Shown one piece after another: positions 1 to 64,000 of a DNA stretch of 64,000 nucleotides. The position numbers and the translations under genes were made by a program. The notes beneath the pieces were generated by a model. That model saw nothing but the letters and a program-made list of their open reading frames with translations. It ran no database searches and was not told where the DNA came from. This stretch comes from Pomphorhynchus laevis (taxonomy: Eukaryota; Acanthocephala; Palaeacanthocephala; Echinorhynchida; Pomphorhynchidae): positions 124,001 through 188,000 of the forward strand of contig WNNJ02001290.1 of NCBI GenBank assembly GCA_012934845.2. The letters run 5' to 3'. Numbering within the stretch: position 1 is the stretch's first letter; each line of letters opens with the position of its first letter.

Positions 1-2679
1 ATGTTTAATCGTTACAATTTAATCGTTCAATGTTATCGGCAATTTTTTATATGTAAAAAAATTATATACGAAATGAATTTCGTATATCTGGGAAATTTGA
101 AAATTTGAAATTTAAATTATAATTATAAATTTAACTTTATATTGATATTTTAATATCAGTGATATCATTGATAAGTGATAATTCTTAATTCGTTCTAGAA
201 TTTAGATATTTTTATTTTTAACTTTAACATATATTTTAAGAACTAAATTAAGAATAAAGAATTTTAAGAACTAAATTTAGCTTTTAATTTTATATGAATT
301 TTAATTGGAGGATAAAATATTTAAAATTACGAATGTGATTTCAAATCAAATATCTTACAAGACATTTACTAATTAAGTAATCCAATTCATTGTACTCTTT
401 TGTATAAAGTATAAAACGGCTTTCGTCTAGTTTCAAAATGTCATTCTATTTGAATTTAAATTTAAAAAGATTTTCGTTTATATATATTTGAAAAAGTATT
501 CAACTTCTTATCATAATTAATTTAAGGATACAATAAACATTTTGATAAATGGCGAAATCAATTGGTGATCATAAGGGTGCAACACTTTAGTGTTCAATAG
601 TTTCGGCTCTCTGGTCGAAATAATTGTCCATATCTACAAATTCTCAACTTCAAACAAGCGGAAAAAATCCGCTTGTTTTCAGTTATTCTCACCGCGTGAT
701 AAGTATGTAACTAATTGTCCTTACCATTTATGCAGTGTTTAACTTTTAAATTCACTAACACAATAATCACCAAATTGTAGTTAATCTATTTACGTCTTAA
801 AATTATTTAACATTAAGATTTAATTAATCTACTATTTTTAAATTTAAACTATTTAAGTCAATTTAATTACTTAAGTAAGGGATTGGTAAGCTTGAGCTCT
901 TTGTGGTCATATTTTCATCTTATTCTGACCTGAAGGGTCGGTCTAATTTATAAAATGTAATAATTTTGTTAAACAAACTTTGTCGATCTGTATATATCAG
1001 CTTCAAATCCAAGCGGCGGGTATAATGAAAATACTCTGCGGGGCGAATTTGGGCCACCGGTTGCCCATATGTGCTTTAGTATTTCAGTTAGCTATGCCAA
1101 TTACTTTTGCGACTAACTATTCATTCTTTTATCGATAACCGATTGTTTAATAAGCACTATAACTCGTTCTCCTTTAATGTACAAATTACTTTACAAAATA
1201 TTCCATATCGTGAAAACAGGATGAAGCATCTAAGTAATTTAATAATCTTAATATAAAAATATAAAATGATCTCCTTAGATTAGTTATTATTCTTAAATAA
1301 CTAATTGTTTGCTACATCTTACTATTATTACTTCAAATAATGTGCTTTAATTTTTGAAGTTAAAAAGTCATTTTAAGTCAATCACCTTTATATCGAATAA
1401 TCTGCATTAAATTTTACTTATTAAATAAGAATACGTGTCTTAATTTCAAAATTAAGTTTTAAGTCGAGAGTATACAAATTAATTCGTAATTTGTACATAT
1501 TACGAATTATAATTTAGATATTTTCTTAACGCGGGGAAAGCCCTATTTGAAATTATAGAGATAATTATTTGAAATTATAAATTCATTTATTAAAAGCAAT
1601 TTTCATTATTTTTATTAATTTACCAAATTAATAATCATATTACCAATAACAATTTTCATTGTTAGTTATTGATTTTTTAATATTATCGATTATGAAATTT
1701 CACTGTTAAATATTTGCTATAAATTACAGAGTAGTACAAATTTAATATTTAATATTTGAATAGAAATATGCTGTGAAAATGAACAATTCCAGAGATAAAA
1801 ACATTGACGATAAACACACCTCGTGTTTTTTAAATTTATAATATTTTTGTTTACTTTGCATGTTTCGTAAGCAACAAAGAATAAAATTACCTAAACATTC
1901 GATACAAATTTTGTTGAAGTTAATTCTAATACAGACCTTTTAAAATGTTTAAAAATAAAATTTACAATTATATTAAATATAAGCGTAAAATATTAAATTT
2001 ACCCCAATAAAATTTATACCCTGAAAAATTATTAATAACATACAATTTACAACAAATAAATTTAATGTAGTTTTGGTCTCTCTCGCATTAAAATATTACA
2101 CCATTTTAAAGTATGCATTAATTGTACCCTATTAAAATATTTGATCCGAAAGAATTTAAAACTATTCTAAATTAATATAGTTATATAAATAACATAAATA
2201 GAAATAAAAAAGAAATATAAAAAACAAAAAAATTAAAGTATGATTTTAAAAAATCAATTGGTTGGCTTACAAATATAAAGATGGGGATGGATATAATGCA
2301 TCCAAGTTATGAAAGTGAGTCAGTAAGTTAGTGGCTTAGCAAGTTCTTTATATAATAAAACTACCAAGCAAATGAATAATAAATTGACAACAATTATTTT
2401 GAGCTTTAAGAAACATATTTGTTAAGAAGGTAATGTTTCGTCGATACAAACCGTAAATCTTGGAATCATTTTTTTATAAAACGATACCCGACAGCTGTAG
2501 AGGCAGATAACGAAGTATTTGTTTCCGGTGTAGATAAATGCATGAAATGTTTTATCAACAGGTATAATCAGCAACATTTAACTGATTCAATTCATAACAT
2601 GTTCTGGCTCAGTATTAAACTTTCATGATGATCCAGCGATATTAGTGTTTATTGTTAAACTATTTATTATGGTTTTTAG
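1..2679. other. AT-rich non-coding stretch
   Basis: No convincing gene is seen. The DNA is mostly A/T runs with frequent stops in all frames. Two local exceptions are a hairpin with 11-bp perfect arms and a 5-nt A loop at 652-678, and a more GC-rich patch at 985-1080. The patch contains a 37-codon ORF (ATG 1025, stop 1136-1138) with a hydrophobic stretch. Neither can be assigned to a family. Confidence 0.6.
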
Positions 2680-3113
2680 GAAATAATGAGAATGTTTGCT
2701 CCGGAATATAAATTAGTTCATTATCCGAGTTTATCACAGGACTCGATGATTACAGAACACTTAAATTCTACGATTTACTATCAAATGGGAGATGGTATTT
2801 TACACAATCGAGGTGATCAAAATGTTCCGATAATAATACTTTTAAATAGAGCAGATAAAATGTGGACTGTATTTATAAGCAATCATGGCAATTTAAATTC
2901 TGGATGGATTTATATAGGAGAAGTATTGAACAATGAATTTACGGGGAAAGATATTTCTTCGCAGGTGAATATATTAGATCACAGTTTAAAGCATATCGTT
3001 GGCAGAAGTCATAAAAATGCATCAGCTATTTTGATAAAATCAAGCAACGCTAAATTCTTTCTCAGAGCTGATTGGATAAGGGTCAATCTATTGATAAATG
3101 TGAGCTTGCCAAG
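2680..3113 (+). CDS. Exon-like ORF, unassigned protein
   Basis: An ORF with ATG at 2686 runs 143 codons to a TAA at 3115-3117. It lies in otherwise stop-rich DNA. It is preceded by a T-rich tract ending in AG (acceptor-like, 2673-2679). Its stop codon overlaps a donor-like AAG/GTAAAT at 3111-3119, so the real coding unit may be an internal exon of about 434 bp, 2680-3113. The product is hydrophilic, with a mixed polar composition and no membrane segment. I do not recognise the family, and no mobile-element domain is apparent. What is seen is the long open frame and two splice-like borders; that it is a host exon is inference. Confidence 0.35.
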
Positions 3114-3117
3114 GTAA

Positions 3118-4254
3118 ATCAGTTATTGCAGCTTTTAAACAGCATTTTATTATTGCATCTTTTTATTATCAAGTAGTATAATATAATATATTATATTATT
3201 TACATTTGATATATATTATTTATAATATATACATAATTTAGTATAATATATTTATATCATACAATATGTATCATTTGATATCACATTATTTGCTGGCATA
3301 ATCTCAATGATCGACTGTACAATGTGTCGGCCCTCATTAACCAGACAATTCTTGTGGGAAGAGAATTACTTTACATGTTACACTAAACAATTAATGTAAC
3401 TGAATATATTGTAATCGATTTGTGCATCTATCTATCCGGTTCCAGATAAATCTATTACTATTTTCACCCACTTTGCAATCTTGTTCTTCATATGCATTTC
3501 TATGTACTACTCTGTTTTATGCGGTGATCCCAAATAAACTTTAAACTTAAGGATATTTATACGAAATCTATAATCTAGTCCTATCTAAAGTTTCAATACT
3601 TTTAGTCGTCGTTTGCTGATACAACACACATCAAATGCATATCATATGTGCTTCATGGAAGAAACATATTTTTAGATATCTGATAAGGGGTAAAGTTGCT
3701 GTCACAAAATATGTCATCGCTACTGGGTCGCCTTACGTAAACCCTTCTGCTAAAAGGGTTTTATCTTGGACAAGTGGTATTGGTCTTTTTGTTACAAATT
3801 TCTCAAAACTTCATATAATGCAGGAAATACGTTTGGGATATAATCAAGCGCGAATTTGGGATTCAGTGTTAAATGCATTACTTGCATTAATTTAAGGCAC
3901 ACATACGCCATTTCGCTACTTAACCTCATATCTAATAGCGTAATTTTCCTCTTCAACACCACCCTTTTAGAAACACACAGCTGTACATTTCCAGCGACAT
4001 CTGCGATTTCGTTTGCAATATTTCGTTAAAATTGCTTTGACCGTGATTTATTTGCCCAGTTCATTCATTCCGATTGTCGGACTTTTTACCTTTTGTCTAA
4101 TGAAACTAATCGGCTTGCGGTCAATGCAATTTAATTCCCTGAACAAATTTCTGCTGTAGCTAATCGGCAGACAAATTTTGGCAATATTATTATATAACAA
4201 TAATATTGTATATTATATGTATTGAGTAATATTGATACAATGCATAATATCATG
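3118..4254. other. AT-rich spacer with possible RNase H-like scrap
   Basis: Mostly non-coding. 3170-3260 is a near-pure A/T palindromic tract. An 86-codon ORF on the plus strand (3635-3895) has no recognisable motif. On the minus strand, about 4190-3990, a short frame reads DRKPISFIRQK, loosely like the TDxKxL segment of LTR-element RNase H. It is interrupted by stops and is too short to classify. Confidence 0.35.
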
Positions 4255-4410
4255 AATTTACTCAAATGATACCATTCCGCGTGAATTTCTTGTAATACAT
4301 ATAAGCCCGACGCGAAAGAATGATGACTGCCGTTTCGTCATCACAATAACTCATCAGTGTCAGATTCTTATCACTACTGAATGCAGAGGAGGACTAGCAG
4401 ACGGCAATCA
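4255..4410 (-). repeat. Hammerhead repeat unit, copy 1
   Basis: First of two direct copies of one repeat, with starts about 312 bp apart (4255 and 4567). The first ~65 bp on the plus strand, including CCATTCCGCGTGAATT and GACGCGAAAGAAT, are nearly identical in both copies. The family is read on the minus strand, where it contains a hammerhead core. A ~310-bp spacing is typical of ribozyme-bearing satellites and small retroelements; that comparison comes from established knowledge of hammerhead satellites, not from a search. Confidence 0.75.
4326..4408 (-). ncRNA. Hammerhead ribozyme, type III, complete core
   Basis: Read on the minus strand. The 5' arm ATTGCCGTC (4400-4408) pairs with CGGCAGT after GAAA to give a 7-bp stem III, including the A15.1-U16.1 pair. 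Cleavage would follow the GUC. A stem I hairpin of about 42 nt follows, with ends UGCUAG/CUGACA pairing in 5 of 6 positions. Then come CTGATGAG (4350-4357), stem II GUUA/UGAC (one G.U) and CGAAAC (4332-4337). All invariant core boxes are present and in the right order. The large stem I with an internal bulge fits natural hammerheads that use loop contacts. Self-cleavage is predicted, not shown. Confidence 0.8.
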
Positions 4411-4564
4411 ACGAATAAATCATGTGAATGATGTACTAGAAAATTTCTAGTAACATAATCTAGAGTGCTGAATTAGCACTACAATAGCTTCACCAAATAG
4501 GAGCATTAGCTAAAAAGTACTGGCAAATGCAAGCACAAGGTATCTATATATCCGCTTACTCTGA
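4411..4564. other. Spacer between hammerhead repeat copies
   Basis: About 155 bp that joins repeat copy 1 to copy 2. It would make up the rest of a ~312-bp monomer if the two copies are a true tandem. It contains a short palindrome around 4438-4452 and no open frame. Confidence 0.45.
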
Positions 4565-4729
4565 TATGAATTTACTCAAATGATACCATTCCGCGTGAAT
4601 TTCTTGTAATACATATAAGCCCGACGCGAAAGAATGACGACTGCCGTTTCGTCATCTCAATGACTCATCAGTGCCAGATTCTTATCACTACTGGATGCAG
4701 AAGAGGACTAGTGCTAGTCCTCTTCTGCA
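4565..4729 (-). ncRNA. Hammerhead repeat copy 2, 5' arm replaced by palindrome
   Basis: On the minus strand CTGATGAG (4664-4671) is followed by a perfect 4-bp stem II (GUCA/UGAC) and CGAAACGGCAGTC. The core is therefore kept, and stem II is better paired than in copy 1. The 5' arm of stem III, expected beyond stem I, is absent. Instead the sequence turns back on itself in a perfect inverted repeat with 16-bp arms (4696-4711 and 4714-4729) separated by 2 bp. The copy therefore ends in a fold-back junction and probably cannot form the full ribozyme alone. Confidence 0.65.
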
Positions 4730-5280
4730 GTAATATTGATACATTGCAGTATTACAATAATATATAATATTATATATAATATCATATAATATAACATATT
4801 AATGCATATATCAGAACATACAATAATATATTATGATATATTATTGTATTATGATATATTAACATGAGTTAACAAATTAACTCATGACATTGAGTAATTA
4901 AATGCTTTATTCATTGCTGATATTTGCTTTAAAATTCTGTTGAATTTTAAGGCGGACTAATCTGAACTAAGTAATTTGTTTATATTCTTAGTTATTCATA
5001 TTATGCTATTTTATAATATACAACTTTATTAACTATTTGTTATGGCATTTGTAAATTTTAATTATGTACGTTATAAAAAAAATCAGATTTGATTTGATTT
5101 TCAAGTGAGAAAATTCAATTTGGTTTGAAATATATAATTTGTCAGAATTGATGGAAACAAATTAAATTCGTTAATTGAAAGCTTTTTACATTTTTGATGA
5201 TGCGTTGTAATATCTACTATTAATATTATATATTTTAATATTAATAATAATTATATATTATTTAATGAATTTTCTCAAGA
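4730..5280. other. AT-rich spacer
   Basis: Poly-A/T sequence with repeated ATAATATATTA blocks (4735-4865). No gene or RNA fold is supported. Confidence 0.5.
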
Positions 5281-5282
5281 TA

Positions 5283-5420
5283 GAGTGAGACCATTCCGCG
5301 TGAATTACGTTAATAAACATTTATGCTAGACGCGGAAGAACAACAATAACAGTAACAAGTACCATTCTGCCATCACAATGACTCATCAGTCCCAAATTTC
5401 TCCCAATGGGAAGGATACTA
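5283..5420 (-). ncRNA. Diverged hammerhead repeat copy 3
   Basis: It shares the flank CCATTCCGCGTGAATT (5291-5306) and the GACGCGGAAGAA block with the other copies. On the minus strand CTGATGAG (5382-5389) is kept, and stem II GUCA/UGGC still pairs through a G.U. The GAAA box has become AGAA and the upstream stem III arm is imperfect. Stem I can form UCCCA/UGGGA. It is likely an inactive relative. Confidence 0.55.
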
Positions 5421-5524
5421 ATTTATCTCTTATTAATATTATAATATTATAATATATTATTAATATAATAATTTATAAGATAAATAATAATTTTAACAAT
5501 CATTTAAATCATGAAAAAGAAGAA

Positions 5525-5640
5525 CGATAACGGTAATAAGTATCGTTTCGTCATCCTAACGACTTATCAGTCCCAGATCCCTCTCAGTGGGATCTGGGAC
5601 TGATGAGTCATTGTTATCGTTGTTCTTCCGCGTCTGGCTT
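5525..5640 (-). ncRNA. Inverted hammerhead pair (copies 4 and 5)
   Basis: A 21-bp inverted repeat, 5561-5581 against 5589-5609 with one mismatch, joins two oppositely oriented copies. The minus-strand copy keeps CGAAAC but reads CTGATAAG, changing a core G. The plus-strand copy keeps CTGATGAG (5600-5607) but lacks about 30 nt covering the rest of stem II and the GAAA box before it rejoins the shared TTCTTCCGCG flank. Neither half keeps every core base. The head-to-head arrangement repeats the fold-back seen at 4696-4729. Confidence 0.6.
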
Positions 5641-5775
5641 AAATAATTGTTAAATGATTATTATTTATTATAATATAAATAAATGTGTTTAACAATAGTT
5701 ATTATTAAATATTCTCGAGTTATTTCAACTAATATATTATCATATTATATATAATTTGATATTTCAAGACTACTG

Positions 5776-6471
5776 GTGCAAAGAAAATACATTTACAATA
5801 GTTCACCCGAGCCACGCAAGTCTTCTGCCGAATACCTTCGTAAATATGTATTTAAATTTAAGAAATCTGCCGGATTATGGGAGAGCTATAATATAATGGT
5901 TTTTGTTCATTACTTTACTAACGTTAGTACAGTGGAAGTATCCATACATCACAAATGTCCTGATTCGCACAGCGTATCATTTGCCTTACACGAGAGAAAT
6001 AATGTATTTACAGCACCTTTGGTGTACTTTTATCCCAATTTTCAACACAATTGTACTCAATATGTTGAAGTTTACAGCTATTCTGACATCACGTTTACAG
6101 TTGACTGGAATTATAAAACCACCGCCTTCAATTGGATATACATTGTCGTAACATTTTTGATTTGTCAACTTGCTAATCAGACTATACTGTTTATGATGCT
6201 TGATCCGTTTTTCTCATTTCAGAATTATTCAGTAATCATCGTTGCCTTAATTTGTGTGACAAGTTGTATCCAATCTCTTGCAGTCGATGTAATTCTATTT
6301 GCTTTCAATTCAAGCTCCACTAAATTAAATCTAACTAAAATATACACAATTTTATCGTGCTTTAGACTAATTCTAGTCGACACGTACGTATTCCCTTTTA
6401 TCACGCTCATCACTATCCCGAGTATGATCTTATTTTCATGTCTGATCTGTTTACTTCGAAAATCGATATAA
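5776..6471 (+). CDS. Multi-span membrane protein, unassigned
   Basis: Open frame of 231 codons. It begins with a GTG, so translation must start at the in-frame ATG 5896 or the frame must be entered by splicing (an AG lies at 5800-5801). The first ~110 residues are polar with possible N-glycosylation sites (NCT, NVS). Then come at least three strongly hydrophobic segments at roughly residues 118-142, 152-175 and 190-226, ending in a short basic tail before TAA. I recognise no family. It stops 256 bp before the left arm of the 1.07-kb inverted repeat. It could be the broken 5' part of a larger receptor- or transporter-like gene. Confidence 0.4.
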   Translation: MQRKYIYNSSPEPRKSSAEYLRKYVFKFKKSAGLWESYNIMVFVHYFTNVSTVEVSIHHKCPDSHSVSFALHERNNVFTAPLVYFYPNFQHNCTQYVEVYSYSDITFTVDWNYKTTAFNWIYIVVTFLICQLANQTILFMMLDPFFSFQNYSVIIVALICVTSCIQSLAVDVILFAFNSSSTKLNLTKIYTILSCFRLILVDTYVFPFITLITIPSMILFSCLICLLRKSI

Positions 6472-6726
6472 ATGACGATTTAAACGAATTTTAATGCAAA
6501 TTAAATTCTGATTAAATTTAATTTAATTAGATTTAATTAATTTAAATTTAAATAAAAATTTAATTAATTAATTTAATTTAACTAAATTTAATTTAATTAA
6601 ATTTAATTAAATTAAATTTTATTAACTTTCAGGCTGGATGATAAAGCGTAAGCATTAACACTAAGTTATTGTGTATATATGTAGCATCTCAACATACATC
6701 GACGAATAAAACTTAAAAATCCAGTG
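6472..6726. other. Low-complexity A/T tract
   Basis: 6480-6620 is an almost pure TTTAATTAAATT-type alternation. The rest is unremarkable. No gene is seen. Confidence 0.6.
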
Positions 6727-7800
6727 ATAATTTTAAATGCAAACTATTCAATATTTTTTGATATAAATATTTTTATTATTTTTTATGAAATCTTAACATT
6801 AGGGCACACTAATAGCTATAGACATCCATCACTGGCATCATTATAATAATAATTAAAATCAAGTAAAATTTTTAAATTCTTATAATTAATATTTAATTCA
6901 TATTGAATACTTTCTTGTTCAATATTGCTAGTATGCAGCAAATGGATCTTCTGAAATTTAAAGATGTGATCCATGAATTGTACATACATTTCGTATAGTT
7001 ATATTATAAATTACACTTATTTTTTAATCAAATTATATGCAAGAATTGTATTGATATAAATTGAACTATTAATTTTTAACCTTTAATCGATTAATTTTAT
7101 TTTAAATCTCAATTTTAAATTTTAACTTGATTAAAATTAATTAGTTCACTAATTAGATAGAATTAGTGAACTAATTCTATCTAATTAATTCGTAGATAAG
7201 AAGATAACGCATATTATTTTTATGAATAACAGACAATTTTACAAATTTCATGAGAGGAAATACGCCATTAGAATGTATTTTGTCCTTTTGATATGTTGGG
7301 TCGAGAAACAGGGCCGAAACCAAATTACATTGCAGTTTCTCCTGATGACATCTAATCCTTATTCTGATACATTTTCTGTTATTTATTAGTCAATTCATAT
7401 AAAGTGACTTTTATTTAAAATTTCAATTTTTTATTTTAACTTGATATAAATATAAATTATAAAATATTATATAATTATTTATTATTTATTTTTATATAAG
7501 GTATAAAATACGTGGACTCATGTAGATGATCTGATTTCTTCTATTCGTCTTGAAGAAATTAATTATTTTTTTTGTTTTATTTTTTTCGAAATTAAATTAA
7601 ATTAATTAATAATTTTAAATTATTCGAAACAATATATTTTAAATTTTACGATTAAATATTTGTGATTAAAGAGCACTCATTTATTATTATCACCTACTAT
7701 TTTTAACCCGTCGATTTTATACTAAAAATCCATATAAGATAATAATTAAAATCCATATAAAATAATATATATATATTATCTCTATGGAGATTATAAACAT
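6727..7800 (+). repeat. Left arm of 1.07-kb inverted repeat
   Basis: The reverse complement of 16573-17647, followed by eye from its outer end (ATAATTTTAAATGC) to its inner end (TTATAAACAT), with only scattered differences. Within it, 7240-7420 is an antisense copy of a PLE 3' end, and 7140-7195 is a short internal palindrome around TTAGTTCACTAATT. Arm length and similarity suggest either terminal repeats of a large element or a recent inverted duplication. Confidence 0.85.
7240..7560 (-). mobile_element. Penelope-like element 3' end (fragment)
   Basis: On the minus strand this matches the sequence around the stop codon and 3' UTR of the PLE remnant at 62381-62520. Shared blocks include GAATTGACTAATAA, GTATCAGAATAAGG, TCATCAGGAG, TATCGGCCC and CGACCCAACATA. 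The GIY-YIG coding part is missing; an AT-rich block and GTAGACTCA-type motif precede the tail instead. It is therefore probably an internally deleted derivative. Confidence 0.6.
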
Positions 7801-8459
7801 AATGTACATTTGCGGGAGTCCCGTTTTTAAATTTTAGCAGTCATTTTTTCAGCATTTAGCTATATTGAATACAAATAATTTTAGATTTTTGCTTGATTAA
7901 AAATTTTAAATGACGAAATATAACAATTGCCTAAATAATTTAATATACCAATTGCTAGTTAATGTGTCGGGTTGTGATGATACAGCTCATTTTCATATCG
8001 GTCATGTAAATCGATATACATTTGATTTACATTTGAATCGATTTACATTTAAATATTTTACATTTTCATATTTCCTTTAAATCGATTTACATTTGTAAAT
8101 CGATCATGCATAATCTCAGAAAGCTGGTATTCCACTTGCAAGGTAGTTTTCATGATTCTTTCTAGTGTTATGTATCTGGAACATTTTACGAAAAAGATCG
8201 AAATAAAAATTCATACTCCAAGCAGAGTACACATATCGAAATAGAAAATTTATCAATTAAAATTTGTTATACAGCGATCGAAATGAAAACTACATTATCA
8301 AAACGAAACTCTAAACCCAATTAATCGAAAAATAGACAAGTCGGAAAATGAAATAAGCACCAACATAAGATATTTCCAATCAACATATCGAAACTGTTTA
8401 AAATTTAACTCGAAATGAGATACAGACTAGTCAAAATTGTATCAATCCGTACACCCCAG
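7801..8459. other. Inner flank of inverted repeat, short motif repeats
   Basis: 8005-8105 repeats AATCGATTTACATTT several times. 8180-8430 repeats variants of ATCGAAAT at irregular intervals. No gene is seen. Confidence 0.5.
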
Positions 8460-9870
8460 GACATTATTTGATTTCTACCACAGCAAATTAGCACCATATA
8501 TACTCCGCTGGTCGTGACAGAGTTTTATATGAATCGATTTCCTACACACTTATAGAGGCACTATTACGCTACAGTCAATCCCTTCTTGGTGTGGTTTTCA
8601 GGGGTAGGGGCTTGTTAGCCCCTATTCTGAATTCCTGGAATCTATTACTAAGACTCCAAATTCCATACGTCAGGAAGAAGATCGATTTTTTTAGATAAAG
8701 TAGATCGCCTTCATAACGCTGTTCGCCTCAACTTTCAACATAACTGATATTAATGTCGCAAGACGAATATATTTAACCAAATAGAATCCGGTGGCATTTT
8801 CCAATATTTTCACCCCATTTCGATTCAAAACCCGCAATCATTAAAATTCTAAAATCCGTGATCATTTGGTTATGAGAAATTTTCTTCCACTATTTTTTCA
8901 TGGGTAAATCAGTGATTCAGTTAGTAGTAGTAGATAAAGTGCCTAGTCTTCCCGCCGCCTTTGACCCCATTTCCATTCCCTTTGTTATCTCCTCTCTCAT
9001 ATCCCCGGGTTGGCTGCGATAACTGTTAACAAGATGAAAATATTTTGTATATCAAGCGCTTCTACTATGATGACGACACTGATGTGTGATAGCTATGCGC
9101 AATTACTGTTTACCTCAAGGCTCCCCACAAACTCCAATCTTGTACTTGGCCGCCTCCATTATTCTTCTTAAAGCTCTAATGCATGACATACATCTGGTGA
9201 TAAATAATAATGATACCACCATCTTGTTTTTATATGTAGTCTCTAAAATCATACAATTCTTTTTGAGATTAAAAGTCTAGCTAACCTCGTTAAACCTCCT
9301 TCTTAATCCATCTAAAACCCAGGTGTTCGTTTTTAATAGTACCCCCACAACAAGGAAAAAGTCAAAGAGATTGGCAATCTCAGCATATCCTCCATTATGA
9401 CAAATCATCCATCCACTTCCTTTACACATCGAATAAACTAGCTGTGTTTCGCCATTTCAGTGAACTGGACCACCGGATTTGACTTGAATAAATGTAAGTG
9501 TTCTGAATAGATTACCATGTAGCCAGTGTATGTTATTAAGAAAAAATTCAGGTGCGTTTCTTGTGTACTTAACCTATCTAGATAGGACGTTCTCTGAACA
9601 AAGACTAAGATTTCTCAAGCACCTTAAGTCATTAAGACTTCTCAAATCAGTTTCGATTTCTCTCAAGTCCCATCGTGAGGCGCGATTGGGACTTTAGATG
9701 TGCGGCAGACCCTTAGTGGCTTAATCGCTGGTGAAAGCTTGCGAGGGCTGATTCCTTTAAAGATTGAGAACTGACTTTACAAGGTAGAGAATCTAAATTC
9801 AACTAATTTCGTTATTCAACTCTTTTTTATTCCTTGCATGTTATTATTAAGAAAATTGTTATTATTACCC
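8460..9870 (+). pseudogene. Decayed R1-like LINE ORF2 and 3' end
   Basis: Collinear with the ORF2 of the element at 11713-15632 but heavily broken. 8580-8620 matches the PWCDFRSRDL segment. 9086-9280 keeps CLPQGSPQTPILYLAAS, the counterpart of the GVPQGSPLSP reverse-transcriptase motif. The YADD box has become NNNDTT, so it is catalytically dead. The copy ends at 9835-9870 with the family's 3' tail of TTATTA-type repeats. Confidence 0.75.
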
Positions 9871-11170
9871 AGCATGATTTACTTCACACAGATGAAAAGC
9901 ATTAAACATACAATTATATTGTATTTACTTATATTGTACTCTTAGTTACTCATGAATGTAAGTTTGGCCATCCAGAGAGGCAACGCAGCCAGTGTTCTCG
10001 CGACATCTGACGGAGGTAGACTGTTGCTGACAAATAGCTGACAACTATCACACTGATAACAACTAATTTCAATTTGTTTTTAAATATTTGAACGCTATTT
10101 ATCAATTGTATTTATTAAAAAAATATATATTGTTATAAAATAGTAAAATATTCGCAAGTATTAATATATTATCTAACAGTCTTAAATAAAGTTAGGAAGT
10201 TATCCTTTTGATACATCGTCTGTATCATCCCTCTGATACAGACGATGTATCATAATAAGGATTAGTGGTCGCCAGGAGTAACTGCTTTATTTAATTTTCT
10301 TTATTATAATAAATATGGTATTATTTTAAATATGGTATTATTTATTATAATATGATCTTGTGCTTATATCTTTTGGTTCATATTTGCTTATATGATCTTT
10401 TTCTTTTAACATAGTTATTACAACAGTATCATGTCAATCATAATTACTAAATTTGTGCCAAATTCGTAATTATTTACAATCAAACAATACAGAATGTAAT
10501 CATCGATTAAAATTACTAATTAAAATTATGTAGATCTTCTAAAGTATTTCATGTGAGTTAAAATATCCATAATTTTTTTAATGAATCTACACGATTTATC
10601 TGAATAATTTTATTTTATATATTCTAAATATAAGATAAATATAAATGTTTATATATAAATATTTAATAGAAGATAAATTCAATTTCAATTGTGTAAATTA
10701 AATACTATGTTTATCGAATGAAAAATTAATATTTATAAAACTACATGTATCCATGGAATATTTAAATTTTGTTGCACGTAAATCATACATTAACATTTAT
10801 GTAAAATAAAAGAAATAAATGAAATTAAAAATTAATGTCAATTTAATAGTTGATTAAAACTTAATGTCAGTTATTATCAATTTAACTTGAAATTAAATTA
10901 ATATAAAAATGAATGTAATATTATCGATTAATATAAATATCGATTTTGATATTTTAATTAAATTAATTTCTGAATAAAAAATATAATTTTATCTATTTCA
11001 ACATTATATTATAATGAAATTTTATACTTAAATTGTGAATTTGGTGTAAGAAAACAGTGTCCACTTAAAAAGTACTTTTTGATTTTACTTTGAAATATTA
11101 AAATTATGTGGATATTCTAAAGCATTTTATGTGAGTTAAAATATCTATTAAAGTATATGCTACAAATTTA
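9871..11170. other. AT-rich spacer with a perfect palindrome
   Basis: Non-coding, very AT-rich. A perfect inverted repeat with 19-bp arms and a 6-nt loop (10209-10227 / 10234-10252) is the only structured feature. TAGTTACTCATGAATG and neighbouring sequence around 9950-10040 is less AT-rich but not open. Confidence 0.55.
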
Positions 11171-11712
11171 AAAAGGCCGCTTACAAGTCCACTGAAATAA
11201 ACAAAAAAATAAAAGCGAGGTTAGGCTGGCAACGAAGTTTAAGGGGAAGAGAATTCCAAATGAGGCATTGAAATTAGACAAGAACGCAGGCCAAAGTTTG
11301 TTTAATGACGAGGAATGTGTGGCAGGAACTGATTGTTTGAGTGAAGTGCTCTGGAGGACGAATGCTCAGTACCGTGCGATTTTTGGTGAAATTACGAAGG
11401 CGGATAATAAAGTAAATGAAAATCGAGAACTACAGGGTAATATCAAATTCGATTATGTACATTGAGTCAATGAAGGTTGATAAGTTTATTGGAGATAAGA
11501 TGAAAACGCAGACATCGAATACAGAAGGGCGGTAAAACAATATTGGGAGTTTGAGAAAAGTGAAATGCAATAATCAAGACAATGTAGCAGAAGGGTGAAC
11601 ATTAGAGTGTTGGAAATGGAAAAATTGGTAGTTTCTCAAATGCGACGAATGCCACGGAGAATAGGATAACAGAAACGAACCTTTTTTAATGAAAATGATA
11701 AGAACGAGATAG
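11171..11712 (+). pseudogene. Charged coiled-coil-like coding remnant upstream of LINE ORF1
   Basis: 11268-11465 is open for 65 codons. It is rich in Glu, Lys and Asn, and the same character continues in shifted frames to about 11640 (EYRRAVKQYWEFEKSEM, LEMEKLVVSQMRRM). It sits directly before the ORF1 of the LINE and could be that element's 5' end or an older gag-like ORF. No domain is recognised. Confidence 0.3.
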
Positions 11713-12991
11713 ATGAGTCAAGAGAAAAAAATGTGCACAAGTGAAAACGGTTATTTCGTGTCGGAGCATCAAAGCTCCTATGGAAATGTGCCTGTAATCA
11801 ACGATTTCGCTGGAATTACAAATGTTAAAGGTAAAGAGTACCTTCTCCTACATCTTTCCCTTCGGACTTGCAGGTTAGTCAATTTAATAAGAACTATGTT
11901 ACTGACTCGGGGGAGCTCCCCCGATACCGAAACTAAAAAATTTAGCAATCATTAATTCAGTTATGCCAATTGAAAAGCATAAGCTTTTCAATGTTTTTTT
12001 TACGTAGCTTCGTCCAGAACTACTCTGGAAGAGTAGTATTCAATTCGGTCCGATCATTCGTTAATCAACTAAAAGTCTCATTTTCGTCACATGAACTAAT
12101 GGATGCTTATGAGTCATTTTTCAATAATAATCTGTCCCATCTGGGATCTCTAACGCTAAAGCCCCTACAGGCAACTGTTAAGATTTCTAATTACCCTCCT
12201 TATTTGGAGGAAAAAGATCTGGTTCTCTTACGGGACACGTTCAAGTTGAGTTCAGTCCGCGGATTCAAATCTAAAACAGGAGAATCCTTACCTGTTGCGT
12301 TCTGCGGTACGGACTTAAACAACGCTGATATTTTGTCACGGAATGCAGTCAACCCCTTTATGGGGTATAATCTCAGATTCAATTTGGTTGATCAAGATTG
12401 CTTCACATTTACTTATTGTAACTCCTGCCACTGCTGGGGGCACTGGGCATCCTCCTGTACGCGGGAGAAATTGTGCGGAGTATGCGCCAAATCATCCTGT
12501 ATCGCTTTGTCAAAGGGGAGAGGTGCGTAGCTCCCCCAGTCTGTACTAATTGTGGTGAGGACCACCCCGCGTAGTCACGTCGTTGTCGTATTTTCAAAGA
12601 ATATAAAATGAAATATGCAGTCTCGGCTCCCCCAACTGGAAGAAGTTTTGCTGCTGTTGCCGCGCAGCCATCGGAAAGAATGTCCAACATGGATATTTTG
12701 CACTTGCTGGACAACAACAGGAAGAATACATTCTCTCAAATACAGCAGTGGCTAGCACCCCTCCTTGGGGCGTTCCTAAGTTCTCCCTCAGTTCCGTTGC
12801 AATCGGAGAAAGATTGTCCGAAATCAAAGAAAATGGGTGGATCAGCAAGATCGGTTCCACCCCTCAAGGTTGGCAAGCTGATAAAAGAGAAAGGCGCCTC
12901 AAAGGGAAATGAAGATACTGCCCTGGGGGTTACGATTCTGGATGGGGCTAGTGGCGGGAGGGGCGACCTTCCCGCACCTAGCTCTGTCTAG
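11713..12991 (+). pseudogene. LINE ORF1, zinc-knuckle nucleocapsid-like, frameshifted
   Basis: The gag-like ORF1 is split over three frames: 11713-11955, then a short bridge around 11920-11990, then 11970-12530, then 12608-12991. Comparison with the ORF1 at 22678 shows the parts are collinear. Three cysteine knuckles are visible: CNSCHCWGHWASSC, CGVCAKSSC, and CTNCGEDHP followed by a stop codon (TAG) where tryptophan is expected, then SRRC. ORF1 proteins of this type bind the element RNA. With at least three frameshifts or stops this copy cannot make the full protein. Confidence 0.75.
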
Positions 12992-13023
12992 GTTGAATTC
13001 CCCCGTCCAACTTGTCTAACACA

Positions 13024-15480
13024 ATGGTGAGTAAGTCTGAGCCTTTTTCACTGAATATTCTTCAGTGGAATTCGGGAGGTGCTTCTGCCCTTAGACTTTT
13101 ATCTGGTAGAGATGCAGATGTTATAGTCCTTCAGGAGACGCGGTATATCCGTATCCCCCATGACATTACTCGATTTATCCCTCAGCATATATACACCCAC
13201 TTCATTCCGTATATAACGCCTCCTCACTCCTCTTCATATCAAGGTCTTTTAACCTTATTTAAATGCTCCTTAAGATCTTCCCTCCTTCTTAACCATTCTT
13301 GTTCTGCCCTATCTTGTCTAGCTATATCACTTCGTAAGAACGGTAAATGTATCAGCATAGCCAATATTTATATACGCCCAGGAGAAATTCACAAGAACCG
13401 TGACCTCCTGGATCGTTTATTGGATAGCGGCTATGACATGTTACTTGGTGATTTCAACGACAGAACTGGTCGTTGGATTAATGCAGCAAACCGCAGAGCC
13501 AGGAACGACTATCTTATTCACAAACCACCATCCCCCACCTTTCATTGCTCAACAACTAATTCACTCCTCGACATATTACTGCTACATAAGAAGTGGTTGT
13601 TAAAACCCTTCTGTACTGAGCAGTCGCGCCAACAACAGACCACCTCTCATGACCTAATTCGTTGGCGATTAGAGGAAGATACGTTGCTGAGGAGAAGGTT
13701 CCACTTTGATCCCGTCAGGGTGGCCTTCTTTCAGGCAGCTATCCAACTATTCCCCCGAATTGGGAATGAGAGTTTGACCAAATTTAATACTTACCTCTCT
13801 TCGCAAGCTACTGCGATACTATCGACTACCTATAAAGGTCGCATATACAATCCCACTCCAACAAAACTCAAGGTCCTAGCTAAAATGCTATATCTTCCTA
13901 CTCTCTCTGTTTTCGCCAGACAAGCCCTCTCGAATGAATACTGGAGCACTAGATATAGGTTCCAGTTGAGTAGGGATAAGGCAAGCATTTCTCGCCTTAG
14001 CCCTTCTCAGTCTTCCTTCTGGAAGATACTCAAGAAGGAGAAGTTTGTCTGTTGGAAGGATAGAGCATTAGGTTGGATTGATAGAATAGACCTTGATAAA
14101 GTTTTGGAGGAGTCACTATCCCTTCACAATTATGGAGCCACTCATTCACCCCAACCAATCCCGCCTTGGTGTGACTTCAGGAGTAGGGACTTATATGTTA
14201 CAGATATTTTTAACTCATGGGGGCCACTCCCGGGCACCTCCAGAACCCATGCGCCACTATCCACTCGTGTCTGTCAGCTTTTAATAGACAGTCAGAGAAA
14301 GGAAGTCGCCATAACAATGCTATTAGCCTCCCCTTCCGACATTGCTAACATAAATATTAGCCGTCGAGTATTTTTACCTAAAAAGAAGTCGATTACATGT
14401 CCCAAAGATCCGCGGCCTATTTCAATTCAAAACTCCCTCATCTCCATTTACGAAAAAGCGCTTGCGCGTAAAATCCGCGACCATCTAAATAGGCAAAATT
14501 TAATCCCACCAGGTTTTCATGGGTACGTAAAAGATCGCTCGGTCTATTCAGCAATAGGTGAAGTGCAACAGTTTTGTCAGGATAACAGTCATCAGCTTGC
14601 TGTGGCTGTCTTTCTTGATTTTTCGGCTGCATTTGACCGCATTTCCATTCCTTTTGTTATCACTTCTCTCAGGTCCCTCGGGTTGCCTGCGAGAATTGTT
14701 AACAGGGTGGAAATATTGCTGTACTCCAAGCGATTCTTCTATGAAGACGACCCTGATGCACGTCAGTTCTATCCTATTACGGGTGTGCCTCAAGGCTCCC
14801 CACTTTCTCCAATCTTGTATCTTGCTGCCTCCATTGAACTATACAAAAAATTCAAACGCGATCAACATATTGTGGTATATGCTGATGATACCACAGCCCT
14901 GTTCTCTGGACGCAGGTGCAAAGATGTAGTCTCTGACATCAGCCATTTCTTTACAAGATTAAAAGATCAGCTGCCCATTTCCAATCTTGTTTTAAACTCC
15001 TCCAAATCGCAGGTGGTTGTCTTTAATGGCGCCCCTGTGACAAAGAAAAAACTCAAGAGATTAGCACTCTCAGCTCTATCTTCCATCCTGACTAATCAAC
15101 CACTCCCTACCTTCACAAATCGAGTAAAATACCTGGGATTCACCATTACGGTGAGCTGGTCAGCGAAAGCTGACCTGGATAGACTAAAACGTATCCTGAA
15201 GAGAGCTAGATGGGCCCTGAAACGGGCCCAACATCTGTCATTGAAAGAGAAATCCCAAGTGCGCCTCTGGGGTACTTGGGCTATCTCGGGATTAGTTTTC
15301 TTTTCAAGAGGACGTCCCCCAGAACAAAGACTAAGGTTTCTCAAGCTCCTCGTCTCGCGTTTACCCAGCATAGTCCGCACCGACTGGACTCTTCGGGGGG
15401 GGGTGAAAGACCCCGGGTGGTTCAGTCGCAAGGCGGCGTGTTGGATTGGTTGGGGGGGGCTCAGATCCCCATGGATTTGA
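13024..15480 (+). CDS. LINE ORF2: endonuclease-reverse transcriptase
   Basis: Open for 818 codons from ATG 13024; the frame extends upstream without an ATG. The N-terminal apurinic-type endonuclease shows LQWNSGGAS near residue 14, VLQETR near 36, GDFND at about 142-146 and SHD near 208. The reverse transcriptase has PRPISIQN near 463, FLDFSAAFD at 530-538, GVPQGSPLSP from 587 and the catalytic YADD at 619-622. About 195 residues follow, with no RNase H motif. All catalytic residues I can check are present, so the enzyme may have been active recently, although ORF1 next to it is broken. The C-terminal 30 codons run through two G-rich tracts (15395-15460) that could hide indels. Confidence 0.9.
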   Translation: MVSKSEPFSLNILQWNSGGASALRLLSGRDADVIVLQETRYIRIPHDITRFIPQHIYTHFIPYITPPHSSSYQGLLTLFKCSLRSSLLLNHSCSALSCLAISLRKNGKCISIANIYIRPGEIHKNRDLLDRLLDSGYDMLLGDFNDRTGRWINAANRRARNDYLIHKPPSPTFHCSTTNSLLDILLLHKKWLLKPFCTEQSRQQQTTSHDLIRWRLEEDTLLRRRFHFDPVRVAFFQAAIQLFPRIGNESLTKFNTYLSSQATAILSTTYKGRIYNPTPTKLKVLAKMLYLPTLSVFARQALSNEYWSTRYRFQLSRDKASISRLSPSQSSFWKILKKEKFVCWKDRALGWIDRIDLDKVLEESLSLHNYGATHSPQPIPPWCDFRSRDLYVTDIFNSWGPLPGTSRTHAPLSTRVCQLLIDSQRKEVAITMLLASPSDIANINISRRVFLPKKKSITCPKDPRPISIQNSLISIYEKALARKIRDHLNRQNLIPPGFHGYVKDRSVYSAIGEVQQFCQDNSHQLAVAVFLDFSAAFDRISIPFVITSLRSLGLPARIVNRVEILLYSKRFFYEDDPDARQFYPITGVPQGSPLSPILYLAASIELYKKFKRDQHIVVYADDTTALFSGRRCKDVVSDISHFFTRLKDQLPISNLVLNSSKSQVVVFNGAPVTKKKLKRLALSALSSILTNQPLPTFTNRVKYLGFTITVSWSAKADLDRLKRILKRARWALKRAQHLSLKEKSQVRLWGTWAISGLVFFSRGRPPEQRLRFLKLLVSRLPSIVRTDWTLRGGVKDPGWFSRKAACWIGWGGLRSPWI

Positions 15481-15632
15481 GGCTATAATTCTGAAGAAAA
15501 CGGGCTTGCATTTGAAGAGTGTCAATTACCTATGAAGAAGATTTAGACTGTAACTGTATCATTGTATTTATTCTATTTATTTATCCTGCATGTTATTTAT
15601 TATTAATAAAATCTATTATTATTAGATAGATG

Positions 15633-16572
15633 AGTCTATAATTACTCTGAAAAATGTTTGTGAATCACACAAAGAGAACATATTTTTGTTCTCTTTTGTT
15701 CTCTATTTTTATAGTGTAAAAAATGACAGCGGTTTGAAAATACAAAAAATTCATAAATATTATAACGAAAGCATAATACGTCACAGAAAGAATAACTAAT
15801 TAATGAATTAGATCAGGTAGCTAAGTCTACGTATATTAAATTATTTATAAATTGAATATAAGAACAAATAAAAATAAAATATAATATAATAATTGTAATA
15901 TAAATATAATATAATAATATAAATATAATATAATTGAATATAAGAACAAATAAAAATAAGATATAATATAATTTATATCAAGTTAACATTTAAAATTGAA
16001 ATTTAAAATAAAAATTAATGCTTATGAATTGACTAATAAATAATAGACTATGTATAAGAATAAGGATTAGAGGTCATTAGTATTTGAGGTCGTTTACTCA
16101 AAATAAAGATGAAAGCTCATAAGTATTAGAAGTCTCCAAATTTTGAGATTTCAGCAAAAATATACAAATTGATTTACAAATATACTATATTGATTTCTCT
16201 TACATGCGTTGATAATCATTAATGTTTTTAATGATTAAAGATTAGCAACAGAATTATTCAATTTTAAAACTTAAAATTGAAATTTTAAATAAAAGTCAAA
16301 TTTTATGAATTGACTAATAATAAAATAAATAACAGACATTGTATCAGAAATAGGATTAGAAGTCATCAGGAGGAAGTGCTATTTATCAGGTTTCGGCCCA
16401 TATAACGAGGGAGACAAATGTTCTGATCAGTTAAACTTACATAATAGTTTCATAGCATATTTTATATAAAATTTTATTATATTAGATATTTTATTATAAA
16501 CAAATTTAATTTGAATAATTAATTTTGATAAACTTGATTCATATGTTATATGTTATAATCTATATAAAGATT
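15633..16572. other. AT-rich region with two PLE 3'-end fragments
   Basis: Non-coding. 15975-16085 and 16255-16415 each contain the plus-strand PLE tail motif set (GAATTGACTAATAA, TATCAGAA-AGGATTAGA, GTCATCAGGAGG, TTTCGGCCC). They represent two further partial copies in the same orientation as the one at 16930. The rest is A/T repeats. Confidence 0.6.
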
Positions 16573-17647
16573 ATGTTTATAATCTCCATAGAGATGATAT
16601 ATTTATTATATTTTATATGGATTTTAATTATTATCTTATATGGATTTTTAGTATAAAATCGACGGGTTAAAAATAGTAGGTGATAATAATAAATGAGTGT
16701 TCTTTAATCACAAATATTTAATCGTAAAATTTAAAATATATTGTTTCGAATAATTTAAAATTATTAATTAATTTAATTTAATTTCGAAAAAAATAAAACA
16801 AAAAAAATAATTAATTTCTTCAAGACGAATAGAAGAAATCAGATCATCTACCTGAGTCCACGTATTTTATACCTTATATAAAAATAAATAATAAATAATT
16901 ATATAATATTTTATAATTTATATTTATATTAAGTTAAAATAAAAAATTGAAATTTTAAATAAAAGTCAATTTATATGAATTGACTAATAAATAACAGAAA
17001 ATGTATCAGAATAAGGATTAGATGTCATCAGGAGAAACTGCAATGTAATTTGGTATCGGCCCTGTTGCTCGACCCAACATATCAAAAGGACAAAATACAT
17101 TCTAATGGCGTATTTCCTCTGATGAAATTTGTAAAATTGTCTGTTATTCATAAAAATAATATGCGTTATCTTCTTATCTACGAATTAATTAGATAGAATT
17201 AGTTCACTAATTCTATCTAATTAGTGAACTAATTAATTTTAATCAAGTTAAAATTTAAAATTGAGATTTAAAATAAAATTAATCGATTAAAGGTTAAAAA
17301 TTAATAGTTCAATTTATATCAATACAATTCTTGCATATAATTTGATTAAAAAATAAGTGTAATTTATAATATAACTATACGAAATGTATGTACAATTCAT
17401 GGATTCACATCTTTAAATTTCAGAAGATCCATTTGCTGCATACTAGCAATATTGAACAAGAAAGTATTCAATATGAATTAAATATTAATTATAAGAATTT
17501 AAAAATTTTACTTGATTTTAATTATTATTACAATGATGCCAGTGATGTATGTCTATAGCTATTAATGTGCCCTAATGTTAAGATTTCATAAAAAATAATT
17601 AAAATATTTATATCCAAAAATATTGAATAGTTTGCATTTAAAATTAT
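16573..17647 (-). repeat. Right arm of 1.07-kb inverted repeat
   Basis: Inverted partner of 6727-7800. Differences seen by eye are single-base changes and short A/T indels. The outer end adjoins GGTCATCAGAAGG, itself a PLE-tail-like motif (17648-17690), whereas the left arm's outer neighbour differs. No clear target-site duplication is visible. Confidence 0.85.
16850..17140 (+). mobile_element. Penelope-like element 3' end (fragment)
   Basis: Plus-strand counterpart of 7240-7560 within the right arm. The last coding codons can be aligned to the PLE at 62461-62520: GAATTGACTAATAA for ELANQ, then MYQN. The 3' UTR blocks TCATCAGGAG, TATCGGCCC and CGACCCAACATA follow. The GIY-YIG domain is not present. 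Confidence 0.6.
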
Positions 17648-17753
17648 AGGTCATCAGAAGGATTTGATATGTTATCTGGTATTAATAAACAGGTGATGTA
17701 ATATTCACTGCAATATTATCAATTTTCGATATGTATATGATCAGACAAAGCGT

Positions 17754-18293
17754 ATGCCTTCAATATTGGATCTAAGAAATAAAATGTACAAGAAATTTAT
17801 ACTCACTTGCATGGCCTGCTCAATGTGTGTTTTTGCTTACATCTGTGGTACAGCATTGCTTATTGTTTTTCTCGTATGTCAATTAATTAGTGGTCGAAAT
17901 GTTCACAAATTCCTACCGAATCTGATGTTGACAAGTTCTGCCATTGCAGCAAACATTGGACCGTTAATATTCACTATTTTACATGAAAGTGTATCAGGCA
18001 AGTTCTCGTTTAATAGACAACACGCAACCAAAGACCTCAGCATCATACCGGCATTGGTGTTAACATTTTTAATTATCCTTGACTTGATAAAATACCGGAA
18101 AATACATGACTATGAGTATATAACTAAGATCTACGCTTATACAATCACAAAAAGGATTTACTGTCTATTGATGTTCACCATAAGCGTTGCGTGCACATGT
18201 TGCTGTTGTTTTCAAATATCCCGGGTAAACAACGTACTAATCCTCGCCAAGTTATTTAACGTTATTTTGACGTTCAAGCACATAAATAAGTAA
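17754..18293 (+). CDS. Four-span membrane protein, unassigned
   Basis: ATG 17754 to TAA, 179 codons. Four hydrophobic segments are visible at about residues 15-45, 52-75, 92-113 and 133-158. The last includes an unusual run, ACTCCCCFQ-like, with four consecutive cysteines. There is no signal peptide before the first segment and no family match that I can name. It begins about 100 bp outside the right arm of the inverted repeat, mirroring the membrane ORF at 5776-6471 on the other side. Whether the two are halves of one interrupted gene is open. Confidence 0.45.
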   Translation: MPSILDLRNKMYKKFILTCMACSMCVFAYICGTALLIVFLVCQLISGRNVHKFLPNLMLTSSAIAANIGPLIFTILHESVSGKFSFNRQHATKDLSIIPALVLTFLIILDLIKYRKIHDYEYITKIYAYTITKRIYCLLMFTISVACTCCCCFQISRVNNVLILAKLFNVILTFKHINK

Positions 18294-18869
18294 TAGCTCA
18301 GTCTTTGAATTTCCATAAATATGCAATTGTGATTACTCAGACTAAATTTCCTATATTTTATTTTCTATTAAATATGATTGTTAAACTTATTTTCCACTTG
18401 TTTTTCCGTATCAAATGTTTTTTTTATCAAATGTCATTTTTTATTACCAAATGTAATGCAATTTTTTTATTATTAAAGATACGGAAATATATTTCAATTA
18501 AAAATTCGAAAATAAAATAATGCACGTAAAATTTTTTCAATTATTTTTAATCGTTTTCAATTTACTACAATGAAATTTCAATTTCATTGTAAACTTCAAT
18601 TTCTGTTACGTATATTTTCTTAAAACTATTTTGATAAAACCCTTCATTAAAGAGTGGTGCAAATATTACTGATTTCAGTATTCCATAAGCCGATGCCAAA
18701 ATCAGCTAAAGCTTTTGGAAACTAGATATTCATTAAAATATATTCTGCGATAATATAAAGTTATGTATATTTTGTTAAAATTATTTAAATAAATAAATCA
18801 TTCTTTTAAATTACAAGCATAATTATAGGTAATATATCAAGTACATCGCAAAAATTGAGTAAACATTAT
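18294..18869. other. AT-rich spacer
   Basis: A hydrophobic 71-codon frame at 18305-18520 is composed of Phe/Ile/Lys codons typical of A/T-rich noise. No supported feature. Confidence 0.55.
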
Positions 18870-18901
18870 AACTTCAAAACTACATCTTCTTTGAAGTCTT
18901 C

Positions 18902-21366
18902 TTACCTCTTCATGGCCTCAGATTTAGGGGGATCTGAGCCCCCCCCCAACCGATCCAACACACCGCTTTCCGACTGAACCACCGGGGGTCTTTCCCCCCG
19001 AAGGATCCAATCATCGCGGACTATGCTGGGTAAACGAGAAACGAGAAGCTTAAGAAACCTTAGCCTTTGCTCAGGGTAACATCCTCTCGAAAAGAAGACT
19101 AATACCGAGATAGCCCAGGTAACCCAAAGGCGCACCTGGGTTTTCCCTTTCAATGACAGATGCTGAGCCCGTTTCAGAGCCCACCTAGCTCTCTTCAGGA
19201 TACGTTTGAGTCTATCTAGGTCAGCTTTCGCCGACAAGTTCACCGAAACTGTGAATCCCAGGTATTTTACTCAACTTGTGAAGGTGGGGAGTGGTTCATA
19301 GGCAAAAATAGAGGAGAGCGCAGAGAATGCTAATCTCTTAAGTTTCTGCTTTGTTGCAGGAGTGCCATGATAGACAACCACCTGCGATTTGGAGGTGTTT
19401 AAAATAAAATTGGATTTGGGTAACTGGTCTTTAAATCTTAAAAAGAAGCGGCTGATGTCCGAGACTACGTCTTTGCACCTGCGTCCAGTGAACAGGGCTG
19501 TGGTGTCATTAGCATACAACACAAGACGTTGTTCGCGTTTAAATGATTTAAATAGGTTAATGGAGGCTGTAAGGTATAAGATAGGAGAAAGTGATTATCC
19601 TTTAGGCACACCCGTAATAGTGTAGAACTGACGCGCCTCAGGGTCGTCTTCATAGTAAATTCGCTTGGTGTACAGCAGGATCCTTACCCTGTTCACAATT
19701 CTCGGAGGCAACCCGAGGGACCTGAGAGAAGAGATCACAAAGGGAATGGAGATGCGGTCAAATGCAGCAGAAAAGTCAAGGAAAACATCCACAACAAGAC
19801 GATGGCTATTATCCCGACAAAACTGCTCCACCTCACCAACTGCTGAATGGATCGAGCGACCTTTGACGAACCCATGAAAACCTGGAGTGATCAAATTACG
19901 CCTACTTAAATGGTCGCGGATTTTCCGCGCGAGCGCTTTTTCATAAATCGACACCAGAGCATTTTGAATCAAAATGGGTCGCAGATCTTTAGGACATAAG
20001 CAGGAATTTTTTAGGAATAAAAACTCTATTACTAATATTGATGCCTGCTACATCGGATGGGGAGGCTAGAAGCATTGTGACGGCCACCTCTATTCTCTAT
20101 TGGCTGTCAAAAGTTGACAGACCCGAGAAGAAAGTGAAGCGACGGATTTAGAGGTGCCCGGGAGTGGACCCCAGGAGTTAAGGATATCCGTAAAATATAG
20201 ATCCCTACTCCTGAAGTTACACCAGGGCGCGATTGGTTGAGGTGATTGAGTGGCTCCATAGTTATGAAGGGCTAGTGACTGCTCCAAAACGTTTTCAAGG
20301 CCTGTCTCACCTATCCAACCCAATGCCTTATCCTTCCAACACACAAACTTATCCTTCCTGAATAACTTACGGAAAGATGACTGAGACGGTCTAAAGTGAG
20401 CAATATTCGTCTTATTCCTACTTAGCTGGAACCTATATCTAGCGCTCCAGTATTCATTCGAGATGGCCTGTCTTGCGGAAACAGAGAGATTAGGGAGGTT
20501 AAGCAATTACGCTAGGACCTTGAGTTTCGTCGGAGTGGAATTGTATATATGACCTTTATAGGTAGTCGATAAAATCGCGGTAGCTTGCGAAAAGAGGTAG
20601 GTATTAAATTCGGTAAGACTCTTATTTCCTATTCTGGGAAAGAGTTGGATAGCCGCTTGAAAAAAGGCCACTCTGATCGGATCAAAGTGAAACCTCCTTC
20701 GAAGCAAAATATCTTCCTCAATTCTCCAACGAATTAAGTCATGAGAGGTGGACAATTGCTGACGCGACTGCTCCGTACAGAGGGGTTTTAACAACCACCT
20801 CGAGTGAAGCAGTAAAATGTCAAGGATAGAATTCGTTGACGTGCAATGAAAGGTAAGGGTCGGTGGTTTGTGAATAAGATAACCGTTCCTAGCTCTGCGA
20901 AGTTATGTGTTGAGCCAACGACTAGTTCTGTCGTTGAAATCCCAAAGTATCATGTCATAGCCGCTGTCAATAATACTACCCGGGAGGTCACGATTCTTGT
21001 CGAACTCCCTTGGATGAATGTAGACATTGGCTAGACTGAGGCGTTTACCGTTCTTAATGAGTGAAACTACCAGACAGACTGGGCTGGACATGAGTAGTTT
21101 AGCAGGAGGGAGGACTTTAAGGATCACTTAACTAAGGTCAAGGGTCCTTGAGATGAAGAGGAGTGAGGAGGGGTTATGTACGGAGTATAGTGGGAAGAGA
21201 TATGCTTAGGAATAAATCGAGTAATGTCCTGGGGGAGACGGATAGACCGCGTCTCCTGAATGATTATAACATCTGCATCTCTACCGGATAGAAGTCTAAG
21301 GGCAAAAGTACCTCCCGAATTCCACTGAAGGATATTCAGTGAAAAAGGCTTACAAGTACTCTGCAT
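18902..21366 (-). pseudogene. LINE ORF2 endonuclease-RT, multiple frameshifts
   Basis: The frame starts at 21366 with LQWNSGGTFALRLL. It continues in at least seven pieces through DFNDRTSRW (about 20915), SHDLIRWR (about 20750), FLDFSAAFDR (about 19765) and a YANDTTALF box (about 19510), where the YADD motif reads YAND. The intact copy at 13024-15480 covers every piece in order. The mutated catalytic box and the frameshifts mean it is dead. Confidence 0.8.
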
Positions 21367-21399
21367 TGTGATGGACTAATTGGATTGAGGGATTGCCTA

Positions 21400-22589
21400 C
21401 CTATACAGAGCTAGTTGCAGGAAGGTTTTCCTTCCCGCCACCAGCCCCGTCCAGGGTAGGTACTTGCCCCTGGGCAATGTCTTCATTTCCCCGATTGTTG
21501 GTATTCGCCTTTATCATCTTACCAATCTTAAGAGGGAGGATGGGATTGTCCGAAGCCCCCCTTTTTTGGAAGTCGGCACAACAGACTGAATTGGAATCGA
21601 AGGCGCCTAGAAAAGGGGCGACAGGAGAGATTGTACAAGCAGTTCAGTCTGTTTCTTTGACTCAGCTTGTCTTAGGTCAATTATCTTCATTAACTCCGCA
21701 TCGGTCATACCTCTCGAATTAGTTTGTGCCAAGGGAGCCGCTACATCAGAGTAGGATCTTATCTTTGAGGCCTGAGTGACAAATAAATTAACATACTTCT
21801 TAAAAGGGCATTTCCTGCTACAAGCAGTTTGAGGCCCATCACAGTTGTAGCATAAACAGGATGCCAAGCACTTACTCTCAGCAATCGAATCACTGCAAGA
21901 GGATGAGCCGCACACCCCACATGTATCAGGGAGGGAGCAACTGGAGGCCAAGTGCCCCCGCTTATGACACTTGATACAGTGGGGGTATGTATACTCTTCT
22001 TTACTTATGATACAAAATTGTAGATTAAATACCAGAAACGGGTTGCATACAGTTTTCTTAAGAATTTCTACCTGCCCCAAGGTAGCCGTGCCAAAGCCTA
22101 TATTGAGTGAGAAGCCATTCCTGCCCAACATGGGGCGGATGTTCGATATATTAAATGTGTTTCGTAGTAATTCGAGATCATCCTCTTCCAATGGGAGGGA
22201 AGATTATTAATTTTGATTAAGACAAGAATGGTTTTTGATTCAAATGTAGCTAAATCTGAGAATTTTTCCAAAGTACCTCCAGTAACTATCCAGAATGTCC
22301 GGGCAGGCGAAGGATATTCTTACTGAATTTTCATTGTATCGCACAGAGTTAAATAAAACTATGTTCTTTAGAGTTGATGAAAATTTACGAAGAAATATAT
22401 TAAAAAGTATAGGGGAAGTAATTCCCCCTCCCCAGGAACACCAGAAACGTTACTCACCGTTGCTCCAGTCTTAATACGACAAGATGTTACCTTATTGTCA
22501 TCTTTTTATCCTTGAGAGTCGCTGATTTCCATTGCAAAATCGTTAAAATTTGCTTCTTTTGATGCACCGAAAGCACTAACACTGCACAT
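21400..22589 (-). pseudogene. LINE ORF1 with CCHC knuckles, broken
   Basis: ATG at 22587-22589 (minus) opens MCSVSAFGASK, which an early stop ends. Later parts lie in other frames, and a 194-codon frame (22191-21607) carries CIKCHKRGHLASSC, CGVCGSSSC and CYNCDGPQTACSRKC. These three knuckles are cleaner than in the copy at 11713, although the protein is interrupted upstream. Confidence 0.75.
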
Positions 22590-22677
22590 TTTTAGCAAGT
22601 TCAGCTGTAACGCTGAGCAAAACTATATCGGTTATACAACACAAACACAAAATTATTTAAGAGTTTTATTCAGAAAA

Positions 22678-23943
22678 ATGTACCTTGTTAGTAAAATTTT
22701 GTGCGACGGAGCATCAAAGCGAAAGAGCAACAACGCTTCTAACTTCTATTCAATCTCAACGTTGGAAACAGAGAATAATAAGGTATACCCATTGTCTTCC
22801 GACAAAGTAAGTAACGTTTCTTTTGATGGGGTTTTACCCCCCCCCATTCCAAAACTTCAAAATCTATGCATTGTAACAATTAAAAAACCAACAGAAAAGC
22901 ATTTGTTCTTCAAATATTTCTTAAAAGACTTTGCACTAAGATATGGAAATCGTATTATATTCAACAAAGTCCAAATTACTGATAACATGATTCGTATTTC
23001 ATTTGCTACTCCAGATTTCTTGAACGATTATGTCAATTATTTCGAGGAAAGTCATAAAGACGTAGCATCTATTGAGGTGAAACCGCTGTTGGCCTCTCTT
23101 AAGATTAATAACTTCCCTCCTCAATTAGAGGAGGAAGACATTATAAATCTGTGTAACAAATTTAAAATTAACAATCTGCGACAACTAAAAGGGAGGGATG
23201 GAGCAGCCTTCCCTGTGGCCTTCTGCTCAGCAGAGTTAAACAAGGCTCGTTTGCTTTCCAATAGTTGTAATAACCCATTTCTTGGGTACAATCTCGCTTT
23301 CACCATCCTTGACGAGGACAACCTGACATACCCTCACCGTAGTGGGTGCCACAAGTGGGGGCACTGGAGATAAAATTGCAAATCCCCTCCTGTCTGTGGG
23401 GTTTGTGGTTCCTAGTCTTGTCTGGATTTACTGGCTGGTACGCGTTGTAATAATACTGCTAAATGCATTAATTGCGGACTGGACCACCCGGCGTGGTCCA
23501 GAAAATGTCGAGTTTTCAAACAATATAAAAATCTCATTAGGAGTGCCCGTCCGGTATCCTTTGTGGCGGCATCTAGCAATAATAACCAGAATACTGGGAA
23601 ACTGACGAAACATGACATCATTCGGCTCATTTCCGAATCCAAGAAGACAATACTGGCGTCCATGGAGGACTTGATTCGAAATCTTGTCAATTCCATCCTA
23701 TGTGCGCCGTCGATTCCTGCATCTCCGGTTGTTCAATGCTCTAAGAAAAGAGGGGCTTCGGTCCCTAAAGTTCCGCTATTGAAGCTTATTAAAGGCTCTT
23801 CCTTAAAGTCTCCGGGAAATGAAGATAATGTCGCACAGGGGACGGCACCCGAGGCTGTGGCTGGTTGTAAGGGGGTAATCCTCCTACTACTGGCCCAGTC
23901 TAGGTTGTCGGCTCCCAATCCATCTAATCCATCACAATGGTGA
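22678..23943 (+). pseudogene. LINE ORF1, one frameshift
   Basis: 231 codons are open from ATG 22678 to the stop after GCHKWGHWR. The rest continues in another frame to 23943 and includes the third knuckle, CINCGLDHPAWSRKC, and a Ser/Pro/Lys-rich tail. The first knuckle has lost a cysteine (RSGCHKWGHW). This copy gives the reference order used to read the other two ORF1 copies. Confidence 0.75.
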
Positions 23944-24010
23944 GTAATCCCGAGCCTTTTTCACTGAATATCCTTCAGTGGAATTCGCGAGGGGGGTTCT
24001 GCCCTTAGCT
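22678..24010 (+). mobile_element. R1/Jockey-like LINE, 5' part only
   Basis: Starts at ORF1 and is cut off about 75 bp into ORF2. The first ORF2 codons (ATG 23937, PFSLNILQWNSR) are followed at about 24010 by unrelated sequence. A LINE lacking its 3' part is unusual, since LINE copies normally lose the 5' end. A later deletion or insertion is therefore likely. Confidence 0.75.
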
Positions 24011-24099
24011 ATCGTTCACTGGAATGTTGATGACTGATTGAAAAGTATAGCGCAACGTTTCGTCGTATGTATTTGAGGAGTCAGCTAAGAAACACGGAG

Positions 24100-24990
24100 C
24101 AGATCGTAAAATATACGTAAGCTCAGAATTATTGTAACAGTTTCTAAAAAGAAAATTACTTATCAGACGCGAACTGACTAATTTTAATCTATAGATAAAA
24201 CATAAAACAATAAATTACAGATTCAACTGAGCCAATTAGTGATCCTAGTTTCATGATCAATGACAATTCAGTCGTGCAGCTTGTCTGACAAGGCGTCTTT
24301 AAAAACATCAGTTCAAGATAAATTGTAATGTTGCGGATTCGAAAAAAGTCACGATTTGTAAAAACAATATAATTTTAAATATTGAATTAAAGAATATAAA
24401 TTATAAAATACAAAATTCAATCCAGATACAAATAAGATATTGTATCCAACAATATGTAAGCCCGTCTCTTAAAAAGCAGTATACCAGCTATATAAACAAT
24501 ACCAATAACAATATTAATATAAACTATTACTAATATAACTTGATAAAAGGGCACTCTGCAATTTCAGAACCATGTTCTTTTCGTCCTTGATATTTTATTC
24601 CATACTCCATTCAAACCTATGTCTGAATAGAAAACCTATTTTTGAACAAAACTGTTTATTTTTTATGTGATTTACAAATATATGGATGCCGCTGGGTGCT
24701 CGATTAAGTATTAAACTTGCACTTTTTGCCAATTAGCTTCACCGTAAGGCGGCCCAGGCAACGTATGTTCGACATTCGTGGATCAACGGCTAAATAATTG
24801 GCTGGCTTGAATCATCCGTAATGATAGTGCTTTCATAGACTATCTCAGATTCATCCAATAACTACAACGGCGGATTAAACAATAGACGAAAAGGTGGAAG
24901 ATAGTTACAAGGCCTGTTTCCTTACATTAGCGATGTTGGATCATCATAGGATATTAGGAACGAGAGATATCCGAACAAACAAAATCACCT
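24100..24990 (-). pseudogene. LINE (QNGDP/YMDD-type RT family), internally deleted copy
   Basis: Its two ends match the neighbouring copy. 24140-24330 resembles 25070-25260 (RT segment after the active site), 24640-24665 resembles 26370-26395, and 24890-24985 resembles 26720-26800. The stretch coding the RT catalytic core is missing. No open frame remains. Confidence 0.55.
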
Positions 24991-25039
24991 CGACTACTCC
25001 AACGGCAGATTTGGCAATGGACGAATAGGCGGAAGAGTC

Positions 25040-26880
25040 TCTGAGACCTGTTTAGGAATATTGTGAGTTTCTTAAAAGAAGTAGCATCCTGTCAAAAGAG
25101 CTTTGTCAGACGCGAACTGATTACTTTTAACCTGGAGATAAAACTATCCAGATGATCCCTTACAGATTCAACTGAAACAATTGGTGAACCTAGTAATGTT
25201 GTATTTTCAAGATCAACGACAATCGACTCGTGCAGCTGTTTGACAAAGTGTCTTTTATACTTTGGTCCTTTGTTATTATCTCGTACTTCGATGGGTTGAG
25301 CTCCAATCCAAGATTACCCCCAGGAACTATATAAGGCGAATATCGGCCTGAATATCTTCTATTGGCCCGCCCGATATACAATCATCCATATACTAGACCG
25401 GAAAAGGAGATTTTTCCCGCATAGCGATTTCGTTGATTGTGTGCGAAAATAGAAAAGGGCCAATCGGATCTCCATTTTAACACCCTCCAGTGAGTATATA
25501 GTGTGGTATCTGTGGAAAAGGCACTATCGGCTACTGTAGCACATATTGACGAAATAAGATATGTTTGGAAGCTTGTTCTAAACGCATCGCAACATCTCAG
25601 CTCTGCTTAGGCAGTTAAAGGCACTTGAGAAATATAATTTTATAATGGCATAATCTGGCATAACGTAATGCTGTAGAAAACATTTGGCGCTATGTACGGT
25701 GGCCTCACCGCCGCCCGGAACACATACACCTAATTGATGTGACACAAAGTCATTAATTAATCAGTCAACTGCGTGATGAGCAGCAAGTTTACCCAAAAGT
25801 CGACGAAGCGATTATCCGATAGCTATGGGTCGACAGCCGCCTGCTTTCTTTAGTAGAGCAACTAAGTGGGCTCCAAAAAAGTTATACCTGATTGATTAAG
25901 GAAATTTCTCATATAGTAAGAGTTGGGAGAATGAAAAGATAGAATGCAATAGCCTGCCACAGGCAATTCTAGCCGACGGGCCCGTTAGGTCTTTGAGATG
26001 TAAGAGTGTTAGCCCATCTGGTCCGCGCGTAGATGTACTCGAAACAGATCTGATGGCATAAATAATTGACTCGTCTGTTACGGTAAAATTGAAGACTCGC
26101 CGTTTTTGACTTCTTGGTGGTTTAGGTAATGTTTGTCTCGTACAATTTGATGCGTATATTCTGAGGATTCCACGAAAGACTCGTTGCTGCTCACGAGTCT
26201 AATGGCACCTCTCACATCTTCATCTTTCAATTTCTGTTACCGTCTTGATTAGCTACTCCGACTCTGGGCTAGGTACTTTCAATTTTCTAGTTATATTAGA
26301 GTCTTGGCGGCGCGCAGGGCACTGAGAGTTAATACTGTTGAAAGGCATACAGGCTTATTTGAGCAAAACTGTTTAACTTTTCCCGTGATTGCCCTCTGTC
26401 GATTAAAGAACCCGAAGTACCATCTTCAGAAAAGAAAGCAGAGAAATCCATCCCTGCTCATTGCTGGCGTCCGATACAATTACCGATAATAACATAGAGA
26501 AACACATTGATATTGTCGGACGGGCAGCGCGTGGCATTCTTCGCACTATACGCACGTTTTTGAGCAGTAATTGATCAAGGCTCGAATACACTTAGCCCAA
26601 ACTTATATCCGAACATTCAAACTTGCACACTGTATGGTTTTGTTAAAAGCTGGCACCGCACCAATGTGATACAGACGGGGATAACCAGCGCCTTGACAAC
26701 TCATGCCGGCTCCATGTTTGTGGAGGCCGGTTTCCTTACAGTAGCGATGATGGATCATCAAAGGATATCGGGAACGGGACATAGCCGAACAAACAAAATC
26801 AATACATTGAAAATGACAAGAAACAAATTTAGAGAAAATAAATTAAGAGCGATGAACAATATTCAACTCTACTGACCGGA
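25040..26880 (-). pseudogene. LINE RT relic of the QQGDP-type family
   Basis: Minus-strand frames show SARGPDGLTLLHLKDL (about 26040-25990), then GDPIGPFLFSHTINEIA (about 25470-25410), YMDDCISGGPIEDIQADI (about 25390-25340) and LGLELNPSKYEII (about 25310-25270). The SAxGPDG, QxGDPxGPxLF and YxDD order is that of a LINE reverse transcriptase family with a conserved C-terminal GGLGIRxA and TGD region. Parts of that same C-terminal region lie at 50015-50560 and 53599-53826. Many stops are present. Confidence 0.6.
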
Positions 26881-27059
26881 GGAGTTTTCATTGGGGTGAC
26901 GCCTGCTCGGTAGTTGTACTGAGATAGCGAAAGAATCATCAAAATCCGAAGCGGACTAGCCTTCATGTAGGAACGTGAATGTCATCTCGCTGGCGGGGAA
27001 GGGTCCAGAATTAGTTTAATAGATGATTGGCTTCTGTCTAGAAATAGTCGGAGTGACTT
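26881..27059. other. Spacer between LINE relics
   Basis: No recognisable feature in this short interval. Confidence 0.4.
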
Positions 27060-29280
27060 CTCTTTACTATTCTGGAACTGAAACTAAACTTTTGGATCAA
27101 GGTTGAACCTTGAACTATTTGGGAGTTACCAACGGACAACGACGGCATGCGTGTGTAGGGATACTTATAAGTCCCCGGATGTCATTAGTGGTAGAGAACT
27201 TTAATCAAGTGAACAAAAGGCTGACGTCTTTGAGACTTTTAGTCAAAGAGGGAAAGGGGATAACTGTTGTGTGTGCGTATTCTCCCAACATTATCTCGGA
27301 ATACGCAGTCTTCGTGGAAGATATTCATAATCTGCTTGATAGTACTCCTGTGGAAGATGCCCTCATTGTATTATGTGACTTCAATGATCATGTTGGTAGC
27401 GACAGTAGCACTTGGACGGTAGTTTTGAGAAGGAACGGACTCTCCGATATGAATGCGGCTGGTGTTGAATTATTGCACTTTTTTCGTAACAATTTGTCAT
27501 AACCAACACCATGTTTGAACATAAGGAGATCTATAGATACACATGGCATCAGCAAAGAAAGCTTCCGCTCGAGCAGTTACCGAGGCGAAGAAAGCGGCTT
27601 GGGAGAAGTTTGGAGAACACTTAGAACTAGATTATAGGTCAGCTTCGAAGATGTTCTGGAGGACGATCAAGAACCTTCGTGTTGGAAAACAGAAATCTTC
27701 TCAAACTGTCTATGACAAGAAAGGGTTTATGCTGACTGACATTGAAGAAATTCTTGGTTGATGGAAACAGCATTTTAAGAATCTCCTTAATCCGGTAAAT
27801 ATGTCTTCTTTTGTAGAAGTAGTTTATAGGAACAACGGAAGATCTCATATCTTTGGAAGAGGTTATTGCAGTTGTTAAAAAACTTCGTAATGAGAAGTCT
27901 TCTGGAGTAGATGAGATTCGACTGAACCTTTAAAGGCTTTCGACGTTTTTGACATGAAGTGGCTAACACTAATCTTCAACGTTGCATTGAAGTCGGAAAA
28001 GGTTTCTAGTAAGTGACGAACTAGGGTGGTGATGCCGATCATTAAAAAAGGTGACTGAAAAATGTGTTCTAATAATCGAGGCATCACTCTTAGCCAAACT
28101 GGTAAGTTATTTGTTAGGATTCTTAAGTTAAGGATATATCCTATAGTTGAGGGACAGTTGCAAGAGGAACAACGCGAATTCTGCCCAGGTCGTGGAACTA
28201 CGGATCAGCTCTAATCTTTCACTATCCTCGACCGTTCTGGGGGTACGCTTAAACGGTCTACATGTGCTTTGTAGATTTGAATAAGACGTGAGTTTCGCGA
28301 GAAAGGTTTCGGGAGGTACTAAGGGAGTATAGAGTACCACACTATTTTCAGGTAGCTGTGGCTTCTCTGTATGAGCAAAGTATAAGTTGTGCCCGTGTTC
28401 TAGGTAGGAAATCTGAATTATTTCCACTAGGCGTTGGCCTTCGTCAAGGTTGTCCTTTGTATCCACTTTTGCTCATTGTTTACATGGACAAAATTATGAG
28501 ACGAGCTGCTCTTTCGGTTGTCGGCCTTCAGTTTGGTTATATCAGTATGCCATCTCTGCTTTTTGCGGATGATGATATCTTGTTTGCTTCTTGTCCTGAG
28601 GATTTACAATGATACTAGATATATTTACGATGGAATGCCAAGCAGCAAGGATGTTGTTTTGTATTTACAAGACTGTCTCTGTGTTTATATCGGACTTAGG
28701 TGTCAGTGTAAACCGGATTTGGGAAAAGCTTTCTGATGTGGAGGACTTTAAGTATCTCGGGATATTGTTCTCGATGGACGGCAGAAACATCAGGCGAAGT
28801 TTTCGGTTTACCGCGAAATCTTCGTTCCTATCTTAACCTATCGTCATGAGGTTTGAATTATGACCGAAAGGATCATATCTCGGATACAGACGACCGAAAG
28901 GATAAATTTCAGATACAGGTAACCTAAATGAGGTTCCTTCGTGGTGTGCCTGGTCTTAGCCTTAGATATAAGGTTAGGAATTCGGTCATCCGTGATGGAA
29001 TAGAGTAAAGTAGCTGCTTCTAAGCATCGAATAAAGTCAGTTGAGGTGGATAGGACAAGTTCTGAGGATGTATAGGGATCGTCTTCCTCGGAGAGTTTTC
29101 CAGGCCGGACTTTCTGGAAAGAGAGCTCGAAGTAGACCTCGGTTCCGGTGAAGAAATCAATTCTCGAAACCGACCAAAAAAAACCTTGGACCATCTGAAA
29201 GAGAACTCTGGTCTGTCGCCCATTATCGCAATGTCTGGAGAAGTTTGGTTCGTACACTGCCCTCACGACGCGACACCCGG
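27060..29280 (+). pseudogene. LINE ORF2 relic (APE, RT, C-terminal region)
   Basis: Collinear pieces of a single LINE protein are visible. The endonuclease segment is RHACVGILISPR with DFNDHVGSDSSTW (27110-27502). The linker has FWRTIKNLRVGKQKSS and LLNPV (27543-27800). The RT has MPIIKKGD, NNRGITL, FCPGRGTTDQL, VGLRQGCPLYPLL and LLFADDD (28030-28580). The tail has EDFKYLGILFSMDGR and SQLRWIGQVLRM (28740-29250). The RT box reads FADD. Numerous stops and frameshifts make it inactive. Clade was not decided. Confidence 0.75.
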
Positions 29281-30530
29281 ACCAGTGGTTGACAATAAAA
29301 ATCTTGTGCGTTTATGTTTTTATTTTTTCTTGTCGAGAAATTGTTGTTATTTATGGGTCATGCAAGAAATCTTCTATCCTATGTATAAAAGTGTAAATAT
29401 GCACACATTAACGGTCATGCTTCTGCTCTTCGTAAAGATTCCGAGACAATTCATTTGCAACTATGAAACAAAAAATTATTCGCGAACACTTTTAATTCAC
29501 GTGTTTTTATCAGATAACATTGTTTTTGTTCACTATATAGATTATACTGCGATCGTAAACACATACTGATTGATTTCGATAGTATTTCCAAATTTATTTT
29601 CTGTATCTTCTGAAGCCATTGAAAGAAAAGTTGTCTCGATTGTTAAGAAAGGTAATCGATTTGTTTTAGACAACTACACATTAGCAAGCTTAACTTATTA
29701 TGCAAGATAATAGAGCTCAGTATTTATAGACAAATGGATATTACTTAGTTCATCCTAGATGCTTTATATGGACATCCGTTTTTGCACAAAACAATTATCC
29801 GTGAAGTTCGACAAAACATATCGATGGTTTAAATATTAAAGAAACCATTCAATATAAGATTTCTCAAAAGGTTGTCTAAAAATTGTCCTGCATCAGCAGT
29901 AATTGTAATCTCAATAATGTTGGCTTAATAATTTTGCTCGATATACAGTTTTTAATATGTTGACTTTTGCTGAAACACTCCGAGTTCATGATCTATAACG
30001 ACCGATTTTCAAACAAATCCAACTTAATTTTGACAAAAATATAAACCATATATAATAATAGTTTTGATTTTAACAAACATTCACATGAGTCTATAATTTT
30101 CAGCTAGTTTACATAGTGACTGAATATGGCTTAAATAACACTTAAGGCAAATCTATGTAGAAACGTGCACTTAAAGTAAACATTTAAAGGTAGTATGCCT
30201 TCTTAATCATTAATTTTCAACTATTCGACATTTTCTTGAATAGTCTATTAGCTAAATTTCCCTTGTTTGTAGTCACGTGTGATCATAAAATCTGTAAAAA
30301 TACGTCCGTTTAGAACTACGACATCTCGTAGAAGATGAAGGACTTTCATATGTAATGGATTGGAGTAAACGCTCTGATTTACAGTTGAGTATAAACAAAT
30401 GTCGTTATATAAGAATCGATGTATTCTATATATGGCAATCAAGACCGACCCCCAAGTAAATACAGCCTGTATCATGAGTTATAAATTTGGAAATAAGAAT
30501 GAGGGTTAGTGAACTCATGCGATGAATATG
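29281..30530. other. AT-rich spacer
   Basis: No supported gene. Short frames at 29186-29569 and on the minus strand at 30248-30475 have no recognisable domain. The right end runs into the LINE relic starting near 30535. Confidence 0.5.
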
Positions 30531-30534
30531 CGTC

Positions 30535-31400
30535 TTCTTAGATACCGTGAACACCTTTTACCGACAGTGCAATAAGGGTTCCGTCCCCAACAGGTCAACA
30601 TCGAATGCCACAAAATATGTTCGTGATGAGGTCATTAAGAGTTTTACAAATCGTAAAACGCTGTATGCCACATTTATTGGCGCATATTTGTAATGCATCG
30701 AGTGAAGTTCCTTAAATTTATTGACGCATATTTGTAATGCATCGAGTGCGGTTCCTTACGTCGGTGTGGTAGAATAATAATACACAACGAAGAATTGGAA
30801 GTTTGCAATAGCTATAATTACTTAGTTATTTCTTCGAAATGGTCGTTTACTGATCACATTCATTACAAATCCTCAAAACTTATAGTAGCTACCTCTTCTG
30901 TAAAAAATATCAAATCAATATATTTTCCAGGAGCTCTCCGGTATTTTCGAAGTAATCTGCTTCCAATCACCTACTAAGCTATACCACTTATATGGTCAGA
31001 CTTAACTGCATTTAATTTTAATCAGTTAGACAAGTGTCAATGGAGAATAAGCGAATAGTAGGGTTACCTTCCAAATGTTTATTACCATTAGTTGCGAAAC
31101 TTTATTTGTTGGAACCATGTTCAACAATCATAAGATCAATGTTCAAACTCGAACACACATCATCATTTACAATAAATCTGGGCAGGTTCACTCAAAAGAT
31201 GAATTCAGTAGCTCCGGAGTACTACCTCACTCAATTTTTCACACGGACAAAAAAGAGAGGAGATGTGCTATAAAACGACCCCTGATTTAGAGAGCCTCGG
31301 TCCATGGTTATCACGATAAATTCTGGGCGATTCGAATTCCAAATTACGAACATACATCATCATGCATCTATTTTTGCAAAAACGGATGTACAGGTGTCAT
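30535..31400 (+). pseudogene. LINE RT relic, same family as 35400-36750
   Basis: Matches the minus-strand copy at 35400-36750 segment by segment: SNATKYVRDEV and TLYATF (30600-30680), then CNSYNYL and KWSFTDHIHYKSSKL (30800-30880), GALRYFRS (30935) and the 3' part to 31330. The catalytic FADD part is missing. A 40-bp segment (GCGCATATTTGTAATGC) is repeated at 30685 and 30727. Confidence 0.65.
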
Positions 31401-31499
31401 TATGTTTAATTTATATCTTTATGTTTATTTTACCCTTTTCAGATATTGTTGTATAAACGCATAAACTAGTCTACCTTTTACAATTGGAATTTACGGCAA

Positions 31500-33590
31500 T
31501 TTATACAACAACATTGACCTACATACATGGTGGATCTACATCTCCGACCCGATCGTCTCACAACTCCGCCGGAAGGTCCTGCTACCCAATACAGGCAGCA
31601 GGACCAACACATGGTAATTTTATAAAAATGTTACTATAAATTTTTGAAATCGTTTATAGAAAAGTTTAGTTTCTACTAAATCCCTAAGTTTTCTATTTTA
31701 GGTTTTACTTGAAAGAGCTGGAAATTTATAAAATTTAATTTTGTTTGCTTAATAATCAAATAATTTATACCTAATTCTCAACGACTTTCAAAAATTACAT
31801 TTCGAAACTACAAATCACTCAGGACACCGGAAAAATTCACACGCTTTTCAACTTCGTGGCCTTCAAACATATTCAAACTCATACGCCCTTGCAGCAGCTA
31901 CGACGACGCCATGAAACTATTACGTGAAAGGTAAGACAAACCCGTAAACCAGGTGTATGCCCGGCACATTCTACGATCTCGTAAGCAGATGGAATGCACG
32001 TTTGAAGCGCTTACAACTGATAGGTACAGAGATGAGAATATTCTCGACGTCTTCATCTCGGGAATTAGCTTCGATATAATTCGCCAAAGACTTTTGGAGA
32101 ATTCAGATATCGACCTCACTTCTGCGTGCGATAAATCAGGACCATGAAACTCGCAGAATCGCGTATGAAGACATTTCTCTTCTATGACAGACTAATACAC
32201 CACTCTGGATAATACAAACAACGTGTCTTCTATCAATCTGATACCACCAGAGCCCCAAGCCAGTAGGACACCTTAAGCTTTCTCGCAAGTAGAACATCGT
32301 GATCTCTCGAGCTGTGCAGTTTCTTCGAATCGAGTATCCCACAAGTATACAACGTGGACGTGCTATTTCTGTGACTCCAAGCGGAAACATACCAGATCTC
32401 TTTGTCCCGCAGCTAACCTAGCGAAAGTATGTAGATCATCAGGTGAAAACAACAGCTTCCGCTAAAGTGTCAGACTTTGCGAACTAGCGCCGGCTCCTAC
32501 TATCGCAGCGGTGCGTATCAACGGACTTGATCTCAGAGCACTATTCGACACTGGCAGTACCCTCAACTTCATGAGCATGTATACGATCCGCTTGCTGAAA
32601 GTACGGTACCATCCGAGACCTCATCAAATATGCATGACAACATCAAATCTTCGTGCCACATCGCGAGGCTGCGTCACAGCCGATCTAACGTTCTAGGGCA
32701 AGACACACACAAATCAGTCGAATTTCTCGTCCTCGAAAATCTGTGTTAAAGTATCATACTCGGTACTGAATTTATGAAGCGTTTTTTGCACATCACCTTT
32801 ACTTTCGATTTCGACAAAGACTCAAAGAAAGCATCGGCATCTTTTTGCCTGATGAACATCTCCAGCCCGACTCGACTATTCGATTACCTTTCAAAAGACT
32901 GCAAGCCGATAGTGACAAAATCGCGCAAACATTTTCCGGCTGATAACTCATTCATGCAACACGAACTTAACAGAATGTTTCGAGAAAAATAATCGAACCT
33001 AGCTCGTCACCGTGGCGAGCACAGGCATTTGTAGTAAAATATCATCGAGGAAGAAAGAGACTTGTCATTGACTACTCCCGACGATAAACAAGTACACGCA
33101 TCTGGACAGATACCTTCTTCCAAATATCAAAGACCTGATAAAGAAGATCGCTCAATTCAAATATTTCTCCTAAATGGAAATCGCAGCATACCACCAAGTC
33201 GGAATACATGAGCTAGACCGTCCATTCACAAGTTTCAAAGCCTGCAAGAAGCTTGTTCAATTCACTCGAATTCCTTTTGGATTTACTAATTCCATAGCAT
33301 GTTTCCAAAGGATTATGTATCAAATAATTGAACAAAACAACATCAAGAATACGTTCGTCTCCCTTGACGACATCACAATCTGTGGCATGACGAAGGCAGA
33401 TAACGATAACAATGCCAAAAAGTTCCTTTTGGTATGTCTTTCAGTCGGCCTAGTCCTGAACAAGTCAAAGTGGAAGTTTAGCACGCAGCAGATACACGTA
33501 CTAGGATATACCATCGAGGACGGTAAAATAAAACCCAACGAACAGCGTCTTGCACCATTAGTGAACTGCTCCATTCCTGAAATTCCCTAA
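31500..33590 (+). pseudogene. Ty3/gypsy-type LTR retrotransposon relic (gag-pr-RT)
   Basis: Domains appear in order. The gag segment is DVFISGISFDIIRQRLLEN (31953-32147). The aspartic protease has FDTGSTLNF (32535-32562). A linker/RT entry has LSKDCKPIVTKSRK (32900). The RT has HQVGIHELDRPFTSF, FTRIPFGFTNS, SLDDITICG in place of the usual YLDD-type box, and LGYTIEDG (33174-33590). It ends abruptly after KPNEQRL. No RNase H, integrase or LTR was found. Several stops separate the domains. A typical complete element would be two to three times longer. Confidence 0.75.
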
Positions 33591-34375
33591 TATAGGGGCT
33601 CTTTCGTTTCAAGGCGCCATTCTTTATTTTAAAGTTATGCTGCTTCCGATAATTTTATATGGTCTCAGTTGTTTTTGGACAGACTGGACCTCGGAAAATG
33701 TTCGCGTTTCGATAACTTCCTTTGGAGATATCTTAAACGTGTGATTGGTGTTTTATCAAAATGTTCTTCGACGGCTGTCGCAGTACTTAGTAAGTTACTT
33801 CCACTTTCGTCTTCCACACGATTACGATTTCAACTACCAGAGATCTGCATATTTGGAACATCGGCAAGATTTCAAAGCAAAAGTTGCTGACTTCGATCGT
33901 TCAATATACAGGACGCCATCGTATATCCAGAATAATTGCTTCGCCTGCGACTTTTCCTTCTACGCGTGGTGAAATAAACCAATTAGAAAAAATTCTTCGC
34001 CGATTTTCCAAGCTATGTTCTGGTCTTCGGAACATCGCCTACTGTGATAGACTAAGCCAACTAAATATTACTTCAGTTTACAAGATATATGTGTACAATG
34101 ATTTATTACAGTTATGGCGAATGATCCATGTCCGTTATTCCAAATGATCGCCCGAGCCACAGAGGACACTCTTTATCAGTTGTTGTGCAATCACACGAGA
34201 AATGTCATAGATACTTGCGATTATCTCACAGAGCGGTAAACCTATGGAACCGATTGCCGAATTCGATCGTGTCTATGGCACAGTACAAATCATTCCAGAA
34301 TGCGCTGAGCATGTGGATAAAAAGAAAAGAATCTTCGCAGGAAATATATAACTATACGTGACAATTATAATTATT
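33591..34375 (+). pseudogene. CR1-like LINE 3' fragment
   Basis: Starts with FQGAILYFKVMLLPIILYG, the post-RT region of a LINE. It ends with RRFSKLCSGLRNIAYCDRL and HRAVNLWNRLPNSIVS (34000-34360), the common C-terminal motif RxxNLWNxLP of CR1-type LINEs. Frames shift several times. It abuts the LTR element relic directly, so one has been cut by the other. Confidence 0.6.
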
Positions 34376-34739
34376 GCTGAACTACATTTTTCTTTCTTAA
34401 TATTGTGATCAGACAAAATAACTCTTTTGTGTCAAAGTATTGCAATAATATAATAATAAGTCTTGTAATAATATTCTCCTATATATAAGTTATTGTTAAT
34501 CTTATAAATCATATGAAATTGAACCAACAACAATAAAACTGATGAATAACAACAGATATGAAACGAATAAAATTTATATTAGCCTCGCATTATTTACATC
34601 TACATTCATCCGTGTTCCTATTTTTTAAATCTTTAAAAAATATAAATGGTAAATGTTTATATTTATTTTTTATTTAAAATAATAATCACTTTAAACGCAA
34701 TTAATAAATTGTAATTTTCATATACAAAGTGGCAGGTAA
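34376..34739. other. AT-rich spacer / LINE 3' UTR
   Basis: No gene. The first ~100 bp may be the 3' UTR of the preceding LINE. Confidence 0.45.
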
Positions 34740-35200
34740 TCAACTCGTAACCTGCAATAATAATGAGAGAAATAAGCGATCGTTTGACTTCAATAGACAT
34801 GATATCAGTGCAAGCCAGACTACTCGTTTTAGATCTGTTTGCGATGTGGTCTATTATAAAGGGGATAGATGGATACTCAAGTGAATGTGTTAAATTGAAT
34901 GTCCGACAAAGTCGTAGGGGTAATTCTATCGCGTTACGCGCAAGACAAATTGGAAGGTCGACAATGGTATCTCGATTGTCACGCAGAGTGAGAAAGTTGT
35001 GGAACGCATTGCCTCACGACATCCTGATTGGGTCATCATTGAGCCAATTCAAAGCCATGGTCAACACTTGGATAATACACGCTGATCAAGGCAACATTGG
35101 AAGTTCTTATCCTTGGTTTGGTTGAAATTGATACGTTTGTTTAATGTTTTGTAATGTACGATAAGCGGGCAAAACGGCCTTCTCGGTCAAAGCTCTGTAT
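34740..35200 (+). pseudogene. CR1-like LINE 3' fragment
   Basis: 120 codons open at 34763-35125: RLTSIDMISVQARLLVLD, then SRRGNSI and RRVRKLWNALPHDILIGSS. The RxxKLWNxLP motif and position near a short 3' UTR (CGGGCAAAACGGCC at 35166-35179) are those of LINE C-termini. 5' truncation at this point is what LINE insertion commonly produces. Confidence 0.6.
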
Positions 35201-35399
35201 ATAATAGTAATGAGAGAAAATTTATTATACCTCTTTACCTTTCTGTACTGGGTAAACAGCATAAATACACAAAAAGTTTATCAATATTACAAGTTGTATT
35301 TCAAAATCTTCTCCTACTGTCAATATCGGATAGTGACAGATTTTTCAAAATTGGGCAAGTTAGATGCGCATTCGTTTTTGAAAAGAACACAAATGCACA

Positions 35400-36750
35400 A
35401 AGAGCATCGTGCATGTTTTGGAATTCTAATAGCGCAGAATTTATCGTGATATCCATGGACAGATGCTCTCTAGATCAGCGGTATTTTCCTTGCGCAGGGT
35501 TCTCTCCATTTAGTCTGTAAGAATGTCGGAGTAAGATAAAGTTCAGAATCTAATGAAGTCGTCTTTGGAAAGAACGTGTTCAGGTTAGTAGTGAATGATG
35601 CAGTGTGTTCAAGATTAAATGTTAAGCAGATGTATTTAGAGCAAGGTTCTAACGATGAATTATCGCTATAACCGATAAAGAACATTTTTATGAGACTCCA
35701 ACAACACGCTTCACGAATCTCTATTGACACTTGTCCAACTGCTGAAAATTGAAGAGACTTAAATCCGACCAGATAACTGGCAAAGCATATGAAACTATGG
35801 GGAGCATACTTCGAAAATACCGGAGGGCTCCTGAAAAAGATAAAGAACCTAAGTCTTTTGCATAAGAGGTTGCTACAACTAATTTCGAGGATTTACGATG
35901 TAGGTGATCAGTAAATGACCATTTCGACGAAAGTAATACTCCCAAATAATTGTAAATATTACAGAATTCTGAATCTACGTTCCCTATTCTCAGCGTGTCA
36001 CATCGACGCAAAGGTCCACCTAACCGAAATTTAAGGGCTTTCGATTTATTTACATTCACCGTCAACTGATTTGATGAACAATAAGATGACAGAGCATCTA
36101 ACGCACTTTGAGCGTATAAAAGATGTTTGGCTAATATTACTAGATCGTCGGCATAGAGGATACAAGAGACTTCATTCGATGCATGACAAAGATGCATAGG
36201 CAAATCCATAACAAAAGAGGAAAATAATAAAGGGCTGAGTGGATCTCTCTGTAAAACACCGCGATTAACAAAAAAGAAATCAGAGGTGTTGATACCATCA
36301 GATACTTTAAGGCGATTAGGATGAAGCACAGAATAAATAAGATACAAAAAGCGACCACTAACGGACACTCTGGTGGAAAGTTTATCAAGTAACAAAGAAC
36401 GATTCACTGTGTCAAATGCTCGCTCAAAGTCAACAAAAGTAGCATACAACGGTCTACGATTAGCGAAACAATTGGTGACTTCGTCACGGACATGCTTTAT
36501 TGCATCGGACTTTGACCTTTTCGGGCGAAATCCATACTGCCCCGTAAATAAGAGATGCTCGTGACACTTAATAAGGCGCATATACATTATATGAGTCAAT
36601 AACTTATAACTGTGATTCAATATCGCAATCCCCCTGCACGCAACCAATGAATCATAGTCAACTTTACCCTTATGCAGGATCTTAATTACACCGTCGCGTT
36701 TTTTTAGTAGAACATTTAAGAAAATTTTTGTTTTGGAATAAATTTGCAAG
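35400..36750 (-). mobile_element. LINE RT fragment, largely open
   Basis: A 342-codon frame (36749-35721, minus) followed by 35730-35470 in another frame. RT motifs in order are YGFRPKRSKSDAI, FVDFERAFD, VLQRDPLSPLLF (QRDP where QGxP is usual), LYADDLVIL and NYLGVLLSSKWSFTDH. No endonuclease is seen upstream, so the copy is 5' truncated. The frame after the RT shifts near 35725. It is the best copy of the family also found at 30535-31400. Confidence 0.75.
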
Positions 36751-37150
36751 TTTCATGCAAAGTGAATTCAACAATAATAGCTGCCTTGCTTAATGAAAAT
36801 CGTCTGTCAGTCGACTATAAGGCTCGTGGTCAGATTCCACTCACTCGTGTATTTATAGCTCATAGGTCCCAATGGAATGCTCGATTATCGCGTTATGACT
36901 ATACACATAGTCAATCATCGTTACATTTGCAGTCAGATTGGATGCAACCGAATGCGAATGGACGTTGTGTTCTATTCAGAGCTTGCATTCACGGGTATCA
37001 TGACAAAATTTGTAGAATTCCTTTGAAGTTAAAATCTAAATCGATCAGAAATTTTCTGCACATTCAGCGGAAAGTTGTAATTGCAAGACGATAAATTCGT
37101 TTTCATATATCGACAAACTTTTGTTGTCCTCTTGATTTGTTCTCATTTTG
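36751..37150 (+). other. Possible LINE 3'-end scrap
   Basis: A 116-codon frame (36744-37094) whose end, HGYHDKICRIPLK, resembles the 3' end HGYHDKFCAIRIPK decoded on the minus strand near 35450-35410. This suggests a third fragment of the same family, on the plus strand. The first 70 codons have no match. Confidence 0.35.
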
Positions 37151-37585
37151 TAATCATTAAATTTATTTTAGTATTTTTCACCATATTTGAAAAATGGCAG
37201 TGACTTAATAAAATTATGCTGGCATCTACGGATGACTACATCACCATTATTGTGAAAATAGATTGCCCTAACACACTCGTGACTTCACATGCATTTGCCG
37301 CTTCTGTGTTTCTTCGTGTAAGGACATCAATTATTTAAAGGAATACATTCATCTCTAAGAATTAACTCTATTGCAGCTGGAAAAACTATGATTTGATTTG
37401 AATTTCTGCTTTGTCCAGTGGCAAAAGAGGCTTTATAATAAATTCTCTCAGATTATTATTCTTACAAGGCTTGGCCATGAGGCTATTTTGCCTGATCACA
37501 ATTTGAAAAATAAAAATAAAAAACAAAAAGGGATCAACAAGCAAAAACAAATCATTTCAAATATGTCCACAAATCGTTTCTTATT
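37151..37585. other. AT-rich spacer
   Basis: No gene seen. The right end adjoins the 3' end of the interrupted CR1-like LINE. Confidence 0.45.
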
Positions 37586-38195
37586 TTATCGAGCATCCTT
37601 GTCTTTAATAATTTTTTGAACAAATGCGAACTCATGACGGAGAAATTTCGTTCCTATCAAGTTAAGAAACAAAAATCGTGATAATATCGTTTTTATTCTT
37701 AGCAAATTTAATCGAGATACGTAATCCAATATCGCATTCGAACATAGACGAGAACCACGCCTTAGGACTGACTCTATATATGTCCTTTCTTGTTTAGTGA
37801 TCAGGAAAGAAGCCTGAATTGCATACTCTAAATTCGGGCGAACCAACGTGTTTAGCAAATTTTTAAAGACATTAGTGGAAATCATAAGGAATGAGTTTTT
37901 TTACAATATATAGTGCACGAGTAGCGCTTTTTATTGCTCTTTCACTATTATGTTTTGTTTCTAATGAGACATGCACGATAATTCCTAAATCCCTATGATT
38001 TGATACTTCGGTGAGAAGAACATCGCCGATATGATATGTAAAATTACTGGATTTTTTACCCATCCTCATAAGTACACACTTATCAACATTAAGATGTTTT
38101 CAGTAGAGCGGCGTCAATCATGCAATCGATCCAAGTCTGCCTGTAAATATTTAAGTCCGCCTTGTAACTTTCAATACCCCTTTATTTCTCAAGCT
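37586..38195 (-). pseudogene. Interrupted CR1-like LINE, 3' third
   Basis: Minus-strand reading KLQGGLKYLQADLDRLHD (38190-38120), NHRDLGIIV (about 37990) and VRPNLEYAIQASF (about 37810) is the part of a CR1-type RT that follows the catalytic box. It continues the frame that stops at 41530 (see the piece 41515-42014) once the plus-strand insertion is removed. Confidence 0.65.
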
Positions 38196-41100
38196 TCGTT
38201 TTCTTGACAATTATCGTCGTGTTTACTGTTCTTTGCGTTCCCGTAATTCCCTTCTTTTACGTATCCTCAACTACTCTACCTCTTTTGGCTTCCACTCCTT
38301 CCTTATGGCTGCTCCTCTTTCGTGTAATCATCTGCCCATTCATATACGCCAATCAACCTTCCGCGATTCAGCCTTGGAATCCGTCTAACTGTTCCATCGA
38401 TACTCTCCGCCGCACAGATTCGTGCATCCAACACTTAAACATCAATCCCATTTCAACACCAACAGCGACACCTCACCACTGCCATTACTCTAAAAATAAC
38501 ATTTCCGTTATGTACTCTAACTGTTTAAGCATGTACAACAAATTTGACGAAATATTGTGTCTCGTTAATTCAATGAACCCAAACATCATAGCATTGAGCG
38601 AAACCTGGCATAACAACGATATATCTGATAATGAAATCTCAATATCAGACTACTTTGTTATACGATCGGATCGAACCGCATCAAAAGGAGGTGGAGTTTT
38701 ATTATACGTCAAGCAACCGTTAACCATCATCGAGCACAGCATTGTATCAGATGATTCATACAACGAATATCTGTGGGCAACAGTATCTTCTCCTGATAGA
38801 CAGAAACTAAAAATCGGTTTATTTTACCGCTCTCCGCGCTCCGCAACTGATAAGATTGGCATATCTTTACGACATTACCTAACAAGCTTATCACCGATCA
38901 TTATCCTAGGAGACTTCAATATGCCTTATGTCAATTGGGACCATATACTTCAACACATGGCTGTGATGTTGAATCATCCAATCTCCTTAATACGTTCAAC
39001 GATCTCAATCTAACCCAGCATATTCACGAACCCACTAGAAGGATTAATCAATCATCTGCCATTTTAGACCTCTGCTTATCACGAGGGGAACCCACAATTG
39101 ATGGAATCTCTCAGCCCCCTATTGGCCACAGTGATCATTGTGTCATTAGGCTGGCGCTTTCTGTAAGTCTCTTTAAAACAACCCCCTAGGCAAAACCCAA
39201 ATTGAATCCCTTCAAAGCGAATTTCGCAAGTATGACGCAAGCTATTCGAAACATTCAATGGACTAATCCATATGTAAATGGCATAGATCAGTGCTGGGAA
39301 AATTTCAAATCTACCTTGATCAATGCTCTTAATTACTTCTCCCCTTTAAAACTTCAGCGCACATCCCACAAAACTCCCATTTGGTTTGACTCGCAGATTA
39401 AACAAATGATTAAGACAAGAGACAAAATTTACAAAAAATTCAAAGAAGGGAAATGTTCTTAGACCGATTACAAGGAATTACGAAATCAAGTAACGGCACT
39501 CAAACGTCAGAAATGCAGGTGCTTCGTTTCCAATCTTTGTCGATCATCAAAAAGATATCCCAGTAAATTGTTCAAACATATCAGCTCATTTAAATCAACT
39601 ACCCCTGAGATCAACTCTATATTTATGGAAACCGGTGAGCTCACATTTGATGACAAAGCAATTGCCAATATTTTCCTGGATCAATTCAAGCTAGAGAGTC
39701 CTACCTGTCAGTATTGCCCTCGAGTCTCCACAGCTCAATATCCGTGTTACAAATTTACTCCATTTGATAAATTTGAGGTACTTAACGAACTTCTAAAGCT
39801 ACCACGATCAATTGCGGCAGGACCAGACAATATTCCTCCAATTCTTCTTCGGGAACTTGCACCGGTAATATATTAACCTTTACACACCATATTCGATTTC
39901 TCCTTGTCAACAGGCTGTATACCATCAGATTGGAAATGTTCTATAATCCGACCTCTCTACAAAAAAGGCGACCGTAATCTAGCAAGCGACTATCGACCAA
40001 TAAGCCTTACCTGCATTGCTTGTAAAGTGCTAGAGAAACTGCTTTTTAAACGAATCATCGGACACCTAGAAGAGAACAAAGTACTCTGCGACAACCAGCA
40101 TGGTTTCCGCTCAGGAAGATCTACTGTCACAAACCTCGTACTTGCGAGAAGTGATTGGACCAGATATGCCGATGCTGGAGTTAGTGTTGATGTTTTGTTT
40201 TTCGACCTCAGCAAAGCATTTGATCGGATATACTATGATGTCCTCCTTATTACGCTGGAACAGTACGGCATCAGAGGAACCCTCCTAAATTGGATTAACT
40301 CCTTCCTTAGAAATCTTAAGAATACTGTATTGGCCAATAAACAAATGTCAAAGACAAGAACTCCTGGACTCGGTGTTTCTCAGGGATCGGTACTCAGTCC
40401 ATTGCTCTTCATTATTTACATCAACGAGCTTACTACAGCTATTTCGAGTCCATGTGGAATATATGCCGACGACTTGAAAATATGGCGACCAATAATCGAT
40501 AGCCAAGATCCAATGATACTCCAGAGAGGCATTGATAATATTAAGGTATGGTGTAATCAACGGGGACTAGTATTAAACCCCGATAAGAAAACATATGCGC
40601 ATCGGACATCTACACAGCAATTCGTCATATACCATTGACGGAAGAGAAATTGAAACAGTTCCCCAATTTCAAGACCTTGGAGTGATCGTAAATAGAAGCT
40701 TATCGACCATCCCACATACCAGTCACACAGTTGCTAAATGTCGTCGAATTTTAGGACATTAGAAGGACCATTGGCCAGCTTGACGCATCCAGTTTTAAGT
40801 TAATTTACAATGCTTATGTCTTATCTTTATAAAGATACGCTTCACCTGCCTGCCACCCTCAAACTACGACAGAGATGAACCTTTACGAATCCATATTACG
40901 CAAGGCCACACATCTTGTACCCAGCCAACGCAAGCTCTCATTCATTTTTCGACTCCACGCACTTGGTGTGACCACAGTGAAGAAATCTTTAAAGTCATCT
41001 GATTTAATGTTTGTGTGGACAACGCTCAATGTTCAAAAAGGGCAGAGGGAACATGTTTGTCGTAAACTGTTCGAGCTTCGAAATTCAAACAGATTGAGGG

Positions 41101-41514
41101 GACATCACCTCACGTTAAAAACCCACATTCGTCCACGAAGAAGATTTAATACAATTGTCAACCGAACGTGGAAAAGCTGGAATAAGCTACCAAGTCAAGT
41201 GGTTTTGGCCTCCAGTATTTTGTCCTTCAAGAGAAGTCTGAAAATTTACTAACTTAGAACATTCTGATTTTCATTGATATTTGTTTTTTACCCTGTACCC
41301 AGCATGTACGAGCTCTACACTCTTTTGCTGCTGTTGTATTTATTTTTTTGCTGCTGTTGTATTTATTTTTTTTGCTGCTGTTGTATTTAATAATAACCTC
41401 TCTGCCGTCCTTTAAACTCCAAATTCGATCACAGCAATTTAACAAATTTATCTGTTTGATTTTTGCTGTTTTTTAATTAGTGGACTTGTAAGCGTACAGT
41501 TGGCACTCATTTGC
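38196..41514 (+). mobile_element. CR1-like LINE inserted in another LINE
   Basis: One ORF2 is readable over 38500-41252 in six pieces. The endonuclease has VMYSNCLSMYNK, NPNIIALSETW, GGGVLLYVK, GDFN (38909) and the GHSDHCVIRL end (39127). The linker has PIWFDSQIKQMIKTRDK. The RT has RPLYKKGD, DYRPISL, HGFRSGRSTVTNL, FFDLSKAFD, GVSQGSVLSPLLF and the YADD catalytic box (about 40460). The C-terminus has RKATHLVPS and NRTWKSWNKLPSQV. Two stops and several frameshifts inactivate it. The 3' UTR (41253-41514) carries three ~23-bp repeats. Its orientation is opposite to the host element. Confidence 0.8.
41323..41392 (+). repeat. Short 3'-UTR tandem repeat
   Basis: Three consecutive copies of a ~23-bp unit, TTTGCTGCTGTTGTATTTAT plus extra T, lie in the 3' UTR of the plus-strand CR1-like element. 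Short repeats near the 3' end are common in CR1-type elements. Confidence 0.7.
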
Positions 41515-42014
41515 CACTTTAAATAAATTATTGTTGTTACAGTCATATATCTCGTATAGCAATCCAAATTTCAAGATCATCAGCGAATGCAGTGATTGTT
41601 CTCAATACGTAAAAGTAAATCGTTAAAAACGTGATGAATAATAGGGGCCTGGTGTAGAACTCTAAGGGGCAGCACCAATCGACATACTTCTTTTTTGCAG
41701 ATAAAGATTCACCAAATCTTACCTTAGACGTACGCAATGAAATAAAATTTTCAATCCAACAGCAGATCCCACGAGGGACGCGGTATTGTATTAAGAGTAA
41801 CACAAAACTTTTACGTGGAACACGATAAAAGGCTTTCTAAAAATCTAGAGATACTATGTCGAGAGAATGTACCGATCTTAGTGCTTCCATCTAACTCTCG
41901 CTGTAAACAAGTTAATTAGACATGAACGGCCTTATCTGAATTTGTGTTACGAATATGCAAGAATGCGTTTAAAGTTAAGATGCTAAAGTAGACTTTTGCA
42001 ATAATTCGTTCTAG
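41515..42014 (-). pseudogene. Interrupted CR1-like LINE, middle RT piece
   Basis: On the minus strand KVLERIIAKVYFS (42015-41975) starts where the piece ending near 46178 stops. Then come SLDIVSLDF and KAFYRVP (about 41860-41830), VPRGICCWIENFIS (41780) and the catalytic box FADDLEIWIAI (41570-41540). It ends at EIYDCN near 41535, where the plus-strand CR1-like element begins. Confidence 0.65.
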
Positions 42015-45000
42015 TACTTTAAAAAAAGATTTATTTTAACGTGACAAATGCGTGCCAGCCCACGCTTACATGACCACAATAAACAAAAATTTAAATCATG
42101 TGTCGAGAAGGTGTGAACGGAGGAGGTATTTGAATGTAATAAAGGAGGGAGCACGGCGGACGTCGAGAGGGAGTTGATTCCAGGCGAGTGGGGCGGCGAC
42201 CAGGAAGGATCGGATACCATAGTTGTTGGAGTAATTAGGAACGTGGAGTAAGAGGGTATGACGGGAACGCAGCGATAGCGAGGTGGAGCGAGTGTCGTCT
42301 AAGAAAGGAAGGTTGATGAACGATGGGGACGGACAGCGATGAGACGAAAAGTAACGAGAAGAAGGCGGAGTTTGATGCGGATATGGATGGTGGGCCAGGA
42401 GAGTTGGACAAAATATGTGGATGTGCGATCGAAGCGACGGAGACGAAAGAGCACTTGAACGGCGGAGTTGATTATTCGTTGTAGGGGTATGATTATGGAT
42501 TTTGGAGAATTCGCGAAAAGGCTTAGGCGGTAGTCGATTTTAGGGAAGAGAAGCGATAAAAGAAGAGACATACAAGAACGGAAGTCGATAAGGAGGCGGA
42601 TACGGCGGATGTCACGGAGAATTAAGTTAGACGAGTGGACCTTGTTACAGACGAAGGGTTTAAGAGAAAGGTGATCATTGAAATGGAAGTCTAGGAAAGT
42701 GAGATTGTGTACTATTGGGATGATAGAGGAGGCAAAATATACAGTGTGAGGAGATATGCTTGGTTTACGGGGGAGGATCCACATCATTTTGGACTTGTCA
42801 AGTTTTAGAACGAGATGGAGATTGAAGAGGCGTTTGTATATAGAAGAAAGACAGTTCGAGGCAGAAATGCCGATATCGTGTATGCGATGTGCAGGTGCAT
42901 GAGCATAGATAAGAATGTCATCGGCGTATTGCATTACCTTAAATGAGTTAGGTTTGATAAACGGAGAGAGATCGCCAATCATGAAATAGAAAGCAGGGGA
43001 CCTAGGACTGAACCTTGTGGGACCCCGCAAAAATATAGGGATGGGAGGGGAGGATGATGAATTAGAACATACTCGAAAGAAACGGTCGGATAGATATGAG
43101 GCAAATCATGCTACGGAGGAGGTAGAAAAGTCGTAATCACAACGAATGCGAGAAAGGAGGACGGAGTGATCGGTAATGTCGAAGGCAGATGAGAGGTCGA
43201 GGGAGATTGAACACTATATAGAGCCTTGTCTCGAGAAATGAGTAGGTCGTTGTAGACTCTCATGCATGCGATTTCTGTGGAGTGATTAGAGCGAAAAGCG
43301 GATTGGAAAGGAGGGTACCGATTGGATGAGGAGAGATAAGCTCTGATCTGTATTAAGATGAGGGGTTCTAAGAGCTTAGGAAGAGTAGGGATTAGTGAAA
43401 TGGGCAATAGCTAGAAGGAATTTACGGGTCGAGCGATTGTTTCTTAAGGAGGGGACGAACGATTTCAGATTTCCAGTGTGAAGGGAATATACGACTGCGG
43501 ATGGACGAGTTAAACAAGGTTGTGAGAAAAGAGGATATCGATGAGCATATGAATTTAAGTATGTGAGTAGGCAGGGGATCGGCAGGTGAGGTTTTGTTGG
43601 GCAAGGACATGAGGACAGATGATACTTCGGTAGGTGAGACAGGGAGACAATGAAAGAGTTCCGGGAGGATGATGCTAGGCGGGGCAGAGTGGGATAGGAT
43701 GGAGACAGGGGTGTGAGAGAGCAACGTGGATACTTTGGTCCGGAGAAATGACGAATAATCATGGGGATTTATGTTGCAAGACGATGAGGAGCGAGCTAGG
43801 ATTGAGTTAAAAGTATTGACGATGTTGGTGAGGCTTGAAGGGCAAGTGAAGATCGAGAGTGGATGTGAGTTCAGAGTCGAAAAGCAAGGCGAGATCGTGA
43901 TGAAAGGAATATGTTATGTTGGGATAGGATAAAGACGATTTGAGTAAGGCAGAGTAGAGAAGGGGAGGTCAAGATTTCTCCAAGAGAGACGTAGGATTGT
44001 ACGTGTGGGAGGAGGGGTGTGGTTGTGAGTGAGATCAAGGGTAACGAGAAAGTGATCGGATAGAGCAGGATCGAAAATGGACAGTGAGGTGTAGGCAGCA
44101 AAATGATAGAGGACAGCGATGATGTCGAGTGCCCCACCAAGGATATGTGTGGGGGCAGTAGAGGTGGGTTTGTAGTTATAGTTGGATAGAATGTTGATGA
44201 ACTGGAAGGAGTCGGTGGAAGTGGGGCGGTCGAGGCGGATGTTGAAGTCGCCAAGTACGATTGAAAAAATGGAGAACAAAGAACAGTTAGGCAAAAGGTC
44301 AGCGAGTTTGTTAAAAAATAAGGTGTAAGAGCATATGAACCAGGACGGTATACAATGGCGAGATCTAGAGTGATCGGGTTAGAAGAACGACAAGTGAGCT
44401 GTTCAAAAGAGCAAGTACTGAAAGGGGAAGTGATTTTGCGAATAGACGCGGGGTGACGGGCGAATGCGACAATGACCCCATGATTTGAAAATTTAGAAGG
44501 GGATAAGCTGAGGGAATGAGTAGATTTGACTAGTGATTAACCGGCGGATGGAGATGTCGTCAGAATCCGAGTGCCAGGATTCGGTGAGACAGAAGAGATC
44601 GGTGGATTGCTTGGTGAATAGGTTGAGGATGAGATCGGATTTATTGAGAATATATCTAGTTTTGAGGAGGACGAGGCGGACTCCGTGTGTGGTGGTGATA
44701 GGTGCTAATGGAGAAGACACATAGGGGAGATGGAGCGCCATCGAATTTTTGGGCGGGTGTGGACAACTTGAAAATTACCGTCGATGCTTCGGATGGAGAA
44801 AGATGTTTCGCCGTTTTCCTCGCGACGGCGTTTTTCGATGCGGGCAGATGAAAGTTAAGCAATTTCGGAGGGGGTGCAATCGGGGAAAATGCGAGTGGTT
44901 GAAGAGGACATGAGTTTGAATTGTTGGGAGAGGACAGAAGACGCGTGAGAGAAATGCTTGAAAAAAATTTTAAGGAAGGGGCTTGGAAGGATTAGATTGA

Positions 45001-45153
45001 GAAGATTTGTTTGGGCGGATGAATGCGATAAGTGAAATGTTTTTGAAAAAGGATGGGTTATCCACAGATACAAGAGACGAGATGATGGATCTGAATGCGG
45101 AAACATCGTGGTCGAGACGTGCTTGTGGAGATAAAGTGGTGGAAGGAGTGATA

Positions 45154-45717
45154 TTAGTGACGATGACTCGACGATCGCGAGAATGAAAGCGTTTCAGTAA
45201 AGGAGGACGAGTAACGTGAGTTGGTAAGATCACGATAGGAGAGCTGGGAGTGGGAGTAGGTTGGACATCGGAAGACAAATATGATTTGGATAATATAGAG
45301 AGAATGGTGAGCGATATGAGGAAATGTTATAAGTGGAAGGATTGTGGAGGTTGGTGGATGTGATTTTGATTTAGGGATGTAGGTTATTGAGAAACGAGAC
45401 AGAAGGGAAGAGACGGAGGTGGCGGGAAGTGATGACATGGGATTATAAGTGAATGTGCTGACATGATCAGTGGGTTGACAAAGGACATCATAAACGACTG
45501 GGGTGGTTTGAGTGCACACGTTGGAGGTTGATATGTTCTTATGGGAGAGGTCACTTATGAGTTTGGTGGCACAAAAGCCACATAGGAAGTCTTCTTTAGA
45601 TTTACTGTTGTCACATGCGATTGTAGTCCAGACGCTGCATTCGTGTGTCGAGCAATGTACTTTTAGTTGAGCACAGTTGGTGTCGGTCGTAGTTGTCTTC
45701 TTACGTCCTCCCGTCAA
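45154..45717 (-). pseudogene. LINE ORF1, PHD-finger-like
   Basis: 187-codon frame with start codon at 45715-45717 (minus). Residues about 14-56 carry the zinc-binding pattern (Cys, Cys, His, Cys, Cys, Cys-x2-Cys). The rest is Ser/Thr/Pro-rich with no domain, and the ORF probably runs on by frameshift into 45278-44970. Fingers like this occur in ORF1 of several LINE families; a role in RNA or protein binding is inferred only. Confidence 0.6.
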
Positions 45718-45781
45718 CGTCCTTGCGTGTGTTTAAACTTAAATTTGCTACTAATTGAAATGATAGGTTTTTCAGCGAGCG

Positions 45782-46147
45782 GAACTGGATTGATCTTGAA
45801 CTGGATTGATCTGGAACTGGATTGATCTGGAACTGGATTGATCTGGAACTGGATTGATCTGGAACTGGATTGATCTGGAACTGGATTGATCTGGAACTGG
45901 ATTGATCTGGAACTGGATTGATCTGGAACTGGATTGATCTGGAACTGGATTGATCTGGAACTGGATTGATCTGGAACTGGATTGATCTGGAACTGGATTG
46001 ATCTGGAACTGGATTGATCTGGAACTGGATTGATCTGGAACTGGATTGATCTGGATCTGGATTGATCTGGAACTGGATTGATCCGGAACTAGATTGATCT
46101 GGAACTGGATTGATCTGGAACTGGATTGATCTGGAACTGGATTGATT
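45782..46147 (-). repeat. 16-bp minisatellite at LINE 5' end
   Basis: About 23 head-to-tail copies of CTGGATTGATCTGGAA (plus strand), almost identical, with a few single-base variants near 46050-46095. Because 16 is not a multiple of 3, all frames pass through, and the minus strand shows a 16-residue periodic frame. It lies between the 5' end of the minus-strand LINE and its ORF1, the place where LINE promoters sit, so it may act as a repeated 5' UTR. Confidence 0.85.
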
Positions 46148-46177
46148 GTAAGAATTTATAATAACCAAGACTATCTT

Positions 46178-47664
46178 TAGAAAGAACACTTGTCGAACTG
46201 ATAGGGCGAAAATCTACACAAGAAGTCGCTGGCTGTTTTTTAGGGATTGGCACAACAATAGAAGACTTCCATATTGCAGGAATCCACGAATTGATCAGGC
46301 TAAATTAAAATATATGAGCTAAAACACTACTTACGTCAGATCCAACCGCATTAATTAGGTAAGGTGACTATCCTCTAGGTCAAGAGAGCCAAATCGGTCA
46401 AGCTTTGTGATAAGTGCAATATTTAAGATGCACTGATTGGCTTAACGAGATTCTGAGTAATATTGTGAATGGAATACCATTTTAAAGAGTAAATAGACGA
46501 AACAATAGTCGATGGAGAATGGAAGCTGTCCGCTAGGCATTCACCAATTTCTGACTCAGTAGAATAAACATATTCACCAGAAGTAATGAATGCAATATTA
46601 GAGGAAAATATCCTTGATCCTTTCAAATATGACCAAAAACGTTTTGGTTAATTCCCGATGCAATTAATTCCCAATACATAAGTGAATGCTATTCGCTTAT
46701 GTATTTTCATTCTATTGCAGAGGTTGTGCACATATCGATACTTATCTAAGTTTTCAGAATGGGTTCGAGTAATAGCCTACGGGACATTGCGCAGTTATGA
46801 CACTGCACGAAGTTCATGATCAAACCAATGAGGGCGAGTGGAATAATTTAAAGTTCTCCGTTTCAGAGCCAACTTATATGGCGAATTTAAGAAAAGGTTA
46901 TAAAGAATGGGTAACATATCTGAAACAGTAGACCTATAACTATTATAAAAAATGTAGAAAGCAACTAAGAGATGTTGGGTATCTACCCTATAACAATTTC
47001 GCTTCGAATAACCCAATTTTGACCTACGAACGATCTTGGACACTAATTTAATGGAGAGAACACAGTGATCACTGTTACCTAGAGGAGGATAATACGCAAT
47101 ACTGTCGATATCTGCAATACATCTTGTGAAGCCTAGATCTAGAGTAGCACCGTTGACATGAGTTGGTTCTCTACAATGTTGCACTAAAAGTAGGCCAGCA
47201 AGAAATAAATCACGAAATTGTTTTGATACGCCTAAGCAGGCTTGATACCCATTCATATTCCAATCTACATTCGGAGGGTTGAAGTCACCTAAAGGGACAA
47301 ATTGTTGGGATGAACAAAAATTAGATAAATAATCCTCAAGCCGATCTGATATCAAAGTGAAATATGGAGATACATAAACAACATAAACATTTAATTTCAA
47401 CAATTGATGATTACCAGTAAAAGACAGACACTCATATGACCACTCAGAATCACAAAGATATGATATATTTAATGTTGAGAGATCGTGTCGAACGAATGCT
47501 ACAACTCCTCCACCTCGCATACATTGTTGTATATTACAACAATGTAATATATACATTGTAGATATACATTGTTGTATATTACATATACAACAATGTATTA
47601 ATATAAAACAATGTATGTCCACACAACTGGAGCAGCCAGCCAAGTAGATGTAGCTTTGAATCAA
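46178..47664 (-). pseudogene. Interrupted CR1-like LINE, endonuclease and RT start
   Basis: A 289-codon frame (47664-46795) carries GGGVVAFVRHDLS, the GDFN motif as LGDFNPPNVDW, LDLGFT and GNSDHCVLSI of an apurinic-type endonuclease, then RPHWFDHELRAVS. Downstream pieces read SRIFSSNIAF, SESEIGECLADSFHS and WIPAIWKSSIVVPIPKKQ with DFRPISSTSVLSK, RT motifs 1-2, ending at 46178. The frame resumes at 42015. The first ~40 codons are made of AT-rich flanking sequence and are not element protein. Confidence 0.75.
47520..47609. repeat. Short palindromic AT repeats
   Basis: Several copies of ACATTGTTGTATATTACA and its inverse lie in 90 bp before SINE copy 1. The motif ATACAACAATGTAT recurs at 47999-48012 before copy 2, so it may mark insertion-site sequence duplicated around the SINEs. 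Confidence 0.5.
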
Positions 47665-47905
47665 GATACAGACGTCCTAAGTTCTAATTCGATCAGCACC
47701 AGTGTACGGAGTAAGCAGATAATAAGGGTCGAAACGTGTAATGTAGGTCCTGGTCAGCAGCTGATGAGACCAACCCAGACTGATTAGTAGCGTCTTGCTG
47801 TATCAAGAATAGGAACAATACCTGTGAGGATAATATTGTGCCACAACCAGAAGAATTTCAGCTCACAGATGCATTCAAGTTAAATTAAAAACATTCATTT
47901 CAAGT
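47610..47905 (+). mobile_element. tRNA-headed SINE, copy 1
   Basis: The 5' part resembles a tRNA promoter: A-box-like AGCCAAGTAGATG (47638-47650) and B-box-like GTTCTAATTC (47681-47690), at tRNA-like spacing. A body follows with a compact core, GGTCGAAACG to ACCCAGAC (47727-47780), and an AATTAAA-type end (47892-47900). RNA polymerase III transcription is inferred from the boxes. The same body recurs at 47999. Confidence 0.7.
47727..47780 (+). ncRNA. GAAAC/CTGATGA core, copy S1
   Basis: GGTC-GAAAC (47727-47735), then 25 nt, then CTGATGA-GACC (47761-47771). GGTC pairs with GACC. A second helix, GTCCTGGT/ACCCAGAC (47747-47754 / 47773-47780), has two central mismatches. Box order and the 5'-3' pairing resemble a type II hammerhead. 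Confidence 0.5.
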
Positions 47906-47998
47906 GGCAGCATGAAAAACAGTGATCCGGCTAGCGGATCACACAACTAGGTAGGTTTCTAATAGATCGTTACAATACGATCCCCTACTGGAAGTAAT
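47906..47998. other. Spacer between SINE copies
   Basis: Contains an 8-bp hairpin GTGATCCG/CGGATCAC near 47920-47942. Otherwise unremarkable. Confidence 0.5.
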
Positions 47999-48285
47999 AT
48001 ACAACAATGTATATCTACACAACTGGAGCAGCCAGCCAAGTAGATGTAGCTTTGAATCAAGATACAGACGTCCTAAGTTCAAATTCGATCAGCATCAGTG
48101 TACGGAGAAAGCAGATAATAAGGGTCGAAACGTGAAATGTAGGTCTGGGTCAGCAGCTGATGAGACCCACCCAGACTGATTAGTAGCGTCCTGCTGTATC
48201 AAGAATAGGAACTATACCTGTAAGGATAATATTGTGCCACAATCAGAAGAATTTCAGTTCACAGATGCATTCCAGTTAAATTAAA
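47999..48285 (+). mobile_element. tRNA-headed SINE, copy 2
   Basis: Direct copy of 47610-47905 with about a dozen base changes. The A-box-like AGCCAAGTAGATG is at 48034-48046, the B-box-like GTTCAAATTC at 48077-48086, and the core at 48122-48176. The offset between copies is 396 bp. It ends in a similar AGTTAAATTAAAA. Confidence 0.7.
48122..48176 (+). ncRNA. GAAAC/CTGATGA core, copy S2
   Basis: GGGTC (48122-48126) pairs fully with GACCC (48164-48168) next to CTGATGA. GTCTGGGT/ACCCAGAC (48143-48150 / 48169-48176) pairs 8 of 8. A small ACGT-GAA-ATGT hairpin follows GAA. This is the best-paired copy. Confidence 0.55.
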
Positions 48286-48289
48286 AGTA

Positions 48290-48528
48290 TTTATAAATTA
48301 TATAAAATCTTATATAACAATTATGAAATATTTATTATTATTTATTTATTATTTAAATGTTAGCAATATTTTTAATTTATAAATAATATAAAATGGACCA
48401 CCTTATTTTTTACCAATAAGGATAAGACGATTACATCTTGTCCTTATTCTGATACATTGTATGTTAATTGATAAAAATTGATTTTTATTTTAAATTTCAA
48501 TTTTAAATTTAAACTCGATATAAATTAT
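48290..48528 (-). mobile_element. PLE-tail-like repeat, left part
   Basis: 48430-48500 on the minus strand carries the TATCAGAATAAGG block of the PLE tail and the adjoining AT-rich module (also at 48770-48910 and 62990-63160). The fold-back element at 48529-48744 interrupts it. Confidence 0.45.
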
Positions 48529-48744
48529 ATTATGCATATTGCTGGAATTATTTTAGACTCGATGAAACAATAAGTTATATTTTGTTAACAAGCTTTCGAT
48601 CATTTAGATCTTTTTCAAGTTACAAGGGTCTAAACGATTGGAAAAGGGATTGCAACTTGAAAAGGATTCAAACGATCGAAAGCTTCTTAACAAAATCAAA
48701 ATGTTTTTCCTTGAATCTATAATAATTCCAGCAATATGCATAAT
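48529..48744. mobile_element. Fold-back (MITE-like) element
   Basis: Imperfect inverted repeat with ~95-bp arms. The outer ends are ATTATGCATATTGCTGGAA and TTCCAGCAATATGCATAAT, with AAGCTTTCGATC/GATCGAAAGCTT further inside. The 69-codon frame overlapping it is a by-product of the palindrome. The size and terminal structure fit a non-autonomous DNA transposon. It splits a PLE-tail-like repeat, which supports mobility. Confidence 0.65.
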
Positions 48745-48920
48745 AATCCACTACACTCACATGAAATTCTTATGTATTTATAAATTATATAAAATCCTAT
48801 ATATCAATTATGAAGTATTTATTATTTATTATTTAAATGTTATTTAGCAATATTTTTAATTTATAAATAATATAAAATACGTAGACTCAGTTAACTGATC
48901 TGATTCATTAAATTCAGAAT
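48745..48920 (-). mobile_element. PLE-tail-like repeat, right part
   Basis: AT-rich module ending in ATAAAATACGTAGACTCAG and TGATCTGATTC. The same module is at 7495-7545, 16840-16900 (inverted) and 63105-63150. Confidence 0.45.
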
Positions 48921-49246
48921 GGAGGGGGAATACAAAAACGATTCTATTATTTAAAAAATATCACGTAAAGAACTCTGAGAAACAAGGCAATACTTATATC
49001 AACAATTCGTTTGGTGATTCCATGGTATCGTCAATATCCTTTTACAATGACAGATTACTTTCCGATTCATACCTAGTCTGTATCCTTTTTATGTATTAAG
49101 GAATTCTGCTAGATAATATACACAATTTAGAATAGAATGATCAGCATTCAACTGGAGTTAATATATATATTTGAATAAAACTTCGTAAAGATAAATATAA
49201 AAAATAAATCTTTAAAAATAAATCAGCGTTGATAGGGGAAATAGTC
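48921..49246. other. Unassigned spacer
   Basis: No gene or repeat recognised. Confidence 0.4.
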
Positions 49247-49511
49247 ATCAAAATTTTTCAATCGCAACAATGACTACACAGTAATATCAACTTAAAGATT
49301 GTAAATAAACTATAGATAACTAGTTTGAGAATTGAAAGCAATTTTAAAAATAGGTAAGTTTGCAAATTGACGGATGCAATTTCCCCTATCGACGCTGATT
49401 CGATTTGAAATTAGAAATGATTTAAATTAAATTTCCAAAATATTAAATGAATTATCCAATCTAATTGTCTATATAACAGACGAGTCCAGTGAATGTCAGG
49501 CAACATTAAAA

Positions 49512-49566
49512 GGACCGAAATGTGAAACTAGGTTTTGGATAAGTAGCTAACGAAGCCCGCCAATGC
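49512..49566 (+). ncRNA. GAAAC/CTGATGA core, copy S3 (decayed)
   Basis: GGACCGAAA is kept, but CTGATGA has become CTAACGA, and GGACC pairs only partly with the following AGCCC. The hairpin GTTTTGG/CCAATGC keeps 6 of 7 pairs, counting a G.T. Confidence 0.4.
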
Positions 49567-49891
49567 TGAAATGTAGCGTACTGTTGTTGGCTTATAGATA
49601 GAATTAAAGACGCGTGCAGTTTTATCAAAAATTTCAATTGTAACAATGAGTGCACAATTAAATTAACTTAAAATTAGCAAGCAAATTATTGATGAATAGT
49701 TTTATAATAGTAATTAATTTCAAAAATAAGCAGGTTTGCAAATTAATATAGAACCTTCCCCTACCACGCTGATTTAATTTAAAATCATAAATGATTTCAA
49801 TATAATTTGCAAAATGTAATAATAAAGTATATTATTTAATCCAATTGTCCATAAGGCAGACGAGTCGAGTGATTGTCAGGTAATATTGAAA

Positions 49892-49946
49892 GGACCGAGC
49901 GTGAAACGCAGGTATTGGATCAGTAGCTGATGAAATCCACCGATAC
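49892..49946 (+). ncRNA. GAAAC/CTGATGA core, copy S4
   Basis: GGACCGA followed by a perfect GCGT-GAA-ACGC hairpin (49899-49909). The hairpin GTATTGG/CCGATAC (49912-49918 / 49940-49946) pairs fully with one G.T. CTGATGA is intact (49927-49933). Pairing of GGACC with AATCC is partial. Confidence 0.45.
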
Positions 49947-50014
49947 TGAAATATATGTACTACTGTTGACTTATAGATAGGATTAAAGAAAGTGCAGTGT
50001 CATCAAAAAATATA

Positions 50015-50560
50015 ATTGTAACATTTTAGAGCCATCCAATATATGCAGATCGGACGGTCGACGTTCTGACAGAGTCACAATGTTCTCTTGGCGTGAAGGG
50101 AAATGTTTGATGTGAAACGCCACATGCGTGAACACCCTAGCAGCCAGCAATGTTAGATACGCAGCCATATGAGCGGGCGAAGCAGATTTATATGCCGAAG
50201 ATCAGAAACGGCTGAAATACGCCGACTGAACGATTTCTTAAATATTTTGCTTTTTTTAGAGTGGAGACTTATGGATCACTATGCTCCTCGGATTTGGCTC
50301 TTGTTAAGGAAATAGGAAAAAGATTAAAGCAAGTTACTGGGGATTCACTTCTACTTCATATTTCTTTCAAAACGTTAGCATCGCCATCAAACTCGGAAAT
50401 GCTGTCAGCATTCTGGCGACTGCTCCAAAGGGCAAGAACATAGTAGCTGGTAGTAAGTTGACGACCAAGATGATGAGGATATACAAGAATTTTGCTTCGG
50501 ACATTGTTTGTACAATTAAGCACTGTTTGTATAATAAACTAAAATAAAAAATTAACAATG
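50015..50560 (+). pseudogene. LINE C-terminal fragment (TGD / IKLGNA region)
   Basis: Frames across 50070-50520 read FSWREGKCLM, NATCVNTLAASNV, AEDQKRLKYA, VETYGSLC, IGKRLKQVTGD and VSIAIKLGNAVSILAT, in order but with stops and frameshifts. This is the C-terminal region (WDATCxDTLA, then TGD, then RxSxAIQxGNAxSxLGT) that follows the RT in the QQGDP-type LINE family represented at 25040-26880. The family link is from memory of such proteins. Confidence 0.6.
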
Positions 50561-51024
50561 ACTTTACAATTCTATTAACTTAAAATAAAATTTTTAAATC
50601 TAAACCAAATTTTGGTAGTGAATGATGTGTTTGTAAAACCCCATCAACAATAATTAAGCAACACATATGTATTTGAGCGAAAAGGTACAAGCAGCGCTAT
50701 TGTTGATCATGCAGTCTTGCATGACCATATCATTGACTTTGGAAATTTTATCTATTATCTTTTGAGAATAACAAACTTGAGAGAAGCTGATTTTATTTGT
50801 TATTACAGCACTTTGAAAAAATATCGTCGAGATCTTTATACACTTGAATGTAATTTTGTATCAATGAACAACTTGATGACGGTGTGCTTGTTATGTGGGT
50901 TTCAATGATGTTAAGGATTACCATTTTTATTCGCTTTAAACATTGCATTTCTACATAAGTATCATCGTCGGGTGATTGGTAACGGGTTTTGCAGTAAGAA
51001 TATTTTTGCCAAATAATATTTTTA
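50561..51024. other. AT-rich spacer
   Basis: No supported gene. It lies downstream of the zinc-ribbon pseudogene on the minus strand. A 108-codon minus frame (51119-50793) overlaps that pseudogene in another frame and has no domain. Confidence 0.4.
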
Positions 51025-51267
51025 TTAGTCGACAATTTTTGCCAAATTAATGCGCTCTTCCTCACCGCTACTCTCGTTATCGAAAGGTACATCACAAGCC
51101 TCAAATTCCTGATCATCATTGACAGCTATAGGGAATTCATTGGCGGACATTTCGCAACAATAGACGCAAGTTCTTTTACCGCTTCGATCCTCCAGCAAAA
51201 CACCCAGACATTAGTCGCAGTAAGCGTTCAACATTTTACACCCTTGCAACAACATTTCACCCATCAT
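51025..51267 (-). pseudogene. ZNRD2/SSSCA1-like zinc-ribbon pseudogene or exon
   Basis: 81 codons in one frame from ATG 51265-51267 (minus) to TAA 51025-51027. The sequence reads MMGEMLLQGCKMLNAYCD, a stop, CLGVLLEDRSGKRTCVYC, then an acidic tail. LLQGxKMLxxxCxxCxxxLLxDxxGxxxCxxC is the signature of the small ZNRD2 (Sjogren syndrome/scleroderma autoantigen 1) zinc ribbon; two CxxC pairs are preserved. The single TAA stands where a lysine or similar residue is usual and is one base from AAA. It may be a decayed copy or a sequence error in a real gene. No introns are visible, so a retrocopy is possible. Confidence 0.55.
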
Positions 51268-51315
51268 AGTAGAACATTGGCTGTATTGGAATCATTACTA
51301 GATCATTACTAGAAT

Positions 51316-51540
51316 CATTCTTCGGGGGGGGGGTGAAAGACCCCGGGTGGTTCAGTCGGAAGGTGGCGTGTTGGATCGGTTGGGGGCTATGATACCCGTG
51401 GATTTGAGGTCATGAAGAAAGGGAAGACTGCAAGAAAGAAATGAACTGTGGTTTCCGTCTTTAACTGACACTCATTAACTGACTGTTATTACTTTTTTCA
51501 TTTATGTTTTGTGATTTAATAAAATCTTTATTATTATTGA
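51316..51540 (+). mobile_element. R1-like LINE 3' end
   Basis: Matches the last coding codons and 3' UTR of the element at 11713-15632 (a G run, then GTGAAAGACCCCGGGTGG, ending TTTAATAAAATC and TTATTATTG). Only ~225 bp is present, a typical 5'-truncated LINE insertion. Confidence 0.8.
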
Positions 51541-53598
51541 ATGTGATAGGCGATATTGACGGTTGCAATGTGTGGCCAACTATTAGTGTTCATGTTGCTG
51601 ATATTACCAGTATCCTATTATAATTATATATATGGATAATTTGTTGTTTGAACCGCCTGTTGTGATCCTTTTTCCATTCGGATTCAGTTCAATAATTATT
51701 TAAACCTTTAAATTGTTTAAATAATTATATATATTAACCTCTTCATTCAAATATATATTATATACAATAACAAATATATTTTTGAATTCCTCTGTGCACT
51801 AAATATAACCTGAGCATATAGATGTGACACAAATCCACTACAAATAAAAGATCAAATCAATATCAGTATTTAGCATCTGATTTCTCAGGTTGATTTTTTT
51901 ATCGAACAACTTTGGACATTTTATGTCCAAAGTGTATTATGTGTATTTCGTCTCTTTATTTTTTTTAACTTGAGAGAATAATACAAGAGACATTTTATGT
52001 TCAAACAACAATCTAATATAATGACTGTTAACAAGACGAATATTGTGTCAGGGTTGAATATATGCAATAATAATTTTAATTATTCGGATTTGATTTTTTA
52101 ATTTTACGTAACAATTTTAGTAAAATTGAATTTTATTTTGTGAGTGCAGATTTTTTTTAAATGTTTAAATTTTGAATTTTCTTCATCGTACTTGCACGCT
52201 ACATTGTGTCGTTTGACCTTTGATCTTGTCGTGAGCATAGTATATAAAGTGATTCGTTTAGGAACCAAATTGAAAAGAATATTAACCAAGAAGAATACCT
52301 GATCATCGGTTTGTTCGAAAATCTGTAAAAAGTGTTCTTTGCACAATTGTTTTCGTTGTAATTATTAATTTCTGCTGTAGCGTTATTTTTCCATGTAAAA
52401 TGGCATACGTTGAGATAATAACATTTATCAAAATGACACATGCTGATGTGTTGGCAATTTAATAGCTACAATTTAATGAAGGATTTGAAGTGCAACGAAA
52501 CAGCAGTTGCAAAGTACAGCCGTAATGTCTTCTAATACATAATGATTTTGACATAAGATCGTTTTAAACATTGACAAATAAACGCAAAAATTTAGTCAAC
52601 TGGTCATCGAAAAATCACATTAATCAATTTTTACCTTAAAAAGGGTTTTTACGAAAAAATAAATTCATATTAATGCAAATCTAACAAAAAAATTTAATGC
52701 TGAAGAGGGTTTTTATATTATTTAAAGGTTATAAAAGGACAATATAACTAACATCTTGTGATAAACAACTGCCCCTCGCCAATTGTCGACAAATTTTCAT
52801 CTAATGACAGCTGATTTGAGATACTTTTTTATTATTTATCATAAAACAGGTTTACACGCATTTACTAAAACACTTACAGTGCCACAATTTCAGTGTAAAT
52901 AAAAACCTTGAGGTAACTTATTATTAATTATAATAGTTGATTATAATAGTTAATTATAATTATTTTTGAGAGGTTAAAATGCATATTTTAATAAATATTT
53001 TTAACAAGCGCATTCATTTAAATTGTTTAGATATTCGTCTGTCTACTCAAATATTTAATATTTTAAAAAGTAATTGCTGCTAATAATTGTTTCATAAAAA
53101 TATCGGACAGATTTTAAATTTTAAAATCTAAAATCGGTTTAAAATTAATTCGTTAATTAACAAATTAAAATTTACTATATTTATTAAAATCGATAAGATT
53201 AATCTTTTATCTAATCTAACATTACCGACTGTATGACTGTTGTAATAATTGGTTCAAATGAAGTAACATTCATTTTTGGTTCTTAACATTATATAATTTA
53301 CCAAGTAAAATAAATTTACTTTGACTTAGAAATCGATTAATGTACCTGATCAAATCAGGTTTTGTGAGTTTTATTGATTAACCATTTCTTATGCGCGGAT
53401 ATTTAAATAATATCGAAAATTTAAACAAATACAAGCACATTCATTAAACTTTCGTTTGAAAATTGACTATTAAAATTTGAAAATTTAATATTTAAAGTTT
53501 AATATTTAATATTTAAATTGATGAATAGCCAATTAGCTGGACTCAAGACACACCTTTCATTTTTCCTGCTCCAGAATTTTCTCAGCGCCTAAAAACTG
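51541..53598. other. AT-rich non-coding region
   Basis: No gene recognised. Short minus-strand frames at 52104-52441 have no domain. 53455-53525 repeats AATATTTAAA-type blocks. Confidence 0.55.
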
Positions 53599-53826
53599 AT
53601 GCACACAATCGAATCCACGTCATGCTACCAAAGCAGTGTTCTCCGGGATTATGATGCTGCTCTGAGGGACCAACTTGAGAAAGTACTTTACGTGAAATTA
53701 TCATCATCTAGCTGGCAACAAGCCACCTTGCCGATAACTCGAGGGGGTCTAGGTATTTCATGCGTAACACTCACTGCCACACCAGCTTACTTATCGTCTT
53801 ACCTGGCATCGCTATTGAAAATTTAA
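53599..53826 (+). pseudogene. LINE post-RT fragment (GGLGI region)
   Basis: 75 codons: DYDAALRDQLEKVL, SSSWQQATLPITRGGLGI, then PAYLSSYLASL. The QATLPxxxGGLGI motif belongs to the region between RT and C-terminus of the same QQGDP-type LINE family seen at 25040-26880 and 50015-50560. It is flanked by AT-rich sequence on both sides, so only this piece remains. Confidence 0.55.
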
Positions 53827-54502
53827 TATTTAAAGTTTTAAAATATATTTTTCTTCGGTGCAGCAGTATGCAACTGGAATATTCCATATTAGCACAAGTA
53901 ATGAGCATGCTAAATTGGGTTTGGCTTCTACAAGCACAATTTACTTTTTTGAATATCTATTTTAAAACAAATATTTCTATGCGATTGAATTCGTATAATT
54001 CAATTATACACTTGAATTGTATATGCGCTATATGCGCTGGAATTGCTAATCCCACGCTGAAATTTCAAATCGAATAAGCTATGATACGTTATCGACATAG
54101 TTGATCTGATGCTAACAGGTTCTATATCTAATTTGAGCAAACACGCTGTAAAAAGTTTTTTAAACGAGCTAGCGTAGCAATAATACCTTACACAGCGTTT
54201 AGAAACTCAGTTTTATGATACCTTATGACAGCGTTTTGAAACAAGCATATACAAAATATTATACAGCGTATTTCAGCTTTTAGCGATATTCAAAAATCTC
54301 GCAGCATGTTCAGCTAAAAATGTATTAACCTTAAAATTATGAAGTTCATTGAAGAAATAAGTATAGAATTTGATGTTAGGTCTACTAGATAAGGAAAGCT
54401 TCAAAATATTGCATGGTGTAAGTAGTAACTTGTTGAGTAAATTGGTCACTTATAGAAGTTCTGCATGCTTAATGTGCCACATTATTCATTGTGTAATGTA
54501 TA
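53827..54502. other. AT-rich spacer
   Basis: Contains three ACAGCGTTT-like motifs at 54150-54270. No gene. Confidence 0.45.
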
Positions 54503-54970
54503 ATGACTGCTCTACGGCCTCTGATTTTAGCACATGTATTTAGTAGACTTTTATATGCAGCTCCAGTTGTATACCCACGTACTGTGCATGAACATAAGAA
54601 ATCAGAGAGGGTACTTCGCAAGGCAACAAAACTAGCACCAACGTTAGCGTCGCTGCCTTATGAAGACAGATTGAGATCACTAGGACTTGAGACCGTCACA
54701 TGGACCCGTCGGTACATGGATATGTGCCTTGTTTGGCATTTATTCCAACGTCCTCATCACCATCTTCGGAGTAGGGTTCAATTACTGGTTCGGATGTTCT
54801 TCGAGGTCATTCTTTAACTATTCGGAGAAACAGGGTACAGAAATTATGCGCGATGCAATTTGATCGAAGAATTGTCGAGTTTTGGAACAACCTTGATGCA
54901 GACACCGTTGGACGCAGTTCACTTAGTACTTTTTAAAGAATACTACGAATGGATCAAGCAATGTTTCGTG
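54503..54970 (+). pseudogene. CR1-like LINE 3' fragment
   Basis: FSRLLYAAPVVYP, RVLRKATKLAPTLASLPYEDRL and then, after a frameshift, FDRRIVEFWNNLD: the C-terminus of a CR1-type ORF2 (RKATKLxP, LPYEDRLxxLxL, FWNxLD). No RT catalytic part is present. Confidence 0.65.
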
Positions 54971-56849
54971 TTGCATTTCCTTATTTTAATAACTAATTAA
55001 CTTATTCACGAATTTATTGTAAGCCAGCTATTTGAGCTAATGTTCGTATGTTGTTGAATGTATAATAATTGTGATTATTTGTAAGCTCAATAGCGACTAT
55101 TAATAGCCTTTGGTAATATGAAATGATCTATCAATGATTCTGCCACACACCGGCTTAGATCAAATTATAGATCAAATAATGTATATAGCATTTAAAAATG
55201 AAAATATCAAATATAATTAATTTTTCGGTTGGAAAATTTATAAAATTCGTACTTTTTTAAATTTTAGTATAAAGTGTATTTTTTAGAACTATAAAATACT
55301 CTAAATAATCACATTACATTAGTAGATATACATCATAGACATGTATTTGTACCCGCTACAATGTTGATTTGAGCGTTTAGGACAGAAATGTGATAACATA
55401 GCAGTTCACCTTAACGACATTTTATAATCGGTTCATAAAAATACTGGGTTAACAAAAATTACATTAGAAGATATTAACATTTACGCTAATATATACTAGG
55501 CGTTCACCATCGTTTGCACATCTGAATAATTTTGATACATCTATATTAAAAAGCTTAAACTTATAATAATACAGCTATTTTAATCTTATTTATAGATATC
55601 AAAGTATACGTATGGAAAAGGTATAGAATAAAACTTATAAAAAAGGCATGTTTCGTTCACCTTTTCAAGGTTTTGTGCATTTCAAAAACGTAATGGTGCT
55701 GTTTCCTGACAAGATTGTTATTAAATTACTTTAAAGTGTATATCAATCCTTTTAAGTCAAGTGCATGTGGGTTTGGAATCTGTACTATAAAATATCTATA
55801 TTTTATATATCTGGTCTAAAGTTAAGATCATAGCTTAGATATCCCATGTATCTAAACTTACGCCTGGACGACTTAAAGTATCTGGAGAAGAGCTATGTCT
55901 GTCATTGGGAGGCAATCGAAGCAGTCTTGTGTCTACTGTATCACCAACTCGAAGTATAAAAACCAGATGCGGATTTACTATTTTAATGACAGGTTAATTG
56001 GTACAATGAATTTCTTAAATTATAAGAATAAGTTGTTGATAATGGAGAGGAAATGTATCGTATACAAACAAATTAATGTCAGATGTAAGCCAGTTGATGT
56101 TGAAACCATTTGAGCCATTTGGCAAATGTCAAAGCGAAACATGCAAATTTACGACAAATTAAATAATATGATGAGTTAGATTTTGAACAAGATTATATGC
56201 CGAATTAGCAAAGATGCGAAGAATGTGGCGAAGTAGCTGTGGCGCGAAACAGCATCCGATAAAAAAATGTCAGTTGTGAATGGTGAGAAGTAGGCGGTAC
56301 TTTGAATGCATATATTTGATTTCTGGTGAAATACATTCCGGTCTATTTTAGACAACAGAGCAAATAGATAATGAAAAATATAAATTGGCATTTTGCCATT
56401 AGATCTGATAAGAAGGCACTGTTTTAGAAATAGCCGACAACAATGTAGTTGCTAAGTGAGAGCCACTTTGTCAAATCAGTCGTTTTCAACTTGTCAACTG
56501 GACGATTAATTCATATAAGCAACTACATATCCTACAGATCTCCACAATTATAGATTATTGCCGCTGCATGTCATCATCGCTTGAAAGCAATTTAAATCTA
56601 GGAAATATTGTTTTCTATTCAACTTGGCATTTGTTCAATTATTCAAAGAGAAATCTTTAAATACGCAAACTTTATGTAAAGTAAATGAGCATCGTGACCT
56701 AGCAATACTGAATTAAGTCAATTTCTACAATTTCTTATGACATGATAGAAGTTTCTTTCACATAATAGAAGTTTGCTCACTGCACTGAAGTTGTAAATAT
56801 CAAAGTTTAAGACTAAAATCTTAAGACATTACTGTGACATTATCAGCGT
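54971..56849. other. AT-rich non-coding region
   Basis: No gene recognised. A 72-codon frame at 55895-56113 has three cysteines but no known pattern. Confidence 0.5.
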
Positions 56850-57190
56850 ATACCACTAGATGTTAATCACGATTAAATGGTTTAAATAGAACAATGGAGA
56901 CAACAAGAAATAAGATTGGGGAGAGTGGGGACCCTTGAGGAACACCTGTAATAGGGTAGAACTGACGTGATCGAAGTTATCTTCATAAAAGAATCGATTA
57001 GTGAATAGCAATATCTCCATCCTTAACAATTCTCGTAGGCAACCCAAAGGATCTGAGAGAAGAGATAATAAAAGGAGTGGATTTGCGGTCGAATGAGAAT
57101 AAAAGCCAATAAAGACAGTCACAGCAAGCTGATGACTGCATTTTTGACAAAATTGATTCACCACATCGATAGCTGAATGTGATGGCGATC
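56850..57190 (-). pseudogene. R1-like LINE RT fragment
   Basis: On the minus strand FYPITGVPQGSPLSPILFL (about 56970-56910) and the preceding segment LRSFGLPTRIV match the RT of the element at 11713-15632. The FLDFSAAFD box has decayed. It ends just before the YADD position. Confidence 0.65.
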
Positions 57191-57368
57191 TCCTTCCTCT
57201 GAGTGTCTGTCAAAAATTGACAAACGCGAGTGATGAGTAGCAAAATTTGTAGTTTATTCTGATCTGAATTAGCTGTTGATGTTGATTGTTGAGTTGATCG
57301 TTAGGAATCTAAGATTTCTTAATACCCTTAGACTATAAACTTTTAATTTTACTAAATTACTAAATAAT

Positions 57369-57616
57369 TAATGATCTGCTGAAATTTTCCTATGCTGCCT
57401 TTCTGTAAAAACAAACGATACAGTTTGTAAGGAACACATTTCCACTTGTGCAAACTGTACGTTGTTTCCGTCTTTTGTAACAAAAAGACGGAGATAGCAC
57501 TACAGTTGCCGGAAACAACCGACAATCTGTCTTTTGAATTTTCTTGACAGGAAACCGGAATCTGCCAGGTTAATAGAATGAATAATTGCATACACGAGCG
57601 AGTATCATCATTTGGT
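57369..57616 (-). repeat. 248-bp direct repeat, copy 1
   Basis: Nearly identical to 57739-57987 (one clear difference, CTATG against CTCTG). It contains nested hairpins: GTTGTTTCCG/CGGAAACAAC outside and CCGTCTTTT/AAAAGACGG inside. On the minus strand both copies encode the same short frame, which I treat as a by-product. Confidence 0.8.
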
Positions 57617-57738
57617 CGGCTTCATAAATTATCCTCGTGTGAAGTCTTTAATCCTAGATGCAGCACTGTACACTACAATCAGCGTAGGTGGACCTCATCA
57701 GCAGTGAGCCTACGCCTACCTTTCGTGTTTCGGTCCTT
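57617..57738 (-). repeat. Spacer with GAAAC/CTGATGA core, copy S5
   Basis: On the minus strand GGACC-GAAAC (57736-57727) pairs 5 of 5 with GGTCC (57694-57690) after CTGATGA. GCGTAGG/CCTACGC (57715-57709 / 57688-57682) forms a 7-bp hairpin. Both helices are intact while their sequences differ from the SINE copies. This spacer sits between the two 248-bp direct repeats. Confidence 0.6.
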
Positions 57739-57987
57739 TAATGATCTGCTGAAATTTTCCTCTGCTGCCTTTCTGTAAAAACAAACGATACAGTTTGTAA
57801 GGAACACATTTCCACTTGTGCAAACTGTACGTTGTTTCCGTCTTTTGTAACAAAAAGACGGAGATAGCACTACAGTTGCCGGAAACAACCGACAATCTGT
57901 CTTTTGAATTTTCTTGACAGGAAACCGGAATCTGCCAGGTTAATAGAATGAATAATTGCATACACGAGCGAGTATCATCATTTGGTC
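57739..57987 (-). repeat. 248-bp direct repeat, copy 2
   Basis: Second copy, 370 bp from the first. On the minus strand it leads straight into the GGACCGAAAC core at 57736, so it may be the 5' body of the repeat unit of which the core is the middle. Confidence 0.8.
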
Positions 57988-59186
57988 ATCAATTATATAA
58001 TAGTGGATAAAATTCATAAATTACATAATAAATTATAAAAATTATAAATTATATAATTGTTGATCACCTAGTCAGAAGGAATCAGAAATAACTCCAAGGA
58101 TAAACAATTTAAAGACCTAGAGTTTCTCTAAAGAACATGAAATTAAAAGACAGTTTTTCTAACTCACCTTTGCTGTTATTTCACCCATTTCATTACTTTG
58201 TTTGACATGTACAAACAGTGATCTATCACCCTTCATTTCGTACGGAATTATATTACGACATATTGAATATTTGATTCAACTAATTGCACAAGTCCCTTTT
58301 AGATTTTGAGAAACGTGATTTCACGTTTTGAAAAACCAAAAATCGCTAACAATTACCCACTTCAATTTCCACGTTAACAATTTCACACTTAAATGCCTCA
58401 AGTCGGTTCTACAACCGACACAATCATAATCTCTGAATTCAAGATGTTGACGATGATATTTTGTGTCACCGAAATCGGACACCAAAAGCATTCATTAAAA
58501 ATTTTGTCCACATTCTGCGTGACTAGAATACACTATTGAAGTATAAATCAAATGTTGGATATTCGTCGGTAATATGACTTTTGTCAAGTTATAAAACGCG
58601 CTTCGCCTATTATTGACTTAATCTATCCACTTGACATCTAACTTATGTACACATGCATCATTTATAAACTTATATCTATTAACTATTATGTACACTTCAA
58701 CTATTAAATGTTCAGAATGCTAGATAACCTAAATTAATTAAACTGCGTTTTCTAGATAACGTATTCCACAACCCAACCTTCTGAGATATATGCCAGCACC
58801 TTTGAAATTGCATCTCTGTCGTATCAATTTTGATGTATGACGAAATGCAAATAGGTTATTGGAAGAAGTCTCTTTGATTTTTGTTTTGGATTTTCTTTAT
58901 TTTTGTTCTCATGGATAAACTGTATTTAAATGTTCGTTTTTCATTTTGATTGTATGCTCAGACATTTGATGTATGTTCAGTTGTCGGTAATTCTTTCGAA
59001 GTGAATTATCAATTTAATGGTAAAATATAAATAGATTTTTGCTGACAAATGGATGAACAATAAAACACGCAATCAGTATAATGATAGAAATGGTCATCAT
59101 GACATCATTTAGAATTCAAACAAATTTTCATTAGTAAATTTAATGACACTGTCTACGCAGTCATTCTATACTTGTTCTAATATAAA
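57988..59186. other. AT-rich non-coding region
   Basis: No gene or structured repeat recognised. Confidence 0.5.
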
Positions 59187-59524
59187 ATCAAATAATTATT
59201 GAAGCTGGATCAAAGAAAAGAGGAAATTATTTTTTATATTTCACTAACTTCTGTTAGCATCTTCAGAAAATTACGATGTTTTTTAAAATATACATATATA
59301 AAAAAGTTCAAAACGATCGCCGCCATTTGCTTTGGGCAAGTGTTGCTGTTATTAGCGATAATCAGCTGCTTTCACTGTTGTTTAAATTTTTTAACACGAT
59401 TCAAACAACAGTGAAAGCAGCATGTACATTAAAAACAGTGATTTTCTGAAGATGCTAACAGAAGTTAGCGAAATATCAAAAATAATTTATTATTTCCTTT
59501 GATCCGGCTCCAATAATTATTTAT
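59187..59524. mobile_element. Fold-back (MITE-like) element
   Basis: Inverted repeat with ~80-bp imperfect arms: TTGAAGCTGGATCAAAG at the left end, CTTTGATCCGGCTCCAA at the right. A second palindrome, GCTGCTTTCACTGTTGTTT / AAACAACAGTGAAAGCAGC (19 bp), lies in the middle. TAATTA flanks both ends and could be a target duplication. It has no coding capacity. Confidence 0.65.
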
Positions 59525-60764
59525 TAATAACGGATCATCAACTATTTAAAATAAAATCAAATTTTATGAATTTCATTTGAGCAAATATGCTGTCAATTAC
59601 TACAACATTAGTTTTACACACTGATGTAATAATCCCGAATCATCACCGTATATTGCTAATAGCTACCATAATACATACCACTTTTGAACAAACTGATACA
59701 AGATCACACATAGTTATAGGTAAACCATTACCACAACGAATTTTGTCATATTTTAACTATCCGCTTTTGTAGAATGGTCATCCAGTATTGAATAACTGTA
59801 AATAATATCCTATTTATATAGATACTCTTTTGTATCATATTTTTCAATGAATTTTCAAACATTTTTTTTGAGAATTTCAATATTGGGTGATTAATACTAT
59901 AAGAATGTTCGAACAGTCACAGCAGTATACCCATTTTCCGTGGATTTATTTAAGTTAATAAATATCTTAAATAAATATTTAAGTTAATAATTAAGTATTT
60001 GGTTTAGTTATAAATTATTTAAATTTAAATTCTTGTCAGAGTAAACTTCTAATACAACGGGTATCATTTATTATTCGATTGTAAAATGAACACAAGTATT
60101 TAAATTTATTTAGTATACAATTTTTGAGATATAAATATAAATTTATAGAGTAGATAAATATATTTATAGAGTAGATAAATATATTTATCTACTTGATGTA
60201 GATAAAACTACATTAAAAATTATTAGATAAATTAAAAAATACGTATTTTAAAAGAGTATATTTATTTAGTTTAAAAATAAACTCAAATTAGATATCGAAC
60301 AAATTCTAGACTGTCGTATAAATAAATGTTCAAACATATTGCACGTAAAATGCTGTCAATTCTCGTATATTTGGTATTTCTATAGATATTTTTGGTATAC
60401 TTTAACGTGGAAAATTTTTAATTTTTTGATTTTAATCTCGTTACTATTCAATTTTTTGTAGTTTTATTTATGTAGGTACAATAATTATATTTTTACTTGT
60501 CGTAGGACAGGATAAAAAAAGTGTTCAGGAGAACCATTATCCTGGATTTTGCTGATCGTTAATTTGGTGTAGCGGTGATGGAGCATATTGAATTTTAAAT
60601 ATTTAATCAAATTTTACATTTAAATTTTTTTGTGATGTAGCATTTTAATAAAAAGTTTATTTTTTTTATTAATTTTCATATTATTTTTAAAAATATTCAC
60701 TTAATGAAAGCAACTTTACTAATTCTATAAAACTAAATGTGTTTATGTAATTTAATGAAGTATT
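59525..60764. other. AT-rich non-coding region
   Basis: A 22-bp perfect palindrome GTAGATAAATATATTTATC at about 60167-60189 is preceded by a direct copy of half of it. No gene. Confidence 0.5.
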
Positions 60765-61410
60765 ATTATTAAGAAAATCTTTATTATTATTAAAATAATT
60801 TAATTAATAATAATTTATTATTATTAAATTTATTAATACTCTAATATTCTAATGTCAATGTAGATTTATTATTTTAATAATAAATTTTTTGATTTATTAT
60901 TAAATAATAATAATAACACACATACAGATGCCGTTTGTCGAGAATGATGGCTCGAGTAGTATCAATGTCCTTGCAGGGCGTTTGTAGCCAGACGCTAGAA
61001 TTGTAAAACATGACAAATCATAAATGTATTATTATAAAAAAAATATTATTATTAAAAAAAAAAAATTAATTAATAATAATTTATTATTATTAAATTTATT
61101 AATACTCTAATATTCTAATGTCAATGTAGATTTATTATTTTAATAATAAATTTTTTGATTTATTATTAAATAATAATAATAACACACATACAGATGCCGT
61201 TTGTCGAGAATGATGGCTCGAGTAGTATCAATGTCCTTGCAGGGCGTTTGTAGCCAGACGCTAGAATTGTAAAACATGACAAATCATAAATGTATTATTA
61301 TTAAAAAAAAATTATTATTATTAAAAAAAAATTAATTAATAATAATTTATTATTATTAATTTATTAATACTCTAATATTCTAATGTCAATGTAGATTTAT
61401 TATTTTTTAC
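60765..61410 (+). repeat. 266-bp tandem repeat, two and a third units
   Basis: Each unit contains TTAATACTCTAATATTCTAA, then ACACACATACAGATGCCG, then GTCGAGAATGATGG and GCCAGACGCTAGAATTG. The two full units (60786-61051, 61052-61318) differ only in A-run length. The array starts at TTATTATTAAGAAAATC, the 3' tail motif of the R1-like LINE, so the array may descend from a LINE 3' end and its flank. Confidence 0.75.
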
Positions 61411-62269
61411 TAAATATTTTATTATTTTATTTTTATATTTTATTTTTAATGGTCCGTCATGAAAATAATTTAATTTTCATTTCATAATTTTAATGTTTAT
61501 TAAATCTTTAGTTATTTTAATGTTATTTATAGTGGTGCGATAATTAAATTGCTACTTGTCAATGAGATGTTATCTATCACTTTTGTAAATCTGATTAACT
61601 GGCATTGACACAATTCATGGATATATGTCTAGAATGTAAAATTTGTTTTCTATAGTTATCGATCAAAAATATTCAACAATTTGCTTTCATTCTTCACAAT
61701 TTGTATGGCATGTATAATATACGATGCATTGGCAAACCCAATGCGTCAAATAATGATTAATATTAATTTTCATTTAAATGTAAAATTGTGTGATCCATCA
61801 CAATATTTAATTTGTAGACTTCTAAATGATAGTGTAATTAATGTTGTCGATATTTGGTATATCGTCCTTTGTGCAAGTTTTAGATATAAAACTAATGGTT
61901 TGGAAGTCATGAGAAAATATACACCATTTTTATATGCAATTTAACGCATTTTCAAACAAATATCTTTCATTTATAATTACTGTTTATCTCTACTAGGAGC
62001 AATTATTCAGACCTTTATCAAACAAAAATTTTCACATATCTGTGATTCAGTCTCAGTAGAATTCCCTCGTCCATAATTTTATGGTCTTTTATATTAAAAT
62101 TTTAGCAATCTTATGGATTCATTTCGTTCATGCTATTAATATTTCCAAGTTTAATAGTTCAACGATAAAACTATATTTCTATCGTTTAAGATAGAAATTC
62201 ACTATCGAATTCACCATGTCGAGGAATTGATAATTAAATTTCATTTGCGGAAATGTGTTTTTTTTTATT
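61411..62269. other. AT-rich non-coding region
   Basis: An 87-codon frame at 61681-61944 begins with TTG and has no recognisable domain. No supported gene. Confidence 0.45.
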
Positions 62270-62375
62270 CGTTACCTTTTCATGGCAGGCCAGGGTCGGC
62301 GGCTTTGATATGTCTTCTCCATACCTCTCGGTTTTCTGCTAAAGCTGGCGCCAGGTTACATGTTCGACGTATTTA
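62270..62375 (-). pseudogene. LINE C-terminal scrap
   Basis: On the minus strand LAENREVWRRHIKAADPGLP resembles the last residues of many LINE ORF2 proteins (DRxxWRxxxxxADPG). Only ~30 codons remain. Confidence 0.4.
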
Positions 62376-62380
62376 AGGAA

Positions 62381-62800
62381 ATACGTCATTAGCATGTATT
62401 TGGCCCTTTTGCTATGTTGGGTCTAGAAACAGGAGCCGATACCTGATTACATAGCTTTTATTCCTCATAACTTCTAGTCATATTCTGATACATCGTATAT
62501 TGTTGATTAGCCAATTCCGCCTTCTCAAATGCAATTATACGATCAGTGGATATGGCGTAATTAAATAGAGCATATGACGTTTAATGTCGTTTGAAACCAT
62601 ACTAATGTTGGTAGATTCCCTTGGAAAGATCTTGTTTGTTCTGACCAACGTATGATCTATTACAATTAGCACAAGGTGTAGCATACACGACGCTACTGTC
62701 TTGTTTGTAGGGTTTGCATTTGAAAATCCTGTTGAGTGACACCTGTCTTATAATGAACATTAAGCTGTCTGTCAAATATTTAGCATGCTCTTTTTAGTTT
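62381..62800 (-). pseudogene. Penelope-like element GIY-YIG domain and 3' end
   Basis: On the minus strand FKCKPYKQDSSVVYATPCA, then NCNRSYVGQ, is the start of a PLE GIY-YIG endonuclease (VYxIxCxxCxxxYIGQT). Then come DLSKGIYQH and DRIIAFEKAELANQQ, ending in MYQNMTRSYEE and a stop at 62459-62461. The 3' UTR (62458-62381) has TATCGGCTC, CTAGACCCAACATAGC and GACGTATTTCCT, the same blocks as the repeats at 7240, 15975, 16255 and 16930. A stop interrupts the domain. Reverse-transcriptase sequence is not found upstream. Confidence 0.7.
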
Positions 62801-64000
62801 ATGAGAAAGTCGTTGGTATAGCTAGAGCTAATTTACCGTTTAGTAATGTTGTCCGAGGTGGTAGGTATTGTACTACGAGAACAATGTTCTTTTTTATACG
62901 CCTTTATAAACGTCCATTTGTGGATAGTTACAAGGTCTTGCTACATAATCCACCAACATAAGTTAGTATATTTTATATTATTTATAATATTAGTATTTAT
63001 ATAAATAATATAAAATCTTATATCAAATTAACAAAATATTTATAATTATTTAATAATTTATTATTTAATTATTTTATTTTTATTTATTCTTATGTTTAAT
63101 TTATAAATAATTTAATATACGTAGACTCAGTTATCTGATCTTATTCATTAATTGCTTATTCTTTCGGTGACGTATTTATGATTTCGTTACAATATTTATC
63201 AAATTTTTTGTATTTTCAAAGAACCGTTTTAATTTTTTTACACTATGTATTTTGTTTTAGAATTTATTACACTAACAGAAATATGAACTAAGAAGATGAC
63301 AGCTGTTCGTGTTCGGGAACTAACTGTGTTTATTGTACGATCATCAGAAGAGCAACGTTCCGAGTCATACATGCTAAATGATGTATTTCGGGTATATACA
63401 GCATGGAATACCGCTATCGACATTTTTTCAAATTATGGACATGCAATTACTAAACTATTATTTAATTTCGTTTAGGCTTTATCTGGTATCGGCCTAAAGC
63501 CGAAAACTGTTAGAAGTTTGGATACTATGCCAAAGAGTTATTCTATACAAAAGTCTGTTTTTATAATGAGTCCGTTCACTGGGAAAATTTTCGAAAAGCT
63601 TACAAGTGAACGCTGCAGGTAGTGTGACACTGATTTTCTAGTGTTTGTTGCTTAATAGCTGATCTATCCATACAAAATTAAACGCTAATTTATAAAATAA
63701 ATATAAATTTTCTATTTCCAACACTCTAATGCCCTTCATCCTGCTACCTCTTGACTATTGCATCTCACTTTTCTCAAACTCCCCATTTTGTGATATTGCC
63801 TCTCTGTATCGCTTTCTTCGCACTTTACCCCGCATACTTCTTTGATTCCGGCGTTTTCATCTTATCTCCAATAAACTTATCAACCTTCATTGACTCAATG
63901 TACATAATCGAGTTTTATATTACTCTGCAGTTCTCGATTTTCGTTTACTTTTTTATTCTCCTTCGGATTTCACCAAAAATCGCACGGTGCTGAGCATTCG
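62801..64000. other. AT-rich region with PLE-associated module
   Basis: 62990-63160 carries the AT-rich module ending in ATACGTAGACTCAG shared with 48745-48920 and the inverted-repeat arms. 63480-63510 has TATCGGCCTAAAGCCG, similar to the PLE tail. An 80-codon hydrophobic frame at 63751-63993 reaches the window edge and cannot be judged. Confidence 0.45.

Follow-up and report, generated by a model that had tools for sequence, protein, structure and literature searches.

What is a hammerhead motif doing in the genome of the acanthocephalan Pomphorhynchus laevis, and which kind of hammerhead is it? We addressed this question for a 64,000-nucleotide stretch of contig WNNJ02001290.1 (hereafter the window; GC content 34.9%), the minus strand of which had been proposed, in a sequence-only reading, to carry a complete type III hammerhead ribozyme with a second copy nearby. 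Two minus-strand cores of the pattern CTGATGA...GAAAC are indeed present, at 4357–4332 (copy 1) and 4671–4646 (copy 2), offset by 314 bp rather than the 310 bp given earlier. In copy 1 all the invariant boxes are in place, as had been stated. Read along the minus strand, the 5′ arm of stem III (4401–4410; alignment and descriptor) is followed by a GUC triplet with C17 at 4400, a 42-nt helix I with a closed terminal region (4358–4399; alignment and folding), the core box CUGAUGA (4351–4357; sequence pattern), a 4-bp stem II with a 6-nt loop (4337–4350; sequence pattern and alignment), the core box GAAA (4333–4336; sequence pattern) and the 3′ arm of stem III (4324–4333; alignment), whose first base is A15.1 of the GAAA box. 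The predicted cut lies between 4400 and 4399, where it is placed by the descriptor and by a family-wide footprint of junctions discussed below. The arms of stem III (4410–4401 and 4333–4324) do pair, through ten pairs including one G·U and not through the seven perfect ones first counted.

The motif has type III hammerhead architecture. CUGANGA, GAAA and an NUH triplet stand in register, and of the three helices I and II are closed and III is open, which makes the topology type III; the unconstrained minimum free energy (MFE) structure of copy 1 is another fold (−25.6, compared with −8.2 for the hammerhead as drawn). While the assignment to type III stands, the word "complete" does not. Stem I of copy 1 contains a C·A mismatch and a decayed distal part. 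Copy 2 keeps its core and stem II intact (4646–4671, minus strand; sequence pattern), as had been said, but it has lost the 5′ arm of stem III together with the cleavage triplet. Their place at its 5′ end is taken by a fold-back, a perfect 16-bp inverted repeat with a 2-nt spacer (4696–4711/4714–4729, spanning 4696–4729; repeat search and junction analysis). Given the damaged stem I and non-hammerhead MFE of copy 1 and the missing triplet of copy 2, both look like decayed members of a family. The two lie in a 146-bp direct repeat with 96% identity (4252–4397 and 4566–4711, minus strand; repeat search), which takes in most of helix I together with the core and the sequence onward to the 3′ end.

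Could such a likeness arise by chance? A type III descriptor, the limits of which were chosen with the motif already known, matched once on the two strands of the 64-kb window, and none of 150 dinucleotide shuffles contained any match. The sequence-only reading had proposed scoring with the Rfam type III model, and this returned nothing in the window at the gathering score, one of the two outcomes that the reading had named as counting against the motif. Hammerhead_3 (RF00008), the best-scoring model of its clan there, has a cut-off of 48.5 bits and scored 22.1 and 18.6 in the window; its best score in the genome, among 68 candidates scored, was 33, also below the cut-off. Because the gathering cut-off is missed, the repeat is not filed under RF00008; the short helix I of that model, compared with 42 nt in the Pomphorhynchus family, probably explains the miss.

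Covariation, on which the earlier reading had also relied, gave no support. The change from GUUA/UGAC to GUCA/UGAC between the copies is a one-sided wobble change, and among 58 distinct relatives three pairs were changed on both sides, with a mean of 3.2–3.4 in shuffled alignments. The drawn helices pair in 89.7% of 1781 cells of the same 58 rows, compared with 32–59% when they are slid along the alignment. As covariation does not exceed that of the shuffles, the helices are supported by conservation rather than covariation, and this conservation is in part by construction, since the rows (58 of 60 distinct ones, a truncated and a spurious row having been dropped beforehand) were selected by a pattern requiring a near-intact core and cleavage region. 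RNAalifold applied to the alignment yielded a weak consensus that differs from the hammerhead. Folded individually, 26 of the 58 rows have an MFE structure that retains 75% or more of the drawn pairs; for the window row the figure is 40%. In the relative at locus L021, which has an intact stem I, the MFE structure (−37.2 kcal/mol) is the three-way hammerhead. Whole units folded as circles gave z-scores from −0.6 to −5.2, a spread that permits no general claim on circle folding. A chance resemblance would fit the missing Rfam match and the absent covariation; faced with the empty shuffles, the fold of L021 and a junction footprint on the predicted bond, we give it practically no credence.

What the sequence-only reading missed is that the motif belongs to a dispersed mobile repeat of about 304 bp. 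With up to two mismatches, the core occurs at 2,445 places (1,274 + 1,171) in the genome (249 Mb, 3,242 contigs), and the reversed control at none; searches of the viral and prokaryotic collections for the exact core pattern yielded nothing. Units at fetched loci measure 296–315 bp and occur singly, in part or in arrays, such as the seven units at 304-bp spacing in L021, and divergent subfamilies are represented by L060, L062 and L064. Four reference units (303–315 bp, GC 0.40–0.42) bear no hammerhead core on the opposite strand. Like metazoan non-LTR retrozymes, the family consists of short, non-coding tandem repeats of less than 50% GC with a hammerhead in each. In the window, an older, diverged remnant of the repeat with 73% identity lies at 5282–5405 (minus strand; BLAST), and further old, diverged fragments adjoining the insertion occur at 5544–5583 and 5589–5617. 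LINE-type reverse transcriptase and endonuclease reading frames lie in pieces at 13012–15480 and 35721–47664, marking a part rich in transposable elements; a reverse transcriptase reading frame in the window, compared over 62% of its length, shares 78% identity with a protein of Pomphorhynchus laevis.

The two copies lie within one retrotransposed insertion at 4245–4728 (minus strand), identified by BLAST to family units and by its flanking duplication, which consists of about 1.5 units and a short fold-back arm. It is bordered by a 20-bp target-site duplication with one mismatch (left copy 4225–4244, right copy 4729–4748, 19/20 identical; flank comparison and repeat search). No open reading frame of at least 100 amino acids overlaps 4245–4728, and a protein with reverse transcriptase and GIY-YIG domains, as in Penelope-like elements, is absent there. 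Flanking repeats scoring 9 or more were found for 13 of 23 insertions in a first sample, compared with 29 of 506 mismatched flank pairs (excluding L012, L019, L025, L029, L030 and L034, 6 of 29 sources), and for 8 of 17 in a second, compared with 16 of 272 (excluding L068, L072 and L080, 3 of 20 loci). The duplications exceed 4 bp, as in metazoan non-LTR retrozymes.

The 3′ ends of the insertions are clustered: 39 of 80 fall at unit positions 137–160, 20 at 96–119 and 21 outside both, the class limits having been drawn after the data were seen. Inverted pairs are exclusively head-to-head (25, with no tail-to-tail pair, in 49 sources). In all 14 pairs with both ends clustered, one end belongs to each cluster; the remaining 11 have at least one end outside the clusters. 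Two internal 3′ end sites 30–40 nt apart are a trait of Penelope-like elements, and the two clusters and head-to-head arms together resemble the internal priming of that type. We conclude that the type III repeat moves by reverse transcription. Long arrays might instead suggest ordinary satellite DNA that was spread by DNA-level recombination and carries the hammerhead letters as passengers. The array at L025 (contig C516), for example, comprises 20 units by BLAST and shows, by eye, a higher-order periodicity of close to 2,040 bp. The family nevertheless includes short dispersed insertions with target-site duplications, clustered 3′ ends and a favoured 5′ end at the predicted cut, which makes the satellite explanation very improbable. 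Two loci have unusual arms: at L019 (2394–2617) a fold-back arm by the predicted cut has grown to about nine copies of a ~23-bp repeat, and at L021 (1239–1397) head-to-head arms form a long hairpin that gives a miRNA-like Rfam match below cut-off and whose transcripts could be sources of double-stranded RNA.

If the hammerhead takes part in this movement, its cut should be visible in the 5′ ends. The idea that these lie near the cut arose in the first 29 sources, and a margin of ±5 nt was set before a second sample was analyzed, which comprised 20 loci taken near the top of the core-match list with ends unknown at selection. In this second sample, 12 of 32 5′ junctions, distributed over 11 of the 20 loci, lie within 5 nt of the cut (p = 6e-10 versus uniform) and 14 within 8 nt; eight junctions, in eight of the 20 loci, fall exactly at the first nucleotide after GUC. 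The first set, for which the search query spanned the cut and so favoured copies crossing it, gave 10 of 46 within 5 nt and 12 of 46 within 8 nt, in a cluster from −3 to +6 with none exactly on the cut. When the reference was rotated by 170 nt the junction counts were identical, so the footprint is no query-edge artefact. Junctions at the ends of fetched stretches and segments shorter than 25 bases were excluded. The cleanest case, L066, is a 149-nt insertion from the cut to a 3′ site with a duplication of ~16 bp.

The same break is seen genome-wide. Of 538 copies of the 21-mer beginning at the cut, 440 have a C directly before it (392 have CCGTC) and 98 have some other base. Seventeen of the 98 still read CCGT and are point changes, which leaves 81 of 538 with a break exactly on the cut, a number that may include a few double mutants and, like the junction counts, contains non-independent cases from array mates, fold-back sides and duplicated contigs. 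The base preceding the core box, used as a control position, differs in 20 of 1115 copies. Where reverse transcripts stop at the scissile bond, the RNA would have ended there; many insertions cross the bond, so some templates would have been uncut multimers or circles.

The UGCC 5′ ends could instead derive from a transcription start or from another nuclease, leaving the hammerhead of the same element a relic without a role. Such a reading draws on the modest conservation of the core among copies. In 77 instances found by BLAST only, variation is 4.3% in the core, 6.7% at the other positions of the stretch and 2.7% in the stretch 3′ of the motif; G8 is altered in 15 of the 77, and 57 have every core position intact. 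It also draws on the finding that the ribozyme is dispensable for insertion of an anole Penelope element in vitro (PMC11167929). It has to account, however, for a break placed exactly after the GUC of an otherwise complete hammerhead in both the second sample and the genome-wide count. A second hammerhead family of this genome, handled alike over 20 loci, has 25 distinct junctions (L052 and L053 overlap), two of which fall within 8 nt of its cut, one of them exactly on it. Simple Pol III A-box/B-box patterns have no match in the unit references. On balance we regard the relic explanation as unlikely, and we favor a hammerhead that makes many of the 5′ ends.

That second family is an unrelated repeat of ~296-bp tandem units with type I ribozymes (L049–L056, L085–L096), often located within TA repeats and in some cases with inverted arms. 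It exceeds the Rfam cut-off at no fewer than 62 places, and its matches to the type III family are short and insignificant. Its presence raises the possibility that the window motif, too, is a type I hammerhead as in other animals, with a short ACG/CGU stem III after GAAA and a cut after the next GUC. In 89.7% of cells such a 3-bp stem is possible. However, helix I does not form, since its first pair would be A·A, and of the junctions only 0 of 32 and 1 of 46 lie near the type I cut (70–84 nt downstream); on these grounds the type I fold was rejected. The window cores are also absent among the 72 RF00163 matches listed (73 of 40,608 first-look candidates were scored), and the best clan model in the window is Hammerhead_3. 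A type I assignment is, in our estimation, hardly credible; by topology and junctions the motif is type III and lacks the type I hammerhead characteristic of metazoan non-LTR retrozymes.

Taken together, the window probably holds one insertion, now decayed, of a retrotransposon that belongs to the retrozymes, is non-coding and non-autonomous, and often would have had self-cut linear RNA as its template. The motif, the tandem units, the duplications, the 3′ clusters, the exclusively head-to-head inversions of the sampled loci and the junctions at the cut site can be read from the DNA as assembled; from them we infer catalysis, the participation of a Penelope enzyme and linear RNA as a template. 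In the proposed cycle, read-through transcripts of arrays would cut themselves at GUC^UGCC. RNAs with a cut-made 5′ end, including some in which internal units remain uncut, would be picked up by a reverse transcriptase, most likely supplied by a Penelope-like element as putative partner. Target-primed synthesis would begin within the unit at one of two sites about 35–40 nt apart, and the cDNA would run off at the ribozyme-made 5′ end. Extension of both target strands would produce the head-to-head arms, and target-site duplications of about 10–20 bp would arise.

Candidates for the partner are encoded elsewhere in the genome. GIY-YIG is the endonuclease of Penelope elements, and we found 75 GIY-YIG domain matches, at loci including L038 and L048. 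The GIY-YIG genes of L038–L048 are probably of Penelope type, and their reverse transcriptase-like neighbours are, judging by motif recognition, presumably Penelope reverse transcriptases; a Pfam search with the reverse transcriptase-like reading frame of L047 gave no match. In L038 the GIY-YIG reading frame lies upstream of the reverse transcriptase-like one, an arrangement that we take to be that of elements with permuted domains. Short hammerhead-like motifs (CTGATGATGATAGC...GCTATCGAAA and similar) occur near several of the L038–L048 GIY-YIG genes. At L037 (contig C1660), the best GIY-YIG match resembles what we take to be bacterial UvrC and adjoins a lipoprotein-like reading frame, so this is possibly a bacterial contaminant contig.

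A Penelope element studied in vitro begins reverse transcription at two internal sites with a 30–40 bp tail between them, and cuts and extends both target strands (PMC11167929). In the anole element, top and bottom strands shared their start sites; in the Pomphorhynchus repeat, paired arms instead have one 3′ end of each kind. Cleavage by the anole ribozyme was dispensable for insertion in vitro, as noted above, and the ribozyme site was not the start or end of any read (PMC11167929). We think it somewhat better than an even chance that the Pomphorhynchus genome is a frozen record of ribozyme catalysis, in which the template owes its 5′ end to the type III hammerhead of an animal retrozyme, linear self-cut RNA and not the circle alone serves as a template, and a Penelope enzyme primes both target strands from two internal sites.

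The family combines features of several known systems. The metazoan non-LTR retrozymes, as described in the portions of PMC7229834 available, are likewise non-coding tandem repeats of 150–450 bp with less than 50% GC and a hammerhead per unit; their duplications are larger than those of plants, and Penelope elements have been suggested as their mobilisers. They carry type I hammerheads (PMC7229834 and PMC7761336, both available in part), whereas the Pomphorhynchus family carries type III. Their model has a circular RNA as template, and circles are the favoured template in the available text of the retrozyme papers (PMC7229834, PMC4918200); many Pomphorhynchus insertions, in contrast, start at the predicted cut, as a linear cleaved RNA would predict. 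Plant LTR retrozymes share with the repeat a type III hammerhead, a repeated arrangement and a non-autonomous nature (PMC4918200, PMC7229834, as excerpted). They have LTRs, a PBS, a PPT, 4-bp duplications and circles of 600–1000 nt (PMC4918200, in the text available), while the Pomphorhynchus unit is ~304 bp long, resides in an animal host and makes longer duplications.

The extended hammerheads known from HDV-like RNAs of toad and termite and from termite and dipteran genomes are also type III, animal and equipped with an unusually long helix I (PMC7936874, in the sections available). According to the same sections, the termite genomic motifs are isolated rather than tandem, with a stem II of 6 bp and a loop pseudoknot; the Pomphorhynchus family has a 4-bp stem II and, by inspection, no pseudoknot. 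Poseidon of Anolis resembles the repeat in its tandem pseudo-LTR layout with a hammerhead, its two internal reverse transcription start sites with a 30–40 bp tail, its AT-rich targets and its extension of both strands (PMC11167929). Unlike Poseidon, the Pomphorhynchus insertion has no reading frame of at least 100 amino acids and has a three-helix type III motif, and the Pomphorhynchus insertions record ends at the predicted cut that were absent from anole RNA-seq (PMC11167929). In R2, the 5′ junction of the element's RNA is likewise cut by a ribozyme, an HDV-like one of a different class, and R2 inserts site-specifically in 28S genes (PMC3774820, in the part available).

In the literature searched, chiefly outside subscription journals and partly in excerpt, we found no report of any animal with a tandem family of type III retrozymes, nor any paper connecting hammerhead ribozymes with acanthocephalans. 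We regard the repeat as a new form, a type III animal retrozyme that works like a metazoan non-LTR retrozyme. Hammerheads of eukaryotic repeats are in their vast majority type I, which the available text of PMC3088659 ascribes most likely to descent and possibly to a requirement of type I for propagation. That one genome holds both a type I family and a type III family of 2,445 core matches speaks against such a requirement. If our reading is correct, spread of hammerhead repeats in animals would be possible without type I architecture, and the ribozyme would have a direct part in insertion. Insertions that start at the predicted cut would allow this role of the hammerhead to be tested from the genome assemblies of any species.
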